Source: Iphinoe sp. HA4291-MV1 (GTDB lineage: Bacteria > Cyanobacteriota > Cyanobacteriia > Cyanobacteriales > Nostocaceae). From it: a stretch of 64,000 nt of DNA. The stretch is taken from the NCBI GenBank assembly GCA_019359415.1, contig JAHHHH010000001.1, positions 186,001 to 250,000 of the forward strand, given 5' to 3'. This document shows, in pieces, positions 1 to 64,000 of the stretch. The notes under the pieces are model-generated. The model saw only the letters and a list, made by a program, of their open reading frames with translations, ran no database searches and was not told the DNA's origin. The first letter of the stretch is position 1, and each line of letters begins with the position of its first letter. The position numbers were made by a program, and so were the translations under genes.

Positions 1-3000
1 TTGATGCCAGAACACCAGATTTAGCAATCCGGTATGTGCAATCAGCACTCCCTTAGGCGCTCCCGTAGAACCGGAAGTATAAATCACATAAGCCAAGTTA
101 GTTGCTTGCACACCAATGATTGGATTCTCCTCACTCAACTGGGAAATCACCTGCCAATCAGTATCCAAACAAACAAACTGCGCTTTATACTCAGCTAGTC
201 TCTCAACTAAGTGCTGTTGGGTCAGTAGTACTGAAACAGCCGCGTCTTCTAGCATAAAGCTCAAGCGTTGTTGAGGATACTCTGGGTCAAGCGGCACATA
301 AGCCCCACCCGCCTTGAGAATTCCCAACAGTCCCACCACCATATCCAGTGAGCGTTCCACACAAATGCCCACTAGCACATCTGCTCCTACACCCAACGAG
401 CGCAAGTAGTGCGCCAATTGGTTAGCGCGACAATTCAACTCATAGTAGGTCAATTGTTGATTTTCATACACCAGTGCCACCGCATTTGGGGTACGCTCTA
501 CCTGCTCCTCAAACAACTGATGAATACACTTATTCTGGGGATAGTCTGCTTGAGTCGAGTTCCATTCCACCAACAGTTGATGGCGCTCCCGCTGTGTTAG
601 CAAGGGGAGTAAAGCAACTGGTTGTTCTGGGTTAGTGACAATCGCCGCTAACAAAGTTTGGAAATGTTTCATCATGCGGGCAATGGTCGCCGCATCAAAT
701 AAATCAGTATTGTAATAGCAAACGCCCTCAAGACCTTGGGGGACTTCCCAGAAGTGAACTTCTAGATCAAACCGCACCGTGTCAAGCCCCCAAAACATCT
801 GCTCGACCCTTAAACCAGGCAAATCCAAAGGGGAGGAGGGAGCATTTTGGAGAGCAAACATCACCTGCACTAGTGGGTTGCGATCTAAGTTTCGCTCCAG
901 TTGCAACTGTTCGACTAACATGTCAAAAGGTAAATCTTGATGGTCATAGGCATCTTGAGTCACCTGTCGCACCTGCTTTAGTAGAGCTTCAAAGGTCGCT
1001 TCTTTGGAGAAATCGAACCTCAGTGCCAAAGTATTGACAAAAAATCCAATCAATGGTTCGATTTCTCTACGGTTGCGATTAGCGATCGGGCAGCCAATCA
1101 CAAGATCCGTTTGTCCACTGTAGCGAGACAGTAACACGACAAAACCTGCCAGCAGCGTCATAAACAAAGTGCTTTCAGACTCCTGGCTGAGCTTTGTGAT
1201 CTGTTGTGTCAGCTTGCCATCTAGTTGAAATCGCTCTGTACTTCCTTGAAAAGTCTGTATAGCTGGCCGGGGGCGGTCTGTGGGTAGTTCTAATAGAGGT
1301 GGCGCTCCAGTTAACTGTTGCTTCCAGTAGCTTAACTGACGCTCCAGTACCTGAGTTGTCAACCACTGGCGCTGCCAAACGGCGAAGTCGGCATACTGCA
1401 CAGATAACTCTGGTAACACAACAGAACTACCCGTTAAAATGGCTCGATAATAGGCTGACAGATCGCGGGTCAAAACGCTTACTGACCAACCATCAGCAGC
1501 AATGTGGTGAATCGCTAACAGCAGTACGTACTCCTGTTGAGAAACTTGCCAAAGCATGACTCGCAGCACAGGACCATTAGCCAGATCGAATGGTTTGTAG
1601 GCTTCTTTTTTCGCCAGTTGCTTCACTTGTTTCCAGAGATCTGGCACATTCTGTAGATCCACCACTGGCAAGGTTATGGTTATATTTGGAGCGATCGCCT
1701 GTACTGGCTTGTTATCCTTGATCTCAAAGCGAGTACGCAGAACTTCATGGCGCTGCACCATCTCCCCAAGCGCTTGTTCCAAAGCTTTGATATTGAGATT
1801 CCCCACCAGACGCACGGCAAGAGGTATTGTGTAGGCACCACTTTCGCCTTCCAAGTGATGCATAAACCACAGACGCTCCTGTGCCCAAGATAAAGGTATG
1901 TCTGTGTCTCTAGAAACAGGCAAAATCGCCGGAACTGTTAAACCCGAACCAGTTTGAAGTTCACTTGAGATCACTTCACTTAACTGAGCGATCGTTGGTG
2001 ATTCAAATAGACAACGTAACGGCAACGAAGTCCCAAAGGCTTCTTGCAAGCGAGAAATTACTTGGGTCGCTAGCAGGGAATGTCCCCCCAGTTCAAAGAA
2101 GTTATCATGTATGCCCACTTGCTCTACTTTTAAGACCGATGCCCAAATGTGCGCCAGCATTTCTTCAATTCGGGTACGCGGGGCAACAAATTTGTCTAAC
2201 AGTTCACGGTTTAACTCAGGTGTTGGCAGTGCACGGCGGTCTACTTTACCGTTTGGTGTCAGGGGCAACGACTCCAGCATCACTATTGCCTGAGGCACCA
2301 TGTAATTTGGCAGCTTTGTTTTCAGGAATTGCCGCAACTCGCTAATTGTGGGTGCTGACTGGTTTTGTGGCACGATGTAGGCGACTAAGCGTTGCTCTGC
2401 TGGGGTGTCAACTGTTGCTGTGACCACAACGGAATGAACCGATGGGTGTTGACTCAGTACTGCTTCTATCTCGCCCAATTCGATGCGGAAGCCGCGAATC
2501 TTTACCTGGTTGTCGATGCGTCCCAGGTATTCGATGTTGCCATCGGGCAAATAGCGTGCTAAGTCCCCAGTTTTATATAATTTGGAATTTGGAATTTGGA
2601 ATTTGGAATTGTCAAAGGGGTTGGGGATGAATTTTTCGGTTGTCAATTCTGGGCGGTTGAGGTAGCCTCGTGCTAAACCAGCACCACCGATGTGCAACTC
2701 TCCTGGTACGCCAATCGGCACTGGTTGTAAGTGCGAGTCTAAGATGTAAACTTGCGTGTTGGCTATTGGGCGACCAATGGGGATTGACTGTATGATTGTC
2801 TCAAGTGGTCTGCCGATAGGGTGACAACAAGTAAAAGTCGTACTTTCTGTCGGACCGTATCCATTAATGATCTGCGTGGATGGCAGAGTTTCAGAAGCTC
2901 TCTGAACGTGAGCAACCGAAAGTGCTTCCCCGCCAATCAGTAGCTGCTCAATTCCTGACAACGTTTGGGAGGCGTCATCAATTATAGAGTTGAACAAAGC

Positions 3001-6000
3001 AGCTGTCAGCCATAAGGTAGTAATGCCATGTTTGTGGATTTCATGGCAAAGTTCCTTAGATGTAGGAATATTTCCTGGGTAAAGAACACATCGTGCACCA
3101 TGCAACAAAGCTCCCCAAATCTCGAATGTCGAAGCATCAAAAGAAATTGGGGCCATCTGCAGAAATCTTTGTGTTGCATCTAAATGAGCGTAATCGACCC
3201 CAAACAACAAACGGTTAACGCCACGGTGAACAACTTCAACTCCCTTAGGCACTCCCGTAGAACCGGAGGTATAAATCACATAAGCCAAGTTAGTTGCTTG
3301 CACAGCAGTGATGAAATTGTCCTGAGGAGACTGGGAAATAAGCTGAGCGTCACTATCCAAGCAAACAAGCTGCGCCTCGTGCTGTGGTAGCCTCTCAACT
3401 AAGTGCTGTTGCGTCAGCAGCACCGACACAGCCGCATCTTCTAACATAAAACTTAAGCGTTCAGTTGGATACTCTGGGTCAAGCGGCACATAAGCTCCAC
3501 CCGCCTTAAGAATTCCCAGCAGTCCCACCACCATATCCAATGAACGTTCCACACAAATGCCGACTAGCACCTCAGGACCAACACCCAAAGACTGCAAGTA
3601 GTGTGCCAATTGGTTCGCACGACAATTCAACTCATCGTAGGTCAGTTGTTGATTTTCATACACCAGTGCCACCGCATTTGGGGTACGCTCTACCTGCGAC
3701 TCAAATAAGAAATGGATACACTTATCAGTAGGATAGTCTACAGTAGTATCATTCCACTCTATGAGTAACTGCTGTTGCTCTGGCTCTGTAAGCAGGGGCA
3801 ATTGGGAAATTTGCCCAATCGGATTGGCAACAATTCCAGATAGCAATGTCTGGAATTGACCCGCCATCCGCTCAATGGTGCTGCTATCAAACAAGTCAGT
3901 GTTATACTCCCACACACCCACCAGTCCCGACGCAGTGTTCTGCATTGATAAAGTCAGATCAAACTTTGCCGTTGTGCTTTCTACTGGCAATAAACTGACA
4001 CTCAACCCAGTCGGTTCTACAACAGACATCGGAGCATTCTGGAGGACAAACATCACCTGGAACAGTGGTGTATGGCTTAAAGAACGTTCTGGCTGCAATG
4101 CCTCCACCAGCATTTCAAACGGCAAGTCTTGATGAGCATAAGCATCGATTGCCATGTCCCTGACACGATTAAGTAATTCCCCAAAGCTGGGATTGCCAGA
4201 AACATCAGTCCGCATCACTAAAGTATTGACAAAAAAGCCAATTAACCCTTCTATTTCACTCTGATTGCGGTTGGCAATTGGTGTACCTACGAGAATGTCT
4301 GATGTATTAGTATAGCGGCAAAGTAAGACATCAAATGCTGCCAACAGTGTCATGAAAAGGGTACATCCCTGTTGCTGACTCAGTTGAGTAAGTGCAGCAG
4401 TTAGCTCACAAGACACCTCAAAGCTCAGATGTCCCCCAGTAAATGTTTGCACACTTGGTCTGGGCCGGTCTGTGGGCAGTGATAACAAAGCTGGTGCATC
4501 CGCCAGTTGTTGTTGCCAGTAAGTCAGTTGAGTTTGCAGAACTGACCCACTCAACCACTGTCTTTGCCAAACTGCAAAGTCTGCGTACTGAATTGGCAAC
4601 GGTGCAAGGGGTAATGGCTGACCTTGAGAATAAGCATTGTACAGTACTGTTAGTTCCTGAACAAACACACCCATTGACCATCCATCACTGACTATGTGAT
4701 GCATACAGATTAGCAATATGTGTTCTGTGTCGGATAATACTACTAATGTTGCTCGGAATAATGACTCATTTGCTAGGTCAAATGGTTGCTGTGCGTGTAG
4801 TTGCGTTAATTGCTGTGTTGCAGTTTGTTGCTCGCCCCTTGGTAGATCTTCGCAATCGACAATTGATAGTGTCCAATTTGTGACTGGGTGAATGATTTGA
4901 TTCGGTATTCCATCAACTGTGACGAAGTTGGTGCGTAAGGTTTCGTGGCGAGCAATGATTTCGCCTAAACTTTGTTCTAAGGCTGTTAGTTGAAGTTGCC
5001 CTTGCAGTCGTACCGCCGCTGGTATGTTGTAGAAAGCACTGTTGCGTTCTAATTGGTCTAAAAACCACAATCTTGTTTGAGCAAATGACAGTGGTAAGTC
5101 TGCATTTCTTGGGGTTGGTAAAAGTGGTGGTATTGTCAGTTCTAACTGCTGTTGCTGCCATTGCTGAATCTGTTGCGCTAATTGTGCAACTGTTGCTGCT
5201 GCAAAGACGCTTTGCAATGGTAGTTCTACTTTGAAGGTGCTGCGAATGCGTGAAATTAGTTGGGTTGCTAGTAGTGAGTGTCCCCCAAGTTCAAAGAAGT
5301 TATCATGAATACCTACTTGCTCTACTTTGAGGACACCAGCCCAAATAGCGGCAAGCATTTCTTCGATGGGCGTGCGTGGGGCGATATATTTGTCTAATAG
5401 TTCACGGTCTAACTCTGGCGCTGGTAGTGCTTTGCGGTCTATTTTGCCGTTGGGAGTTAACGGCAACGACTCTAGCATGACTATTGCAGATGGCACCATG
5501 TACTCTGGCAGCTTTGTTTTCAGGAATTGTCGCAACTCGCTGATGGTGGGTGCTGTGTTCTGTTGTGGTACGATGTAGGCGACTAAGCGTTGAGCACCTG
5601 GAGTGTCAACTCTAGCTGTGACGACGACTGAGTGGACTTGGGAGTGTTGGCTTAGTACTGCTTCTATCTCACCCAATTCGATGCGGAAGCCGCGTATCTT
5701 TACCTGGTTGTCGATGCGTCCTAAAAATTCAATGCTACCATCTGGTCTTAAACGACCCAAGTCTCCTGTGCGGTAAATTCGCAAGTAATTACATTCTGGA
5801 TCGCTAAGAAAGACAGCTTGTGTCAGGTTAGGTTTCTGCCAATAACCCAGCGCAATGTAAGGACTTCTAATCGCAATTTCCCCGTAGATATCAGTCTTTT
5901 CACCAGCTTCATTCAGCAAGAAAATTTCCGTTTCCTCAACCGGATAACCAACTGGGACGGTATTACGAGTAATTTCTGTTTGCTTATTGATGAAATACTG

Positions 6001-8520
6001 GAAGGTAACGCTAGATTCTGTCTGTCCTAAAACGTTGATAAAGATACATTCGTCGGAGAAATGTTCTTTATACAAATCAACATCTGTTTTGACAACTTCC
6101 TCTCCCCCTAAAACAACTAGACGAATATTAGTCAGTTGCTCATCCCCACTCAATGTGCTAACAAAGTGCCGATACAAAGTTGGTGTTGAGTGATAGATTG
6201 TAATATGATGCTGTCGCAACCACTGGGATAGATGAGTTAAACCTTCGTCCTTGATATTGATTGGGTATAAGGTTGCACCATTTAAGATAGCAGCGAAGAT
6301 ATCTATGATCGCAGCATCAAAGCTGTAGGATGACAGCAGTGTCAATCCATCTTGCTTATTGATGTGAAGATTATTCGTGTAGTTTTTGATGAAATGCAGA
6401 ACATTGCGATGGTTTTGAACAACCCCTTTCGGCTGTCCTGTAGAACCTGATGTATAGAGAATGTAAGCAATAGTATCTGGTGATATTTCCAGCTTGACTT
6501 CATTATAAGAGCCAGTCCAACTGATGTCATCTATATTATCTATATTAATGAGCGGGACAATACCTTTAGTTAATTCTTGAGCACGGGCTAAGTTCTTGTT
6601 GTTAGTGAGAACAGCACTAGCTTTTGAATCTTCTAGAATGTAAACAACTCTGTCAGTGGGATAATTTGGGTCTAACGGAACATAGGTTTTCCCAACCTGC
6701 AAAACTCCCAAAATCCCAGCAACCATTGGTGCATCATGTTCAAACAATAAAGCGATTCTTTCTTCTCCAAATGTGCATTGTTGCAGGATTGTCTGTGCTA
6801 CTTGATTGGCACGGCAGGTCAATTCACTATACGTCCAATGATAATTCTTTGTATAGACAGCGATATTATGGGGATGTTTCCTAACTTGCTCCTGAAACCT
6901 AGCTGGGATTGATTGTTCAATATCTTGTTTGCCGAAGGTAATGAAGGGGTTGGATGGACAGACAACATTACCACGGCTTTTCAAATAGTAACGTTCAGTT
7001 TCTGTTAACAGGGATAAGGTAGAAATTTGCTGAATAGGATTCGCCACAATCCCTGCGAGCAATGTTTGGAAATGCTCTGCCATCCGCTCGATAGTAGGCT
7101 CATCAAACAAGTCAGTGTTATATCTCCAAATACCTCTGAGTGGTCTTGTAACATCAAAAATGAGCAAATTTAAATCCAAAATAGTTGCTCGTGACTCTGT
7201 AATCATGGACTCTACAATTAATCCATCACTATCCATGAGTGATACTTGTCCTTCACTCTGGTGAGAGCGCTCCCAGGTGAGTGCCACTTGAGCAAGTGGT
7301 GAACGGCTTGGATCGCGTAACGGTTGCAGTCGCTTGACCAGCAGGGCATAGGGATAGTCTTCGTGTTCTAACGCACCTAACACACAAGAGCGCACTCGGT
7401 AAAGTAAATCTCGAAACGTCGGATTTCCAGAAAGATCCGCTCGCAAAATAACAGGATTAGTAAAGAAACCAACAATCTCTTCAAATTCAGCAAGGCTGCG
7501 ACCAGCCATTGGAGAGCTAATTAGGATATCTTCAGTATTTGTATAGCGTAGTAACAGTACCTGGAACGCTGCTAGGAGAATTGTATAAAGAGTTACGCCT
7601 TCTGCTTTTGCTAGTTCCAAGAGCTGGTAGGTTAGTTTTTCTTCCAAAACGAAAGAGTAGGAAGCACCTTCATAAGTCTGCACTGTTGGTCTGGGCCGAT
7701 CTGTTGGCAGATTCAGTATCGGTAACTCACCAGCTAATTGATGACGCCAGTAGTTCCACAGCCGCTCTCCTTGTTGACTTGCTAACATTTGGTTTTCCCA
7801 CCGCACGTAATCCTTGTATTGCAGGTTTTGGGGTGGGAGTGCTACCTGTTGACCTGTCTTAATTGCTTCATAAAACACCCTAAGTTCACTAACAAGCAAT
7901 TCCAAAGACCAGAAATCCACCACTATGTGGTGTACCGTCATTAGCAGAATCACTTCCTTTGCCACCGATGCATTTGTTAAGGTGTTTTGGAGCAACACAT
8001 TAAAGCGTATTACGGGTCCGTTGCTCAAATCGAAGGGGCGATCGCTTTCACTTACAACCCAGTTGCGGATGTCATCAGTGCTCCAATTAACAGCTTCTTG
8101 TACACTAAAGCAGACTTCTTCATTTTCTTGAATTGTTTGCACTGGTTCACCGTGCTGTGCGGTGTAGGTAGTTCTCAGAATTGAATGGCGCTTAATTAAG
8201 GCGATCGCTGCCTGTCGCAATGCTGGAATGTCTACATTCGATACTAAGCGTGCTGCATATGTAACGTTGTAAGCAGCACTATTGGGTGCCAATTGATAGA
8301 AGAACCAAAGTGCTTTTTGCCTATGGGAAAGAGGACCAGTTTTTGCAGTGTCAGTATGCTTTTGCAGCAGGTAGATAATTTCTTGCTTATATTGCTTAAT
8401 TTGGGTCAATAACTCAGGGGTTAATACATCTTCGGGAGCTTCATAGCACAGTTTGTCGCCATCAACCCACAATTCTATACCTGTTGCCAAAAGATCTTGG
8501 AGGAACTCTACTAAATTCAT
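1..8520 (-). CDS. Non-ribosomal peptide synthetase, 3' end outside window
   Basis: Multimodular NRPS, open from the ATG at 8520 through position 1 (2840 residues seen, no stop). Domain order: N-terminal TubC-type docking domain (about residues 1-55), C1 (HHIVVDF near residue 194), A1 (TSGSTG near 690), PCP1 (LGGHSL near 1079), C2 (HHIVSDG near 1277), A2 (TSGSTG near 1752), PCP2 (near 2144), C3 (HHIAADG near 2337), A3 (TSGSTG near 2815, cut by the window edge). No epimerase or methyltransferase is seen. Aligning A2 with GrsA gives a code of about D-A-F-W-L-G-G-T-F, which matches known valine codes. A1 gives about D-A-I-H-V-G-V-V-T with an unusual A5 motif (NVLGQTES), and I cannot assign its substrate. 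The ATG overlaps the PKS stop (ATGA), so the two are translationally coupled. The docking domain and the F in the C1 motif fit acceptance from the upstream PKS. Domain calls are firm; substrates are inference. Confidence 0.95.
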   Translation of the reverse strand, partial: MNLVEFLQDLLATGIELWVDGDKLCYEAPEDVLTPELLTQIKQYKQEIIYLLQKHTDTAKTGPLSHRQKALWFFYQLAPNSAAYNVTYAARLVSNVDIPALRQAAIALIKRHSILRTTYTAQHGEPVQTIQENEEVCFSVQEAVNWSTDDIRNWVVSESDRPFDLSNGPVIRFNVLLQNTLTNASVAKEVILLMTVHHIVVDFWSLELLVSELRVFYEAIKTGQQVALPPQNLQYKDYVRWENQMLASQQGERLWNYWRHQLAGELPILNLPTDRPRPTVQTYEGASYSFVLEEKLTYQLLELAKAEGVTLYTILLAAFQVLLLRYTNTEDILISSPMAGRSLAEFEEIVGFFTNPVILRADLSGNPTFRDLLYRVRSCVLGALEHEDYPYALLVKRLQPLRDPSRSPLAQVALTWERSHQSEGQVSLMDSDGLIVESMITESRATILDLNLLIFDVTRPLRGIWRYNTDLFDEPTIERMAEHFQTLLAGIVANPIQQISTLSLLTETERYYLKSRGNVVCPSNPFITFGKQDIEQSIPARFQEQVRKHPHNIAVYTKNYHWTYSELTCRANQVAQTILQQCTFGEERIALLFEHDAPMVAGILGVLQVGKTYVPLDPNYPTDRVVYILEDSKASAVLTNNKNLARAQELTKGIVPLINIDNIDDISWTGSYNEVKLEISPDTIAYILYTSGSTGQPKGVVQNHRNVLHFIKNYTNNLHINKQDGLTLLSSYSFDAAIIDIFAAILNGATLYPINIKDEGLTHLSQWLRQHHITIYHSTPTLYRHFVSTLSGDEQLTNIRLVVLGGEEVVKTDVDLYKEHFSDECIFINVLGQTESSVTFQYFINKQTEITRNTVPVGYPVEETEIFLLNEAGEKTDIYGEIAIRSPYIALGYWQKPNLTQAVFLSDPECNYLRIYRTGDLGRLRPDGSIEFLGRIDNQVKIRGFRIELGEIEAVLSQHSQVHSVVVTARVDTPGAQRLVAYIVPQQNTAPTISELRQFLKTKLPEYMVPSAIVMLESLPLTPNGKIDRKALPAPELDRELLDKYIAPRTPIEEMLAAIWAGVLKVEQVGIHDNFFELGGHSLLATQLISRIRSTFKVELPLQSVFAAATVAQLAQQIQQWQQQQLELTIPPLLPTPRNADLPLSFAQTRLWFLDQLERNSAFYNIPAAVRLQGQLQLTALEQSLGEIIARHETLRTNFVTVDGIPNQIIHPVTNWTLSIVDCEDLPRGEQQTATQQLTQLHAQQPFDLANESLFRATLVVLSDTEHILLICMHHIVSDGWSMGVFVQELTVLYNAYSQGQPLPLAPLPIQYADFAVWQRQWLSGSVLQTQLTYWQQQLADAPALLSLPTDRPRPSVQTFTGGHLSFEVSCELTAALTQLSQQQGCTLFMTLLAAFDVLLCRYTNTSDILVGTPIANRNQSEIEGLIGFFVNTLVMRTDVSGNPSFGELLNRVRDMAIDAYAHQDLPFEMLVEALQPERSLSHTPLFQVMFVLQNAPMSVVEPTGLSVSLLPVESTTAKFDLTLSMQNTASGLVGVWEYNTDLFDSSTIERMAGQFQTLLSGIVANPIGQISQLPLLTEPEQQQLLIEWNDTTVDYPTDKCIHFLFESQVERTPNAVALVYENQQLTYDELNCRANQLAHYLQSLGVGPEVLVGICVERSLDMVVGLLGILKAGGAYVPLDPEYPTERLSFMLEDAAVSVLLTQQHLVERLPQHEAQLVCLDSDAQLISQSPQDNFITAVQATNLAYVIYTSGSTGVPKGVEVVHRGVNRLLFGVDYAHLDATQRFLQMAPISFDASTFEIWGALLHGARCVLYPGNIPTSKELCHEIHKHGITTLWLTAALFNSIIDDASQTLSGIEQLLIGGEALSVAHVQRASETLPSTQIINGYGPTESTTFTCCHPIGRPLETIIQSIPIGRPIANTQVYILDSHLQPVPIGVPGELHIGGAGLARGYLNRPELTTEKFIPNPFDNSKFQIPNSKLYKTGDLARYLPDGNIEYLGRIDNQVKIRGFRIELGEIEAVLSQHPSVHSVVVTATVDTPAEQRLVAYIVPQNQSAPTISELRQFLKTKLPNYMVPQAIVMLESLPLTPNGKVDRRALPTPELNRELLDKFVAPRTRIEEMLAHIWASVLKVEQVGIHDNFFELGGHSLLATQVISRLQEAFGTSLPLRCLFESPTIAQLSEVISSELQTGSGLTVPAILPVSRDTDIPLSWAQERLWFMHHLEGESGAYTIPLAVRLVGNLNIKALEQALGEMVQRHEVLRTRFEIKDNKPVQAIAPNITITLPVVDLQNVPDLWKQVKQLAKKEAYKPFDLANGPVLRVMLWQVSQQEYVLLLAIHHIAADGWSVSVLTRDLSAYYRAILTGSSVVLPELSVQYADFAVWQRQWLTTQVLERQLSYWKQQLTGAPPLLELPTDRPRPAIQTFQGSTERFQLDGKLTQQITKLSQESESTLFMTLLAGFVVLLSRYSGQTDLVIGCPIANRNRREIEPLIGFFVNTLALRFDFSKEATFEALLKQVRQVTQDAYDHQDLPFDMLVEQLQLERNLDRNPLVQVMFALQNAPSSPLDLPGLRVEQMFWGLDTVRFDLEVHFWEVPQGLEGVCYYNTDLFDAATIARMMKHFQTLLAAIVTNPEQPVALLPLLTQRERHQLLVEWNSTQADYPQNKCIHQLFEEQVERTPNAVALVYENQQLTYYELNCRANQLAHYLRSLGVGADVLVGICVERSLDMVVGLLGILKAGGAYVPLDPEYPQQRLSFMLEDAAVSVLLTQQHLVERLAEYKAQFVCLDTDWQVISQLSEENPIIGVQATNLAYVIYTSGSTGAPKGVLIAHTGLLNLVFWHQ
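2580..2610. repeat. Heptanucleotide repeat (TTTGGAA)n inside NRPS A2 domain
   Basis: About four copies of a 7-base unit lie in frame in the NRPS gene, just before the YKTGDLARY motif of A2. They add roughly ten residues rich in N, S, K, F and Q to a surface loop. The unit is of the kind that otherwise sits between genes in this window (for example 26511-26540). Confidence 0.85.
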
Positions 8521-11500
8521 AACTCACCTCTAATCCTGCTGTTTTTATTAAATGTAGTCGTAGGTACAACAAATGCCTTTGAAGTAGAATTAACCTCGAA
8601 AATTTGCTCGCTCACAAGTTTGGTTAAACGAACGATACTCAGACCATCCAAGAATTTTGTTATCGGGATGTCCACTCCTAACTCTGCTCTCAGACGATTT
8701 CTAAGTTCGATAACCATCAGAGAATCAAGTCCCATTTGGTTCAACGGCTCATCAATGTTTAGCTCAGATGTAGTTATTCCTAGAGCTTTGGCAATCTGCT
8801 CCTGAAGGTAAGTCATTAACAGTGATTGGCTTTGGTCTTTTGAATTGGCTTTTATTTGGTCTAAAAGTTGTGGAAGCTTGACTTTTTGTTGCTCTTGTGC
8901 AGTAAGCGATTCCTGTACCTGTTGAGCTATTTCAGAAACGAAGTTGGGGTAAGATGAGCGTGAGAATTGCTGCAAAAACTTCGACCAGTTAACTTGCATC
9001 ACCCCTAAGAGAGCCGCATCTTGTAGTAACAAATTTTCCAGGATGTTCAGTGCTTGCTGTGATTCTATAGGCTTTATCCCCTTGGTTGCCCATTGAGCCT
9101 CACCCCTGCTACCAACAACCTTTGCCATCCCTACCATCGACCACGGTCCCCAGTTAATACTTAACCCTGGCAAACTCAGCGACCTGCGATAATGAGCCAG
9201 AGTATCTAAAAAGGCATTAGCAGCGGCATAATTTGCTAAACCTGCAGGACCGAGTATGGATGCAGCTGAAGAAAAAAGCACGAAGAAGTCCAAAGGTAAG
9301 TCTTGTGTTTGAGTATGCAAATTCCATGCTCCGCTCACTTTGGGTGCAAAAACTTTGGCAAACAGTTGCCATTGATGATCCACCAGTAGTCGGTCTTCAA
9401 AGACACCAGCAGTGTGGATAATACCCCTTAACTGTGGCATCGATGTTTTGATTTGAGTGAGTAAAGAAGTCACTTCCTCTTCTTGTGATACATCAGTCTG
9501 AATGACTACAACTTGAGTTCCTACCTCTTCAAGTGCCCTAAGGGTTGCTATAGCAGCTTCGTTAGGACTGCTACGCCCTACCAGAACTAAGTGTTTTGCC
9601 CCATGCTCTACCAGACATTGTGCTACCAGTAAACCAATTCCACCAAGACCACCTGTGATTAAATAGGTGCTATCGGCTTTTAGCTGCAGAGATTTTTTGA
9701 CAATTTTATCGCTGCGTACTAATCGGTCAACATACCGTTGCCCGTTGCGAAAAGCTATATGAGTTTCACCACTTGTTGGCTTGGGTGAACAAATTTCTGC
9801 AAAAAGACTCTGTGCATTGTTATTTTCTACTGGGTCTAAATCTACCAGAGTACAGTTAAATTCTGGATGCTCATTTGTAATTACTTTTCCTAATCCCCAC
9901 ACAGGCGATTGGGCTACCCCAACAAGAGTAGATTCTACACCCACTCGTTGTGCTCCTTTCGTCACTAGCCACAAGGTAGGAGGCGGAGAAAATTCTTTAC
10001 TAATCAAAGACTGGACTAGGGACAAGACACCGCCACATCCTGTTTGTGAGGCAACCTCCAAGTCTGCTACTGTTAGGGCGTCTGCCGAAACTGTATTTAA
10101 ACTCCACAAATAAACTACTCCACGCCAAGGAGTTTTATCGCAAGCCACTCGTTCAAGTAGTTGCTGAAAGTCTTCTGGTAAAGTAGGGTTGATGCTGAAC
10201 TCTTGCTCTGCTATCTGTTTATACTCCGTACCACCGAAGACGAGGATACAAGCTTGTTTTTGTGAGCGCAAAAGTACACTTAACTCCTGACCAATTCCTT
10301 GATTGTCAGCAAAAATTAACCAACTTCCTGATTCTGTTTTCGTTTCCTTATATAATTGGTTATGCTGCGACATCAACTGCTCTGCTTGAGGCTCTAGGTG
10401 ATTTTCGTGCCAAGAGGCTGCGCTAACACGAATTTCTTTGGGAACAGGTATGTAATTTCCAAGTGGGTGTTGCTGTATACTCCCTTGCTCTCGCCATACT
10501 ATTTCGTAGCACAAGTCTTGCATGAAGTCTGGTATCAAGTGTTGCTTGTGTTCTCTGGCTAAGACTGATAACAGTTCGGGCAATAATTTTATCTGTTCCG
10601 GTGAGAAATTCCCCGCCTTTTGCACTAGCTGAGCTAACTCTTTAGTATTACCCGCCTCAAGCAATTTAGTGATAGGACTCTGGCTATTTTCTCCAGATAA
10701 AGACTCTGCTTGTTGATATCTTTGTTCAGAAGTTTCAATCCAATAGCGTTGCCGTTGCCAAGGATAGGTTGGCAAACTTATTAACTCTCGCCCATAGTCC
10801 CTGTCAAAACCAGACCAGTCTACAGATACTCCCCTGGTATATAATTTTCCTAAACTCTGGAGTAAAAGCTTCCAATCATCCTGCCCTTGACGCAGACTAG
10901 GGAGCCAAACGCCCACTCCTTCTGGAAGACAGTTGCGCCCCATCCCCAATAAGGTAGGTTTTGGTCCAATCTCAACAAATATCTCATAACCTAAGGCGTG
11001 AAGCGTTTTTAAACTATCAGCAAATCGTACACAAGACCGTAAATGGCGACACCAATACTCAGGCGTAATATATTCTTTAGTTAATCTTTCTGCTGTCAGG
11101 TTGGAGATTAAGTCAATTTGAGGAGCAGCATATGTGATACTAGCAGCAATTTGATGGAATTCTGCCAGCATTGGCTCCATCAGTGGTGAGTGGAAGGCGT
11201 GGGAAACCTGTAGCTGTTTTGTCTTAATTCCCTCTGCTTCTAGGGTATTACAAATTGACAAAACTGCTTGCCGTTCTCCAGAAATTACAGTATTTTGTGG
11301 TGTATTGAAAGCAGCAAATGCTACTTGTTTATTATTTATTTTATGGTTTATTTCAGTAATGGCACGTATAGTATCTGAAGCCGCAAACACTACAGCCATC
11401 TCTCCCTCAGACGGCAAACTATGCATTAAGCGGCTTCTCTGGGCAATCAGCTTCAGTCCATCTTCCAGACTGAAGACGCCCGCTACGGTTGCAGCAACGT

Positions 11501-13433
11501 ATTCTCCTATACTATGACCCATCACAGCGGTGGGTACGACACCCCAAGATTTCCATAACTCAGAGAGTGCATATTCAATGGCAAATAAAGCAGGCTGGGT
11601 GTAAGCAGTCTGGTCTAATAGCGAAGTCTCTCCCGGTGCAGGGTAAAGAACGCTTAGCAGTGACTTGCCTAAATAAGAACGTAAAATTTCATCACAACGG
11701 TCTAAGGTTTGCCGAAAGATAGGCGCAGTTTCGTAGAGTTGGCGTCCCATGCCAATATATTGCGAACCTTGTCCAGTAAATAAAAATGCTACTAGAGGAC
11801 GCTTCTTGCTTTTTACCTGACCACTGACAACTGTGGTAGTCTCCCCCAAAGCCGTAAAAGCAGATAGTTCCTTTTGCAACTGCACCTTAGACTCAGTCAC
11901 TACGCAAAGGCGGTAGTCAAAATGCGTAAGCGTTGCGGCTTTTCCGGAGCTTCGCCCCGTGTTAGCAGTAAAACATACATCTGCTAGCGACACCTCAGGA
12001 TGGTTCAAAAGAAACTCTTGATAACTTTGCGCCACCTCGCCAAGTGCCTTCTCACTTTTAGCTGACAAGGTCAGAAGATGTACCGGACGTTCAATTACAT
12101 CATCCTTTTGAACTTTGAATTTTCGTAGAGTGCAAGGACGCAGTCCATTTTGAATTTGTGGAGGTGCTTCTGCCAAAACCACATGAGCATTTGTGCCGCC
12201 AAATCCAAAGGAACTTACCCCAGCTAATGCTAAACCATTTCCTTGCGGCCAAGGGGACAAGGTTTGTTGAACTCGTAGCGGTAGTTTATCAAAGGGAATA
12301 TAAGGATTTGGCTGTTGGAAATGCAGGCTTGGTGGAATTTGTTGATGTTTAAGAGACAACGCCACTTTAATCAACCCAGCAATTCCTGCTGCTGCTTCTA
12401 GGTGTCCAATATTAGTTTTAACTGAACCTACAGCACAGTAGTTTCCAGGAGGTCGATCCTGGGAGAGCACCTTTCCCAGAGCCTTCATTTCCATAGGGTC
12501 TCCGAGACTCGTACCTGTACCATGAGCTTCAATGTACTGCACCTGACCAGGTGAAACCCCACAGAGTTGGTAGGCAGAGCGCACAACAGCAGACTGTGCC
12601 TGTGGATTTGGAGCCGTAAGTCCGTTGCTACGCCCATCCTGGTTGACTGCACTTCCCCTAATGACAGCGTAAATGCGATCGCCCTGGGCCAAAGCTTGCG
12701 ATAAGGGTTTCAAGATCACTATACCTGCCCCTTCGCCACGAACGTAACCATCTGCTCGGGCATCAAAGGTTTTGCAACGACCGTCAGGAGCCAAGAACCC
12801 TGCTTTGGCGAAGTTAGTTGTAACTTTTGGCGACAACAGGACATTTACTCCTCCAGCTACGGCAAGAGTAGACTCTTGGTTCCACAAACTCTGGCAGGCA
12901 TAGTGAACTGCAACAAGTGAAGAGGAGCAAGCTGTATCAAACGCAACGCTTGGTCCAGTGAAATTAAACACATAGGAAATGCGATTAGCTGCTATGGAAT
13001 AAGAAGTCCCAATAATCGTATAGATGTCTTGACCCGAATTGCCCGATGTCAACATAGAAAAATCTTGGTTTGATATTCCAATAAAGACACCTGTTTGCGT
13101 ACCTGCTAGATACTTCGGTATTTGCCCAGCATCTTCTAATGCTTCCCAGGTAACCTCCAACAACAACCGCTGCTGGGGGTCCATACTAGCGGCTTCCCGT
13201 GAAGAAATACCAAAAAATTTGGGGTCAAACTGATCTATCTGCTCCAGGAAACCGCCCCAACGAGTATTTATTTTGTCTAATTTTTCTACGTTTGGATCTA
13301 AGTCCCACCGAGAAGGAGATATTTCTGTAATAGCATCCACCCCGTCGCATAGCAAATGCCAAAAAGCTTCTGGACTAATAGCTTTAGGAAAACGACATCC
13401 TATTCCAACGATCGCGATTGGTTCTCTATTCAT
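8517..13433 (-). CDS. Type I polyketide synthase, KS-AT-KR-ACP
   Basis: Single-module PKS of 1638 residues that extends the FAAL-loaded acyl chain by one ketide and reduces it. KS is about residues 1-425, with Cys169 in DTACSSS, His304 in HGTGT and His344 in NIGHLE. AT is about 548-850, with Ser641 in GHSIGEY; HAFH at 745-748 points to malonyl-CoA. KR is about 1256-1435, with GGLGGIG at 1261 and Tyr1402. ACP is about 1540-1610, with Ser1571 in GLDSL. There is no DH or ER, so the product should be a beta-hydroxyacyl thioester. The KR has FED where B-type ketoreductases have LDD, which weakly suggests B-type stereochemistry. An 8-residue insertion near residue 496 looks repeat-derived. The gene begins 16 bases after the P450 and overlaps the NRPS start by ATGA. 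Confidence 0.95.
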   Translation of the reverse strand: MNREPIAIVGIGCRFPKAISPEAFWHLLCDGVDAITEISPSRWDLDPNVEKLDKINTRWGGFLEQIDQFDPKFFGISSREAASMDPQQRLLLEVTWEALEDAGQIPKYLAGTQTGVFIGISNQDFSMLTSGNSGQDIYTIIGTSYSIAANRISYVFNFTGPSVAFDTACSSSLVAVHYACQSLWNQESTLAVAGGVNVLLSPKVTTNFAKAGFLAPDGRCKTFDARADGYVRGEGAGIVILKPLSQALAQGDRIYAVIRGSAVNQDGRSNGLTAPNPQAQSAVVRSAYQLCGVSPGQVQYIEAHGTGTSLGDPMEMKALGKVLSQDRPPGNYCAVGSVKTNIGHLEAAAGIAGLIKVALSLKHQQIPPSLHFQQPNPYIPFDKLPLRVQQTLSPWPQGNGLALAGVSSFGFGGTNAHVVLAEAPPQIQNGLRPCTLRKFKVQKDDVIERPVHLLTLSAKSEKALGEVAQSYQEFLLNHPEVSLADVCFTANTGRSSGKAATLTHFDYRLCVVTESKVQLQKELSAFTALGETTTVVSGQVKSKKRPLVAFLFTGQGSQYIGMGRQLYETAPIFRQTLDRCDEILRSYLGKSLLSVLYPAPGETSLLDQTAYTQPALFAIEYALSELWKSWGVVPTAVMGHSIGEYVAATVAGVFSLEDGLKLIAQRSRLMHSLPSEGEMAVVFAASDTIRAITEINHKINNKQVAFAAFNTPQNTVISGERQAVLSICNTLEAEGIKTKQLQVSHAFHSPLMEPMLAEFHQIAASITYAAPQIDLISNLTAERLTKEYITPEYWCRHLRSCVRFADSLKTLHALGYEIFVEIGPKPTLLGMGRNCLPEGVGVWLPSLRQGQDDWKLLLQSLGKLYTRGVSVDWSGFDRDYGRELISLPTYPWQRQRYWIETSEQRYQQAESLSGENSQSPITKLLEAGNTKELAQLVQKAGNFSPEQIKLLPELLSVLAREHKQHLIPDFMQDLCYEIVWREQGSIQQHPLGNYIPVPKEIRVSAASWHENHLEPQAEQLMSQHNQLYKETKTESGSWLIFADNQGIGQELSVLLRSQKQACILVFGGTEYKQIAEQEFSINPTLPEDFQQLLERVACDKTPWRGVVYLWSLNTVSADALTVADLEVASQTGCGGVLSLVQSLISKEFSPPPTLWLVTKGAQRVGVESTLVGVAQSPVWGLGKVITNEHPEFNCTLVDLDPVENNNAQSLFAEICSPKPTSGETHIAFRNGQRYVDRLVRSDKIVKKSLQLKADSTYLITGGLGGIGLLVAQCLVEHGAKHLVLVGRSSPNEAAIATLRALEEVGTQVVVIQTDVSQEEEVTSLLTQIKTSMPQLRGIIHTAGVFEDRLLVDHQWQLFAKVFAPKVSGAWNLHTQTQDLPLDFFVLFSSAASILGPAGLANYAAANAFLDTLAHYRRSLSLPGLSINWGPWSMVGMAKVVGSRGEAQWATKGIKPIESQQALNILENLLLQDAALLGVMQVNWSKFLQQFSRSSYPNFVSEIAQQVQESLTAQEQQKVKLPQLLDQIKANSKDQSQSLLMTYLQEQIAKALGITTSELNIDEPLNQMGLDSLMVIELRNRLRAELGVDIPITKFLDGLSIVRLTKLVSEQIFEVNSTSKAFVVPTTTFNKNSRIRGEL

Positions 13434-13449
13434 TCTGAGTTCAGATAAA

Positions 13450-14748
13450 TTACCTACAAGTAAAAGTTACGGGGAGAGTCTTTAAACCCCGTAAAACCAT
13501 GTTCTTCCGCCACTCTAGTTTGTCTGAAGCTAACTTTAAATCAGGGAATTGTTGAAGCAATGTGTTAATAGCAATTTGAGCCTGAGCGCGTGCTAACGCA
13601 GATCCCAAGCAATAATGAATACCATCACCAAAGGCAAGATGGTTATTCTCACATCGATTAAGATTTAACTGATCGGGGTTAGAAAACTGAGCTGGATCTC
13701 GGTTAGCAGACCCTAGACAAAGAATTATCTTTTCGCCTGCTTGAATTGTCTGGTTACCTATTTCTATATTGTCAATGGCAATACGTTTTGTCATCTGAAC
13801 TGGGCTATCGTAGCGAAGTATTTCTTCAACAGCAATTTGGATAATTGTTGGTTCTCTTTTGAGTGTTTCCATTTGCTCAGGGTGATGTAGCAATGCTAGT
13901 ATGCCATTGCCTATTGTATTCACTGTGGTTTCTTCACCTGTTATAAATAACAAGATGCAAGTTGCCAATAGTTCCTCTTGACTCAGTCTTTCATTTTCCT
14001 CTCTAGCTGCAATCAAGGCACTAATTAGGTCTTCTTGTGGATCTTTTTCTCGTTTGGCAACCAGGTCGCGTAAATACTCTTGAAACTCTTCAATCGCTTT
14101 ATTGAGGACTTCGTATTCTTCTACCGACACCAGAGAATCCAAGATACGGGACAAAACATTAGACCACTGATGAAGCTGGTCTTGAGCCTCGTTTGGTATT
14201 CCCAACATCCTACCAATCACAGTCACAGGTAGTGGACCGGCAAGATCGGCAATAATGTCCATAGTACCCTTGTTCTGAATTTGACCCAGCAAATCATTCA
14301 CAATCTCCTGGATACGGGGACGCATACGCTCAACTACTGTAGGAGAAAAGGCTTTAACTACCAATCCGCGTAATCTGCTATGGTCTGGCGGATTCATATA
14401 AAACAAAAATTTGTTGCTGGTATGGACAAGAGCATTCAGATTCTTCCCCTGATCTTGGAGGTATTGGTTCTTTTGTTGGATCAATTCTGATTGATCGTGA
14501 CTGCGAACACGTCCACTTCTCAAAACTACTTTCACATCGGCATAACGAGTCAGAACCCAATCACCTCCAACAAAGAATTGGTGTACGGGATCTTCGCAGC
14601 GGAGACGATGGTAAATTGGATAAGGATTAGCGTGAAACTCTTTGTCAAAAGGATTGAATTTGAATGCTTTGGCTGACCTTAGTTTTTGGAGATTATCAGT
14701 ATTAATAACGTCTTTGTTCATGTTATTGGTATTCTTAATTGTCTCCAT
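13450..14748 (-). CDS. Cytochrome P450
   Basis: Soluble bacterial P450 of about 432 residues, probably oxidising the acyl chain or a carrier-bound intermediate of the lipopeptide. Numbering from a GTG at 14769, the I-helix motif is TGEETT (near 277-282) instead of the usual AGxxT. The ExxR pair lies in EEILRYD (E316, R319), and the haem loop is FGDGIHYCLG with ligand Cys387. I chose the ATG at 14748 because AAGGA stands about ten bases upstream; the GTG at 14769 would overlap the FAAL gene by eight bases. It lies between FAAL-ACP and PKS in the same operon, so a tailoring role is inferred from position. The substrate cannot be read from the sequence. Confidence 0.93.
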   Translation of the reverse strand: METIKNTNNMNKDVINTDNLQKLRSAKAFKFNPFDKEFHANPYPIYHRLRCEDPVHQFFVGGDWVLTRYADVKVVLRSGRVRSHDQSELIQQKNQYLQDQGKNLNALVHTSNKFLFYMNPPDHSRLRGLVVKAFSPTVVERMRPRIQEIVNDLLGQIQNKGTMDIIADLAGPLPVTVIGRMLGIPNEAQDQLHQWSNVLSRILDSLVSVEEYEVLNKAIEEFQEYLRDLVAKREKDPQEDLISALIAAREENERLSQEELLATCILLFITGEETTVNTIGNGILALLHHPEQMETLKREPTIIQIAVEEILRYDSPVQMTKRIAIDNIEIGNQTIQAGEKIILCLGSANRDPAQFSNPDQLNLNRCENNHLAFGDGIHYCLGSALARAQAQIAINTLLQQFPDLKLASDKLEWRKNMVLRGLKTLPVTFTCR

Positions 14749-14761
14749 TACATAGATTTCC

Positions 14762-16966
14762 TTAAACACTAACTGGAGAGGTTATTGATTGCAATAACAA
14801 ACATTGGGCTGCTAAGTGCTGAGCAAGCGTTTCGATGTTGGGGTACTCCCAGAAAAGAGTGGGTTCAAGTTCACAGCCAATCCATTGCGCCAATTCACCA
14901 GTCATGCTAACCGCTACCGAGGAATCTAGACCGTATGCAGCAAAAGGCTCCTGAATATCTATCTCATCCGGGGACACTCGCAGGGACAGGGCGAGATGAG
15001 AAACCAGCCAGGTTGTGATCGCTTCTTCTGTCAAAGCTGGTTTGAACGATTCCCCATCGGCTTGCGACTCATCTGAATTTCGTAATTCCTCCCAAAGGGC
15101 TTCTACTTGTTCTTGGAGTTGTAGTAAGTCTATTTGTTGAAAACTCACCGTCCAATCTCCGACGACATCCAAACTTCCATTCAAAAAACCATCCCGACAA
15201 GCATAGCGCTGAATCTTACCACTAGATGTTTTGGGGATACTCGTTGTCTTGAGTAGCACAACAGCATAAACTTGTAGCTGGTACTGCTCGGATACCGCTT
15301 GACGAATAGCCCTAACTACCTCATCTACATCTAGTTGACGTAAGTAACTCCGTTCTACCTCTTGAGCAATGACTAACCGTTCAACACCTTCTACTTCCAC
15401 GGAAAATGCTGCCCCGCAATCCGGTCGCAGTGCTGAATGGCTCTTCTGAACTGTTAATTCAATATCCTGGGGATAATGATTTTGCCCCCGGATGATAATC
15501 ATGTCTTTGATACGACCCGTGACGAATAACTCGCCATCAAGCAAAAATCCGAAATCTCCCGTGCGGAGAAACGGTCCTTCTCCCGTGTCTTGCAGTTGTG
15601 CATTAAAAGTCTGTTGAGTCTGTTGAGGTTTTTTCCAGTAGCCACCAGCCACACTCGGTCCCGAGACCCAGATTTCTCCTATTTGTCCATCTGGACACTT
15701 AGTTAATGACTCAGGGTTGGCAATGATAATTTTTTGGTCTAACCAACTTCTACCAACACCAACAATCGCCCTGGTATCCTTTTCTTCCTGTGTAGCAGTC
15801 TCTACCAAATTTTGCTTCAAAGCTTTATCCTTAAGGGAGCGAATAACTGGTGGAGCTGTCTTCAAACCCCCAGACACAATTAAAGTTGTTTCAGCCATTC
15901 CGTAGCAGGGGTAAAAAGCATTTCTTCTAAACCCACAATCTTCAAAGGTGCCTGAAAACCGCTCAATAGTCTGGGCACGCACAGGTTCCGAACCGCTGAA
16001 AGCAACTTCCCAACTACTCAAATCAAGCTGGGAGCGCTGTTCGGGGGTAATCTTGTCAACACACAGATCGTAAGCAAAATTGGGTCCACCACTGGTAGTT
16101 GCTTTATATTTAGAAATAGCTTTTAACCAGTGAAAAGGCTTTTGTAGGAAAGTCTGTGGTGACATCAGTGTCACAGGAAAATCCCCATATAGGGGCTGTA
16201 GCACTCCACCAATTAACCCCATATCATGGTAGGGAGGAAGCCAGATGACACCGTGACTGTGAGGTTGATGCCCAAAACACTTGTTAATTAAAGCACAATT
16301 GTGCAGCAAATTACCATGACTCACCATCACTCCTTTCGGTGTCCCTGTAGAACCCGAGGTGTACTGGAGAAATGCCAGAGAGTGCATACTTATTTTTAAA
16401 GGCTGCAAATCTTGTGCAAAGTTGTTCGTAAGATTTTCGGTAGCTATGTAATGCAAAGCTGCTAGTTCTGGTTCTTGTTTTAAGCTGTGTTCAATATTGG
16501 TAAGAACAGATGTTGTTGTGAGGGCGAAACTAGCTTGGGCATCTTTCACAATAGCTTGCAGTCTTGTCATGCGCTGATTGCGGCGTGGTGGATACACGGG
16601 CACAGCAGTAACACCTGCGTACAGACACCCGAAAAAAGCCACAATGAATTCCAGTCCAGCCGGGTATAAAAGCAGCGCTCTTTCTCCAGTCGCTTTCATG
16701 CTTTGTAACTTTGCAGCAAGCGATCGCGCTTTTTGGTCTAATTCTTGATAAGTTAAACTAACTTCTTGTGTTTCTCCATCTACAAGAAAAGTATAAGCCA
16801 ACTGATTTGGTTGATGGAGCACTCTTTTGCTCAACAGATCAATTAAAGTAGTTACACAGTTACGTGTTTTCATCTCGCGCTCCACTTCCATGGAAATGGT
16901 ACTCTTGCCGGAACCACTGAGTCCTGTGAACCATGGAATACAATCTTGACCTTGTATAAGTCGCAT
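14762..16966 (-). CDS. Fatty acyl-AMP ligase with C-terminal ACP, fused to a cysC 5' fragment
   Basis: Starter enzyme of the operon: activates a fatty acid as acyl-AMP and loads it on its own carrier domain. Residues about 39-600 are FAAL (TSGSTGTPKG near 203, YGMAETT near 355, RTGDFGF near 468, SSGKIQR with Lys584). Residues about 645-720 are ACP, with Ser682 in GLDSS. The first 38 or so residues are not FAAL. They match the APS kinase encoded at 20008-20589, including its P-loop GLSGSGKS, and the homology continues at DNA level through the start codon into the leader. The normal FAAL start (TTLIDLLSKR...) begins at about residue 39. The rest of the APS kinase is absent, so kinase activity is not expected. 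Whether translation starts at the cysC-derived ATG or at Met32 is open. First gene of the operon. Confidence 0.93.
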   Translation of the reverse strand: MRLIQGQDCIPWFTGLSGSGKSTISMEVEREMKTRNCVTTLIDLLSKRVLHQPNQLAYTFLVDGETQEVSLTYQELDQKARSLAAKLQSMKATGERALLLYPAGLEFIVAFFGCLYAGVTAVPVYPPRRNQRMTRLQAIVKDAQASFALTTTSVLTNIEHSLKQEPELAALHYIATENLTNNFAQDLQPLKISMHSLAFLQYTSGSTGTPKGVMVSHGNLLHNCALINKCFGHQPHSHGVIWLPPYHDMGLIGGVLQPLYGDFPVTLMSPQTFLQKPFHWLKAISKYKATTSGGPNFAYDLCVDKITPEQRSQLDLSSWEVAFSGSEPVRAQTIERFSGTFEDCGFRRNAFYPCYGMAETTLIVSGGLKTAPPVIRSLKDKALKQNLVETATQEEKDTRAIVGVGRSWLDQKIIIANPESLTKCPDGQIGEIWVSGPSVAGGYWKKPQQTQQTFNAQLQDTGEGPFLRTGDFGFLLDGELFVTGRIKDMIIIRGQNHYPQDIELTVQKSHSALRPDCGAAFSVEVEGVERLVIAQEVERSYLRQLDVDEVVRAIRQAVSEQYQLQVYAVVLLKTTSIPKTSSGKIQRYACRDGFLNGSLDVVGDWTVSFQQIDLLQLQEQVEALWEELRNSDESQADGESFKPALTEEAITTWLVSHLALSLRVSPDEIDIQEPFAAYGLDSSVAVSMTGELAQWIGCELEPTLFWEYPNIETLAQHLAAQCLLLQSITSPVSV

Positions 16967-17005
16967 CTAAAACTAAGAATGTATGTTTGTATTTTGGAAG
17001 AGTTT
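16856..17005 (-). repeat. Copy A of duplicated cysC leader and first codons
   Basis: 150 bases aligned without gaps to 20479-20628 with 12 mismatches (92 percent). It covers about 111 bases of the FAAL 5' end and about 39 bases upstream of the start codon. It probably brought the cysC leader, and perhaps its promoter, to the biosynthetic operon. No convincing -10/-35 pair was identified. Confidence 0.9.
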
Positions 17006-17552
17006 GGTAGACGTCATGTTAGGCAGTCCTCAGAAACTGAGCACGTACACCAGTCACTGCACCCTAATTCTGAACTAAAACAGTTGTCTGGGACATTTTA
17101 GCCTACATTTTCGTAATAAGTGTGGCTTAATTATGTATTTTTTGTAACGAGCGTTTTTGCTCTATAAATCACAATACATCATCAGTATATTGTTTTTCAA
17201 GTTTTATTAATTTTGTCAATAGTCCTTCAATAGGAGCTTGTTTTTAGATAGTGATGCCACTTAAGTGCAAATTTATTATTCTCTTTTCAGCAATTTTGAT
17301 AGTCATACGTACTTTTAGTAGAGTGAGTATATTAGTTACTTTAGTACTTGGTAAAATATAATAACATCAAACTCAGTAGTAAAAATCCAAAAATTTACAC
17401 TATCTTTACATGCATGCGTTGTGAAAAGTTCATAACTTGATTTTTCTGACGTTTATTTAGGGATAGAGTCCTATTTGTTGAAGCTAACTGTTGCATGACT
17501 ATATTTGGTGTATCTGAAGTTACTTAATTTACATTAATTAACAGCATTTACT
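17006..17552. other. 547-base AT-rich divergent intergenic region
   Basis: Lies between the minus-strand FAAL operon and the plus-strand glycosyltransferase remnant. No open frame of note, tRNA or clear repeat. It presumably carries any promoters not supplied by the duplicated cysC leader; I could not assign them. Confidence 0.6.
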
Positions 17553-18338
17553 ATGACTCATTTTGGCATCATCTGTCCACCCTTATTTGGACACCTTAAT
17601 CCGATAACAGCGTTAGGGCGAGAACTGCAACGGCGTGGTGGTCATCAAGTCATAGTTTTAGGTATGCTGGAGGCTCAACCCAATACCCTAGGAGCGGGAT
17701 TGGGATTTTGGGCGATGCCTACGGCGGGCTACGCCTACGCAGAATCTGAATATCCACCAGAGTTAATGGCACAAGTGTTTGTCCAGCTAGGGAAACTGAA
17801 TGGACTTGCGGCATTACGTTACACTGTTAGTTTTTTTAAAGGTAAGAATTCAGGAGCCAGAATCCAGGAGTCAGAATCGTTAAAGAATCAGAAGAAATTT
17901 TGATGAAATGAATATACTAATAGTGATATAGCAATCCGATTTGATTCTTGAATCACTCGTAGAGACAGGGAACTCTTAACAGGGAACTCTTAACAGGGAA
18001 GAAGGAATAAAGGTGTACTGAGTTTTTTTCAAAAATCAAATAGGAGTCCTATATATTCCTTATCAATTCTGACTTCTGACCTCATTGGTGCTGAATTCTT
18101 TCTTTTAAAGAGTTAACTGCTCTATTCCTGTGAGATATTCCAGAAGCAATCAAAGAGACTGGTGTAGAAGATGCACCCCAACTGGAATTGCTGAAAAACC
18201 AATCTCACAATTACCCACGCCGGACTAAATACCATCTTGGAATCTTTGAGTAACGGTGTACCAATGGTCGCCATTCCTATTGCAAATGATCAACTGGAGG
18301 TGGCGGCGCGTATAGCTTGGGCTATTGAAAAACAATAA
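17553..18338 (+). pseudogene. Broken UDP-glycosyltransferase (MGT/YjiC-like)
   Basis: The first 100 or so codons (MTHFGIICPPLFGHLNP...) are a typical start of the macrolide-type glycosyltransferase family. The frame then runs into repeat-like sequence and stops at 17903. From about 18170 the family's C-terminal donor-binding region reappears: first APQLELLKN, then after a frame change ITHAGLNTILESLSNG and VPMVAIPIANDQ, ending with TAA at 18336-18338. The central part is missing and a MITE-like element (17926-18055) lies in the gap. This is a non-functional remnant. Together with the neighbouring broken acyltransferase it may once have tailored the lipopeptide or another glycolipid; that link is inference. 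Confidence 0.85.
17926..18055. mobile_element. MITE-like element with ATATAGCAATCC-type ends
   Basis: Imperfect terminal inverted repeats: ATATAGCAATCC..GATTTGATT at the left and the complement of AAATCAAATAGGAGTCCTATAT at the right. Similar ends occur at 25018-25124 and 27381-27567. It contains no coding sequence and lies within the glycosyltransferase remnant. Confidence 0.6.
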
Positions 18339-18555
18339 TTGAAAGAAGAAGTCAGAAGTCGTGACGTCGGTCGTCAGAAATAAGATTTGAGAGAGGATTC
18401 AGACCCCTTCCAAATCAATTCCCTCCTGTAATTTCGGGTATTTTAGACCATATACTCAGGAGTCAAAAGTACAGGAGTATATATGTTTTCTATTCTTTTC
18501 TTCTAACTTCTGACTCCTGAGTTCTTTTTGATAAATTATTTAATCAGGTGAAATC

Positions 18556-19877
18556 ATGATAGTAAACAGAGAACTTACTGCTGTCGAGCACAACATAGAA
18601 GTTTTAAACCGTTGTTCTGGTTCTTTTAATGTAGTAACGATTAGCCGTGTCAAAGGAGCTTTAAGTGAAGAAATACTTAGACAGGCTCTTGACTTAATTC
18701 AATTTCGCCATCCTCGTCTTAACTCTCGTATCGTTGAGACTTTAGATAGTCTTTGTTTTGAAGTTGGAGTAGGAAAAATTCCTTTACGTTTAATCTGTAA
18801 GCAGCATAGCGAACAGTGGCAAGAAGTAGTTTTGGAAGAATTAAACCAACCAATTGAGAGTGATAAAGGTCTAGCGCGAGCCGTATTAATTACTTTTCAT
18901 GATGAAAATATAACTTATTTACTGACAATATTACATCATGCAATATCAGATGGACTGTCAAATGTTCAGCTGCATTCAGAAATCTTGACTTACTGTCAGA
19001 AAATAGCTGCTGGTAAAATAGAAGATGATATTCCTAGCTTACTTCCACTTCCTCCTCTTCAAGAATTGGTGCCGAAATCAATGTTGGGGAAAATAGCTGC
19101 AATAAAAGGTATTTTATCTTTGTTACGCTCTCAGTTAAAATTTCTTTTTTACCGTCATGAAACTCTCGATTTTGAGAAGTGCGTACCTATTGAATTACGA
19201 CGTTGTGGTATGCTTCACAGAAGGCTAGATCAAGAAATCACTACACAGCTTTTAGAAGCTTGTAGAAAAGAAAAAACAACTGTACAATGTGCTTTATGTG
19301 CAGCGATGCTGTTTGCTGTAGCGAGAAAAATTAGAGCGAGAGTAGAGCAAACTTACGCCTTAGTTGTCGTTCGTATATCGATTTACGAAAACGTCTCAAA
19401 CCAGAAGTAAATCACGAGAATTTAGGTATATTAGCTTCGTCCATCACCTCATTTCATACCTTAGATGTAAATACATCTTTTTGGAATTTAGCACGAGATG
19501 TCAGACAACAATTGGAAGTAGGTTTAAAAAGTGAAAATATCTTCCGTTTCCTGTTGATGCCTTGGAAGATTAACAAATCTTTTCTGTCTCGACTAAATAA
19601 AGCATCTGTAACTGTGGGTGTTACTAATATTGGTCGCATAGATATTTCTGATGATTATGGTTTATTTAAACTTGAAGAAATCAGTTTTGTACCAGGAAAA
19701 GCAGTTTTTGGAGGAGTTTTCACTACTGCTGTGACAACATTTAAAGGAACAATGCTTTTAAATTTTACGTTTTCTAAGCCTTCAATTAGTCAAGAAAGAA
19801 GCGAAACATTGGCAAACGATGTCATTTCTTGTATTGTCAATGCTTGTAACTCTCGGCTCAATGCCACATTTTCTTAA
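18556..19877 (+). pseudogene. Frameshifted condensation/PapA-like acyltransferase
   Basis: The first frame gives 284 residues resembling stand-alone condensation-domain or PapA-type acyltransferases, with the catalytic HHAISDG motif near residue 130. At about 19355-19370 the frame is lost. One frame over, the protein continues as SCRSYIDLRKRLKPEVN, ILASSITSFHTLD, VGVTNIGRID and FTTAVTTFKG, to a stop at 19875-19877. The break fits a one-base deletion relative to the ancestral frame; no slippery homopolymer is evident. An intact protein would be about 440 residues, normal for the family. It lies beside a decayed glycosyltransferase and next to the lipopeptide operon, so it may be a former tailoring acyltransferase. 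A sequencing error could mimic the single frameshift. Confidence 0.85.
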
Positions 19878-20007
19878 TTTAGATAAAACTTTTGTGGGGG
19901 TGAGCATCTTGCCCAATCAAATTGTGCAAATTACAGTCGTTTTCACATGAATTGCCTTAACAGACTCTAAATCAAAGTGTTGAGTTATGGAAACCACATC
20001 ATCTCGA

Positions 20008-20589
20008 CTAACAGACTATCTCACTGTCTAGCGATACAGCCTCTGACAAGTTTAGAACACACCCTAAACGTTCGAGATAGTTAATTACTTTGGCAACGCT
20101 TTCCTCAACAGTTTCTTGTGCAGTGTAACAAACAATTTCTGGATTGAGAGGTTCTTCGTAAGGATCGTCAATTCCAGTAAAACCCTGAATTTTCCCTGAT
20201 CGAGCCATAGCATAGAGTCCTTTTACATCTCGAGCCTCACAAACTTCCAGTGGTGCATTCACATATACTTCTATAAAATTCTCAGTCATCCTCCGCACCT
20301 CATCTCGAGTCGCCCGATAGGGACTGATAGCAGCTGTAATTGCAACAACTCCATTCCGGCTGAGCAAATTTGCAACAAATCCAATGCGCCGAACATTTGT
20401 GTCCCGGTCTTGCTTGCTATAGCCTAATTCTTTGCAAAGATGTTTTCTGATCACATCCCCATCTAAGAGTTCAACTAGACAGTTACGTGCTTTTAGCTCG
20501 TGCTCCACTCCCATGGAAATGGTAGTCTTGCCGGAACCACTGAGTCCTGTGAACCACAGAATACAACCTTTACCTTGTACAAGTCGCAT
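20008..20589 (-). CDS. cysC: Adenylyl-sulfate (APS) kinase
   Basis: Phosphorylates adenosine 5'-phosphosulfate to PAPS in sulfate assimilation; cytosolic. Its 193 residues are full length for CysC. The P-loop GLSGSGKT is at about 15-22, LLDGDVIRKHL carries the family DGD motif, and ISPYRATRDEVR and GFTGIDDPYEEPLNPE are typical. The C-terminal tail (last 15 or so residues) is slightly extended. The gene stands alone on the minus strand behind a broken plus-strand acyltransferase. Its leader and first 37 or so codons were copied to the head of the FAAL operon 3.6 kb away, which suggests this gene is the donor because it is the intact one. Confidence 0.95.
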   Translation of the reverse strand: MRLVQGKGCILWFTGLSGSGKTTISMGVEHELKARNCLVELLDGDVIRKHLCKELGYSKQDRDTNVRRIGFVANLLSRNGVVAITAAISPYRATRDEVRRMTENFIEVYVNAPLEVCEARDVKGLYAMARSGKIQGFTGIDDPYEEPLNPEIVCYTAQETVEESVAKVINYLERLGCVLNLSEAVSLDSEIVC

Positions 20590-20628
20590 CTAAAACTAAG
20601 AATGTATGTTTGTATGTTGGAAGAGTTT
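20479..20628 (-). repeat. Copy B (presumed donor) of duplicated cysC leader and first codons
   Basis: Matches 16856-17005 in the same orientation, with 138 of 150 bases identical. It includes the cysC start codon and about 39 bases of leader. Homology ends sharply after the AAGAGTTT-like sequence upstream. Confidence 0.9.
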
Positions 20629-20787
20629 AATGCATCGACTGGAATTGAACAAAGAATTTATGTATTAAACTCCAAATTTTTGGACTGTAAATGGAGCGAT
20701 ACGCCTTTAGGCGTCAAGCTCCGCTTATCGCATTCGCCAAAATACCAAAAATGGGTTAAAAACATTATTTTCTTATAGTACAAACGT

Positions 20788-22209
20788 TCACCTTGAAAGG
20801 GTTGGTTCTAAATAAGACAAATCAAAAGTATGCTGTTGCTGCAACCAATCCTTTCCCAACACAATAGTGATGTGCGAGTCGAGGTAAGGAGTGCTTGGTA
20901 CTTGAATTTCCCCAAATCCCAGGATACTGCGAATGACTTCGGCACTTGCGCTATCTGTTTGTTGGGCGACAATCTCAGTGACACTAGCAGGTTCACTCCA
21001 AGAGTTAGACACATAAACGTTGGAATAACCAGCTTGTTGCAGTGTTGTTATTAAACCTTGCAGACTGCTACTATCGCTATCAGTGGTATCTTGAATATCT
21101 ATTTGCACAGTACTTGGGTCAGATGCTTGTGATGTCTGAGGAGGCTCTAAATCAAAGTGTTGAGTCATCACCGCAGTGATGCGATCGCTATCTGGAATCC
21201 AATAGCTAGCATCAAATTCCCCTTTTTCGCTATACCTACCTGGAACCATTAACATCTCTACATTTGAGCCATTGGTTTGCATTCCAAAGCCTGCGAGTGT
21301 CATCAATTCTTCAACCGTCAGATTAGTATCAATGTGGGATTGAATGACCTTGATAATTTCAGGTAATCGTCTTAGAGTGTTAGGATTGAAGGTTTGCTCC
21401 ATAAGTGAGTGTATGACCATTTGCTGTCGCCCAACCCGACCAACATCCCCAAGCCCATCATTTCGGTATCGCAACAGCTGCAGTGCTTGGTCACCATTAA
21501 GATGCTGCTTCCCAGCCTTCAAATTAATGTATAAATGCTGGGAATCATCTCGGTACTTCATATCTTTTGGGACATCAACCGTCACTCCTCCCAAAGCATC
21601 TATCAACTTGCTAACTCCTAAAACGTTAATCCTCACATATCGGTCAATTCCCACTCCTCCCAACAATTGACTAACAGTCTTGGCGCTTAAAGCAAGTCCA
21701 CCATCAACATTAGCGGCATTAATTTTTTTCATACCATGTCCCTCAATAGGAACACGGGTATCTCTGGGAATAGAAAGCATGACTATTTTTTTGTTTTGTG
21801 GATGAAATCTCAGCAAGAGCATGACATCTGAAAGACCATCAAAGGAGTTCACCTGGGGCAAGTATTTGAGATTTTTAGTTTCTTTAGCAGGACTTTGAAT
21901 ATCTGATGATAGTACACTCATTCCCATAACTAAAATATTTACGGGGCGAGTTAACTCGCTAAATTGTGGTCCCTGTCCGGAGATGCGATCGCTATCAAAT
22001 ACAGCCGCTTCCTTTGGATTTAAATCTGCTTGCATTAAAGGTTTACTGTTTAAAGAAACTGTCAACAGTCCTCCCACTGTTACTGAAACCATTGCAATCC
22101 CGGTCAAACCCAACCACAACCCTAGCCAACTTTTTGTGTTATTTTTGTAAAAATTATGATTTTCTGTCGCAGAAGTTTTTTGAACGGTCACAGGTTTCTT
22201 TGCATTCAC
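20788..22209 (-). CDS. LytR-CpsA-Psr (LCP) family protein
   Basis: Membrane-anchored LCP enzyme of 473 residues; the family transfers undecaprenyl-linked glycopolymers to peptidoglycan. A short cytoplasmic N-terminus is followed by one transmembrane helix (about residues 28-52). The LCP domain follows, with VNILVMGMSV, the arginine-containing SIPRDTRVPI motif, KINAANVDGG and LLRYRNDGLGDVGR. A C-terminal LytR_C-type domain occupies roughly the last 100 residues (VQIDIQDTT...). It reads toward cysC on the same strand and is separated from it by about 200 bases, so co-transcription is uncertain. Glycan substrate unknown. Confidence 0.92.
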   Translation of the reverse strand: MNAKKPVTVQKTSATENHNFYKNNTKSWLGLWLGLTGIAMVSVTVGGLLTVSLNSKPLMQADLNPKEAAVFDSDRISGQGPQFSELTRPVNILVMGMSVLSSDIQSPAKETKNLKYLPQVNSFDGLSDVMLLLRFHPQNKKIVMLSIPRDTRVPIEGHGMKKINAANVDGGLALSAKTVSQLLGGVGIDRYVRINVLGVSKLIDALGGVTVDVPKDMKYRDDSQHLYINLKAGKQHLNGDQALQLLRYRNDGLGDVGRVGRQQMVIHSLMEQTFNPNTLRRLPEIIKVIQSHIDTNLTVEELMTLAGFGMQTNGSNVEMLMVPGRYSEKGEFDASYWIPDSDRITAVMTQHFDLEPPQTSQASDPSTVQIDIQDTTDSDSSSLQGLITTLQQAGYSNVYVSNSWSEPASVTEIVAQQTDSASAEVIRSILGFGEIQVPSTPYLDSHITIVLGKDWLQQQHTFDLSYLEPTLSR

Positions 22210-22381
22210 TGATAAAATACCGATAATTTTATAGACTCAAAGCAGTTCATCAAACTATCTATGTCTACATTTTTATCGTTAACCGTCTTTTTTTCCTACT
22301 CTCTTGGGGTAGGAATGGGAGAAAAGTTAAAAATTTTAATTTATTTTAAAAAATAAATATATGACAGGCAGGGTAATTTTA

Positions 22382-22861
22382 ATGGAAATACGGTTGTTTC
22401 GTACAGAAGATACCGAGCAAATAGCACAATTATTCCATAAAACAGTCCGTGAAGTCAACATCTGCGATTACTCAAACAATCAAGTCAAAGCGTGGGCACC
22501 AGATGATATTTACTTTAGAAACTGGTCAGAAGTTTGTTTAAACAAATTTACCTATGTTGCAGATGAAGAGGGAATGATTGTCGGTTTTGGAGAGCTAGAA
22601 CCTAATGGTCATATTGATTGCTTTTACTGTCATAAGAACCATCAGCGTCGCGGGGTAGGTCGTCAAATCTATCAGGTCATTGAGGCAAAAGCATTTGAAT
22701 TAGGGTTGGATTACATGTTTACTGAGGCGAGTATTACTGCAAAGCCATTTTTCCAGTATATGGGATTCTCAGTTGTGAAAGAACAACAAGTGAATCATCG
22801 GGGAGAAACTTTCACTAATTATGCAATGGAGAAGTTTTTAAGAAGTGTAGTGAGGGGTTAA
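22382..22861 (+). CDS. GNAT family N-acetyltransferase
   Basis: About 159 residues when started at the ATG at 22382, preceded by AGGG; a further in-frame ATG lies at 22361. The GNAT fold is indicated by FGELEPNGHIDCFYCH (strand 4) followed by the acetyl-CoA loop RRGVGRQIY and a C-terminal FFQYMGFSVVKEQ. The substrate is unknown. It resembles YafP/ElaA-like acetyltransferases common in cyanobacteria. It reads divergently from the LCP gene across a 150-base gap. Confidence 0.88.
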   Translation: MEIRLFRTEDTEQIAQLFHKTVREVNICDYSNNQVKAWAPDDIYFRNWSEVCLNKFTYVADEEGMIVGFGELEPNGHIDCFYCHKNHQRRGVGRQIYQVIEAKAFELGLDYMFTEASITAKPFFQYMGFSVVKEQQVNHRGETFTNYAMEKFLRSVVRG

Positions 22862-22961
22862 GCCTGTTGCCAGAAATTTCTCAAATAGATACAGATAACC
22901 TGATAACCTCTAAGAGGATGTCTCAGAGATCTTAGTGAGATTTAGAAGAGGCTATCAAGCT

Positions 22962-23789
22962 ATGACAGCCATTCAAGACCAGGTTATCCTGGTCACAGGT
23001 TCAACAGACGGTATCGGAAAGCAGACCGCTTATGACTTCGCCAAGATGGGAGCAACTGTCCTTTTGCACGGACGTAATCGAGAACGAGCAGAAGTCACAC
23101 TGCAAGAGATTTTTGCTGCAACTGGGAACAACCGGCTGGAATACTATCTAGCAGACTTTTCATCGCTTACCGATGTGCGGCATTTGGCAGAAGCTGTGCG
23201 ATTTAAACACCGTAGTCTAAATATTCTAATCAACAATGCAGGCATTGGTGCGGGTAATCTCACAAATAAACAGCGTGCATTGAGCCAGGATGGTTATGAG
23301 TTGAGGTTGGCAGTTAACTACCTTGCTCCGTTTTTGCTAACTCACCTATTGCTGCCTTGTTTACAGCAAGCCGTACCCTCACGGATTATTAATGTTGCCT
23401 CTGTTGGACAGCAGCCAATCGATTTTGAAAATGTCATGCAGGAGCAACAGTATAACCCTATGCAAGCTTATTGCCAAAGCAAAATAGCAGGTGTGATGTT
23501 TACCTTTGATTTGGCTGAGCAACTCAAAAACAAGGGGATCACCGTCAACTGCCTGAATCCTGGATCGCGTCTGAATACAAAGATGGTGCGTGAGATGTTT
23601 GGAGAGTATAGAGGTAGTGTACAGTCAGGCGCAGATGAAATCATATATGTTGCAACATCTCATGAGCTAGAAGGTGTGACAGGTAAGTATTTTGACCAAA
23701 AGCAGGAGGCTCAATCGATCGCGCAGGCATATGATCGCAAAGCCCGCCAAAAACTATGGCAACTGAGTAAATCGCTCTGCAATCTGTAA
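22962..23789 (+). CDS. Short-chain dehydrogenase/reductase
   Basis: NAD(P)-dependent oxidoreductase of about 275 residues. The dinucleotide-binding motif TGSTDGIGKQ is near the start, NNAGIG marks the fourth strand, and the catalytic YCQSK (Tyr and Lys) follows NVASVGQQ. The sequence is closest to retinol-dehydrogenase-like SDRs acting on hydrophobic alcohols or aldehydes. I prefer the ATG at 22962, preceded by AGAAGAGG, over the GTG at 22935. No operon partner is obvious. Confidence 0.9.
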   Translation: MTAIQDQVILVTGSTDGIGKQTAYDFAKMGATVLLHGRNRERAEVTLQEIFAATGNNRLEYYLADFSSLTDVRHLAEAVRFKHRSLNILINNAGIGAGNLTNKQRALSQDGYELRLAVNYLAPFLLTHLLLPCLQQAVPSRIINVASVGQQPIDFENVMQEQQYNPMQAYCQSKIAGVMFTFDLAEQLKNKGITVNCLNPGSRLNTKMVREMFGEYRGSVQSGADEIIYVATSHELEGVTGKYFDQKQEAQSIAQAYDRKARQKLWQLSKSLCNL

Positions 23790-23921
23790 GCGTTAGTAAG
23801 CGAGTAATACTATGTTTCAGCCATAACAACATAAGTATTCTTTCCTTCACAAATCGAAATAATTCGGTAAAATTAGTTAAAACGGTTTTCACATTTGTAG
23901 AACTAAGGCGTCAGCAATCCC

Positions 23922-25001
23922 ATGCAACTGAAAATCAGTGCATCTCGATTACCCATCGCACCACTACTCTTGATAGCCCCCTTTTTCCTTTGGGGTACAG
24001 CAATGGTGGCGATGAAAGGAGTGATACCCCACACGACACCATTATTTATGGCGGGAGTCCGTTTGATACCGGCTGGGGTGCTTATTCTGATAGCAGCAGC
24101 ATTCATGGGTAGATCTCAACCCAAAGGTTGGGAAGCATGGTTGTGGATTACTTTATTTGCCTTGGTGGATGGAACACTGTTTCAAGGCTTTTTGGCAGAG
24201 GGATTACTCAGAACAAGTGCTGGGTTAGGATCTGTGATGATTGACTCTCAACCTTTGGTTGTGGCGTTGTTATCTTTGTGGTTATTTCAGGAACATATTG
24301 GTCTTTGGGGATGGTTAGGACTAGGATTGGGAATCACAGGCATTAGTTTGATTGGCTTGCCAGATGAGTGGATTCTGCATTTTCTAGACTCAGATACGAT
24401 TATAGAGATATTGTCTGCAACATCCATACAACAACTGTTTACCAGCGGTGAGTGGTTGATGCTGCTAGCAGCGCTAAGTATGGCAGTGGGAACAGTATTG
24501 ATCCGGTTTGTCAGTCGCTATGCTGACCCTGTCATGGCTACAGGATGGCATATGATTTTGGGTGGCTTGCCGTTGTGGGGGATTTCATCAATTGTAGAAT
24601 CTGGACAGTTGCCGAACATTGTCCCGTCTGACTGGATCGCGTTGAGTTACGCCACGGTGTTTGGTAGTGCGATCGCCTACGGATTATTTTTCTATTTTGC
24701 TTCTAGCGGTAATCTCACCAGTCTCAGTTCCCTCACCTTCCTCACACCTGTATTTGCTTTGCTATTTGGCAATTTGTTACTGAAAGAAGTTCTCAGCCCA
24801 GTGCAGTGGGTAGGAGTCAGCCTGACTTTGGTTAGTATCTATCTCATCAACCAACGCGAAACCCTGTCAGGAGCAAGTAAGAAAGTTGTAAGAAGTGAAA
24901 AAACCATAACACAGCAACAACAAGTTTCAGAAGCGTCTGCAAATAAGATAAACAAAGTTACCTTACCTGTGAGAGAATCTGAACCAGAGATGTTGCCTTG
25001 A
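23922..25001 (+). CDS. EamA/DMT-superfamily transporter
   Basis: Integral membrane protein of 359 residues with about ten transmembrane helices and two EamA repeats. The first begins LLIAPFFLWGTAMVAMKG and the second is after residue 170, ending LLFGNLLLKEVLSPVQWVG. The middle has a somewhat long linker (about residues 150-175), and the last 45 residues are a hydrophilic cytoplasmic tail rich in Q, K and E. The family exports metabolites such as amino acids or purines; the substrate here cannot be read. Single gene, with a MITE-like element after its stop. Confidence 0.9.
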   Translation: MQLKISASRLPIAPLLLIAPFFLWGTAMVAMKGVIPHTTPLFMAGVRLIPAGVLILIAAAFMGRSQPKGWEAWLWITLFALVDGTLFQGFLAEGLLRTSAGLGSVMIDSQPLVVALLSLWLFQEHIGLWGWLGLGLGITGISLIGLPDEWILHFLDSDTIIEILSATSIQQLFTSGEWLMLLAALSMAVGTVLIRFVSRYADPVMATGWHMILGGLPLWGISSIVESGQLPNIVPSDWIALSYATVFGSAIAYGLFFYFASSGNLTSLSSLTFLTPVFALLFGNLLLKEVLSPVQWVGVSLTLVSIYLINQRETLSGASKKVVRSEKTITQQQQVSEASANKINKVTLPVRESEPEMLP

Positions 25002-25017
25002 ACAAGGTAGTGAAGAA

Positions 25018-25124
25018 ATATAGCAGTTCTCAATTGAGTGTAATATAGATTGTTTGTAGGGGCACGGGTAACCTTTGCCTCTACCGTATACGTGTATTTT
25101 ATGCAAGTGAGAATCGCTATATAT
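25018..25124. mobile_element. MITE-like element with ATATAGCAGTTCTCA ends
   Basis: The left end ATATAGCAGTTCTCA pairs with the right end TGAGAATCGCTATAT with few mismatches. There is no coding sequence. The ends resemble those at 17926-18055 and 27381-27567, suggesting one family. It lies directly after the EamA gene and could form a hairpin in its mRNA. Confidence 0.6.
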
Positions 25125-25298
25125 AAAAAATAAATAACTGACTCAGGCACAACAATTACCAGTCATGTGCCTTAACTTTAGTATCGGTCAAAGTTTATTC
25201 AACTTGCAGCAAGCCAAGAAGACATTTGATATTTATGTAGCTTATAGTTATTGTGGTATCAATGGCTTCCAATGCACGTTTTGGCTGAGACTTGCGAT

Positions 25299-26447
25299 AT
25301 GAGGCTACGCTTTTCCTCAATTCTATTTATTGCTTGCCTTGCTTGCTTAGGATTCGACCAACATCCAGCAAGCACAGTTACACCTGACCCAGTTTTAAGA
25401 AATTTAGGACTTGCTCAAGCCAGCTCCAAAGACGCTGCTAAGCAGTCTACTCTTAAACTTGGTAGCACAGGTGCAGATGTGAAGTCGCTGCAAACCTTAC
25501 TTAAAAAGTTAGGATACTACGATGGTAAGATAGATGGGCGGTATGGCATAACTACAAGCCTTGCTGTTACTAAATTTCAACGAGCAAAAGGTTTAACTGT
25601 AGACGGTATCTTTGGTAATACAACTAGACAGAGCCTTCAGACAGCAATAAGCAAGAAATTACCGCTTTCTCCTCTTGCGATTAGTTCTACCACTGAATCC
25701 ACAATCAAGAAAGAGACAGAAACAGACATAGTTTGGTGGTTACTTGTAGGTATTGGTGTTTTGGGAAGTATTGGGGCATTGCTTTATATAGTCAGAAGAA
25801 TCGAGAAGGGTACAAAAGTTGCAAAATACCCAAGAAATTATAGTCAGGTAAACACCAGTCCAGTTCCGCAAACAGTACAAAAGTTCCACGCAAAGAACGA
25901 TGGACAGTCTCATAATACTGATGTCACTAGTACACAAGAAACAACGCTACCACCCTCTACACAATTGTTGCCAATGGAAACAACTTCTCGCCTTGCCAAA
26001 GTTAACATCATTGACCAATTGATAGAAGACTTACGCAGTTCTGATCCAACACAGCGACGTAAGGCGATCTGGGATTTGGGTCAAAAAGGTGATTCACGGG
26101 CAATTCAGCCGTTGGTTGATCTCATGGTGGATGCAGATTCTCAGCAACGCAGCTTGATTTTAGCTGCTTTAGCAGAAATTAGCACCCGCACACTTAAGCC
26201 AATGAACCGTGCTTTGGCAATTTCACTACAGGATGAAAGTCCACAAGTGCGACAAAATGCCATTCGCGACTTGACTCGCGTATATGACATGATGACTCAA
26301 ATGAGCCAAATTTTATCTCATGCTCTGCGAGACTCTGATGCAGACGTGCAAGCAACAGCAAAATATGCTCTTTCACAGATGAATCGTATCCGTACTTTGC
26401 CTGGTGATGCAGGTGAGGAACAGAAGGATGCACACGGCGAGGAGTAG
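25299..26447 (+). CDS. Peptidoglycan-binding and HEAT-repeat membrane protein
   Basis: About 382 residues from the ATG at 25299, which opens a signal peptide (MRLRFSSILFIACLACLGF). A PG_binding_1 domain follows (LKLGSTGADVKSLQTLLKKL and GIFGNTTRQSLQ), then a transmembrane helix (IVWWLLVGIGVLGSIGALLY), then a basic linker. The C-terminal half has HEAT-like repeats (DLRSSDPTQRRKAIWDLGQK, LQDESPQVRQNAIRDL, LRDSDADVQATAKYAL). This suggests a protein spanning the membrane with a wall-binding domain outside and a protein-binding scaffold inside. Partners are unknown. An upstream TTG at 25251 is in frame but would hide the signal peptide. Confidence 0.88.
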   Translation: MRLRFSSILFIACLACLGFDQHPASTVTPDPVLRNLGLAQASSKDAAKQSTLKLGSTGADVKSLQTLLKKLGYYDGKIDGRYGITTSLAVTKFQRAKGLTVDGIFGNTTRQSLQTAISKKLPLSPLAISSTTESTIKKETETDIVWWLLVGIGVLGSIGALLYIVRRIEKGTKVAKYPRNYSQVNTSPVPQTVQKFHAKNDGQSHNTDVTSTQETTLPPSTQLLPMETTSRLAKVNIIDQLIEDLRSSDPTQRRKAIWDLGQKGDSRAIQPLVDLMVDADSQQRSLILAALAEISTRTLKPMNRALAISLQDESPQVRQNAIRDLTRVYDMMTQMSQILSHALRDSDADVQATAKYALSQMNRIRTLPGDAGEEQKDAHGEE

Positions 26448-26510
26448 GAGAACGAGGAAAATTTTTAACAGTTATCAATTATCAATGGGCAATGGGAATT
26501 GGATTCTTAA

Positions 26511-26540
26511 TTTTGAATTTTGAATTTTGAATTTTGAATT
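26511..26540. repeat. Intergenic heptanucleotide repeat (TTTTGAA)n
   Basis: Four copies of a 7-base unit between the PG-binding/HEAT gene and the Uma2 gene. Short tandemly repeated repetitive sequences of this kind are characteristic of filamentous cyanobacteria. Similar runs lie near 38190-38230 and 60785-60840. Confidence 0.85.
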
Positions 26541-26583
26541 GTTTTGTTCCCTGTTCCCTGATAACTGTTCACTGTTCACTGAG

Positions 26584-27288
26584 TTAACCGTCTGGTAATT
26601 CGCCAAAGCGTTGACGATAGCGCTCAAGTAACTCTGCCATTTCTGCTGCTTGTTGTTGCGCTTGTTGAGCTACTTCTTCTGGTGTCTGATATCTCACGCC
26701 TCGTTCATCATACCAGTACAGCACCTCTAGTTCTAGTTCTCCATCAATATAGCTTCCTCTACCAATTCCCAAGCCAATTTCTGGCATCCACAAAGGTTCT
26801 CCAATTTGTAACTTATATTCTCCATTAACTAAGCGATAAACTTCTAATGGCTGATGTTGGTCACGTCGCCAATATTCAGGATTGTAGATAACATAATATA
26901 AAACACCCAAGCGAGCATAGATCGACATTTTCTTATCATATTCGCCGCCGTAGGTGAGGGAGACAATTTCTAAAGCAAAAATAGGGACAACATCGTTTTC
27001 TTCCCAAAGAACATAGCTTTTGCGTAAAACATTTCCTTTAAATCGCTCTACTCCTAAACTTAAAAAACCATCTGGCACAACTGGTACAAGATGACTTACA
27101 CCTGTTGTGTGATAAATTGCCATATCGACTCCAAAAAACCAATCTAAGCGATTAGCCCAGATAAACTTGAGCAAGAATAATAATAAATTAGGGATAAAAT
27201 TTTGATTTTCGTTATCCACAGGAGTGTCATCTGAACAAGGTAGTTCAGCACTGCTTGGTAATTTAGATATAGGGTCGTAGTTTACCAT
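26584..27288 (-). CDS. Uma2 family (DUF820) PD-(D/E)XK-like protein
   Basis: 234 residues of the Uma2 family, which is greatly expanded in cyanobacteria. Recognisable parts are HLVPVVPDGFLSLGVERF, the catalytic-type stretch FALEIVSLTYGGEYDKKMSIYA, the GVLYYVIYNPE motif, and a glutamine-rich C-terminal helix ending in ERYRQRFGELP. The family has a restriction-endonuclease-like fold; its cellular function is not established. Single gene with no partner. Confidence 0.9.
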   Translation of the reverse strand: MVNYDPISKLPSSAELPCSDDTPVDNENQNFIPNLLLFLLKFIWANRLDWFFGVDMAIYHTTGVSHLVPVVPDGFLSLGVERFKGNVLRKSYVLWEENDVVPIFALEIVSLTYGGEYDKKMSIYARLGVLYYVIYNPEYWRRDQHQPLEVYRLVNGEYKLQIGEPLWMPEIGLGIGRGSYIDGELELEVLYWYDERGVRYQTPEEVAQQAQQQAAEMAELLERYRQRFGELPDG

Positions 27289-28004
27289 GAAACGTTTCCT
27301 TACTCGATTTAAATTAATTTAAAAGTTGATCAACTACACTTTTTTCTATAAAAAGCTGCTATTTTTAATTTCTTTTAATTATATATAGCAGTCCTATTTG
27401 AGTTGTAAAAATTATCAACTGCCAAGACGCCTTCGCCCAAAGGGCGACGCCAGAGGCGTTGGCGCAAGCCTGTCCGCAGGACTTACAAAGCAGCGTCTCC
27501 GCCAGGAGAAGAGCGCCAAGAAAAGAGAGAAGAGAGAATTTTACAAATGATTTAGGATTGCTATATAAGGACTCAGCGATCGCTCTGCGCCATCGCACCA
27601 CATCCACAAAACCAGTGATAAAGACAATAAGCTGTGCAAGTCCGACAAATACGTAGAGAAAGCAACTATTTAAATTTCCAACGCGATACGCATGATTGCG
27701 TCTGCGCTTTGCGCGATCGCCCACAAAAAAATACCCCGCCTCCAAATCGCAGCTCTTTCAAATCACTTGCTACTGTGTCAATGTTTTGAGTCATGAAGCG
27801 ATCGCCTACGGCAGAGCTACGCTCCACGCCTTCAGCAACACAACTATATCACTACCAGAAGCGATCACATTCCAACCCGGTAAGATTTTGTTAAGAAGAA
27901 ACAGAACAACGTTAAAAAATGTCACAGGCACATCAAAATGTTCCGCAAGTCTTTTCCTGCAAAATGAATGAAGTAGGTTGGCTGTTTTTGCGGAATGATT
28001 AAAT
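27289..28004. other. 716-base repeat-rich intergenic region
   Basis: Holds a MITE-like element (27381-27567) into which GC-rich palindromic repeats are nested (about 27425-27520), followed by HIP1-bearing palindromes around 27680-27840. An open frame on the minus strand (27365-27745) is composed largely of these repeats and is not believed to be a gene. Confidence 0.7.
27381..27567. mobile_element. MITE-like element with TATATAGCAATCC-type ends
   Basis: The left end TATATAGCAGTCCTATTTG and the right end (complement of GGATTGCTATATA preceded by TTTTACAAATGATTTA) pair over about 29 bases with roughly seven mismatches. The interior carries GC-rich palindromes. No coding sequence. Confidence 0.65.
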
Positions 28005-29084
28005 ATGACTGCTGCTTCTAAATCTTTGAAATTACTCTTTGTCTCCACACCCGTAGGACCACTCGGTACTGGACTTGGCGGTGGTGTGGAATTAACCTTG
28101 CATAACACTGCTCAAGAAATGATCCGACGCGGTCATAAATTGCAAATAGTTGCTCCTTCTGATTCTACATGGGATTCTTTACCTGTTGTACAAATTCCCG
28201 GTAATTTACAAATCGTTGCTCAGAGTCAGGAACGCACAGCCCCTATTACTATGCCAGAAAATTCTGTGTTGGCGAATATGTGGGATTATGCTCGTCAAGT
28301 TCAACAAGAGTACGACCTGATTGTCAACTTTGCTTATGATTGGTTACCGTTCTACTTAACACCTTTTTTTCGATGTCCCATTGCCCACTTAGTTAGCATG
28401 GGTTCACTCAGTGACGCTTTAGACCAAATTATCAGACAAGTTGCCAAGCAGTTTCCTGGTACGATTGGTTTTCATAGTTTCGCACAAGCTGCCACTTTTG
28501 TTCTTGACCAACAGTTTTTTTATTTGAGTAATGGAATTGATATCTCACTGTATGAGTTTTGTGCTCAACCAAAGCAACAATTAGCCTGGGTAGGTCGAAT
28601 TTCCCCAGAGAAAGGTTTGGAAGATGCGGTGTTTGTGGCACAAATGACTAACATCCCGCTGAAAATTATGGGGAAACTCCAAGATGAATTATACTGGCAG
28701 CAGATTTGCAAGGATTACCCAAATGCACCTATTGAATATTTAGGATTTCTATCAACTTCCCAAATGCAGCAAGTTGTGCGACAATGTCGGGCATTGTTGA
28801 TGACACACCGTTGGGTGGAAGCATTTGGAAATGTAGCAATAGAAGCACTTGCCTGTGGAGTTCCCGTGATTTCTTACTGGCGTGGTGGTCCAGCAGAAAT
28901 CATCAAAAATGGGAAAATGGGTTTCTTGGTAGAACCTGATAGTGTTCCTGGGCTGGTTAACGCTATTTCCCGCTTGGATGAAATCAACCGTCAAACCTGT
29001 CGTACCTCAGCAGAAACTGAATTTTCTCTGGAAGCTTTGGGCGATCGCTTTGAACAATGGTTTATGAAAATTTTAGACTTTTGA
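28005..29084 (+). CDS. GT4 glycosyltransferase, UDP-glucose:tetrahydrobiopterin glucosyltransferase-like
   Basis: GT-B fold glycosyltransferase of 359 residues. The N-terminal half starts LLFVSTPVGPLGTGLGGGVELTL, with the glycine-rich loop typical of GT4. The C-terminal half has WVGRISPEKGLEDAV and the E-x7-E region VEAFGNVAIEALACGVPV followed by YWRGGPAEII. The family resembles the cyanobacterial enzyme that glucosylates tetrahydrobiopterin. I recall the characteristic N-terminus but cannot run a search, so the acceptor remains provisional. Cytosolic, single gene. Confidence 0.85.
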   Translation: MTAASKSLKLLFVSTPVGPLGTGLGGGVELTLHNTAQEMIRRGHKLQIVAPSDSTWDSLPVVQIPGNLQIVAQSQERTAPITMPENSVLANMWDYARQVQQEYDLIVNFAYDWLPFYLTPFFRCPIAHLVSMGSLSDALDQIIRQVAKQFPGTIGFHSFAQAATFVLDQQFFYLSNGIDISLYEFCAQPKQQLAWVGRISPEKGLEDAVFVAQMTNIPLKIMGKLQDELYWQQICKDYPNAPIEYLGFLSTSQMQQVVRQCRALLMTHRWVEAFGNVAIEALACGVPVISYWRGGPAEIIKNGKMGFLVEPDSVPGLVNAISRLDEINRQTCRTSAETEFSLEALGDRFEQWFMKILDF

Positions 29085-29195
29085 GTGAATGAGTCAAATT
29101 TTTGCTCTGATATTGGATTTTTGCACGGTTAAGAAGATATAAATAGCGAATACTCAATCAATATTTTGTATTGTTGTTCTTAAACAAGATTATTG

Positions 29196-30212
29196 ATGCA
29201 ATCTAAAATCCAAAATCTCAAATCTAAAATTGTTCCTCCACCTCTCAAGCCTGGTGACTTACTACAAGTGATTGCTCCTAGTGGTGCTTTGCGAGAATTT
29301 GAGGCTTTCCAAAAAGGGGTGGAAATTTGGCGATCGCGTGGCTATCGAGTAGAACTCTATCCAGAGATAGAAGACAAATGGGGATATTTAGCAGGTAAAG
29401 ATGAACACAGGCGCGATCGGCTAACAACAGCATGGAAAGAGCGAGAGTGTCGTGGTATTCTCTGTGCTAGAGGTGGTTTCGGTAGTACCCGCATCTTGGA
29501 AAATTGGTCCTGGGAAATGGAGGGGATGAGGAAGCAGGGGAAACAGGGGAAGCAGGGGAAGAAAGAGTTAACGGACAATTATTTCTTTCCTCCTCATCCC
29601 CCTCATCCTTCCTACTCCTCACTCCCCACTCCCAAGTGGCTTATTGGTTTTTCTGACATCACCGCGCTTTTGTGGAGTCTTTACACAGTAGGAATTTCTG
29701 GCGTTCATGCTCCGGTACTCACAACTCTTGCTTCAGAACCAGATTGGTCAATTCAAAGGTTATTTGATTTGGTGGAAGGTCGTCCTCTTGCACCTTTAAA
29801 AGGTTGTGGTTGGGGTGGAGGTGTGATTACTGGTATCCTGTTACCAGGTAATCTTACGGTAGCAACTCATTTGCTTGGTACGCCAATGCTACCAGATATG
29901 GATGGTGTGATTTTGGCGTTGGAGGATGTGACAGAAGCTCCCTACCGCATTGATAGAATGCTCACACAGTGGCGGATGAGTGGTGCTTTATCAAAAGTTC
30001 GTGGAATTGCACTAGGTAGCTTTAGCCGTTGTGAACCGCCGCCAAATGTTCCTAGCTTTAGTGTTGAGGAAGTATTGCGCGATCGCTTGGGTGATTTGGG
30101 TATTCCTATTGTTTCAAACTTGCCTTTTGGTCATGAAGCTCCCAATGCGGCTTTACCTGTAGGAGTCCCAGTTCACTTAGATGCAGACAACGGTATTTTG
30201 AGCATATTTTGA
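29196..30212 (+). CDS. LD-carboxypeptidase (peptidase family S66)
   Basis: Murein tetrapeptide carboxypeptidase of about 338 residues, acting in peptidoglycan recycling. Seen: VIAPSGALREFEAF, LCARGGFGSTRIL, the nucleophile region GFSDITALLW, LALEDVTEAPYRIDRML and the C-terminal PFGHEAPNAALPVG with the catalytic His. Two parts are foreign. The first dozen residues are encoded by an AAAATC-type heptamer repeat, and a stretch of about 38 residues (29521-29635; Q/G/K-rich then P/H/S-rich) interrupts the domain between the ENWSWE segment and GFSDI. Both are in frame. The ATG at 29196 follows an in-frame TTG at 29193. Confidence 0.92.
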   Translation: MQSKIQNLKSKIVPPPLKPGDLLQVIAPSGALREFEAFQKGVEIWRSRGYRVELYPEIEDKWGYLAGKDEHRRDRLTTAWKERECRGILCARGGFGSTRILENWSWEMEGMRKQGKQGKQGKKELTDNYFFPPHPPHPSYSSLPTPKWLIGFSDITALLWSLYTVGISGVHAPVLTTLASEPDWSIQRLFDLVEGRPLAPLKGCGWGGGVITGILLPGNLTVATHLLGTPMLPDMDGVILALEDVTEAPYRIDRMLTQWRMSGALSKVRGIALGSFSRCEPPPNVPSFSVEEVLRDRLGDLGIPIVSNLPFGHEAPNAALPVGVPVHLDADNGILSIF

Positions 30213-30639
30213 GAGATTGACATCCTCGCCGGCTTAGCTAATTCCGGTAAATCTCCAATAGCTTTTGCTACAAGCGCGGTAGTTGTCATGAATGCTCAAA
30301 TGAGAAAGCAAATAGGCATTTTGAGAAAGCAATCAGCCAATTTGCTTACGGAAAACACCAAAATGAATGCGTGAACTACTCAAATGAGAAAGCAAACGAG
30401 CATTTTGAGAAAGCAATCAGCTATTTTGCTTACGGAAAACACCAAAATGAATGCGTGAACTACTCAAATGAGAAAGCAAACGAGCATTTTGAGAAAGCAA
30501 TCAGCTATTTTGCTGATTGAACTTTCGCATCTGAGCTAGCGATCGCTACTTGCTCCAAAATATTTTGACCAATTGTATCATCTTTTGATTCTGAGTTCTG
30601 CGTTCTGACAACTGAGTTCTTCTTCAATGTACAATAAAA
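30213..30639. other. 427-base intergenic region with tandem repeat
   Basis: Between the LD-carboxypeptidase gene and tRNA-Gly. It contains the 84-base tandem repeat (30295-30514) and no credible gene. Confidence 0.7.
30295..30514. repeat. 84-base tandem repeat, about 2.6 copies
   Basis: The unit starts at CTCAAATGAGAAAGCAAA at 30295, 30379 and 30463, exactly 84 bases apart. The second and third copies are nearly identical; the first differs at a few bases. Each unit contains two related half-motifs (GAGAAAGCAA) and TTGCTTACGGAAAACACC. Confidence 0.9.
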
Positions 30640-30710
30640 GCGGATGATGGGACTCGAACCCACGACATTCAGCTTGGGAAGCTGACGTTCTACCACTGAA
30701 CTACACCCGC
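30640..30710 (-). tRNA. tRNA-Gly (CCC)
   Basis: 71 bases fold as a full cloverleaf: acceptor GCGGGTG/CATCCGC, D-stem GTTC/GAAC, anticodon stem TCAGC/GCTGA with loop TTCCCAA (anticodon CCC), and T-arm GTGGG-TTCGAGT-CCCAT. CCA is not encoded. Confidence 0.95.
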
Positions 30711-30765
30711 AAATAGCAGATATCCAAAATAAGGTTATCGGCTATTATATCATTATTTGTGCATT

Positions 30766-33700
30766 TTAATTAGCAGGTGGTAGATTTACGACTCCATTCT
30801 CTCGGACAATCTTACGTCTGTGTTTCTTGCCAAAGCCATATTTTGCTACATCTATAATCCAGCATTGGAAGTTGTCAACGTAAGAGAACAGTACTGGTAC
30901 TACCACGAGTGTCAGTAGGGTGGAAGTTGTAAAACCTCCGAGAATGGTGATGCCCATCGACTGGCGAACTTCCGCACCTGCGCCAATTCCTAATGCAAGG
31001 GGAAGGGTACCCGCGATCGTTGCGAAAGAAGTCATCAGAATTGGACGTAAACGAGACACTCCAGATTCTATCAACGCCTGACGTTGGGTTTTGCCTTCCT
31101 CAAGGTTAATAATCGTGTAATCCACCAAGAGAATAGAGTTTTTCGTCACAATCCCCATCAACAACACGATACCAATCAAAGCGTATATTCCTAAAGCTTT
31201 TTGTGCTAGCATCAAGGCTATCAGTGCGCCACCCAAACAGAAAGGTAACGCTGCCATAATCGTTAGGGGATGGAGAAAGTTGTTATATAACAGGACGAGA
31301 ATAGCATAAATACACATGAGTGCGAGTGCCAGTGCGCCCCCAAAGCGACTGAATATGTCAGACATAATCTTGGCATCACCTGAGTTTTGCAGCTTGACTT
31401 CTGGCGGCAAGTTTTGCAAGGCTGGGATCTGGTTTACGACTTTAAGTGCATCCCCTAAAGAAATGCCTTGCAAGTTTGCTTCCAAGGAAACTTGACGGGA
31501 ACGGTCATAGCGATTGATGGTTGCAGGACCACTGCCAAAACGGATATCTGCAACTGCCACAAGGGGAACCAAGTTACCATTTTGATTAGGAACTTGGAGA
31601 TTTTCAATCGTATTAATGTTTTGACGCGCTTTCGGGTCAATTTGCACGCGAATGGGGATTTGGCGGTCAGGAAGATTATATTTCGCCAAATTTGCATCGT
31701 TATCTCCTATTGTGGCAAGGGAGGCTGTACGAGCAATTGATTGCACCGTTACCCCCAAATCTGCTGCCCGTTGTGGATCGGGAATGACCAAAATTTCTGG
31801 TTTCACCAAACTCGCACTAGAAGACACTTCCACCAGTCCGGATACCGTCCTCATCTGCTTTTCGAGTGCATCTGCTGCTTGATTCAACGCTTCGGGGTTA
31901 TCACTCCGTAGGAGTATCGTTAAATCCTTACGACCACCAACAGAACCCGCACTTTGGAAACTAATTCTTGCTCCGGGAATTTGCTCAAACAGAGAACGTA
32001 CTTTTTGCTCAAACTCTAGTTGAGAAATTTTTCGCCCTTCTTCTTTTGATTTGAGTTTAACACTGAGCGTTGCAGAGTTGATCTCTTCTGTGGCTAGTAC
32101 GCTGACGACATTAGGATTTTGCTTAACAAAATTTGTCGCTTGAGTAACGACCTTGTTGGTATCTTCCAAGGTAGAACCCGGTGGAAGTTCTATAGAAATA
32201 ACGGAAATTCCAATGTCACTACTATCTACTAACCCTTTGGGAATCAAAGGAACAAGCATTAAACTGGCAACGAAGAAAGCAACAGCAATACCCAAAGTCG
32301 TCAACTTGTGACGTAACGCCCATTTAAGGAGGGATTTATAAGGTTGAAAGCGGCGACGGGAGTAGGACAAGGGGAGAGGGGGAGGGGGGGAGAGGGGGAA
32401 AAATTTTCCATTTTCTCCTTGTCCCTTTGGCTGCTTATCCTTGAGTAAATACGCGCCCATCATTGGCGTAATCATTCGCGCCACCAAGGTTGAGAAAATG
32501 GTGGAAACGGCAACAGTCACACCAAAGGGTTGGAAAAATTGACCAGGAACACCACCCATAAAAGCAACGGGCAGAAACACAGCAATAATCGTTGCTGCAC
32601 TGGCTATCACTGCCAAACCCACTTCATCAGACGAGTCAAAAGCAGCTTGCCAAGCAGATTTCCCCATTGCCATGTGCCGTTCCATGTTTTCAATTTCTAC
32701 AACGGCATCATCCACTAAGTTACCCACTGCTAGTGCTAATGCCAACAAGGTCATGTTATTGAGGGTGTAACCTAAGGCATACTGCACGGCAAAGGTAGGA
32801 ATCATCGACAGTGGTAACGCAACTGCTGTAATTAATGTTGCTCGCCAGTCACGTAAAAACAAGAGAATCACTATTACTGCTAGCACCGAAGCCTGAATTA
32901 ACTCATCTATAGTGCCTTGGTAAGATTTTTGGACAAAAGTTGCTCTGGTAAAAATTAATTCCAGCTTGACATCTGGAGGAAGTGTTTTTTGCAGTTGTTC
33001 TACCGCTACTTTCACTCCTTCTTCCACCGTCACCAGAACGCTACCAGTGCTACGTAACACCTGGAAAGCCACCACAGGCTGGTTATTCAGTCGTGCACTT
33101 TGGCGCACTTCAGCAAAACTATCCTCTACGGTACCTAAGCTAGATAAGGAGGCAGAACCACCGTTAGGTAAGACGATTTCATAGTTTTTTAAAATCTTTA
33201 CATTTGCAGCGCTGCCAAGGGTACGGATACTTTGTTCGCTACCGCCGATTTGGGCACGTCCGCCAGGTAAGTTAATGTTAGAAGCCCGTATTTGGTCGTT
33301 GACTTGGGTAGCAGTGATGCCTAGGGATTGTAAACGATCTGCACTGAGGTTGATTCGGATTTCTCGGTTCACACCTCCCACACGCTTAACTTGTGCCACT
33401 CCTTTGACAGCTAATAAAGCGCGGCTAATGGTTTGGTCAACGATGTTACTTAATTCCTCTACAGAACGTTTGTCAGATTTCACCACGTAGGTCATTATCG
33501 GACCCCCGGAAAATTCTATGCGTTGCACAATTGGGTCGTTAATGTCCTGTGGAAGGTTCTGGCGAATTTGTGCTATTGCGTTACGAACATCATTAGTGGC
33601 GCGATCGGTGTTTGTTCCCAACACAAAATTTATCGTGGTTGTCGAGACGCCATCGGTAACTGTTGAGCGAAGTTCATCGATATTACCCAACCCAGCAACA

Positions 33701-33915
33701 GCATCTTCAATTTTTTTTGTGACTTGGAACTCTAGTTCCGCAGGACCTGCTCCTGGTTGTGTCACTCTAACCTCGACTGTTGGAACATCAATATTTGGGT
33801 TCGTATCAATTCCCAAGGAAAGAAAGGAAAACCAACCCAATACAGTCAAAATTAAAAATAAAAGTATTGTTGGAACAGGTTTTTTGATCGACCAAGCTGA
33901 AATATTGGAGGACAT
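30766..33915 (-). CDS. RND-family efflux transporter (AcrB/HAE1-like)
   Basis: Inner-membrane proton-driven efflux pump, 1049 residues, normal length. The N-terminal helix (PVTILLFLILTVLGW-like) is followed by a porter domain, the second helix cluster (AVALPLSMIPTF, LALALAVGNLVDDAVVEIENMERH with the conserved acidic residues) and the second porter and helix set (GIVTKNSILLVDY, RPILMTSFATIAGTLPLALG). An in-frame proline-, glycine- and lysine-rich insert of about 25 residues (32346-32440) splits the cytoplasmic loop before QPYKSLLKWALRHK and looks repeat-derived. The adaptor gene lies directly upstream on the same strand, giving a two-gene operon. No TolC-like gene is present here, so an outer-membrane channel must be encoded elsewhere. 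Confidence 0.95.
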   Translation of the reverse strand: MSSNISAWSIKKPVPTILLFLILTVLGWFSFLSLGIDTNPNIDVPTVEVRVTQPGAGPAELEFQVTKKIEDAVAGLGNIDELRSTVTDGVSTTTINFVLGTNTDRATNDVRNAIAQIRQNLPQDINDPIVQRIEFSGGPIMTYVVKSDKRSVEELSNIVDQTISRALLAVKGVAQVKRVGGVNREIRINLSADRLQSLGITATQVNDQIRASNINLPGGRAQIGGSEQSIRTLGSAANVKILKNYEIVLPNGGSASLSSLGTVEDSFAEVRQSARLNNQPVVAFQVLRSTGSVLVTVEEGVKVAVEQLQKTLPPDVKLELIFTRATFVQKSYQGTIDELIQASVLAVIVILLFLRDWRATLITAVALPLSMIPTFAVQYALGYTLNNMTLLALALAVGNLVDDAVVEIENMERHMAMGKSAWQAAFDSSDEVGLAVIASAATIIAVFLPVAFMGGVPGQFFQPFGVTVAVSTIFSTLVARMITPMMGAYLLKDKQPKGQGENGKFFPLSPPPPLPLSYSRRRFQPYKSLLKWALRHKLTTLGIAVAFFVASLMLVPLIPKGLVDSSDIGISVISIELPPGSTLEDTNKVVTQATNFVKQNPNVVSVLATEEINSATLSVKLKSKEEGRKISQLEFEQKVRSLFEQIPGARISFQSAGSVGGRKDLTILLRSDNPEALNQAADALEKQMRTVSGLVEVSSSASLVKPEILVIPDPQRAADLGVTVQSIARTASLATIGDNDANLAKYNLPDRQIPIRVQIDPKARQNINTIENLQVPNQNGNLVPLVAVADIRFGSGPATINRYDRSRQVSLEANLQGISLGDALKVVNQIPALQNLPPEVKLQNSGDAKIMSDIFSRFGGALALALMCIYAILVLLYNNFLHPLTIMAALPFCLGGALIALMLAQKALGIYALIGIVLLMGIVTKNSILLVDYTIINLEEGKTQRQALIESGVSRLRPILMTSFATIAGTLPLALGIGAGAEVRQSMGITILGGFTTSTLLTLVVVPVLFSYVDNFQCWIIDVAKYGFGKKHRRKIVRENGVVNLPPAN

Positions 33916-33960
33916 GCAATCAGTTATGAGTTATGAATTAAGAATCAAAAGTTCAGAGTT

Positions 33961-34004
33961 GCTATTGACTAGTGACTAGTGACTAGTGACTATTGACTAT
34001 TGAC
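33961..34004. repeat. Short tandem repeat GTGACTA/TTGACTA
   Basis: About six copies of a 7-base unit between the RND pump and the adaptor, overlapping the adaptor's last codons and supplying its stop codon. Confidence 0.8.
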
Positions 34005-35531
34005 AACTCGTACTTTTTCACCATCTTTGAGATATCCAGCACCGTCAACGACTACACGTAGACGATAGTAAGGTACTTGCTGTGAGGTATTGCCCAGTTG
34101 CAATCCACTTTTTATTTCCACTCTGCCACCAACAAGAATTTCTCCTAGTTCTACTTTCTGAGCGCGAACTGTGTCTACACCCGATAGGATGAAGACAATC
34201 GCACTCCCATCTGGTTGAGGCAGCACAGCTTTTTGGGGTACTGCTAAACCTGTTGTGATTACAGTAGTAATCGCAGCACGAGCAAACATTCCTGGTTTCA
34301 GTAAACTTGTTGCTGGTAAGTCGATTTTTACCGTCGCCTCACGTTTTTGCTGATTTACCAGAGGTTCTATCTCTCTAACTCGTCCTTGCAACTTCACGCG
34401 GTTATCAACATCAGAGGTAACTTGCACAGATGCACCAGCTTTGACCTGTGTCAACTGAACTTCAGGAACCTGTGCCTGCAACTCCAGTTTCCCATCCTGA
34501 ATAATCGAAAATAGCTTTTGTGTCCCACCAACTACAGTCGTTATCTGTGTTTGCGGTGGTACACCCGTGACATCTCCCACTCTTGCCAGTTTCTCCGCCA
34601 CAACACCCGAAACTGAAGCACGAACTAATGTTTGTCTCAGCTGAGTTTTCAGTTGTTCCATCTTGGCGGTACTACTTTTGACACTTGCTTGGGCACTACC
34701 AATATTTGCTTGGGCAATCTTGACACTTGCTTGGGCACTACCAATATTCGCTTGAGCACTACTAACATTAGCTTCGGCGCTCTTGATATTTGCTTGGGCA
34801 AGGCGCACTGCTTCTGTTGCTGTGGCTAAATTTGTGGTAGCAGTATCCAACTGTTGTTGGCTAATCGCTCCTTGAGATACAAGTCCTTGAGTGCGTTGGA
34901 AATTGATTTGCGCCTCTCGTAACTTAGCTTGCGCTTGAGCCAAATCTGCTTGTTTTTGCTGGACGATCGCCTGATTTGATACCACAGATGCCTGAGAGGA
35001 AGTCATAACTGCTTGCTTTGAAGCAACATCTGCCTGCTTTGAAGTGACATCTGCCTGCTTTGCTTCCACATCCGCTTTTGCTTGCCTAATTTGGTCTTGC
35101 AGTAAAGAATCATCCAGCACAGCCATCACTTGACCTGCTTTGACAAAATCTCCTACATTGACAAGAATTTTTTTGATCTGCAAGCCGTTCGCTTGAGGCA
35201 AAACTGGAGTCAAATCGCGTGCTGCAACAGTCCCTGTTGTGCTAAGGGTTTGCGCAACACGAGTCGTTTCTACAGGGGCGACGGTGACTGTCATCGTCGG
35301 TGCAGCTTTTTGTGCTGGTTGATTTTCAGCCACTGTCATTTTTTCAGATACACGGTGATTCAGTACACGCATGACTCCAAAGGCAATACCACCTCCCAAG
35401 ACAATACCAATGAACAGTGGTATCAGCCATGAATGTTGCTTTCTATACACTCTTTTTTTCTGCCAGTTAGCATCTTCATCAAATGCCACTGGTTCTTGCA
35501 CCTCTAGTTCTGAAAAACTTTCCTCTCCCAC
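33990..35531 (-). CDS. RND efflux periplasmic adaptor (membrane fusion protein)
   Basis: 513 residues. A cytoplasmic tail and one transmembrane helix (SWLIPLFIGIVLGGGIAFGVM) lead to a lipoyl half-domain (LPQANGLQIKKILVNVGDFVKAG). A long alpha-hairpin made of repeating units (ADVTSKQ, SAQANIGSAQASVK) spans about residues 130-290, followed by the second lipoyl half, a beta-barrel and a membrane-proximal domain. It links the RND pump to an outer-membrane channel. The start is GTG at 35531, decided by a GGAGG seven bases upstream. The last codons and the TAG lie in a GACTAGT/GACTATT tandem repeat (33961-34004), so the C-terminus has probably been set by the repeat. Confidence 0.94.
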   Translation of the reverse strand: MGEESFSELEVQEPVAFDEDANWQKKRVYRKQHSWLIPLFIGIVLGGGIAFGVMRVLNHRVSEKMTVAENQPAQKAAPTMTVTVAPVETTRVAQTLSTTGTVAARDLTPVLPQANGLQIKKILVNVGDFVKAGQVMAVLDDSLLQDQIRQAKADVEAKQADVTSKQADVASKQAVMTSSQASVVSNQAIVQQKQADLAQAQAKLREAQINFQRTQGLVSQGAISQQQLDTATTNLATATEAVRLAQANIKSAEANVSSAQANIGSAQASVKIAQANIGSAQASVKSSTAKMEQLKTQLRQTLVRASVSGVVAEKLARVGDVTGVPPQTQITTVVGGTQKLFSIIQDGKLELQAQVPEVQLTQVKAGASVQVTSDVDNRVKLQGRVREIEPLVNQQKREATVKIDLPATSLLKPGMFARAAITTVITTGLAVPQKAVLPQPDGSAIVFILSGVDTVRAQKVELGEILVGGRVEIKSGLQLGNTSQQVPYYRLRVVVDGAGYLKDGEKVRVVNSQ

Positions 35532-35953
35532 AGTTATGCCTCCACTCTCCCAACCACCATTAGGCAGTTGTGCTTAAGAAAGTTTGAAATTGATACTGTA
35601 CATTAACTATGACGTATTTTTATGACGCAGGTTCTAACATTCCTCAAATCTACCCATGACTTTCGTCATGATTTTACCAAGATAGGGCATTCGTGAGAGG
35701 TTAAAGTAATTGCACTTTTGTCAAGAGGGTACGGGAAAAGGGGATAAATCCAATTTGGAGACTGGCTTTCGCAGCGTTTTGACTACTCCTAAATCAACCT
35801 CTCATGGATGAAGATAGGGAGAAGCTTCCTTGATAGGATGAACAGTTATAAGGAATTATTTGCCTTGTTCTAAGTACTCCAACAACCACCAAAAGTATGC
35901 AAATTTGAGATAAAGCGATGATAAATAATTTGGTATACAACTGAGTCACTAAT
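35532..35953. other. 422-base divergent intergenic region
   Basis: Between the efflux operon and the HD-domain gene. It shares a segment at about 35687-35725 (CGTGAGAGG..TAA..GCACTTTTGTCAA) with 46562-46600, an interspersed repeat of unknown type. No gene seen; promoters of both flanking genes should lie here. Confidence 0.55.
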
Positions 35954-36829
35954 ATGTTTAATGCAACTGAAATCTTGATTGATGCGTTTGTAGCTCAAAT
36001 CCGCGAAGGCTACCGTCGTACCTATGGCTGTTTCAAAAACGATTATCGAGATATTATAGCTTGGGCAGGTAACATGGCATTAGAAAATATTGCTAATAGT
36101 GATGCCCTTTATCATAATGTAGAACATTCTATTCTAGTCACTTTGGTTGGACAAGAAATTTTACGCGGCAAACATATCCGTGAAGGAGGTGTTTCTAGTG
36201 AAGACTGGTTACATTTCATTATATCCTTAGTGTGTCACGATATTGGTTATGTCAAAGGAGTTTGCCGACAAGATCGAGAGGACGAAGATTTGTACGCCAC
36301 TGGTAAAGATGGGAACATGATTCCTCTACCTCCTGGAGCTTCTGATGCTAGTCTCACACCGTATCATGTTGATCGAGCAAAACTCTTTATTGATGAGCGT
36401 TTTGGCGGTCACAAATTGATAGATTCAGAGGTGATTAAGAGCAATATTGAATTGACTCGCTTTCCAGTACCAGCTGCAGAAGACCACCAAGAGACAAATA
36501 ATTTTGCAGGTTTAGTGCGTGCTGCTGATTTGATTGGACAATTGAGTGACCCGCGTTACTTAAAGAAGATTACCTCTTTATTCTACGAGTTTGAAGAGAC
36601 TGGAACGAATAAGGTGTTGGGTTATCAAAACCCTGGCGACTTACGCAAGAACTATGCCAAGTTCTACTGGAATGTTGTTTATCCTTATACCAAGGATGGA
36701 TTGCGCTACCTTTCGCTAACACAGCAAGGAAAGCAAATTATTGCTAATCTCTACTCAAACGTATTTGTTGTAGAACACGAAAAACCTCAGGAAGAACCCT
36801 TGTATCTCGTTGAAAAACTCCGTGCTTAA
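35954..36829 (+). CDS. HD-domain metal-dependent phosphohydrolase
   Basis: 291-residue protein with the HD superfamily metal set: His in ALYHNVEHS, the HD pair in VCHDIGYVKG, and a later Asp in VRAADLIGQLSD. This arrangement is that of HDc/PDEase-like phosphohydrolases; the substrate is unknown. The protein is typical of cyanobacteria, with a hydrophilic C-terminus. It is followed after two bases by a 41-codon frame and then by the ABC permease gene, all on the plus strand, so co-transcription is plausible. Confidence 0.88.
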   Translation: MFNATEILIDAFVAQIREGYRRTYGCFKNDYRDIIAWAGNMALENIANSDALYHNVEHSILVTLVGQEILRGKHIREGGVSSEDWLHFIISLVCHDIGYVKGVCRQDREDEDLYATGKDGNMIPLPPGASDASLTPYHVDRAKLFIDERFGGHKLIDSEVIKSNIELTRFPVPAAEDHQETNNFAGLVRAADLIGQLSDPRYLKKITSLFYEFEETGTNKVLGYQNPGDLRKNYAKFYWNVVYPYTKDGLRYLSLTQQGKQIIANLYSNVFVVEHEKPQEEPLYLVEKLRA

Positions 36830-36831
36830 AG

Positions 36832-36957
36832 ATGAATAATTATAAATTGACATATCAGCCAGTGCTAGTAGGTTTTGTCAGCGTTGAAGATATTGAGCGC
36901 TGGCAAAAAATGCAAAAACTTTTAGAAGTAGAACGAATGCACCACTATAATTTATAA
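36832..36957 (+). CDS. Small protein of 41 residues between HD gene and permease
   Basis: The ATG follows the HD gene's stop by two bases, and the frame runs MNNYKLTYQPVLVGFVSVE to ...ERMHHYNL and TAA at 36955-36957. Composition is that of a folded charged peptide with an amphipathic C-terminal helix, not of a repeat. It could be a coupled small protein or a fragment. No family recognised. Confidence 0.45.
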   Translation: MNNYKLTYQPVLVGFVSVEDIERWQKMQKLLEVERMHHYNL

Positions 36958-36990
36958 TTCATAATTTACAGCTTATAACTTGTAACTCTT

Positions 36991-38109
36991 ATGAATTGGT
37001 GGCATCGACTCAAGAAAAATCCTTTGGCAAGATTTGGGGCTATTCTACTCTTAGTTTTCTATGTGGCGGTTATTGCAGCTGACTTTGTTGCCCCTTACAA
37101 CCCTTACGCTTCACAACAAAATGGTTCTCTATTACCACCAACTCGTGTTTACTGGGTTTCTAAACAGTCAGGACAGTTTATTGGTCCTCACATTTATCCA
37201 ACAACTCAGGGAGACACAAATATAGAAACGGGCGATCGCCAAATCATTGTAGATTATAAAAAGTCAAATCCCTTGAGGTTGTTTGTCAAAGGACCAGAAT
37301 ATCGTCTGTTTCAGCTGAATTTACCTTTACCTCCAAAATGGGACGAGGTAGAAATATTTGGTGGTATCCCGCTAAACATACATTTGTTTGGTGCTGTCGG
37401 TGACGCAAAGTATAACCTTTTAGGTACAGATGACCAAGGTCGAGATCAACTCAGTCGCTTGCTGCATGGTGGTCGTATAAGTCTATTCATCGGTATTATC
37501 GGAGTTGCCCTGACTTTTCCCTTAGGGATGTTGGTTGGAGGAATTTCTGGCTATTTCGGTGGCTGGACTGACAGCATTATTATGCGCCTCAGCGAAGTGC
37601 TCATGACTTTTCCTAGTATTTATCTTTTGGTAACCTTGGGTGCTGTATTACCGCCAGGGTTATCCAGTACAGAACGTTTTTTGCTGATTATTGCGATTAC
37701 TTCGTTCATCAGCTGGGCTGGATTAGCACGAGTCATTCGTGGACAAGTCCTCTCCATTAAAGAGCGGGAATACGTTCAAGCAGCAAAAGCGATGGGTGGC
37801 AATCCGTTATACATTATCATCCGTCACGTATTACCGCAAACCGCTACTTATATAATTATCTCTGCTACGCTTGCCGTTCCTAGCTTTATTGCAGCAGAAG
37901 CGATACTCAGTCTCATTGGATTAGGAATTCAACAACCAGATCCTTCATGGGGTAATATGTTATCTCTTGCGACCAACGCTTCAATTTTAGTATTGCAACC
38001 TTGGCTGATCTGGCCTCCAGCTGTGTTGATTATTCTCACGGTGTTGGCTTTCAACCTGCTGGGTGATGGGCTAAGGGATGCGTTAGATCCGCGCAGTTTG
38101 CAGAGGTAG
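36991..38109 (+). CDS. ABC transporter permease, OppC/DppC type
   Basis: Inner-membrane permease of 372 residues for a peptide-, nickel- or oligosaccharide-type importer. The N-terminal helix (FGAILLLVFYVAVIAADFVAP) is followed by a long periplasmic region of about 110 residues, the NLLGTDDQGRDQLSRLLHGGR motif, and five helices. The EAA loop REYVQAAKAMGGNPLYIIIRHVLP contacts the ATPase. The C-terminus (LLGDGLRDALDPR) is typical. The cognate permease B, binding protein and ATPases are not in the window, as is common for dispersed cyanobacterial transporter genes. Confidence 0.92.
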   Translation: MNWWHRLKKNPLARFGAILLLVFYVAVIAADFVAPYNPYASQQNGSLLPPTRVYWVSKQSGQFIGPHIYPTTQGDTNIETGDRQIIVDYKKSNPLRLFVKGPEYRLFQLNLPLPPKWDEVEIFGGIPLNIHLFGAVGDAKYNLLGTDDQGRDQLSRLLHGGRISLFIGIIGVALTFPLGMLVGGISGYFGGWTDSIIMRLSEVLMTFPSIYLLVTLGAVLPPGLSSTERFLLIIAITSFISWAGLARVIRGQVLSIKEREYVQAAKAMGGNPLYIIIRHVLPQTATYIIISATLAVPSFIAAEAILSLIGLGIQQPDPSWGNMLSLATNASILVLQPWLIWPPAVLIILTVLAFNLLGDGLRDALDPRSLQR

Positions 38110-38444
38110 GGAGTATTCCCAAGTTATCAAAAGGGGTATAAGGAGGTAAGGGTATAGGGGTGTAGGGGAACCCCATCATTAACAATTCAAAATTCAAAGT
38201 TCAAAATTCAAAATTCAAAAAACTCTTTATTTTGAATTTTGAAATTCCCGTAAGCGCAAAGCGTGCTCGCTTTGCGCTTACGGAACTAAGTATCCCATCT
38301 CTTACACCCCTACACCCCTACATCCGCCGCTTGTGGTGAGTGTAGGCAATACGGTTCGGATAAGCACGCTTGACACAAACCCGGTTTCTTTAAGAAACCG
38401 GGTTTCTGACGCAGCGCATTTGATGTTTAATTATGTCTTCCTAC
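38110..38444. other. 335-base intergenic region with heptamer repeats and a hairpin element
   Basis: Convergent gap between permease and symporter. It contains AATTCAAA heptamers (about 38178-38250), a GC-rich palindrome (about 38250-38285) and the MITE-like hairpin from 38347. The hairpin could end transcription from both sides. Confidence 0.7.
38347..38407. mobile_element. Truncated copy of the CCCGGTTTCTT hairpin MITE
   Basis: The left end CAATACGGTTCGGATAAG resembles the left end of the complete element at 41282-41373. The same internal palindrome AAACCCGGTTTCTT/AAGAAACCGGGTTT is present (38377-38405). The right terminal repeat is missing. Confidence 0.7.
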
Positions 38445-40124
38445 TTAATGCACAGTCCTAATTGGTTGTGTGTCGTCAATATCCGGACTGCGTAAATTCT
38501 CCACCAGCGCCTGAATTTCTGCTGGAGGAGGTGCTGTCAGACGTGATACCACAAGGGTAACAATTAAGTTTAGCACCATACCCACAGTACCAATTCCTTC
38601 AGCAGAAACCCCAAAGAACCAAGGTGGCATACCCCCGAACTTAACGCCTACAATGTATGCGCAGGTGAAGATTAAACCTGTCAGCATACCAGCGATCGCT
38701 CCTTCTTTATTGGTACGTTTGTCGAAGATCCCAAGGAAGATAACTGGGAAGAAGCTAGAGGCGGCTAATCCAAAGGCAAAAGCCACAACCTCACCGACAA
38801 ACCCTGGTGGATTCACCCCAAAGTATCCAGCCACAACAAGGGACAAACCTACCATCAAACGTCCGACAAATAGCCGTTTTTGTTCTGATGCTCCCGGATC
38901 AACGATGCGGTAGTAGACATCGTGAGCTATGGAACTAGAAATGACCAGTAATAGCCCTGATGCTGTAGACAAAGCGGCTGCCAATCCACCAGCCGCTACC
39001 AAAGCAATGACCCAAGGAGCCAGTTTAGCAATTTCTGGAGTCGCAAGTACAATGATGTCTCGGTCAATCGTAATCTCATTCGTGTCTTTTTTTGGAGTTA
39101 ACTGTAGCCGTCCGTCACCGTTTTTATCTTCAAAGGTCAGTAGTTTAGTGTGTTCCCACTTGTTTGCCCAGTCTAACTGCCGCACTTCCTCAACTGTATG
39201 ATTGTGTAAGGAATTAATCAAGTTGTAACGGGCAAACATGGAGAGGGCTGGAGCTGTAGTATACAAAATGGCGATGAATAACAGTGCCCAACCAGCAGAA
39301 AACCGAGCGGAACGCACGTCCGGAACTGTATAAAAGCGTACAATTACATGGGGTAATCCGGCGGTCCCCACCATCAAGGCAATAGTGACGAACAGCACAT
39401 CTAGCATGGGCTTGTTGACAAATGCTTGAGTATACTCTGCAAACCCAAGGTCAACCTGAATTTGGTTGAGCTTGTCAGTAATGTCACTAAAAGTAAATGC
39501 AAACTGGGGAATGGGGTTACCTGTGAGCAATACAGCAATTGCGATCGCTGGAATCAGGTAAGCAATAATTAAGATGACGTACTGTGCTACCTGTGTCCAA
39601 GTGATGCCTTTCATACCGCCCAGCACAGCAAAAAAGCCCACAATGACCATACCGATGATGACGCCTGTGTTAATATCTACCTGTAGGAAGCGGCTGAAAA
39701 CAATGCCGACACCCCGCATTTGTCCAGCAACATAGGTTAGGGAGACAAAAATGGCTGCCACAACTGCTACCAGACGGGCTATGTTGGAGTAGTAGCGATC
39801 GCCCACAAAATCGGGCACTGTGTACTTACCAAACTTGCGGAGGTAAGGAGCCAGCAAAAGTGCCAGCAGTACGTAACCTCCAGTCCAACCCATCAAATAA
39901 ATAGAGCCGTCGTAGCCCATAAAACTAATCAGCCCCGCCATTGAAATGAAAGAGGCTGCAGACATCCAATCAGCAGCAGTCGCAGCGCCATTCGCAATAG
40001 AGGGAATTCCTTGATCCGCTACAAAAAAGCCCTTACTATCTTTGACTCGTGATTGCCAACCAATGTAGAGGTATACCAGAAAGGAAAGTCCAACTATTAA
40101 AATAGTCCAAATTTCAACTGACAC
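38445..40124 (-). CDS. Sodium:solute symporter (SSS family, ActP/VC_2705-like)
   Basis: 559-residue integral membrane cotransporter with about 13 helices. The N-terminal region (FFVADQGIPSIANGAATAADWMSAASFISMAGLI) and GGMKGITWTQVAQYVILIIAYLIPAIAIAV carry the SSS signatures, and the GLAAALSTASGLLLVISSSIAHDVYY segment carries the sodium-site serines. A hydrophilic insertion (about residues 310-350, with DKNGDGRLQL resembling an EF-hand-type loop) sits between helices. The start is GTG at 40124 with GAGG eight bases upstream. It follows the DUF4212 gene by nine bases, the usual two-gene arrangement of this subfamily. The substrate is probably a short carboxylate, by family. Confidence 0.93.
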   Translation of the reverse strand: MSVEIWTILIVGLSFLVYLYIGWQSRVKDSKGFFVADQGIPSIANGAATAADWMSAASFISMAGLISFMGYDGSIYLMGWTGGYVLLALLLAPYLRKFGKYTVPDFVGDRYYSNIARLVAVVAAIFVSLTYVAGQMRGVGIVFSRFLQVDINTGVIIGMVIVGFFAVLGGMKGITWTQVAQYVILIIAYLIPAIAIAVLLTGNPIPQFAFTFSDITDKLNQIQVDLGFAEYTQAFVNKPMLDVLFVTIALMVGTAGLPHVIVRFYTVPDVRSARFSAGWALLFIAILYTTAPALSMFARYNLINSLHNHTVEEVRQLDWANKWEHTKLLTFEDKNGDGRLQLTPKKDTNEITIDRDIIVLATPEIAKLAPWVIALVAAGGLAAALSTASGLLLVISSSIAHDVYYRIVDPGASEQKRLFVGRLMVGLSLVVAGYFGVNPPGFVGEVVAFAFGLAASSFFPVIFLGIFDKRTNKEGAIAGMLTGLIFTCAYIVGVKFGGMPPWFFGVSAEGIGTVGMVLNLIVTLVVSRLTAPPPAEIQALVENLRSPDIDDTQPIRTVH

Positions 40125-40133
40125 AGCTTTTCC

Positions 40134-40388
40134 TCACCTTCTAATATTGTACTTGCGGTCTAACTTGTCCATTTGAAAGGCGTAGATGAAAATCAACACC
40201 ACAAAAATCAGAATTGAACCCTGCTGTGCCATCCAAAAGCCAAAGGGTACGCCGAAAAAACGTACAGCATTTAATGGTTGTACCAGCAAAATACTAAAAA
40301 CGAGAGACACTAGCGCCCAAACTATTAAAAGGTTACGAATTAAAGCAGTGTTTGCACGCCAATAAGAGCGACTCTTTTCGTGATCCAT
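40134..40388 (-). CDS. DUF4212 small membrane subunit of the symporter
   Basis: 84 residues with two transmembrane helices (LLIVWALVSLVFSILLV and GSILIFVVLIFIYAFQM) and a C-terminal DRKYNIRR. DUF4212 proteins are nearly always encoded directly before a VC_2705-type sodium/solute symporter, as here, and are thought to be its small partner. Confidence 0.93.
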   Translation of the reverse strand: MDHEKSRSYWRANTALIRNLLIVWALVSLVFSILLVQPLNAVRFFGVPFGFWMAQQGSILIFVVLIFIYAFQMDKLDRKYNIRR

Positions 40389-40693
40389 TTTTTAAGTAAA
40401 TACATGGAAAATGTAACAAGAATACTAGCAGAAGTGGGAGTTAGGGTCTAGAAAAGTTCAAAATTCAAAATTATTTTTTGGAATTTATAATTTTGTATCT
40501 TGAATTGTCAAAACCTCATACTCTGTACCCAGAGCAAACGCATCTTAATTAGTCTTGACAAAAATCTGAATTAGTATATCTATAACTTACGCATTGACAA
40601 AAGTTTGATTGTGTGATTATTACCATAATAGACATAAATCACCTCAACTTTGTCGGAGTTTTGAACCTAGAGGACATAAACCCAGGTTATGAA

Positions 40694-40851
40694 TTGTCAT
40701 TGCGAACGGAGCGAAGCGCAGTGAAGCAATCCCAGAAGTTTGCGATTGCTTCTCTTCTCCTGTCGGAGACGCGCAAGGGACGAGACGCTGCGCGTAAGCG
40801 CAGCCTGCGCTTTGCGCTTACGCTCCATTTCATTCCGCTCGCAATGACAAA
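40694..40851. mobile_element. MITE-like element, TTGTCATTGCGAACGGAGCG ends
   Basis: The left end TTGTCATTGCGAACGGAGCG is inverted at the right as CATTCCGCTCGCAATGACAA. The interior carries GC-rich palindromes. A shorter relative lies at 46677-46774. No coding sequence. Confidence 0.7.
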
Positions 40852-41070
40852 ATATGTTTTTACACATTTGGGATGCTCCCGTAACGCAAGTCTGTTTTTG
40901 ATAACGTCAAGACGGAAGCTTCTACAGACTGCGCAAAACACGGAAACGTTAATACCGTTTCTATATGAAAATGCATAGAAAGAACCCCACCGCCTGCGGC
41001 ACCTCCCCTTGCTAAGGGGAGGTTAGGAGGGGTAAAAATAATGTGCAGCTTCACAGAGAATTGGTATAAG

Positions 41071-41175
41071 GCAGAAGTTACTACAAGAAAGACAGAAGTT
41101 GCTATAGGGAAGGCGGAAGTTGCTATAGGGAAGGCGGAAGTTGCTATAGGGAAGGCGGAAGTTGCTACAGGGAAG
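41071..41175. repeat. 21-base tandem repeat, five copies
   Basis: Units of 21 bases (GCGGAAGTTGCTATAGGGAA plus G) run head to tail. Copies three and four are identical, the first is the most diverged, and a partial sixth follows. Confidence 0.92.
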
Positions 41176-41281
41176 GCAAAACTTATTAACTTTTCTCCCC
41201 TTTCTTTTCCTGCTTTCGTAAAAATATGGTTTCAAATTTCATCTGACGAGAGTATTAACATCTTTACAACACCTCCCTACC

Positions 41282-41373
41282 CAATACTGCTCGGATAAGC
41301 AAAAATTAGAAACCCGGTTTCTTAAAGAAACCGGGTTTCTGGCACCTCAACTATTCTTAACCGAGCAGTATTG
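41282..41373. mobile_element. 92-base MITE with internal hairpin and 10-base flanking duplication
   Basis: The terminal inverted repeats CAATACTGCTCGGATAAG and CTTAACCGAGCAGTATTG match at 17 of 18 positions. The centre is a palindrome AAACCCGGTTTCTT/AAGAAACCGGGTTT. CCTCCCTACC flanks both sides directly (41272-41281 and 41374-41383), as expected for a target-site duplication. Confidence 0.8.
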
Positions 41374-41409
41374 CCTCCCTACCGACTTGAAGTTTGGCTT
41401 CAAAGCAAG

Positions 41410-42795
41410 TTACTTACGTTTAGTGAACAGCCATCCCAAAATGATGAACCCTAAAGTAGCGACAATACTCAAAAACAAGGATGCATAAAATGGATGGGGT
41501 GGGTTGTTGGGAGATATCGCAGTTAGGGGTTGGTTGATTTTGTCAATATTTTGGACGACTACACCAGAAACAATTGCACCGCCACCAAAGCCTATTCCTA
41601 ATACTTGAATTGTACGTTCTAAAGAGCGATCGCTCTCGGCTTGCTATGTTTCTACAATACCTCGGATAGTGTCAACAATCTGTCCAAATAATTCTTGAGC
41701 AGGAGAAAGATAATTAATATCTGTTTGTATTTGTTCCTGAAATTTTTTACAGTCTTTGTTTAGAAAATTATGCCATAATTGAGGACTATTCCCACCGCCA
41801 ATAGCTGTGATTTCATCCAAGCAAGTTTTGTAATTAGTAATATTTGTGTTAATGCTCATTTGATGCGTTTGTAAATCTTGAAGACATCTTGTGTAATCAA
41901 GTTTGTTCTGAGGTATTTCTGCCAGTAATTTTTTTAAGTCAGATATTGGTGTTTGGGTTTTAGATATCAGGTTGTTAAATTCTTGGATCTTTTTTTCTAA
42001 ATAACTGTAAATTGCTCTAGCTTCTCCATAGCGTTGACGTGCTTGATGATAAATATAAAGGATTTTATGGTACGAGCAAAGTAAATTGAGCAACCAGTCA
42101 TAAGCATTTTCGGCAAGCTGTATCGTGGGAGACTGACTATTATTGATAACTATGAAAATCTGACATTGTTTAGTAGGGTTCTCTGGTTCACTAGGGTTAG
42201 TTGCTTGGTATTCAAATAACAGACTTCCAAAAAGTTCTCCCTGATTTATCTGCACAGGGTTTAAATTTGTGCTTGCAACTAAAGCGGTTGCAAACTTATT
42301 AGCCAGTACATTACAGTTTTCATTTGGATCTACTTCACCGTAAATCCATAAAGTTTGTCCTAAAGATGCTTGAATATGAGATGGTAGTAAGCAACTTGGG
42401 TGAAAATGTTGCAGTTGTGGGACATCAATCGAGATGTTTGGTGATTCTGGCGAAAGAGTGAAATCAGCTACGTAGGTGTCATTCAGTAAAAAAGGTTGAA
42501 GATTAGCATTAATTTTAAAACCATCTGTTGTTGCGAGACTCCCTAAATCTAAATCTCCAACATCCGTTAACCATTCGGTTTGTCTTCCTTGCTCGCGCTT
42601 GGGTTGGTATACACCATTTTGATAGCAAATTAATTTTGCTCGTAAATCCTTCAATCCAACCAAAAGAAGAGAATGTTCACCCAATTTTGCGAGATTTTCC
42701 CATAAGAGATTAGCATCTACAACCACTTCTCCAGGAGCATCAGTGAGAGTATGACGCAGATGAAAAGCATAGAGGCTAATGGTGAAGTTCTTCAC
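41410..42795 (-). pseudogene. CHAT-operon membrane protein, interrupted by an in-frame TAG
   Basis: The first 383 codons (to TAG at 41644-41646) encode a soluble protein. Its C-terminal third is helical and probably coiled coil (YSYLEKKIQEFNNLISK...). Reading on in the same frame gives 77 more residues to TAA at 41410-41412, including two transmembrane helices (TIQVLGIGFGGGAIVSGVVV and FLSIVATLGFIILGWLF) and a basic C-terminus. The coherent hydrophobic continuation shows that the TAG interrupts a gene of about 461 codons. It is either a nonsense mutation or a leaky stop. No family is recognised for the N-terminal part. The start overlaps the preceding 125-residue gene by ATGA. Coupling with a CHAT protease gene suggests a protease-controlled membrane effector, which is inference. 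Confidence 0.8.
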
Positions 42796-43169
42796 TGTTT
42801 TTGGTTGTTTTTTGTGTTGTCTAATAAGGGAGAGTTCTTTTTAATAGCGTTGTCTAAGAGTTGCTTTAAAAATGGACTAGGTTGATTGGCTGGAGTTGGG
42901 GATTTACTACCTCCCATTCCCAAATTGACATCTAAATCGATAGGGTTTGAAGAAATGAGTAATTCTAATTCCTTGCTGTAAGCTTGTAAAATTTGACGAC
43001 GAGATTCTGGTTGCAACCAATTTTCAATTCTTTCTGCAATTTCCTCCTTATCTTCTGATAAATTACCAGAAAGTTGATGGAGTTTAGCCCAATCGTTAGT
43101 AGAAATCACATGAGATTGAGATTCAATGACTTTAATGAAAGCTTGGATGTTATTGTCATAAATAGACAT
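42792..43169 (-). CDS. Small hypothetical protein in the CHAT operon
   Basis: 125 residues, acidic helical N-terminal two thirds (FIKVIESQSHVISTNDWAKL and KEEIAERIENWLQPESRRQI) and a flexible C-terminal tail rich in N, S, P and K. No family recognised. A Shine-Dalgarno-like AAAGGAG stands about ten bases before the ATG, just after the CHAT gene's stop. The gene overlaps the following membrane-protein gene by four bases, so the three genes form one operon. Size and position suggest an adaptor, regulator or substrate of the CHAT protease; that is inference. This is the only gene of the three that is still intact. Confidence 0.7.
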   Translation of the reverse strand: MSIYDNNIQAFIKVIESQSHVISTNDWAKLHQLSGNLSEDKEEIAERIENWLQPESRRQILQAYSKELELLISSNPIDLDVNLGMGGSKSPTPANQPSPFLKQLLDNAIKKNSPLLDNTKNNQKQ

Positions 43170-43819
43170 TGTTTAAACTCCTTTACCTATGGCACAAAAA
43201 GCAGACCAATAATAAGGCGATTCAAAGGGTTTATAAGTTGTACCTTTATCTATCTCAATTTCATTAAAGTATTTATCCAGTTCTATCTGCCAAACCAAAC
43301 TTAGTGGTGACTTACTCAGCCAATCTCGAAATCCTTTGACTGTCGCATCTCTTAACCAACGTTGCGCTGTATTTAAAGCTAATGTAATATTACTTTGCTA
43401 CTGTAATTCTTCGTAAAATTTCATCATCAATAAAGCGGTAGCTGTCGCACTCACAGCCCAGAAGCTACTAACCACATTGGTACTACCAGCTAAGAGAAAA
43501 CCACTGGGCAAACCAATATATTCATCACTCGCATTTTGGAAGTCTGTTAAACCAGTTTCGCAAGCTGAAAGAGTGACTAAGCGACAGTTTTCTAGCTTGA
43601 GGTGAGCAATGATATCTGTCAATGTGAGGCTTTCGTCTGCTAAATCTAATCCAGAATCTAGGGGAGAAGAAGGATTAAAGTAACCGTGACAGAAGAAAAA
43701 GATACAGTTAGCCTGGAGTAATTTTTCATGTATCGTCACATTGTTAGGATTTTCATCAAAGCCAAGAATCGCTGATTTTGTCGCTTCAGCTTGCTTTAAA
43801 ATATAAGCATTAGCAAACT

Positions 43820-44031
43820 CAGTAGACCGAAAAGATTTCTAGAAGGCTTACCATTGGGGCATTCTGGCGGATTGTATACAATCCGCCAGAATGCCCGTAT
43901 CATCTGCGTTTTGAGCAATAGGGTTGTAGATGAGTTCTCCTGCTAAGGTAAGCGATCGCTCGACCCTGTGCCCAAAACATCGCCCCAAACCCTCATTCTT
44001 GCGTTGACTGACAAAAGTTTTCGGTCTACTG
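43820..44031. mobile_element. 212-base MITE inserted in the CHAT gene
   Basis: The perfect terminal inverted repeats CAGTAGACCGAAAA and TTTTCGGTCTACTG are flanked by the direct repeat AAACT (43815-43819 and 44032-44036). The element holds a perfect 40-base palindrome (43857-43896) and no transposase. Excising the element and one AAACT restores the CHAT reading frame exactly, which proves insertion. Confidence 0.93.
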
Positions 44032-45661
44032 AAACTGTTTCTTGATAGCTGCAACTCCTCCTAAATCCTTTTCGTAGCCTTGATATAAGTCTTCTGTGGG
44101 GTTTTGGATGGCAAACAGAGATTGAAAATCAGAGCATTGACGAAGTTGTAATTGTTGCAGCAATTGACAACTAGGGGCATAACCTACACCATTGGGAAAT
44201 AAGTCAAGTAGATATGATTCTCCTACAGGTAAAGCATGGAGAGGAAACAGGTGTAAAGAGCGATGGGGAATGAGGATTAATCTGTTGCAGTGTTTGGGTA
44301 TATAGGCTAATATTTCTTCTATATGTAGAATTTGTGCTAATTTTTTTAGGCGTTCTTCTAGCTGATTTTGCCATTGATGGTTTTGGTTATTTTCTTTATT
44401 TTTGGCGTAGTCCCTGATATATTCAACTTGCCAATCAATGAGGGAAGTTAAGTCTTCTGGTTGAGATTGTAAGAAATTTACTTCTTGCCCGTTAGGCTGG
44501 ATAACAAAGGTGAAAATTCTCTCTCTAGCGATATACCATTCTATAATTGCTGTGTTGTTATTCAAAGTTGCTTGGAATAGGTCAAAATTGAAGCCAGAAC
44601 CAATAGGCAAGTATTGGTCTTGTAATTCTTGGCGTTTGTTTCGTAACTCTTGAAGATATTGGGCTAGGGCTGTTGGATTTTCAGCTTTGCCATTTTGGAG
44701 TTGATACTGACTGATCGCTATTTCGTCTCGCAGTTGTTCTAGTTGAGTAACAACCTGTTGAGGGAAGAAGGTTTTAAGATCACGGTTGAGGATAAGTTCA
44801 ACTAAGTTACGGGTTTTACTACGCTCAACGTATTCAATCGCTTCCTTAATGTTGCCCAATTTTAGGCAAACCTCTACCATGCGTCTATAAAGTTTGTGCC
44901 ATGCTTCTGCTTGTTTACGCTTTGCCTCATCATCAGAAACAATTTCTGCTTGCAAAGATTCCACTGTTTTTATGGATGCAGCCAACTTAGTGTAAGCTAA
45001 ATCAAATTGATTTGCTTCTTGGTAGACAATACCCAGCATGAATAAAGTTTCGATATATTCGTAAGGAAAAACAGTGCGGGTGTAAACTTCCAGTACAGCA
45101 GTATAAGCAGTTATCGCTCGTTCTAAATTCTCAGCTTTATCTCCTCTGATTCTGTAAAAGTAAGCAGCACCCAGATTAGATTGCGTCATTGCCCAATCAT
45201 CTGGAAAGGCGCTACGGGTAGAAACTTCCAGTGCAGCAGTATAAGCAGCGATCGCTCGTTCTAAATTTTCGGCTTCATCACCCAATATTCTGTCACAGTA
45301 AGCAACTCCCAGGTTATGTTGCGTCATTGCCCATTTTTGGGGAAAAACGTTGCGGGTGTAAACTTCCATTGCGACAGAAAAAGCTGCGATCGCCCGTTCT
45401 ATATTCTCAGATTTCTCTCCCCTGATTCTTTCACAGTAAGCATTGCCTTGATTATTTTGCGTATCTGCCCAATCTTTGGGAAAAGCGTTGCGGGTGTAAA
45501 CTTTCAGTGCGGCAGTATAAGCTGCGATCGCAAGTTCTATATTCTCGGCTTTCTCTCCTCTGATTCTGTGACGGTAAGCATTCCCCAGATTATGTTGCGT
45601 CATTGCCCATTGTTGGGGAAAGGCGTTGCAGGTATAAATTTCCATTGCGACAGAAAAAGCT

Positions 45662-46213
45662 GCGATCGCTTGTTCAATATTCTCGGCTTTATCTCCCCTG
45701 ATTCTGTCACCGTAAGCAACCCCCAGATTCATTTGCGCCATTGCCCAATCATAAGGAAAGGCATTGCGGGTGTAAACTTTTAGTGCGGCAGTGCAACTAA
45801 CAATAACCATTTCTATATTCTCGGCTTTATCTCCCCTGATTCTTTTACAGTAAGCAACCCCCAGATTCATTTGCGTTTGTGCCCAATTTTGGGGAAAGGC
45901 TTTGCGGGTATTAACTTCTAGTGCAGCAGTATAAGCAGCGATCGCTTGTTCAATATTCTCGGCTTTATCTCCCCTGATTCTGTCACCGTAAGCAACCCCC
46001 AGATTCATTTGCGCCATTGCCCAATCATAAGGAAAGGCATTGCGGGTGTAAACTTTTAGTGCGGCAGTGCAACTAACAATAACCATTTCTATATTCTCGG
46101 CTTTATCTCCCCTGATTCTTTTACAGTAAGCAACCCCCAGATTCATTTGCGTTTGTGCCCAATTTTGGGGAAAGGCTTTGCGGGTATTAACTTCTAGTGC
46201 AGCAGTATAAGCA
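45662..46213 (-). repeat. Perfect 276-base tandem duplication of two TPR units
   Basis: 45662-45937 and 45938-46213 appear identical base for base. Each holds two 138-base units, that is two TPRs of 46 residues. The other TPR units in the gene are clearly diverged, so this duplication is recent or kept uniform by gene conversion. Confidence 0.88.
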
Positions 46214-46420
46214 GCGATCGCTTGCTCTATATTTTCGGCTCTATCTATTACTATCTGCTGTTGCTTGCAGTACATCTAGTAAAAATTGCTCATAAGCCTC
46301 TAAATCTCGCGAGGTGACAGAGAAAAGTTTTTTACGTTTTCGAGCTTTTTGCGAGGGGAAATTGAGCGCCGCACTGAGTTGACTAGCCAAATTCCGTAGG
46401 CAATTTCCTATTCGCCGCAT

Positions 46421-46794
46421 TGTGATTCTCTCTCCCGCACTTGCACAAAGCCATATCAAGCAATTCAGTAGTAGCTGATAAAATCGCTGGTTATTCCCCT
46501 AATGGGGAATTAGCAGACTTTCAATCAGTTGGTAATCAGTCGGCGCTATTTGTTCATGGGCGTCCGTGAGAGGCTAAGGTTTTAGCACTTTTGTCAAAAG
46601 TAATATTACTTAAATATACTCTTGGAAAGAAGCGATATGACATCAATCTAAGTACTAATGCAAAATTAAATATACATTTGTCATTGCGAATGGAGCGTTC
46701 GCCCTTCTCCCAAAGGGAGAGGCTAGCGCCAAGGCGTTCTCGTTCGCCGTTAGGCGTTCCGTTCGCAATGATATAAATAATTTTGCGTAACCAC
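46421..46794. other. 374-base intergenic region
   Basis: Upstream of the CHAT operon. It holds the interspersed segment shared with 35687-35725 (46562-46600) and a MITE-like element (46677-46774). The CHAT operon promoter is expected near 46430-46550, but no clear boxes were identified. Confidence 0.6.
46677..46774. mobile_element. MITE-like element related to 40694-40851
   Basis: The left end TTGTCATTGCGAATGGAGCG is inverted at the right as CGTTCCGTTCGCAATGAT. The interior consists of GC-rich palindromes. It abuts the stop codon of the HEAT-like secreted protein. Confidence 0.65.
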
Positions 46795-47727
46795 TTATTG
46801 TTGCTGTTGTGATTGCTGTTGTGATTGCTGTTGTCGTTGCTGTTGTCGTGGTTGCTGTTGTGAGCGGTCTTGTCTTTCTTGTTTAAGAAATGCCAGAGGG
46901 TTCGATATACCTGCGATAATATCATCTGGGAACTTAGATGTCGGGTTACTAACCAGTTTGAAAGCTGAGTCGAACAATGATATCGCCTGATCTAAATCAA
47001 TACTAGATAGCTGCTTTGCCTTATCCTGAAGACCTACACCAATTTTATCTAAAGTATAGGCAGCAACTAAACGAACAGATTCATCTGGGCTTTTTAAAGT
47101 TGCAATTAAGGAAGGAATCACGCTACCATCATTGGCAGTAAGAACCGAAACAAAAGCATTAGCAAGGCTGAGCAGAGAATTTGTGCCCTGCAAAGACGAA
47201 ATCAAGGTAGGTACAGCTGAAGTCGCTTTTTCTGCGATATTACCCACATCAGATGTAGAATTAGAATTAGAGCTAACCTGCTGTGAACGATTATTACCGC
47301 CTTGCAAAGCTTGAATCAAAGCAGGTACCGCAGCAGAGACAGCTTCTCTGCCGATATTGTCCAAAACAGAGCCAGAATTGGGATTACCTTGTGACCTATT
47401 CCCTTGTAATGTCTGAATCAAAACAGGTACAGCTATTTGACCAAGAGTTGCTGCAGTGCTACCTGTATTTTGCTGTTCCCCATTCAGTACCGACTGTTGC
47501 GCCCAAGCAGCGCTAGTTGCAACCAAGGGTGAAGAAACGCATAATAAGGCGATTGCTATCTGGGAGGCGATCGCGGAGCGCGCCCTAGTGCCCAACCAAG
47601 CTCTGCTTGGTTGCTCCGTTCCTCTGGAACGGAGAACCCTGTTTTTCCAGAACAGGGTTGGCAGTATACGGGCGATCGCAGTCTGACGAACGATAGTTGG
47701 GAGATTTGAAGGTTTGTATTCTGTCAT
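46795..47727 (-). CDS. Secreted HEAT-like repeat protein with repeat-disrupted signal region
   Basis: 310 residues. A hydrophobic export segment (IASQIAIALLCVSSPLVATSAAWA) ends in a likely AxA cleavage site. Helical repeats follow: AVPVLIQTLQG, AVPALIQALQG, AVPTLISSLQG, VIPSLIATLKS. The PDESVRLVAAYTLDKIG unit is a canonical HEAT motif. The C-terminus is a glutamine-rich tail encoded by CAA/CAG-type repeats. Between the conserved N-terminus (MTEYKPSNLPTIVRQ) and the hydrophobic segment, about 25 residues are encoded by three adjacent DNA hairpins (47592-47659), an in-frame repeat insertion. Probably an extracytoplasmic scaffold; function unknown. Confidence 0.82.
   Translation of the reverse strand: MTEYKPSNLPTIVRQTAIARILPTLFWKNRVLRSRGTEQPSRAWLGTRARSAIASQIAIALLCVSSPLVATSAAWAQQSVLNGEQQNTGSTAATLGQIAVPVLIQTLQGNRSQGNPNSGSVLDNIGREAVSAAVPALIQALQGGNNRSQQVSSNSNSTSDVGNIAEKATSAVPTLISSLQGTNSLLSLANAFVSVLTANDGSVIPSLIATLKSPDESVRLVAAYTLDKIGVGLQDKAKQLSSIDLDQAISLFDSAFKLVSNPTSKFPDDIIAGISNPLAFLKQERQDRSQQQPRQQQRQQQSQQQSQQQQ
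47592..47659. repeat. Three adjacent palindromes inside a signal-peptide coding region
   Basis: Hairpins CAACCAAGC/GCTTGGTTG (47592-47612), CTCCGTTCC/GGAACGGAG (47614-47634) and AACCCTGTT/AACAGGGTT (47635-47659) stand side by side. Together they are a composite repetitive element placed in frame in the N-terminal coding region. Confidence 0.85.
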
Positions 47728-48040
47728 TGTTACAGGTTGTTGGGAAATTTGTATAAATATGTGAACTGATGCAATAAAACTCCTAGCTTTCGTAAAAACG
47801 AGGAAACTTTCAACTCCTATTTAGGAGATTTAAGCAATTTTTGCATGAATTCTTACAATTGATGAATACATCACCCAAAATCAGAATTACGGAAGCGACG
47901 GCGAAAAAGAGTAGAAGTTCCAGAGAGATTTATTGATAAGGAATGAGCAATGAGCAATGGGCAATGGGCAATGGGCAATGCTCGATTTCCGAGTTCCCAG
48001 TTCTGGGTTCCCAATTCCCAATGCCCCATTCCCATTTGTA
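47728..48040. other. 313-base intergenic region
   Basis: Contains GGGCAAT-type 7-base repeats (about 47944-47980) and short palindromes; no gene. It lies upstream of the HEAT-like gene, whose promoter it must carry, and downstream of the lipid-synthase gene. Confidence 0.6.
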
Positions 48041-49705
48041 TCACCCCTTAAAATAATCTAAAAGCCGATCGCCTGAATCAGCACGAATCAATGCCACAAC
48101 GACATCGGGTAAGGCGGTTAAACTGGGAAAAACCAGATAACGTGATTCCCAACGAGGGTGAAATTTGTCTTTGTATGCGTACAAGCCTTGGAAATTGTAA
48201 AAGCGCTCTAAATGCTTGTAAAGATAGTGTAATACTTTTTCTAAGCGGCGTGACTCTTGAGTTTCACCCACTCCAGCAAGAGCGGAAAGACCAATATTAA
48301 AGCTATCGTAACCTTGTTCCTTGTAGTGCTGGAACATGGAAATAAACAAAAAGTCCATTGTTCCATTTTCAATGGACTTTCGGTGTCGCATGATGTCGTT
48401 AGTCACTTCATTAAGTTGATACTCCGACACAATATTGGTAAAAGCGATAACCTCGCCGTGGGAAGACTGCACTGTTAGAATCTCACACTCTCGCAAATAA
48501 GTTTCGTCAAACCAACCTAGAGAAAACTTTTTTTCTGAACCTTCTACTAATTGCAGCCATTCGTCACTGACGCTTTTCATTTGATGCAACAAATCATCAG
48601 CGATCGGCGGTTGGTAAAATCTAACTTCGTACCCCAGCTTAGTCATGCGGTTAACTGCTGTTCTGAGGTTTTTACCTGCTTTTCCTTGTAAAGTGAAGGC
48701 ATTGAGGTCAACTATTGCTTCTTCGCCAATCTTGAGTACCTGAAATCCTAGCGACTTGTAGAGGTTAATGTTATCAGGTAAAGTTTGGTAGAATGCAGGA
48801 TACCAATCGTTGCGTTGACAAAACTGCTGGAAACTCACAATAACTTCTTGATGGTCTTCAATTGGTCCAATGGGATCACCTAAGGCGATCGCACCCCGTC
48901 CCTTTGGGACATAAGCAATCACACTACGACTAGAAGGACTAAAAAAGTAACTTTTATCACTTAACAAGGTAAATGCTGCTAACGAAGAGCATCCATATTT
49001 TTCTACAATATCTCTTGCCTGCTGACGCTCTTTTAGAGTTGTCGGATCGCGTAGAAAAACTGGTTTTAACAGCATGAACAGTGCATAGGCGATCGTACTT
49101 GCTGCAATAATATAGATAGAGTCGGCAAAAAATTCCCCAAATCGGCTTTTTGGTTGCAGTCCTGCGTTGTCTTCTGTGAAGAACATAGCAAAAGTTTGAG
49201 CTATGGCTTCGCCCCAATTAAAATTTTCGGAAAATTTGCCATCTAACAAGTAAAATCCAATTGTTCCATATGCTAAAGTAAACAGCAAAGCAGCAATTAA
49301 CACTCGTACTCCCTGTGCAATAGAAGGACGGTCTGATTTTGCTGTAAAGACATGGCGCATCAAGAGTAATTGCATTAGCAAAACACTAGACAAGAGACTT
49401 TCTTCATAATCCAGTCCTTTAATTAAATGGCTGAAGATAGAAATAATTAGTAACCCAATAGTGAGTAGCCAAGCAATTCGTTTTCGACGCAACAAGTTAG
49501 TCGCCAGTGTCAGCAAAACGAACCCAGTCAGTGCTGCAAATATATGACCGCTAGCGCGAATATCAAAGGGTAACAATTGCTTCAACCAGTGATTTCGCTC
49601 ATGTAGGTTAGACGTCACTGCTGATACTAAGTTTACCACTCCGACTAAACCTGTCAGGAAAGCTGCACTCCAAAGCCCAATCCGAGTTCTTAAGTCAAGA
49701 GTCAT
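48041..49705 (-). CDS. MprF-like aminoacyl-phosphatidylglycerol synthase (DUF2156)
   Basis: 554 residues. Six or so transmembrane helices fill the first 215 residues. A cytosolic double-GNAT domain follows, as in the C-terminal catalytic part of MprF (SPSSRSVIAYVPKGRGAIALGDPIGP, GKAGKNLRTAVNRMTKLGYEV, GTMDFLFISMFQHYKEQGYDSFNIGLSALAGVGE, YKDKFHPRWESRYLVF). The family transfers an amino acid from aminoacyl-tRNA to phosphatidylglycerol. It is shorter than full MprF because the N-terminal flippase helices are absent; a flippase-like protein is encoded separately at 51780-52724. Two esterase genes follow it on the map. The amino acid cannot be read from sequence. Confidence 0.9.
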   Translation of the reverse strand: MTLDLRTRIGLWSAAFLTGLVGVVNLVSAVTSNLHERNHWLKQLLPFDIRASGHIFAALTGFVLLTLATNLLRRKRIAWLLTIGLLIISIFSHLIKGLDYEESLLSSVLLMQLLLMRHVFTAKSDRPSIAQGVRVLIAALLFTLAYGTIGFYLLDGKFSENFNWGEAIAQTFAMFFTEDNAGLQPKSRFGEFFADSIYIIAASTIAYALFMLLKPVFLRDPTTLKERQQARDIVEKYGCSSLAAFTLLSDKSYFFSPSSRSVIAYVPKGRGAIALGDPIGPIEDHQEVIVSFQQFCQRNDWYPAFYQTLPDNINLYKSLGFQVLKIGEEAIVDLNAFTLQGKAGKNLRTAVNRMTKLGYEVRFYQPPIADDLLHQMKSVSDEWLQLVEGSEKKFSLGWFDETYLRECEILTVQSSHGEVIAFTNIVSEYQLNEVTNDIMRHRKSIENGTMDFLFISMFQHYKEQGYDSFNIGLSALAGVGETQESRRLEKVLHYLYKHLERFYNFQGLYAYKDKFHPRWESRYLVFPSLTALPDVVVALIRADSGDRLLDYFKG

Positions 49706-49745
49706 TAGTCACTTAATTATAAGTTTTATGATAAGTTTTCAATTT

Positions 49746-50648
49746 TTATTTTGAATTTTGAAACTGTTTTCCCACATAAGATAGCGAATCCTTGAGATGC
49801 TTGTGAAAGTAATTCCAACCAACATCTGGACCTGATAAACCATGTCCCCCTGGAAAGGCATAAAATACATTTTCTATACCTAATTTATCTAGGGTTTCGT
49901 GGAATGCTTTAGTGGAAGCAAGTAAATTGAAGTCGCCTTTTCCTGCATCAAGATATACGCGCAGCTCCTTTCTCTTTTGAATTGATAATTGTTGCACAAT
50001 TTGTTGAGGGCTATTTCGTGGACTGCTGTCATCGGTAAAATAGCCGCTATGGCTAAAGAGAATGTTGAAGTTTTGGAGATAGCGTAATCCAATATTAAAC
50101 GCGCCCCATCCTCCAGAAGATAGACCCCCCAACGCCCAAAACTTTGGATTTTCTAATGTGCGGTAGCGTGACTTAACGACTTGTACTAATTCTGAACCAA
50201 TCAATGTTCCAACTTTACCATGAAGTCCATCATAATAATCGGGATCGAATAAGGGACTCGAACCCCGCTGATCATTTCCATCTGGTGTAATCACAATTGA
50301 AGGGGGTAGTTTTTTACTTTTATAAAGTTCATATAGTACACTTGAGACTGCATATTTATTAACATAAGCACGGGCATCATCATGACCGCCATGTAGTAAA
50401 AATATCACAGGATAGCGCTTTTGGGGATTATTGTCATAGCCTGGGGGTAAAATAACGCCATATTGTCGTTGCGTACCCATCGCTTGACTACTGAAAGTTT
50501 CTAGCTGAAACTTTAACCCAGTATTTACCTGTTCTTGAGGCGGATCTAGCTGCGGCGCACCTAAGATAAAAACATACCAATAACCTACAGCACTAAGAAT
50601 TACAATTGCACCTCCTACAACGCCAATTAAGACTTTAGATAATTTCAT
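49746..50648 (-). CDS. Membrane-anchored alpha/beta esterase (FrmB/esterase D-like), copy 2
   Basis: 300 residues with an N-terminal signal anchor (VLIGVVGGAIVILSAVGYWYVFIL), then an esterase domain: PVIFLLHGGHDDARA (oxyanion region), GGLSSGGWGAFNIGLR (nucleophile elbow GLSSG), an Asp in YLDAGKGDFN and a His in FPGGHGLSGPDVGW. It is a clear paralogue of the next gene. Its ATG overlaps the stop of 50645-51604. Both face outward of the membrane beside an aminoacyl-lipid synthase, so lipid or aminoacyl-ester hydrolysis is a reasonable inference. Siderophore-ester or trehalose-ester type activities cannot be excluded. Confidence 0.88.
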   Translation of the reverse strand: MKLSKVLIGVVGGAIVILSAVGYWYVFILGAPQLDPPQEQVNTGLKFQLETFSSQAMGTQRQYGVILPPGYDNNPQKRYPVIFLLHGGHDDARAYVNKYAVSSVLYELYKSKKLPPSIVITPDGNDQRGSSPLFDPDYYDGLHGKVGTLIGSELVQVVKSRYRTLENPKFWALGGLSSGGWGAFNIGLRYLQNFNILFSHSGYFTDDSSPRNSPQQIVQQLSIQKRKELRVYLDAGKGDFNLLASTKAFHETLDKLGIENVFYAFPGGHGLSGPDVGWNYFHKHLKDSLSYVGKQFQNSK

Positions 50649-51604
50649 CGTTTATCAAAACCCAAATTATCACCCGCATGTGCTATTTGGGAGATTTTAA
50701 ATTGTTCCCCTACAAATGTTAGCGAATCTGCCAAATGTGTACGCCAGTATTTCCATGTATGGCTTCCAGGAAACTGACGAAACATATTATAAACTTTCAA
50801 TTGGCTGAGCACTTGACTAAATTGTTGAGCTTCTTGGAGTTCTTCAATATCCTGCTTACCAGAATCCAAGTAAATCTTTAACCGTTTTTTATTTTGAGGC
50901 GAAATGGTATTTATATAGGTGACTGGGCTATTGTTAGGTCCACTCTTATCCTTAAAGTAGCCACTATGACTAAATAAAATCGAGAAGTGATTTAAGTTAT
51001 GCAATCCTACATTCATTGCACCCCAACCTCCAGAAGATAATCCTCCTATTGCCCAAAAATCGGGATTAAGAAGTGTACGATAGCGACTTTGCACGACTTT
51101 GACTAATTCATCACCAATCGCTGTAGATACTTTACCATTAGGACCATCAATATATTCGGGGTCCCAGTAGGGACTAGAACCACGTTTATCATTACCATCT
51201 GGTGTAATAACTATACTAGGTGGTAGTTTGTCTGCTATGTAAAGTTGTTGAAGGGTTTTTAAAGCTTTTCCCTTTTTTTCAAACCACCAATCTTTTGGAT
51301 TCCCATGTCCGCCGTGAAGAAGAAAAATGACAGGATAGCGTTGATTTGGGTTTTGATCATAACCAGGAGGTAAAGCAACGCCGTAAGTGCGACTTCCCCC
51401 CATCACTTGGCTATTGTAAGTTTCAATTTTATAGGTTAGAGGCGTAGCCAGGTCGCTAGTACTTGGTTGTGGCGGTAACAGTGAAGCTGGCTTTTCTTGA
51501 TGTACCTGTTGTGGTGTCTGTGCTTGTACATTTTTTATAGAATGACAGCTAAATAAAGTGAGCAGTGAAACTAGCAGTACAGTTTTAGATTTCAAGCAGT
51601 TCAT
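50645..51604 (-). CDS. Secreted alpha/beta esterase (FrmB/esterase D-like), copy 1
   Basis: 319 residues with a signal peptide ending near LLTLFSC, which may be a lipobox (Cys20), though Phe at -2 is unusual. The esterase domain parallels the downstream copy: PVIFLLHGGHGNPKDWW, GGLSSGGWGAMNVGLH (GLSSG), YLDSGKQDIEE and PGSHTWKYW with the catalytic His. The same PDGNDKRGSSP/PDGNDQRGSSP block occurs in both copies, showing tandem duplication. It overlaps the second copy by ATGA and is transcribed with it, and probably with the lipid synthase 40 bases further on. Confidence 0.9.
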   Translation of the reverse strand: MNCLKSKTVLLVSLLTLFSCHSIKNVQAQTPQQVHQEKPASLLPPQPSTSDLATPLTYKIETYNSQVMGGSRTYGVALPPGYDQNPNQRYPVIFLLHGGHGNPKDWWFEKKGKALKTLQQLYIADKLPPSIVITPDGNDKRGSSPYWDPEYIDGPNGKVSTAIGDELVKVVQSRYRTLLNPDFWAIGGLSSGGWGAMNVGLHNLNHFSILFSHSGYFKDKSGPNNSPVTYINTISPQNKKRLKIYLDSGKQDIEELQEAQQFSQVLSQLKVYNMFRQFPGSHTWKYWRTHLADSLTFVGEQFKISQIAHAGDNLGFDKR

Positions 51605-51779
51605 AAAGAATATTGATTGATGAACCCAATAAAGTATTTCAATATAACACTGTTGACTATACTTAGCTTAATCATAGTTTGCGCTTCCTCGCGCTGCCAT
51701 TAAACTGATAGAGGTTGTGGGAAAAGTACGTCCTCTACTTTCACTCTCGTGTGTATCTCCCCGACTTCTCCGTTGCACT

Positions 51780-52724
51780 ATGCTTCAAAAACTCCGACTC
51801 AACCTCAGTTCCTTGTTTGGCTTGCTGCTTCTGGTACTTTCGGTGTGGGCGATTAGTCACGAGCTACGTGGGTATAATTACCATGATGTGTTCAACTCTT
51901 TAGCAACAATTCCTAAAACTCGCTTAAGTTTGTCAATTTGGTTGTCAGCCTTAGGTTATCTGGTGATGATATGGTATGATATCCTGGGCTTTAGATATAT
52001 TGGTCGTCCTCTTGCTTTCAAAAAAGTTGCTTTTACTGGGTTTATCAGCTCTGTATTTGGCAACACTATAGGTTTTGCTCTGCTGACGGGTAGTGCTATC
52101 CGTTATCGTTATTACTCGAGTTGGGGGGTTTCAGCACTCGCGATCGCTCAAGTCACTGCTTTTGCTAATTTCACTTTTTGGCTGGGAGTGTTTGCTGTAT
52201 CTGGGGTCATATTTCTCTTCCACCCTTTGCAAATTCCTGCCCTCACACATTTACCTTTTGCAACCACACGTTCTATCGGCGTTATTTTTTTACTAGTGGT
52301 TGTTTCTTACTTATTGGGAAGTATTTTTATTAAACAACCGTTAGTTATTCGTGGGCAAGAGTTTCGTTTTCCTTCTTTCAAGATATCTCTTGCTCAGGTA
52401 GCAGTTTCTAGCTTGGACTGGATAATTGCTGCAGCAGTTCTTTATTTGCTGCTTCCCGCCAATACATCTATATCCTTTCTGGATGTATTGAGAATCTACT
52501 CATTAGCGATGTTTGCAGGTGTGGTGAGCAACGTCCCCGCCGGGTTAGGAGTTTTTGAGATTATTGTTTTACATTTTCTGGGCACGAGAGTTTCTCCTGT
52601 AAGAGTTTTAGGTGCAACGCTAGCTTACAGGGCAATTTACGACTTATTGGCGTTGCTAGTCGCAGCAAGTTTACTGGGATTATATGAAATTAGAGACACC
52701 ACAAGAAATATAATTAACAAATAG
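51780..52724 (+). CDS. LPG-synthase transmembrane-region (UPF0104/YbhN) protein, MprF flippase-like
   Basis: About 314 residues from the ATG at 51780, eight to nine transmembrane helices. Seen: WLSALGYLVMIWYDILGFRYIGRPL, the conserved FISSVFGNTIGFALLTGSAIRYRYYSS region of the LPG_synthase_TM family, and SNVPAGLGVFEIIVLHFLG near the C-terminus. In MprF this module flips the aminoacylated lipid. Here it stands as a separate protein, divergent from two esterases and the catalytic half at 48041-49705. An in-frame GTG at 51717 would add 21 residues without hydrophobic character, so I prefer the ATG. Confidence 0.9.
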   Translation: MLQKLRLNLSSLFGLLLLVLSVWAISHELRGYNYHDVFNSLATIPKTRLSLSIWLSALGYLVMIWYDILGFRYIGRPLAFKKVAFTGFISSVFGNTIGFALLTGSAIRYRYYSSWGVSALAIAQVTAFANFTFWLGVFAVSGVIFLFHPLQIPALTHLPFATTRSIGVIFLLVVVSYLLGSIFIKQPLVIRGQEFRFPSFKISLAQVAVSSLDWIIAAAVLYLLLPANTSISFLDVLRIYSLAMFAGVVSNVPAGLGVFEIIVLHFLGTRVSPVRVLGATLAYRAIYDLLALLVAASLLGLYEIRDTTRNIINK

Positions 52725-52757
52725 AATTCATCAGGGACAATTGACTACATTAAACTT

Positions 52758-54593
52758 ATGGCGCTCATAGTTCAGAAATATGGTGGTACATCTGTCGGTT
52801 CAGTAGAGCGTATTCAAGCGGTTGCACAGCGCGTGTGCAAAACTGTTAAAGCAGGAAACTCTCTTGTTGTTGTACTTTCCGCGATGGGGAAAACCACTGA
52901 TGGACTCGTTAAGCTAGCATACGAAATCTCACAAAATCCCAATAGTCGGGAAATGGATATGTTACTTTCCACTGGTGAACAAGTATCCATTGCCTTACTG
53001 AGTATGGCTTTGCAAGAACTAGGACAGCCAGCAATTTCTCTGACAGGAGCGCAAGTAGGGATTGTTACCGAAGCAGAACACACTCGGGCGCGGATTTTAC
53101 ATATTGAAACAGAACGCATTAAGCGACATCTCAATCAAAATAAAGTCGTTGTTATAGCTGGCTTCCAGGGTATTACCAGAACTGAGGAATTGGAAATTAC
53201 GACATTGGGACGTGGCGGTTCAGATACCTCAGCAGTAGCTTTGGCAGCTGCATTATGTTCAGATTTTTGTGAAATTTATACCGATGTACCAGGAATTTTA
53301 ACGACAGATCCCCGTTTGGTTCCAGAAGCACAACTGATGGATGAAATCACCTGCAATGAAATGCTGGAACTCGCAAGCTTGGGAGCCAAAGTATTGCATC
53401 CTCGTGCTGTAGAAATTGCTCGGAACTATGGCGTTCCTTTGGTAGTACGCTCTAGCTGGACGGATGATCCTGGAACTTGGGTGATTTCACCAAAACCACG
53501 TCCGCGTCCACTTGTCAACTTGGAAATTGCTCGTTCCGTTGATGATGTTGAATTTGATACCAATCAAGCGAAAGTGGCAATGTTGCGTGTTCCAGATAAA
53601 CCAGGCGTTGCAGCACGGTTGTTTGGAGAAATTGCTCGTCAGGATGTGGATGTCGATTTGATTATTCAATCAATTCACGAAGGTAATACAAATGACATTG
53701 CTTTTACAGTGATGGCACTTATATTAAAACAAGCAGAAGCCGTAGCAGCAGCCATTGCTCCTGTTCTCCGTAGTCAAAAGGCTACAGAAAATGGAGAAGC
53801 TGAAGTGATGGTACAGCAGAATATTGCCAAAGTCAGTATAGCAGGTGCGGGGATGATAGGACGTCCTGGTGTTGCAGCAAAGATGTTTACCACCCTCGCA
53901 GAAGCTGGAGTTAACATCCAGATGATTTCTACCAGCGAAGTCAAAGTGAGTTGCGTGATTGACAATGCAGATTGCGATCGCGCTGTTGCTTCCCTGCGCG
54001 CCGCCTTTGAAATTGAAGACGAGAGGAGGACAAGGGGACAAGGGGACAAGGGGACAAGGGGAAAATTATCCCCCCATCCCCCCCTCCCCCCCGTACGGGG
54101 TGTCGCTTTGGATATGAAGCAAGCGCGTTTGGCAATTCGTCAAGTACAGGATCGTCCTGGAACGGCGGCGAAGTTATTTGGACTGTTGGCACAATACAAT
54201 ATCAGCGTAGACATGATTATTCAGTCGCAGCGCTGTCATATGATCAATGGAGTTCCTACACGAGATATTGCCTTCACTGTTGCCAGAATAGATGCACAAG
54301 CCGCACAAAAAATGCTTCAGCAAGCAGCAGCAAAATATGGTTGGGGTGAAGTCGTGTTAGATAGCGCGATCGCTAAAGTCAGTATTGTGGGAGCAGGCAT
54401 GGTGGGACAACCAGGCATTGCAGCTACAATGTTTGAAGCGCTAGCGCAGCACCAAATTAATATCCAAATGATTGCCACTTCGGAAATTAAAATTAGCTGT
54501 GTTGTAGCGCAAGAAGAAGGTGTTAAGGCGTTGCAAGTCATTCACACGGCGTTTGGGCTTGCGGGTAATCAGAGTATTCAAGTACCTGCATGA
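52758..54593 (+). CDS. lysC: Aspartate kinase
   Basis: Catalyses ATP-dependent phosphorylation of aspartate, first step to lysine, threonine, methionine and isoleucine. 611 residues. The kinase domain opens with IVQKYGGTSVGSVERIQ and has LSTGEQVSIALLSMAL and TTLGRGGSDTSAVALAAAL. Two pairs of ACT domains follow (DKPGVAARLFGEIA, GRPGVAAKMFTTLAEAGVNIQMISTSEVK, DRPGTAAKLFGLLAQYNISVDMI, GQPGIAATMFEALAQHQINIQMI), the cyanobacterial architecture, so feedback control by end products is expected. A foreign in-frame stretch of about 25 residues, encoded at 54021-54100 by GGGGACAA repeats followed by C-rich sequence, separates the two ACT pairs. Confidence 0.96.
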   Translation: MALIVQKYGGTSVGSVERIQAVAQRVCKTVKAGNSLVVVLSAMGKTTDGLVKLAYEISQNPNSREMDMLLSTGEQVSIALLSMALQELGQPAISLTGAQVGIVTEAEHTRARILHIETERIKRHLNQNKVVVIAGFQGITRTEELEITTLGRGGSDTSAVALAAALCSDFCEIYTDVPGILTTDPRLVPEAQLMDEITCNEMLELASLGAKVLHPRAVEIARNYGVPLVVRSSWTDDPGTWVISPKPRPRPLVNLEIARSVDDVEFDTNQAKVAMLRVPDKPGVAARLFGEIARQDVDVDLIIQSIHEGNTNDIAFTVMALILKQAEAVAAAIAPVLRSQKATENGEAEVMVQQNIAKVSIAGAGMIGRPGVAAKMFTTLAEAGVNIQMISTSEVKVSCVIDNADCDRAVASLRAAFEIEDERRTRGQGDKGTRGKLSPHPPLPPVRGVALDMKQARLAIRQVQDRPGTAAKLFGLLAQYNISVDMIIQSQRCHMINGVPTRDIAFTVARIDAQAAQKMLQQAAAKYGWGEVVLDSAIAKVSIVGAGMVGQPGIAATMFEALAQHQINIQMIATSEIKISCVVAQEEGVKALQVIHTAFGLAGNQSIQVPA

Positions 54594-54637
54594 TAATTAC
54601 TTTTGGAGGTTTTCAAGCGATTTGTTAGCTTGCGCCG

Positions 54638-54976
54638 CTAATCCCCAGTGATTTCAACTAACACTTCACCTGCTTGCAAAAGCTCTAGTGCTTCTGGTAA
54701 TGTTACACTCAAAATCTCTTTCAATCGCGCATTTGATGTATTGCCACACGTTAACCAGATAATTTGTGGCGGTGCTCCAAGACGATCAACTAAGTCAACA
54801 AAATCGCTGTCTTTTGTCATGAAGATAACTCCTTGAGCTTTCGCCACCTCGAAAATCTCAAAATCTTCAGCATCTCTCAGCCCAATATCACGCAAAGCTA
54901 ATGCCGTTACGCTCAATGTGGTGGTGATCCAAGTAGCAATTGCAGGTGAAAGATGTGCATCTACCCAGATCGTCAT
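54638..54976 (-). CDS. DUF5615 PIN-like toxin
   Basis: 112 residues of the Mut7-C/PIN-like DUF5615 family: IWVDAHLSPAIATWI at the start (Asp), LGLRDAEDFEIF-like centre, VIFMTKDSDFVDLVDRLGAPPQIIWLTCGNTSN and a C-terminal helix. The acidic residues match a PIN-type RNase fold. Its start overlaps the end of the DUF433 gene by four bases, the standard two-gene arrangement of this toxin-antitoxin family. Toxicity is inferred from family. Confidence 0.9.
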   Translation of the reverse strand: MTIWVDAHLSPAIATWITTTLSVTALALRDIGLRDAEDFEIFEVAKAQGVIFMTKDSDFVDLVDRLGAPPQIIWLTCGNTSNARLKEILSVTLPEALELLQAGEVLVEITGD

Positions 54977-55197
54977 GCAACCAAAACCGGATGATTGAGC
55001 TTACGTGAAGCGTACATAAGTGCTGCTTTAAGATCATCCGCCTCGAGATCGGGCATTTCTTCCAGGATCTGTTCGGCACTCAGTCCAGCCGCAAACAAGT
55101 CCAGCACATCTGACACCCGAATTCTCATCCCTCGAATACAAGGACGACCACCACATTGTCTAGGGTTAACTGTAATTCTTTCAAGTAAGTTTGACAT
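54973..55197 (-). CDS. DUF433 antitoxin
   Basis: 74 residues: LERITVNPRQCGGRPCIRGMRIRVSDVLDLFAAGLSAEQILEEMPDLEADDLKAALMYA, a classical DUF433 protein with a helix-turn-helix-like fold. It precedes and overlaps the DUF5615 toxin gene, so it probably binds both toxin and promoter. Confidence 0.93.
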   Translation of the reverse strand: MSNLLERITVNPRQCGGRPCIRGMRIRVSDVLDLFAAGLSAEQILEEMPDLEADDLKAALMYASRKLNHPVLVA

Positions 55198-55241
55198 ACA
55201 GTTTCAATCCGAGATAAATCTTTATATAAACGAATTGTCAC

Positions 55242-55424
55242 CTACAAAATTCCTTTTGCCCTCATTCGCACAACAAATGGAGAAACAGGAGACTGAACTT
55301 TTTCCCGTTGTACTTGTTCCCATTCAATCAAAGCCTTACTGTATAACGGTTCTAAAATGTGCAAGTTAAGAGCAAAGTCAAGTCGGACAACATCTTCAAG
55401 CTCTCTCGTTCCCATGCTCAGCAT
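55242..55424 (-). CDS. Small hypothetical protein upstream of the DUF433 gene
   Basis: 60 residues (MLSMGTRELEDVVRLDF... ending VVRMRAKGIL), charged, predicted helical. It lies on the same strand as the DUF433/DUF5615 pair with 44 bases between. No Shine-Dalgarno and no family recognised. It may be real or a fragment. Confidence 0.35.
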   Translation of the reverse strand: MLSMGTRELEDVVRLDFALNLHILEPLYSKALIEWEQVQREKVQSPVSPFVVRMRAKGIL

Positions 55425-55494
55425 TTTTATTTACAGCATCTTAAGTCAAAGATACTTGAAGATCTACAACTCCAAACTATACTCTTACTGATAT

Positions 55495-55622
55495 CCTAAA
55501 ACCAACAAGGCGATGCTCCTTTAGGAGCCGCCAAGGGCGATGGCGCAAAGCGCCCGCTGAGTCCTTCTCCCGTCGGAGACGCGCAAGGGACGAGACGCTT
55601 CGCGAACGCCAACGCGATCGCA
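55495..55622. repeat. GC-rich interspersed palindromic repeats
   Basis: A chain of short palindromes (GCTCCTTTAGGAGC, GGCGCAAAGCGCC) and a stretch TCTCCCGTCGGAGACGCG that also occurs near 40755. Parts resemble 27425-27520. No gene; the permease gene starts 27 bases after its end. Confidence 0.7.
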
Positions 55623-55649
55623 AAAAAATTGTCAAGGTAAAAGTAGACG

Positions 55650-57239
55650 ATGGAAATCTCAACAGTTAAGACTCCCCGCTGGTTTGTTCGCAGAGATATA
55701 GATGGTTTATTTGGGCTTTTCCTCGACAACTTGATTCAAATTTTGTTGATTGTCAATTTGTGTCAAGGGGTGCTTGGCTTCCCTTCCTTCCTGGTGTATG
55801 GGCGTATTTTGCCAGGAATTGCTTTAAGTTTAATTGTTGGTAACTTTTATTATGGATGGTTAGCGTACCAAAAAGGTCAACGGGAACAACGGGATGATAT
55901 CACTGCTTTGCCCTACGGCATTAATACTGTGAGCCTTTTTGCGTATATATTTTTAGTCATGTTACCTGTGCGGTTGAGCGCGATCGCTCAAGGTGCATCA
56001 TCAGAACAAGCTGCGGAATTAGCATGGCAAGCAGGTTTGGTAGCTTGCTTAGGTTCAGGTTTAATTGAATTAATAGGTGCATGGGTTGGTAATCCTTTGC
56101 GTCGCCTTGCTCCCCGTGCGGCGCTGCTTTCTACTTTAGGTGGTATTGCCATCACCTTCATTGCCATTGGCTTTCTATTTCGGACTTTTGCCAATCCCGT
56201 AGTTGGTTTGGTTCCCCTAGGCGTTATTCTGATTACCTACTTTGGACAAGTTCGATTTGCCATCCCTGGTGGGTTATTAGCAGTGCTTTTGGGAATTGGT
56301 TTAGCATGGGGTACAGGTTTGGTAACTTGGGATAATACTAAGTTCGTCACTGCACTGCAACCGATAGGAGTTTACATACCAGGGTTATGGTTGGGAGATT
56401 TATGGAATAGTCGCGCAGTCTTACTGGACTATTTCAGCATCATCTTACCAATGGGGCTTTTTAGCCTTGTCGGTAGCCTGCAAAACTTAGAAAGTGCTGA
56501 AGCTGCTGGAGATGCTTATCCTGCTACCCCAAGTCTTGCAGCGAATGGTATTGGTACGTTGGTTGCAGCTGTTTGTGGTTCTTGTTTTCCAACAACCATT
56601 TATATTGGACATCCCGGTTGGAAAGCTTTAGGAGCAAGAGTGGGCTACTCCATTCTCAATGGTATTTTTATGGGTTTGCTGTGTCTAACTGGAACCGTTG
56701 CAATGCTTGCTTATTTTGTCCCTGTTGAAGCGGGGATGGCAATTGTGTTGTGGATTGGCATTGTCATTGTAGCTCAAAGCTTCACAGCAACTCCTCCTCA
56801 CCATGCCCCTGCTGTTGTTGTCGGTTTGTTACCAGGTATTGCAGGTTGGGGTGCTTTAATTGCCAAAAATGCACTACGCGCAGCAGGTTTGGGAACACCA
56901 GAAAAACCCATAACATCTGCCTTAATTGAGCAGTTTAAGCTAAGCGATACATTCATTGATGGTGCTTTTGCTTTGGAGCAGGGGTTTATTTTTTCAGCTA
57001 TGATTTTAGCTGGTATCACAGTTTATATTATTGAGCGAGACTTCCGCAAAGCTGCCTATTGGTCTATCGCAGCAGCTTTACTCTCTTGGGTTGGCTTGAT
57101 GCATAGCTACCGCTGGACTGTCGCAGATACTGTTGTCAATTTAGGTTTGGGAACTGGAACGCCTTGGGCTATCGGCTACATTTTACTAGCCATTCTCTTT
57201 TTCTACACTGATTGGCAGGCGCGTCAGCGGAGAGAGTAG
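55650..57239 (+). CDS. NCS2-like (xanthine/uracil permease family) membrane transporter
   Basis: 529 residues with about 13 transmembrane helices. The N-terminal WFVRRDIDGLFGLFLDNLIQILLIVNLCQGVLGFP and ITALPYGINTVSLFAYIFLVMLP are typical of the large cyanobacterial permease group related to NCS2. The QNLESAEAAGDAYPATPSLAANGIGTLVAAVCGSCFPTTIYIGHPGWKALGAR segment corresponds to the substrate-site helix pair. The substrate is not determined; purines are the usual guess for the superfamily. Single gene, starting just after a repeat cluster. Confidence 0.85.
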   Translation: MEISTVKTPRWFVRRDIDGLFGLFLDNLIQILLIVNLCQGVLGFPSFLVYGRILPGIALSLIVGNFYYGWLAYQKGQREQRDDITALPYGINTVSLFAYIFLVMLPVRLSAIAQGASSEQAAELAWQAGLVACLGSGLIELIGAWVGNPLRRLAPRAALLSTLGGIAITFIAIGFLFRTFANPVVGLVPLGVILITYFGQVRFAIPGGLLAVLLGIGLAWGTGLVTWDNTKFVTALQPIGVYIPGLWLGDLWNSRAVLLDYFSIILPMGLFSLVGSLQNLESAEAAGDAYPATPSLAANGIGTLVAAVCGSCFPTTIYIGHPGWKALGARVGYSILNGIFMGLLCLTGTVAMLAYFVPVEAGMAIVLWIGIVIVAQSFTATPPHHAPAVVVGLLPGIAGWGALIAKNALRAAGLGTPEKPITSALIEQFKLSDTFIDGAFALEQGFIFSAMILAGITVYIIERDFRKAAYWSIAAALLSWVGLMHSYRWTVADTVVNLGLGTGTPWAIGYILLAILFFYTDWQARQRRE

Positions 57240-57383
57240 GGGAAGTAAGCTCCGGAAGAGTTTTCCTGTGCAGGTGAGGTGGTATTGGGGTTTGCCTCGT
57301 GGAGTGCAAGTGGCGTTGCTTATCGACAGTATGAATTGAATTTTGCGCAGAGACAACAGAGGCGCACCAGAGTTAGTGTTTGA

Positions 57384-58049
57384 ATTCAGCAACGCTACGT
57401 CTCAGCTACCAAGGCTTTGGTTGTAGGGAACCCCGTGATACCTTCCAAAGTAAAAGTTTATGTAGATGTTCCTGGAGGAAAAACAGATTATGTGGATTTA
57501 CCCGATCTACCCAGTGCAGAAAAAGAAGCAAAAGCAGTGGCTCAATTGCTAAACACAGAAGCTATTGTTGGTAAGCAAGCAACCGAGTCTCTGGTAGTTA
57601 AGGAAATGCAGCAAGCGAAAATTATCCATCTTGCTACTCACGGAATTTTAAGAGCTAACGCACTTATTTTCACTACTTTAGGAGAAAATAAACAAGATGA
57701 CAATCCAGATGATGGATTACTCAATGTGCATGAAATTGCCAATCTAGATTTAAATAATGCAGAATTAGTTGTCCTTAGTGCTTGTGAAACTGGATTAGGT
57801 TACATTGGCACTGAGGGAGTGATTGGCTTAGTTCTTCCCTTCTTGGGAAGTGGTGTCCCTAGTGTAGTAGTCTCACTTTGGTTGATTCCAGATTCTCCCA
57901 CTTCAGAGTTGATGGTCGATTTTTACAAGAACCTCAAATCAAATCCTGACAAAGCGCAAGCCTTACGTCAGGCAATGCTGACAACGATGAAAAAGCATCC
58001 CGATCCAGTTAACTGGGCAGCTTTTACTTTAGTTGGTGAGGCACAGTAG
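57384..58049 (+). pseudogene. 5'-truncated CHAT protease fragment
   Basis: The open frame (stop at 57381-57383, so no upstream extension) encodes the last 220 or so residues of a CHAT protein. It begins inside the domain at ATKALVVGNPVIPS and carries catalytic His in IIHLATHG, Cys in LSACETG and the C-terminal NWAAFTLVGEAQ. The N-terminal regulatory region normally present (TPRs or other) is missing. The only starts are non-ATG (TTG at 57417). It is either a truncated relic or a minimal CHAT protein, and I favour relic. It sits 65 bases before a Ser/Thr kinase gene, a common pairing in cyanobacteria. Confidence 0.75.
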
Positions 58050-58114
58050 TATGAGAATAAAGTTGACTATCTTGCCAAGAAGTTAAAATTTTAACTACTT
58101 ACAGACTAACAACA

Positions 58115-59128
58115 ATGAGCCAAGATCCTTTAATTGGAAAAACGCTCCGGAATCGCTACAAAGTTCTTCAACACTTGGGTAGCGGGGGATTTGGCAAAAC
58201 TTATGTAGCTGAAGACGTTGAAAAGTTCAATGAAGTATGTGTCATTAAGAAGTTTGCGCCCCAAATACAGGAAATTGGCGCACTCATAAAGGCTACGGAA
58301 CTATTTGAGCAAGAAGCAAGGCGATTGCAGCAGTTGGGGGAACATCCAAAAATTCCAACGCTGTTGGCATATTTTGAGCAAGACAATTCCCTGTATTTGG
58401 TGCAGCAGTTTATTGACGGGCAGAATTTATTGGAAGAGTTAGAACAGCAGGGAACTTACAGTGAGCAAAAGATTCAAGAATTTTTGCTCGAATTGTTAGA
58501 AATTTTCAAGACTGTTCATCAGCATAAAGTGATTCACCGGGATATCAAGCCCCAGAATATCATTCGTCGCCGGAGTGATGGTAAGTTGGTACTCATTGAT
58601 TTTGGCGCTTCCAAACAGTTGAGTCAAACGGTGATGACTCAACAAGGAACAATGATTGGTTCTTTTGGTTACGCGCCACAAGAACAAATGCAAGATGGCA
58701 AAGCTTATCCGACAAGTGATTTATACAGTTTGGGTGCAACATGCGTTCATCTGCTGACAGGGATTCACCCTTTTGAATTATGGCAGCAACATGGTTATGG
58801 CTGGGTTACTGGTTGGCGGCAATATTTGAAACAACCTGTGAGTCAGCAATTGGGAGCTATTCTGGATAAGTTGCTGCAACCAGACTACCTTCAACGTTAC
58901 CAGTCAGCAGAAGAAGCGTTGCAAGCATTTACAAACCTAAACCAAAAGAATACACAAAAAACAATAATTTCTAAAAAGAAACCGAAAACAATAATCAATC
59001 CAAAGCTAATTGGTATATCTATTACGCTGCTTCTAGCTGTGGTGATAGGCGTGGTTTTTTTAACCCGCAGTCTTGATATACGGCTACCTAAAGATGAACC
59101 GCAAAAGAAGGAGATACCCGCATTTTAA
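58115..59128 (+). CDS. Membrane-anchored serine/threonine protein kinase
   Basis: 337 residues. The Hanks-type kinase domain covers about residues 12-270: GSGGFGKTY glycine loop, catalytic VIHRDIKPQN, IDFGAS metal-binding motif and SFGYAPQEQ activation segment. The APE-equivalent position reads PQE. The ATP-anchoring lysine is in CVIKKFAP. A basic linker and one transmembrane helix (LIGISITLLLAVVIGVVFLT) follow, with a short C-terminal tail (DEPQKKEIPAF) lacking any sensor domain. It follows a CHAT fragment. The last 30 codons are present a second time at 62204-62297. Confidence 0.94.
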   Translation: MSQDPLIGKTLRNRYKVLQHLGSGGFGKTYVAEDVEKFNEVCVIKKFAPQIQEIGALIKATELFEQEARRLQQLGEHPKIPTLLAYFEQDNSLYLVQQFIDGQNLLEELEQQGTYSEQKIQEFLLELLEIFKTVHQHKVIHRDIKPQNIIRRRSDGKLVLIDFGASKQLSQTVMTQQGTMIGSFGYAPQEQMQDGKAYPTSDLYSLGATCVHLLTGIHPFELWQQHGYGWVTGWRQYLKQPVSQQLGAILDKLLQPDYLQRYQSAEEALQAFTNLNQKNTQKTIISKKKPKTIINPKLIGISITLLLAVVIGVVFLTRSLDIRLPKDEPQKKEIPAF

Positions 59129-59275
59129 CGGGGTTGTTATTGTTAGCGATCGCCCTTGGCGGCACTCCGTGCCATCGCTCTTAGACTTTCTCATTAGGTG
59201 CAGTTGTTTTGATACTGATAAAATCTGATCCATGATTTCAAACTGATTCGTCATCATTAGCGATCGCTCCAATAT

Positions 59276-59620
59276 ATGAAACTTCCTAATCCCGAACAGG
59301 CAGTCATTGGCAGGCAAAAACTTTCTGGTTATTGTTTGAATCCAGAACATCCAGAGGGGCGACACAAAGCGCGGTTGTTTAAGTCTGTTTTAGGAATTGG
59401 TTTAGATGACGAAGAAGAATTAGAGATAGCCTTGGAGCAAGCTATTAAAAATTGTGATGCGATTCCTACTAAAAGAAATCAATATGGACAGAAATATGTC
59501 GTTGATTTTATGATGGTTAGAGGTACACAACGAACTGTTGTGAGAAGTGCGTGGATTGTACGATATACAGAAAATTTTCCTCGTTTAGTGAGTTGTTATA
59601 TTCTTTTGGATAAGAACTGA
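59276..59620 (+). CDS. DUF6883 domain protein
   Basis: 114 residues beginning MKLPNPEQAVIGRQKLSGYCLNPEHPEGRHKARLF, with a C-terminal VVDFMMVRGTQRTVVRSAWIVRYTENFPRLVSCY. This matches the DUF6883 type often found as a C-terminal toxin-like domain or as a short free gene. The neighbour two bases downstream is a DUF4926 gene, its usual partner. It may be an orphan effector; activity unknown. Confidence 0.8.
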   Translation: MKLPNPEQAVIGRQKLSGYCLNPEHPEGRHKARLFKSVLGIGLDDEEELEIALEQAIKNCDAIPTKRNQYGQKYVVDFMMVRGTQRTVVRSAWIVRYTENFPRLVSCYILLDKN

Positions 59621-59622
59621 GC

Positions 59623-59853
59623 ATGAATTCACAAATTAAGTTACTTGATGTTGTTGCATTGCTGAAAGATTTACCAGAAATCAATTTGTATAGGGGACAA
59701 GTTGGAACAATTGTTGAAGAGTATGAGCCTGGAGTATTTGAAGTAGAGTTTAGCGATACTCATGGTCGCACTTATGCGATGGAAACATTAGAAGCTGACA
59801 ATTTGATGATTTTATATCATCAGTCATTAGCAGAAGATAGGATTGCTATATAA
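59623..59853 (+). CDS. DUF4926 domain protein
   Basis: 76 residues: LLDVVALLKDLPEINLYRGQVGTIVEEYEPGVFEVEFSDTHGRTYAMETLEADNLMIL, a compact SH3-like beta-barrel as in DUF4926. Its ATG follows the DUF6883 stop by two bases, so the pair is translationally linked. DUF4926 proteins are thought to act as immunity or antitoxin-like partners; this is inferred from gene pairing. Confidence 0.85.
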   Translation: MNSQIKLLDVVALLKDLPEINLYRGQVGTIVEEYEPGVFEVEFSDTHGRTYAMETLEADNLMILYHQSLAEDRIAI

Positions 59854-59871
59854 GTACATAATGACTATTTA

Positions 59872-60768
59872 ATGACAAGAATCCCGTTCGATCAATTTGC
59901 TAAGCAATTTTTGGATGAGTTTTTAACCCCTTTAGGTAAAGTCGAAAAGAGCTTGGAGGTTCTTGGCGAATCTAAACTAGTTGACATTTACTTTGCACCT
60001 TCTGCTCAACCAACCGTAAATCCAAAAATTCTTGGTTTATTAGGAAGACTTGCTGCAACTCCCTGTCTATTTGAACCATTTCGCAATCCACCTACAGCAA
60101 CTGAAGTCCGTGACTGTATACTTAAGTTATTTTGGGTTCACTCAGACTTGCAGCGCCAAGCTCACCGAGAGCAACGTCGAATTTTAGAAGCAGAATTACC
60201 CCGATTATGGATTCTTGCGTCTTCAGCTTCAGCTAGCCTCCTCAAGAATTTTGCCGCAACACCGAACGATACTTGGCTTCCTGGTATTTATTTGATGGGC
60301 GAGTCTTTCAAAAGTGCAATTATTTGTATTAATCAGTTACCTCAAACTCAAGAAACCCTCTGGCTAAGACTTTTAGGTAAAGGAACGACTCAGGAACAGG
60401 CGATTACACAATTGCTAGATTTTCCCAGAGACGAGCCAAGTCGTACCAAAGCATTACGATTACTGGCAAACTGGAAGATTACACTAGAAACAAGCAAAGA
60501 AATTGACAAAGACGAGCAAGGATTAATTATGATGCTATCACAAGCTTACTTGGAGTGGGAACGAGAAACAGAACGTCGAGGTATTCAAACAGAGCGTACA
60601 ACCACTATTGAAAATCTTCTCAAAGCTCGCTTTGGCTCTCTTGACGAAGAGTTAACTGGCATCATTCCCATTTTAGTGGAATTCTCTATTGAGAAATACA
60701 CTTCATTTCTCCTACAGCTACCTCAATTGTCTCGTGAAGAATTATTGACTCGGTTTGGGAATAAGTAG
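59872..60768 (+). CDS. Rpn/PD-(D/E)XK-related cyanobacterial protein (DUF4351-like C-terminus)
   Basis: 298 residues starting with TRIPFDQFAKQFLDEFLTPLGKVEKSLEV, where Asp/Glu and later IYFAP and AELPRLWILASSASA correspond to a degenerate nuclease-like fold. The C-terminus TTTIENLLKARFGSLDEELTGIIPILVEFSIEKYTSFLLQLPQLSREELLTRF is the DUF4351-like tail. Such genes are multicopy in filamentous cyanobacteria and often mis-annotated as flagellar assembly protein H. Nuclease activity is uncertain because the catalytic residues are not clearly preserved. Confidence 0.75.
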   Translation: MTRIPFDQFAKQFLDEFLTPLGKVEKSLEVLGESKLVDIYFAPSAQPTVNPKILGLLGRLAATPCLFEPFRNPPTATEVRDCILKLFWVHSDLQRQAHREQRRILEAELPRLWILASSASASLLKNFAATPNDTWLPGIYLMGESFKSAIICINQLPQTQETLWLRLLGKGTTQEQAITQLLDFPRDEPSRTKALRLLANWKITLETSKEIDKDEQGLIMMLSQAYLEWERETERRGIQTERTTTIENLLKARFGSLDEELTGIIPILVEFSIEKYTSFLLQLPQLSREELLTRFGNK

Positions 60769-60915
60769 GCAGGTGTCGCCCCTTTGGGGAATTCAAAATT
60801 CAAAATGGACTGCGTCCCGCTGCGCTAACAAAATTCAAAATTGTTCGCGCAGCGTCATAAAACCTCGTGGGATGTGTGGAAACTCAGTCGCTTCAGCGCT
60901 AAGAGGAAACACGAC

Positions 60916-61962
60916 TCAGGCAGTTTTAACTGCCGTGGTTCTCCATGAGCCGTAAGATTTGAAACTGCAATCTATTGGTATTGCGTTTTGAGTTAATCGT
61001 TTACCAGTCTCTAAACTGTGTAAACTAATCGTTTTCCTATTCGGGTCTTTTTTAGTAGGTGATTCCTGCCAGCCACCCACATAACAAAAGCCGAATTTAG
61101 GATGCTTGATCAGCGAGCCGCGCTTAAGTCCCGCGCTAATCGTTCCACCGTATCTAGATCTAATATGTCCAGCAGAATGTTGTAATCGGTGGAGTTGACG
61201 ACGATGAAATTCTAATGGAACAATCTCAACCAACTTTGTATTGTCCGGTGCGTTGTGCCCACCGACAAACCAATTAGCTAATACCCAAGAATCAACACAA
61301 TGAGCGTCAAACTTGCTAGATAACTTGTTCTTAGATTTTTTCAAACCTAAGTTTTGACGCATCTCGCAAGTATCGTTACCCGTTTTAGTTTCTAAACTGG
61401 CAATTTGTTCTAGTTCTGAGTAGAACCATTTCTTGCCAACCTCTAGAGGACTAAACATTACATTCCATTTCTTTGCACTTTTCCAGGTTTTAGCTTTAAT
61501 ATCCTCGACTACAAAAGTTGAGATTGGAAACATCAAGGTAAGCCACTTACAAATACGCAATTTCCATTGCCATCTCGCTTTAGTCGATGGTGGTAATTTT
61601 TGTTTATTTACAAGTCGATTTTTGCGATTCTGACGACATGGAGTATTACGGAATCGTCTAGCGCGTCGCATATTTCGACGAACTTCTACATGGTCTTTTA
61701 CCCAATCAACGGCATGAGTCTGGATGTTTAAATAAGTTGCAAAGCGTGATTTCACGGTATACCCTTCACGCTTACTTCCTGGATCAATTCCTACTGCTAC
61801 TGGTTGAGTGTTTCTGTTAGATGGCTCTTGATTTAACCGAACACAAAAAACTCCTTTTTTAAAGAATGGTGTAGCCTTACCTGATTTAATCCAACGCTTG
61901 GCTCTGCTAGAGGTCGTTGGCATCAGGGGACGGTTGTTTTGGTCAACTACTGGAACAAACAT
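60916..61962 (-). CDS. IsrB-type RNA-guided nuclease (IscB-like without HNH)
   Basis: 348 residues. The N-terminal PLMP motif (residues 12-15) is followed by RuvC-I with Asp60 in VGIDPGSKREGYT, an arginine-rich bridge helix (RRNMRRARRFRNTPCRQNR, about 95-113), RuvC-II with Glu153 in FVVEDIKAKT, and RuvC-III with His221 and Asp224 in FDAHCVDSWVLAN. RuvC-II and RuvC-III are separated by only about 65 residues, so there is no room for an HNH domain, matching IsrB rather than IscB. All three RuvC acidic residues are present. The family nicks DNA under guidance of an omega-RNA encoded upstream. No TnpA transposase is adjacent, and the stop codon lies in a palindrome (60919-60934). Confidence 0.88.
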   Translation of the reverse strand: MFVPVVDQNNRPLMPTTSSRAKRWIKSGKATPFFKKGVFCVRLNQEPSNRNTQPVAVGIDPGSKREGYTVKSRFATYLNIQTHAVDWVKDHVEVRRNMRRARRFRNTPCRQNRKNRLVNKQKLPPSTKARWQWKLRICKWLTLMFPISTFVVEDIKAKTWKSAKKWNVMFSPLEVGKKWFYSELEQIASLETKTGNDTCEMRQNLGLKKSKNKLSSKFDAHCVDSWVLANWFVGGHNAPDNTKLVEIVPLEFHRRQLHRLQHSAGHIRSRYGGTISAGLKRGSLIKHPKFGFCYVGGWQESPTKKDPNRKTISLHSLETGKRLTQNAIPIDCSFKSYGSWRTTAVKTA

Positions 61963-62165
61963 TTACGATAAGTCCTATTGCTAGGTGTATATATCCCTTC
62001 GCTACTGACTGCCACAGAGGTTAAAAACTAGGGAGGCATTCTTAACGTGCTTTGGGCTACCACGCCCAGACAATTCAGTTTAATTAGCTAGACACTTGTT
62101 TAACTTGATGAGCGGAAGTGGTAAATTTCCTTCTTGCAAGCCCAGTGGCTTTAGTCCTGGGTTAG
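61963..62165 (-). ncRNA. Candidate omega-RNA upstream of isrB
   Basis: About 200 non-coding bases directly 5' of isrB, where omega-RNAs lie in IscB/IsrB loci. On the minus strand it begins with the hairpin CCCAGGACTAAAGCCACTGGG and continues with GGGCGTGGTAGCCC and further short stems. The guide would be the 15-20 bases just upstream (about 62150-62185). Boundaries are estimates; no expression data. Confidence 0.45.
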
Positions 62166-62189
62166 TGACTAAATATTAAGATAAGATTT

Positions 62190-62297
62190 GTTACACTGTT
62201 CATAGCTGTGGTGATTGGAGCGGTTATCTTTACTCGCAGTCTTAATATACAACTACCACAAAATGAATCACAAAAGAAAGAGATACCTGCATTTTAA
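62190..62297 (+). pseudogene. 3' remnant of a second Ser/Thr kinase gene
   Basis: Encodes AVVIGAVIFTRSLNIQLPQN and ESQKKEIPAF followed by TAA at 62295-62297, clearly homologous to the last 30 residues of the kinase at 58115-59128. DNA similarity continues weakly downstream past a shared GCGATCGC. The rest of the kinase is gone; the isrB omega-RNA region abuts it. Confidence 0.85.
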
Positions 62298-62930
62298 CTG
62301 AATCGTTCTTATTGGCGATCGCTCTTAGTACTGCATTTCATAAATCCGTATTGTTCTTGAACTCTTTCTCCTCCAATTCCCCTGCGCGCTTGAGTGTTTG
62401 ATACTTGTCGTTGAGTGTTTGATACTCGTGGGAGAGCGTTTAATACTCGCGTTTGAGTGTTTGATATTTGTCGTTGAGTGTTTAATACTCGTGGGAGAGC
62501 GTTTAATACTCGCGTTTGAGTGTTTGATACTTGTCGTTGAGTGTTTGATACTCGTGGGAGAGCGTTTAATACTCGCGGCTGAGTGTTTGATACTCATAGC
62601 TGAGTGTTTGATACTCATCCACGAGCAATATGGTTTCGCAATTGACTTTCGTAACTGAGATCTTGCACCATTCTCAAAACCTTTCTCCTAAGGGAGACGC
62701 TGCGCGAACAGGTGGGCACTGCTCACAACGTAAAAATAGGAGTTGAGCGCGAACGATAAGCAGTGCCCACCCTACAAAAATTGCTCGCGTTTGAGTGTTT
62801 GATACTCAAAGGACGAGTGCCAAGACTTGCAATTACTAGTGTTTTGCGTCTCTCAAAAAAATTACCAAAAGTTTTCCCAAAAGTACTTGCCAAATTCTTC
62901 ATCTTAGTCTAAGATGATTAATCGTGACAT
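62298..62930. other. 633-base intergenic region with tandem repeat
   Basis: Holds the 21/63-base repeat array (62391-62621), an isolated further unit near 62787-62803 and GC-rich repeats (about 62690-62775). Both strands appear open through the array because its period is a multiple of three; no real gene is seen. Confidence 0.75.
62391..62621. repeat. 21-base tandem array with 63-base higher-order unit
   Basis: Eleven 21-base units. Three types (TGAGTGTTTGATACTTGTCG+T, TGAGTGTTTGATACTCGTGG+G, AGAGCGTTTAATACTCGCG+TT) alternate in the order A-B-C three times, followed by two further variants. Each unit contains the inverted pair GAGT...ACTC. Confidence 0.92.
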
Positions 62931-63002
62931 TCCTCAGTAGCTCAGTGGTAGAGCGGTCGGCTGTTAACCGATTGGTCGCAGGTTCGAATCCTGCCTGGGG
63001 AG
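62931..63002 (+). tRNA. tRNA-Asn (GTT)
   Basis: 72 bases fold as a cloverleaf: acceptor TCCTCAG/CTGGGGA, D-stem GCTC/GAGC, anticodon stem around CTGTTAA (anticodon GTT) and T-arm GCAGG-TTCGAAT-CCTGC, discriminator G. CCA is not encoded. Confidence 0.95.
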
Positions 63003-63067
63003 TTAAATCAGTGAACAGTGATAACTGATAACTGATAACTGATAACTGGTAACTGATATGATAACTG

Positions 63068-64000
63068 TTAATCAACCCAGTGCTTAGCGCGTTCTACTGC
63101 CTTTTGCCAAGTTGCAAAGTTTTCCAAAGCGCTATTTCTCCCCACACTAGGGACAAATACGCGGTCAATCTGTCGTTGCTGCAATAGTACCTCATCATTA
63201 TCCCAAAATCCAGCAGCCAAACCTGCCGCAAATGCGATACCTTGCACAGTCATTTCACGCATCGTCGGACGTTCAACTGGTATTCCCAACACGTCTGCTT
63301 GGAATTGCATGAGGAAGTTGTTCTCACAAGCACCACCGTCTACACTCAGTCGTTCAATGGGAATAGTGTTGGATGCATTAATTGCTTGCACAACTTCTTG
63401 AACCTGATAAGCCAATGCCTCTAGTACCGCACGTATTAAATGCTCACGTTGTACCATTGCGGTAATACCGAAAAAAGCTCCCCTTGCACTCATGTCCCAA
63501 TGAGGCGCACCCAATCCACTGAATGCAGGGACAAAGTAAACTCCGCCATTGTCTGTAACGCGATTTGCTAGCACTTCAGTTTCAGCAGCTGTTGTGATGA
63601 TTTCAATGCGATCGCGCAACCATTTGATGCAAGCTCCACTCGTGAATATGCTACCTTCTAATGCATAGCTCACGTCTAAAGTTCCGCTGGCGTTTGCTTG
63701 AGTCCATGCTAGAGTACTCAAAAGTTGATGCTGGGAACGCACGATTTGAGAGCCAGTGTGAGCAACTAAAAAGCTCCCAGTGCCGTAGGTGCATTTCATC
63801 AATCCGGGAGAATGGCAGCCATGTCCAAACAAAGCAGCTTGTTGATCTCCTAAAATAGCAGTGATAGGAATTTCAACGCCTAATAAGCTAGCATCGGTCA
63901 TTCCAAATGTTCCGAAGCTAGGTTGAATTTGGGGCAAGATATCAGCAGGTATTTTAAACAAAGTCAGTAGCGTCTCATCCCATTCACAAGTTACCAGATT
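63068..64000 (-). CDS. glpK: Glycerol kinase, 5' end outside window
   Basis: Phosphorylates glycerol with ATP to glycerol 3-phosphate. The frame is open to the right edge, giving 310 C-terminal residues (full length is about 500). Seen: FGTFGMTDASLLG, ILGDQQAALFGHGC, MKCTYGTGSFLVAHTG, YALEGSIFTSGACIKWLRD, the FGGY signature region GVYFVPAFSGLGAPHWDMSARG and LSVDGGACENNFLMQFQADVLGIPVERP. These are the ATP-binding and hinge motifs of the FGGY family, and the pattern is specific to glycerol kinase. It lies 65 bases after tRNA-Asn on the opposite strand. Confidence 0.95.
   Translation of the reverse strand, partial: NLVTCEWDETLLTLFKIPADILPQIQPSFGTFGMTDASLLGVEIPITAILGDQQAALFGHGCHSPGLMKCTYGTGSFLVAHTGSQIVRSQHQLLSTLAWTQANASGTLDVSYALEGSIFTSGACIKWLRDRIEIITTAAETEVLANRVTDNGGVYFVPAFSGLGAPHWDMSARGAFFGITAMVQREHLIRAVLEALAYQVQEVVQAINASNTIPIERLSVDGGACENNFLMQFQADVLGIPVERPTMREMTVQGIAFAAGLAAGFWDNDEVLLQQRQIDRVFVPSVGRNSALENFATWQKAVERAKHWVD

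Follow-up and report, generated by a model that had tools for sequence, protein, structure and literature searches.

The window analysed here, a stretch of 64,000 nucleotides from the cyanobacterium Iphinoe sp. HA4291-MV1, carries on its minus strand, in this order, a TPR-CHAT gene, a gene for a 125-residue protein and a third gene, as originally predicted. The CHAT gene is recovered in several pieces, and those of the CHAT domain match the CHAT peptidase model PF12770. Its N-terminal helical region is a frame-broken fragment (46247..46534) that intact relatives pick up in tblastn at 36-41% identity (E 9e-8 to 5e-6). An ORF of 749 residues (44026..46275; ORF, Pfam and tblastn evidence) holds the TPR array and the first part of the CHAT domain, matching Pfam TPR_10, TPR_12 and the N-terminal part of CHAT. 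Repeat analysis delimits a tandem repeat at 45075..46246, with a 138-bp unit (46 residues) present in 8.5 copies with 78% matches. The second part of the CHAT domain, including the His and Cys motifs, extends over 43398..43838 (Pfam CHAT over 43401-43838, E 1.4e-28), and a C-terminal tail was identified at 43173..43397 from the ORF list and tblastn. The small gene (42792..43169) encodes a helical domain, a linker and a C-terminal motif. The third gene starts with a GTG codon at 42795 and has the predicted plan of a soluble domain, a coiled coil and two hydrophobic segments at the C-terminus; from the model of an intact relative, its soluble domain, of alpha/beta type, and its coiled coil were placed at 41644..42795, and both membrane segments lie at 41410..41643. 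The genes are tightly packed: a GGAG lies within the final CHAT codons just 5' of the small gene ATG. As predicted, the third gene begins inside the second, with 4 nucleotides in common, although the shared letters are GTGA and not ATGA.

The genes are not as originally described: both the CHAT gene and the third gene are broken and the 125-residue gene alone is whole. The N-terminal CHAT fragment (46534-46247) lies in another frame than the TPR-CHAT ORF (46275-44026), and residues found between these two regions in relatives are missing in the window. A MITE-like insert of 214 bp (43819..44032), bounded by 20-nucleotide terminal inverted repeats that are 90% complementary, splits the CHAT domain. 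The first 20 or so nucleotides of the second CHAT-domain part belong to this insert. The element occupies at least 40 full-length, 100% identical places in the genome, the window site counted, which is a lower bound because 40 of 97 candidates were scored. The remainder of the CHAT domain ends at an in-frame TAG (43398-43400), past which the tail (43397-43173) continues the frame unchanged. Likewise, the supposed 461-residue protein consists of 383 codons, a TAG at 41644-41646, and 77 further codons that hold both membrane segments. The window locus is a broken relic of a proposed receptor-protease operon. With its frame broken once, a MITE inserted and two stops in frame, it is very probably just what is left of a pseudogene, without function today in this genome. 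Against this, the two TAG codons may be sequencing or assembly errors, and the whole small gene could still serve a second, distant copy of the operon on contig C103 of this genome, whose frames are uninterrupted and whose third protein is about 30% identical. The pseudogene reading is limited to the window copy and does not compete with readings of the family.

Comparison with relatives shows that the three genes truly belong together. A same-strand CHAT gene lies upstream in 88 of the 106 distinct membrane-protein homologues with at least 2.5 kb of upstream sequence and downstream in 0 of 113, so that the association goes beyond chance, and natural fusions occur among the partners. The operon would have been accidental, according to the original prediction, if homologues of the partners occurred mostly without CHAT genes; these 88 distinct cases show the opposite. 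The small gene, separate or fused, is present at 89/106 third-gene loci, CHAT and small genes are both present at 80/106, neither is found at 9/106, and 18/106 have no recognised upstream CHAT. Among 54 small-protein matches from 60 genomes, 7 have no adjoining third gene, and some of these stand beside unrelated genes. Judging from these sequences, the operon is conserved across many cyanobacteria. Its distribution is patchy (36 of 292 genomes), and it is carried by 13 plasmid records, several from the same strains, 12 of which are typed as mobilizable or conjugative. Tolypothrix PCC 7601 and 7712 are among the strains with plasmid copies. It has no fixed genomic place: the window outside the operon shares only short matching stretches with the fetched loci, apart from L045, where three stretches are 65-70% identical to the window sequence between 2.1 and 5.7 kb. 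Among the matches listed, no Pfam family had hits in more than two proteins of either partner family. Both families are annotated "hypothetical protein" in public plasmid records. The suggestion that the set is not a described system agrees with our search, in which no description of it was found among openly licensed papers.

The catalytic residues were followed in an alignment of 114 domain rows, for which 101 paired CHAT ORFs were the source. The catalytic Cys is present in 100/100, and the His in 95/96, of the rows having a residue in that column. The strongest result concerns the TPR arm. Of 80 distinct operon CHATs, 65 carry tandem near-identical TPR units, with a median of 87% matches and up to 32.5 copies; the other 15 show no array. 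By comparison, among the 13 further CHATs that the window's genome encodes, 3 have arrays. The variability of the units is not special to the operon, because variable-unit arrays also occur in CHATs outside it. In our own alignment, the differences between units cluster at positions that are ligand-facing in TPRs, the published ligand-face positions (PMC1261162) having been compared with the hot positions by eye. The held-out dN/dS over 41 proteins was 2.13 (1.50-2.76) at six hot positions versus 0.38 (0.29-0.45) elsewhere, values that recombination among units can disturb and that come from related, non-independent proteins. In comparisons of orthologous operons, 7 out of 7 have 0 identical units in common, including operons whose membrane proteins are 95-97% identical. 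The operon CHATs combine repeats that are nearly identical with positively selected ligand-face positions, compared by eye, which is the pattern of NLR-like receptors with highly conserved repeats and the way in which fungal non-self receptors evolve. A NACHT or NB-ARC domain (STAND NTPase) was not found by Pfam scan in the CHAT pieces of the window.

The small protein is fused to CHAT in 5 ORFs and to the membrane protein at L116 and L046, and its domain is also fused to DUF2887 proteins. Of 101 distinct small proteins, 28 contain an LxNAI motif and 62 a looser pattern; the motif may serve in binding, in cleavage, or in neither. Comparison by sequence with solved structures gave nothing better than E 0.29.

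For the third protein, the predicted structure of an intact relative (pLDDT 89) shows a head, then a stalk and then a pair of membrane helices at the C-terminus, and two hydrophobic segments are present in 98 of 127 homologues. Searching solved structures by sequence returned coiled-coil or chance matches only (best E 0.0045), and Foldseek comparisons established no known pore fold. Matches to alpha-pore-forming toxins of the ClyA/HBL/Nhe type were obtained with Pfam HBL (E 0.0037, 17.6 bits, under the cut-off of 29.1), NCBIfam NheC (4 of 36 members, best E 0.00018) and ClyA (Foldseek probability 0.82, E 0.44), all of which coiled coils alone could produce. Gasdermin is absent among the 50 Foldseek matches and 25 Pfam families listed. 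In a viral structure library the protein had no match at E 0.001, a phage Mg2+ transporter standing at rank 3, and no match was found in 50,697 phage records.

The conserved gene set, the catalytic residues, the hypervariable array with its selected positions, the adaptor-like fusions and the predicted membrane plan support a module composed of a receptor-protease, an adaptor and a membrane effector, a reading to which we give an even chance. In the CHAT protein, the TPR solenoid would be the receptor; its units would undergo copying and exchange and would diverge at the positions facing the ligand, which would therefore be something variable or non-self. Its binding would be the trigger that turns on the C-terminal caspase-like CHAT protease. 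The small protein, with its helical domain and conserved C-terminal stretch, would act as an adaptor joining the protease to its client. This client, and putative substrate, would be the third protein, with a cytoplasmic alpha/beta head, a three-helix stalk and a two-helix membrane hairpin. We infer that proteolysis runs in this direction and that the membrane protein becomes active through the protease: once the head is cut or released, the hairpin would open or leak the membrane, and the cell would be killed or arrested. Seen as a whole, the operon resembles an alarm of bacteria for self/non-self recognition or infection.

A stricter version, compatible with the receptor-protease, adaptor and effector reading, would make the operon an anti-phage abortive-infection system whose TPR arm senses a phage protein. 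The protease-effector layout, the hypervariable ligand face, the plasmid carriage and the patchy presence speak for it. To look at the genomic context, 112 flanking ORFs drawn at random from 343 candidates, with no more than 2 taken from any of 65 loci, were scanned with PADLOC and Pfam at E 1e-10. In this sample, which has no control set, the Pfam families are mostly ordinary and defence-family matches are scattered and mostly single: mad2 in 4 ORFs, mad3 in 3, 2OG and mad8 in 2 each, and the other PADLOC families (25 listed of 47) in 1 each, including TnsC, TniQ, a type II REase, reverse transcriptases and Cas1. These mostly ordinary flanks give no clear defence-island signal but speak neither for nor against such an island; within that limit they weigh against the anti-phage version, as does PADLOC on the operon itself, which gives only weak BovA matches to the CHAT part and has no model that convincingly matches the small or third protein. 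We regard this version as possible but doubtful.

Somewhat less probable is that the third protein serves as a membrane anchor or docking platform, to which the small protein tethers TPR-CHAT while the protease cuts other cell proteins. The predicted structure, with its conserved soluble head and long stalk, would suit such a role, and the small domain, which occurs in fusions with CHAT as well as with the third protein, may be no more than a tether between the two. However, the model has a stalk helix of 65 residues running into the membrane, which would be little expected for a mere anchor. It is improbable that the third protein forms an ion channel of the CorA/Mrs2 type through which the operon controls ion homeostasis by proteolysis: no Foldseek match reached E 0.001 (best E 0.007), designed three-helix bundles outscored CorA in a second structural look where CorA was not above background, hhalign against 30 cyanobacterial CorA proteins gave a probability of 0.27% (E 0.22), the GMN motif is present in 0/127 third proteins, and a housekeeping role would leave the hypervariable receptor units unexplained. 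The common plan, with a head and a stalk followed by a C-terminal membrane helix pair, and a weak whole-chain Foldseek match are kept as a resemblance only, homology to CorA (PF01544) having failed on profile comparison and on the GMN motif. The head fold is not clearly alike, and its order of strands and helices differs from that of CorA.

Among known systems, the ternary layout with a caspase-type protease recalls CATRA (PF20269, PF20270, PF20271), which may include a small protein, as the Pfam name CATASP suggests. The founding CATRA paper is reportedly that of Burroughs and Aravind in 2020. The Pfam models CATRA-N, CATRA-C and CATASP have no match at E 1 on the operon in the window's genome, and CATRA-N was found in 0 of 386 cyanobacterial genomes, a search in which the controls likewise had no match. 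CATRA is named as a caspase-dependent conflict system in PMC8195603. Concerted evolution and positive selection on the ligand face are described in PMC4986451 for fungal NLRs with highly conserved TPR, ANK or WD repeats. The operon CHATs share with these NLRs near-identical repeats, varying repeat number, concerted evolution and ligand-face positive selection, but differ by their protease output, their bacterial host and the lack of a reported NACHT or NB-ARC in the CHAT pieces of the window. Craspase, the type III-E CRISPR TPR-CHAT protease acting with Csx30, resembles the proposed module in being a TPR-CHAT protease that has a partner protein as substrate; here, the small and third proteins have no Pfam relation to the named partners, and the TPR array is hypervariable. 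The peptidase-based ternary systems of multicellular bacteria (VMAP, iSTAND, EACC1; PMC7159879) have the same logic of protease, adaptor and effector, the same kind of host and adaptor domains fused to varied enzymes, whereas Pfam scans of the three-gene set gave no MoxR, vWA, VMAP or STAND.

A more detailed form of the receptor-protease and effector reading, which we hold to be speculative and rather unlikely as a whole, would see in the operon a filamentous cyanobacterial counterpart of fungal allorecognition. The TPR receptor protease would renew its contacts by unit exchange and diversifying selection, share its adaptor module with other enzymes, and open a dedicated two-helix, possibly CorA-like channel; one cell of the filament would then be killed, and infected or non-kin cells thereby removed. 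If the module itself is real, multicellular bacteria would possess a receptor that is encoded in the germline, evolves fast and is linked directly to a protease and a membrane effector, that is, the innate-immunity logic of animals, plants and fungi without an NTPase switch. It would also provide a function for two families that plasmid records now label as hypothetical. The set is present on plasmids of cultured filamentous strains.

Third-gene neighbourhoods were compared in 60 fetched loci, picked on score and sequence length from about 100 matches, and in a further 80 named loci, retained out of 86 that a third-protein pattern search turned up; dropping identical proteins left 130 distinct third proteins. 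Among the 106 third genes with at least 2.5 kb of upstream sequence, 88 have a same-strand CHAT gene within 3.5 kb upstream, which goes against the refuting case named originally, homologues mostly lacking CHAT genes. For 89 of these genes the small protein is present, either free or as part of a fusion; both partners are present in 80 cases and neither in 9, while a CHAT gene downstream was found in 0 of 113 distinct cases. The overlap between small and third genes is exactly 4 nt in 30/105 cases, and the two are spaced by 20 nt or less in 60/105.

Third-protein relatives occur in 39 of the 60 genomes around the window and in 36 of 292 cyanobacterial genomes (profile, E 1e-10), its own genome counted both times. 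Most named loci belong to Nostoc, Calothrix, Scytonema, Moorena, Planktothrix, Microcoleus and other genera, which we take to be filamentous; outside cyanobacteria, two Desulfobacterota and two Parabeggiatoa MAGs carry one. Thirteen plasmid records, including several cases of one plasmid in sister strains, hold a relative, and 12 were typed as mobilizable or conjugative. On plasmids of Nostoc sp. C052 and Tolypothrix PCC 7712, both partners are annotated "hypothetical protein" and adjoin a CHAT or TPR protein. The order is reversed on one Pseudanabaena plasmid, the small-third pair standing before the CHAT gene.

The window's own set lies on the minus strand as originally described, but its genes are not intact: the small gene alone is whole. 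What remains of the CHAT gene is an N-terminal fragment and a TPR-CHAT stretch out of frame with it, followed by a MITE-like insert and a C-terminal stretch that a TAG interrupts; another TAG interrupts the third gene immediately 5' of the membrane segments. The 214-bp insert (43819-44032) contains a perfect 40-bp palindrome. At least 40 full-length identical copies, the window's included, were found in this genome among 97 candidates, which suggests recent activity of the element. A repeat of about 92 bp (41282-41373) just downstream of the operon is 98.9% identical to a stretch in locus L049 that lies near the second operon of this genome. This 7.4-Mb genome has 30 CHAT matches; one of them (57321-58040, plus strand) has an internal TGA and is probably another broken gene. 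The operon of a Brasilonema angustatum MAG, a relative of the window's genus, is damaged differently: a 508-aa TPR ORF (L105:6478-8004) directly precedes an uninterrupted third gene, and its C-terminal end looks like that of the small protein, the CHAT domain between being absent.

In an alignment of 114 CHAT domain rows from 101 ORFs, the catalytic Cys is kept in 100/100 and the His in 95/96 rows having a residue at that column. Tandem DNA arrays (period of at least 90 bp) are found in 65 of 80 distinct paired CHATs of at least 600 aa, with 1.8 to 32.5 copies, a median match of 87% and most commonly a 138-bp period (38/65). We collected 487 ungapped 46-codon units from 62 of the 80 proteins. 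Comparisons were confined to pairs within a single protein that are 80-99% identical, of which 41 proteins supplied three or more. Changes concentrate at positions 26, 29, 36, 39 and 40; positions 3, 5 and 15 hardly change. For six hot codons, 36 of 41 proteins have pN above pS, against 3 of 41 for the remaining codons, a circular count as the codons were picked from the same data. To remove the circularity, six positions were picked from a random half of the proteins and dN/dS was measured in the other half, over 200 runs: the held-out mean was 2.13 (1.50-2.76) at picked positions versus 0.38 (0.29-0.45) elsewhere. Positions 29, 36, 39 and 40 were picked in all 200 runs, 26 in 199 and 18 in 170. 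In a by-eye alignment to the canonical TPR (NLGNAY at positions 6-11), unit positions 29, 36, 39 and 40 correspond to TPR 2, 9, 12 and 13, 26 falls at 33/34 of the preceding repeat, and 18 lies in the other helix. According to Magliery and Regan (PMC1261162), TPR 2, 5, 9, 12, 13, 33 and 34 are the most variable positions, all on the concave ligand-binding face; such variability is therefore shared by TPRs in general. The distinguishing feature of these arrays is that dN/dS exceeds 1 between nearly identical units within a single gene.

The arrays also differ between orthologues. At loci L093, L096 and L030, third proteins are 95-97% and CHAT tails 96-98% identical, and the arrays of 9, 4 and 9 units share no identical unit. 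No unit was common to both orthologues in 7/7 comparisons; in five, the units of each orthologue were closest to others in the same array, and in two (L096/L030, L095/L099) this held for one orthologue only. For fungal NLR repeats, PMC4986451 describes the same pattern: repeats conserved within a gene, a changing repeat number and positive selection.

The small protein has a near-invariant Trp and, close to its C-terminus, a near-invariant Asn (40 aligned sequences); at E 0.1 any one Pfam family was hit by at most 2 of 30 members, and a PDB search found no relative. It is fused to CHAT in five ORFs and to the third protein at L116 and L046. It also forms the C-terminus of DUF2887 proteins (L146:6874-7998, L207:6837-7967 and, by likeness, L135:2515-3696), the L146 fusion gene standing between CHAT and third genes. 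Seven of its 54 matches (in 32/60 genomes) have no nearby third gene by coordinates compared by eye, nor did a profile search of those neighbourhoods find one. L207 is among the seven; neighbours are a CHAT gene at L209, a subtilase at L204 and otherwise ordinary genes. At L204, a single case, the homologue lies directly downstream of the subtilase (Peptidase S8) instead of a CHAT gene (L204:6970-9072). The fusions and these solitary copies suit a putative adaptor domain.

Among 36 members of the third-protein family, each Pfam family was hit by 2 at most (E 0.1). An AlphaFold2 model of the uninterrupted relative at L166 (460 aa, 56 sequences; pLDDT 89, pTM 0.81) comprises a head (1-233), three helices (234-280, 286-334, 341-405), a region of low confidence (399-430) and a terminal helix (436-459). 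CorA tops its Foldseek list without reaching E 0.001, and further tests did not carry the relationship. Among 127 homologues, 98 have two hydrophobic segments, 16 three and 13 one; 234 of the 257 segments lie within the last 110 residues.

Taken together as a module, the CHAT protein would be a receptor-protease acting through the small protein, a candidate adaptor, on the third protein as membrane effector; we hold this reading in even balance, its biochemical steps being putative. A strictly anti-phage system is possible though rather unlikely. That the third protein, with its C-terminal hydrophobic segments, is an anchor instead of an effector seems unlikely, and a role of the operon in ion homeostasis very improbable. 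Some of these alternatives (anchor, ion homeostasis, strict anti-phage) overlap with the receptor-protease model. Of the named systems, CATRA, a ternary conflict system with a caspase-type protease, comes closest in layout; its Pfam models gave no match to the operon in a scan of the window's genome at Pfam sensitivity. Adaptor-protease conflict systems of multicellular bacteria other than this set are described in PMC7159879, PMC8195603 and PMC10907252.

Outside the operon, arrays occur in 3/13 CHAT ORFs of at least 500 aa from the sections of the window's genome that were scanned. The three lie next to one another on contig C88 (L241:3010-16028), with near-identical 120-bp TPR units that vary, by eye, at like positions; the trait is thus wider than the three-gene set. 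In the fetched loci, 2/11 other CHAT ORFs have arrays, one being the window's own gene, in a tally that counts two genes twice from a contig fetched twice. At L120, a 2196-aa ORF with CHAT, NACHT and HEAT-like regions (L120:3-6593) lies some 1.4 kb upstream of a small-third pair that lacks a CHAT gene of its own.
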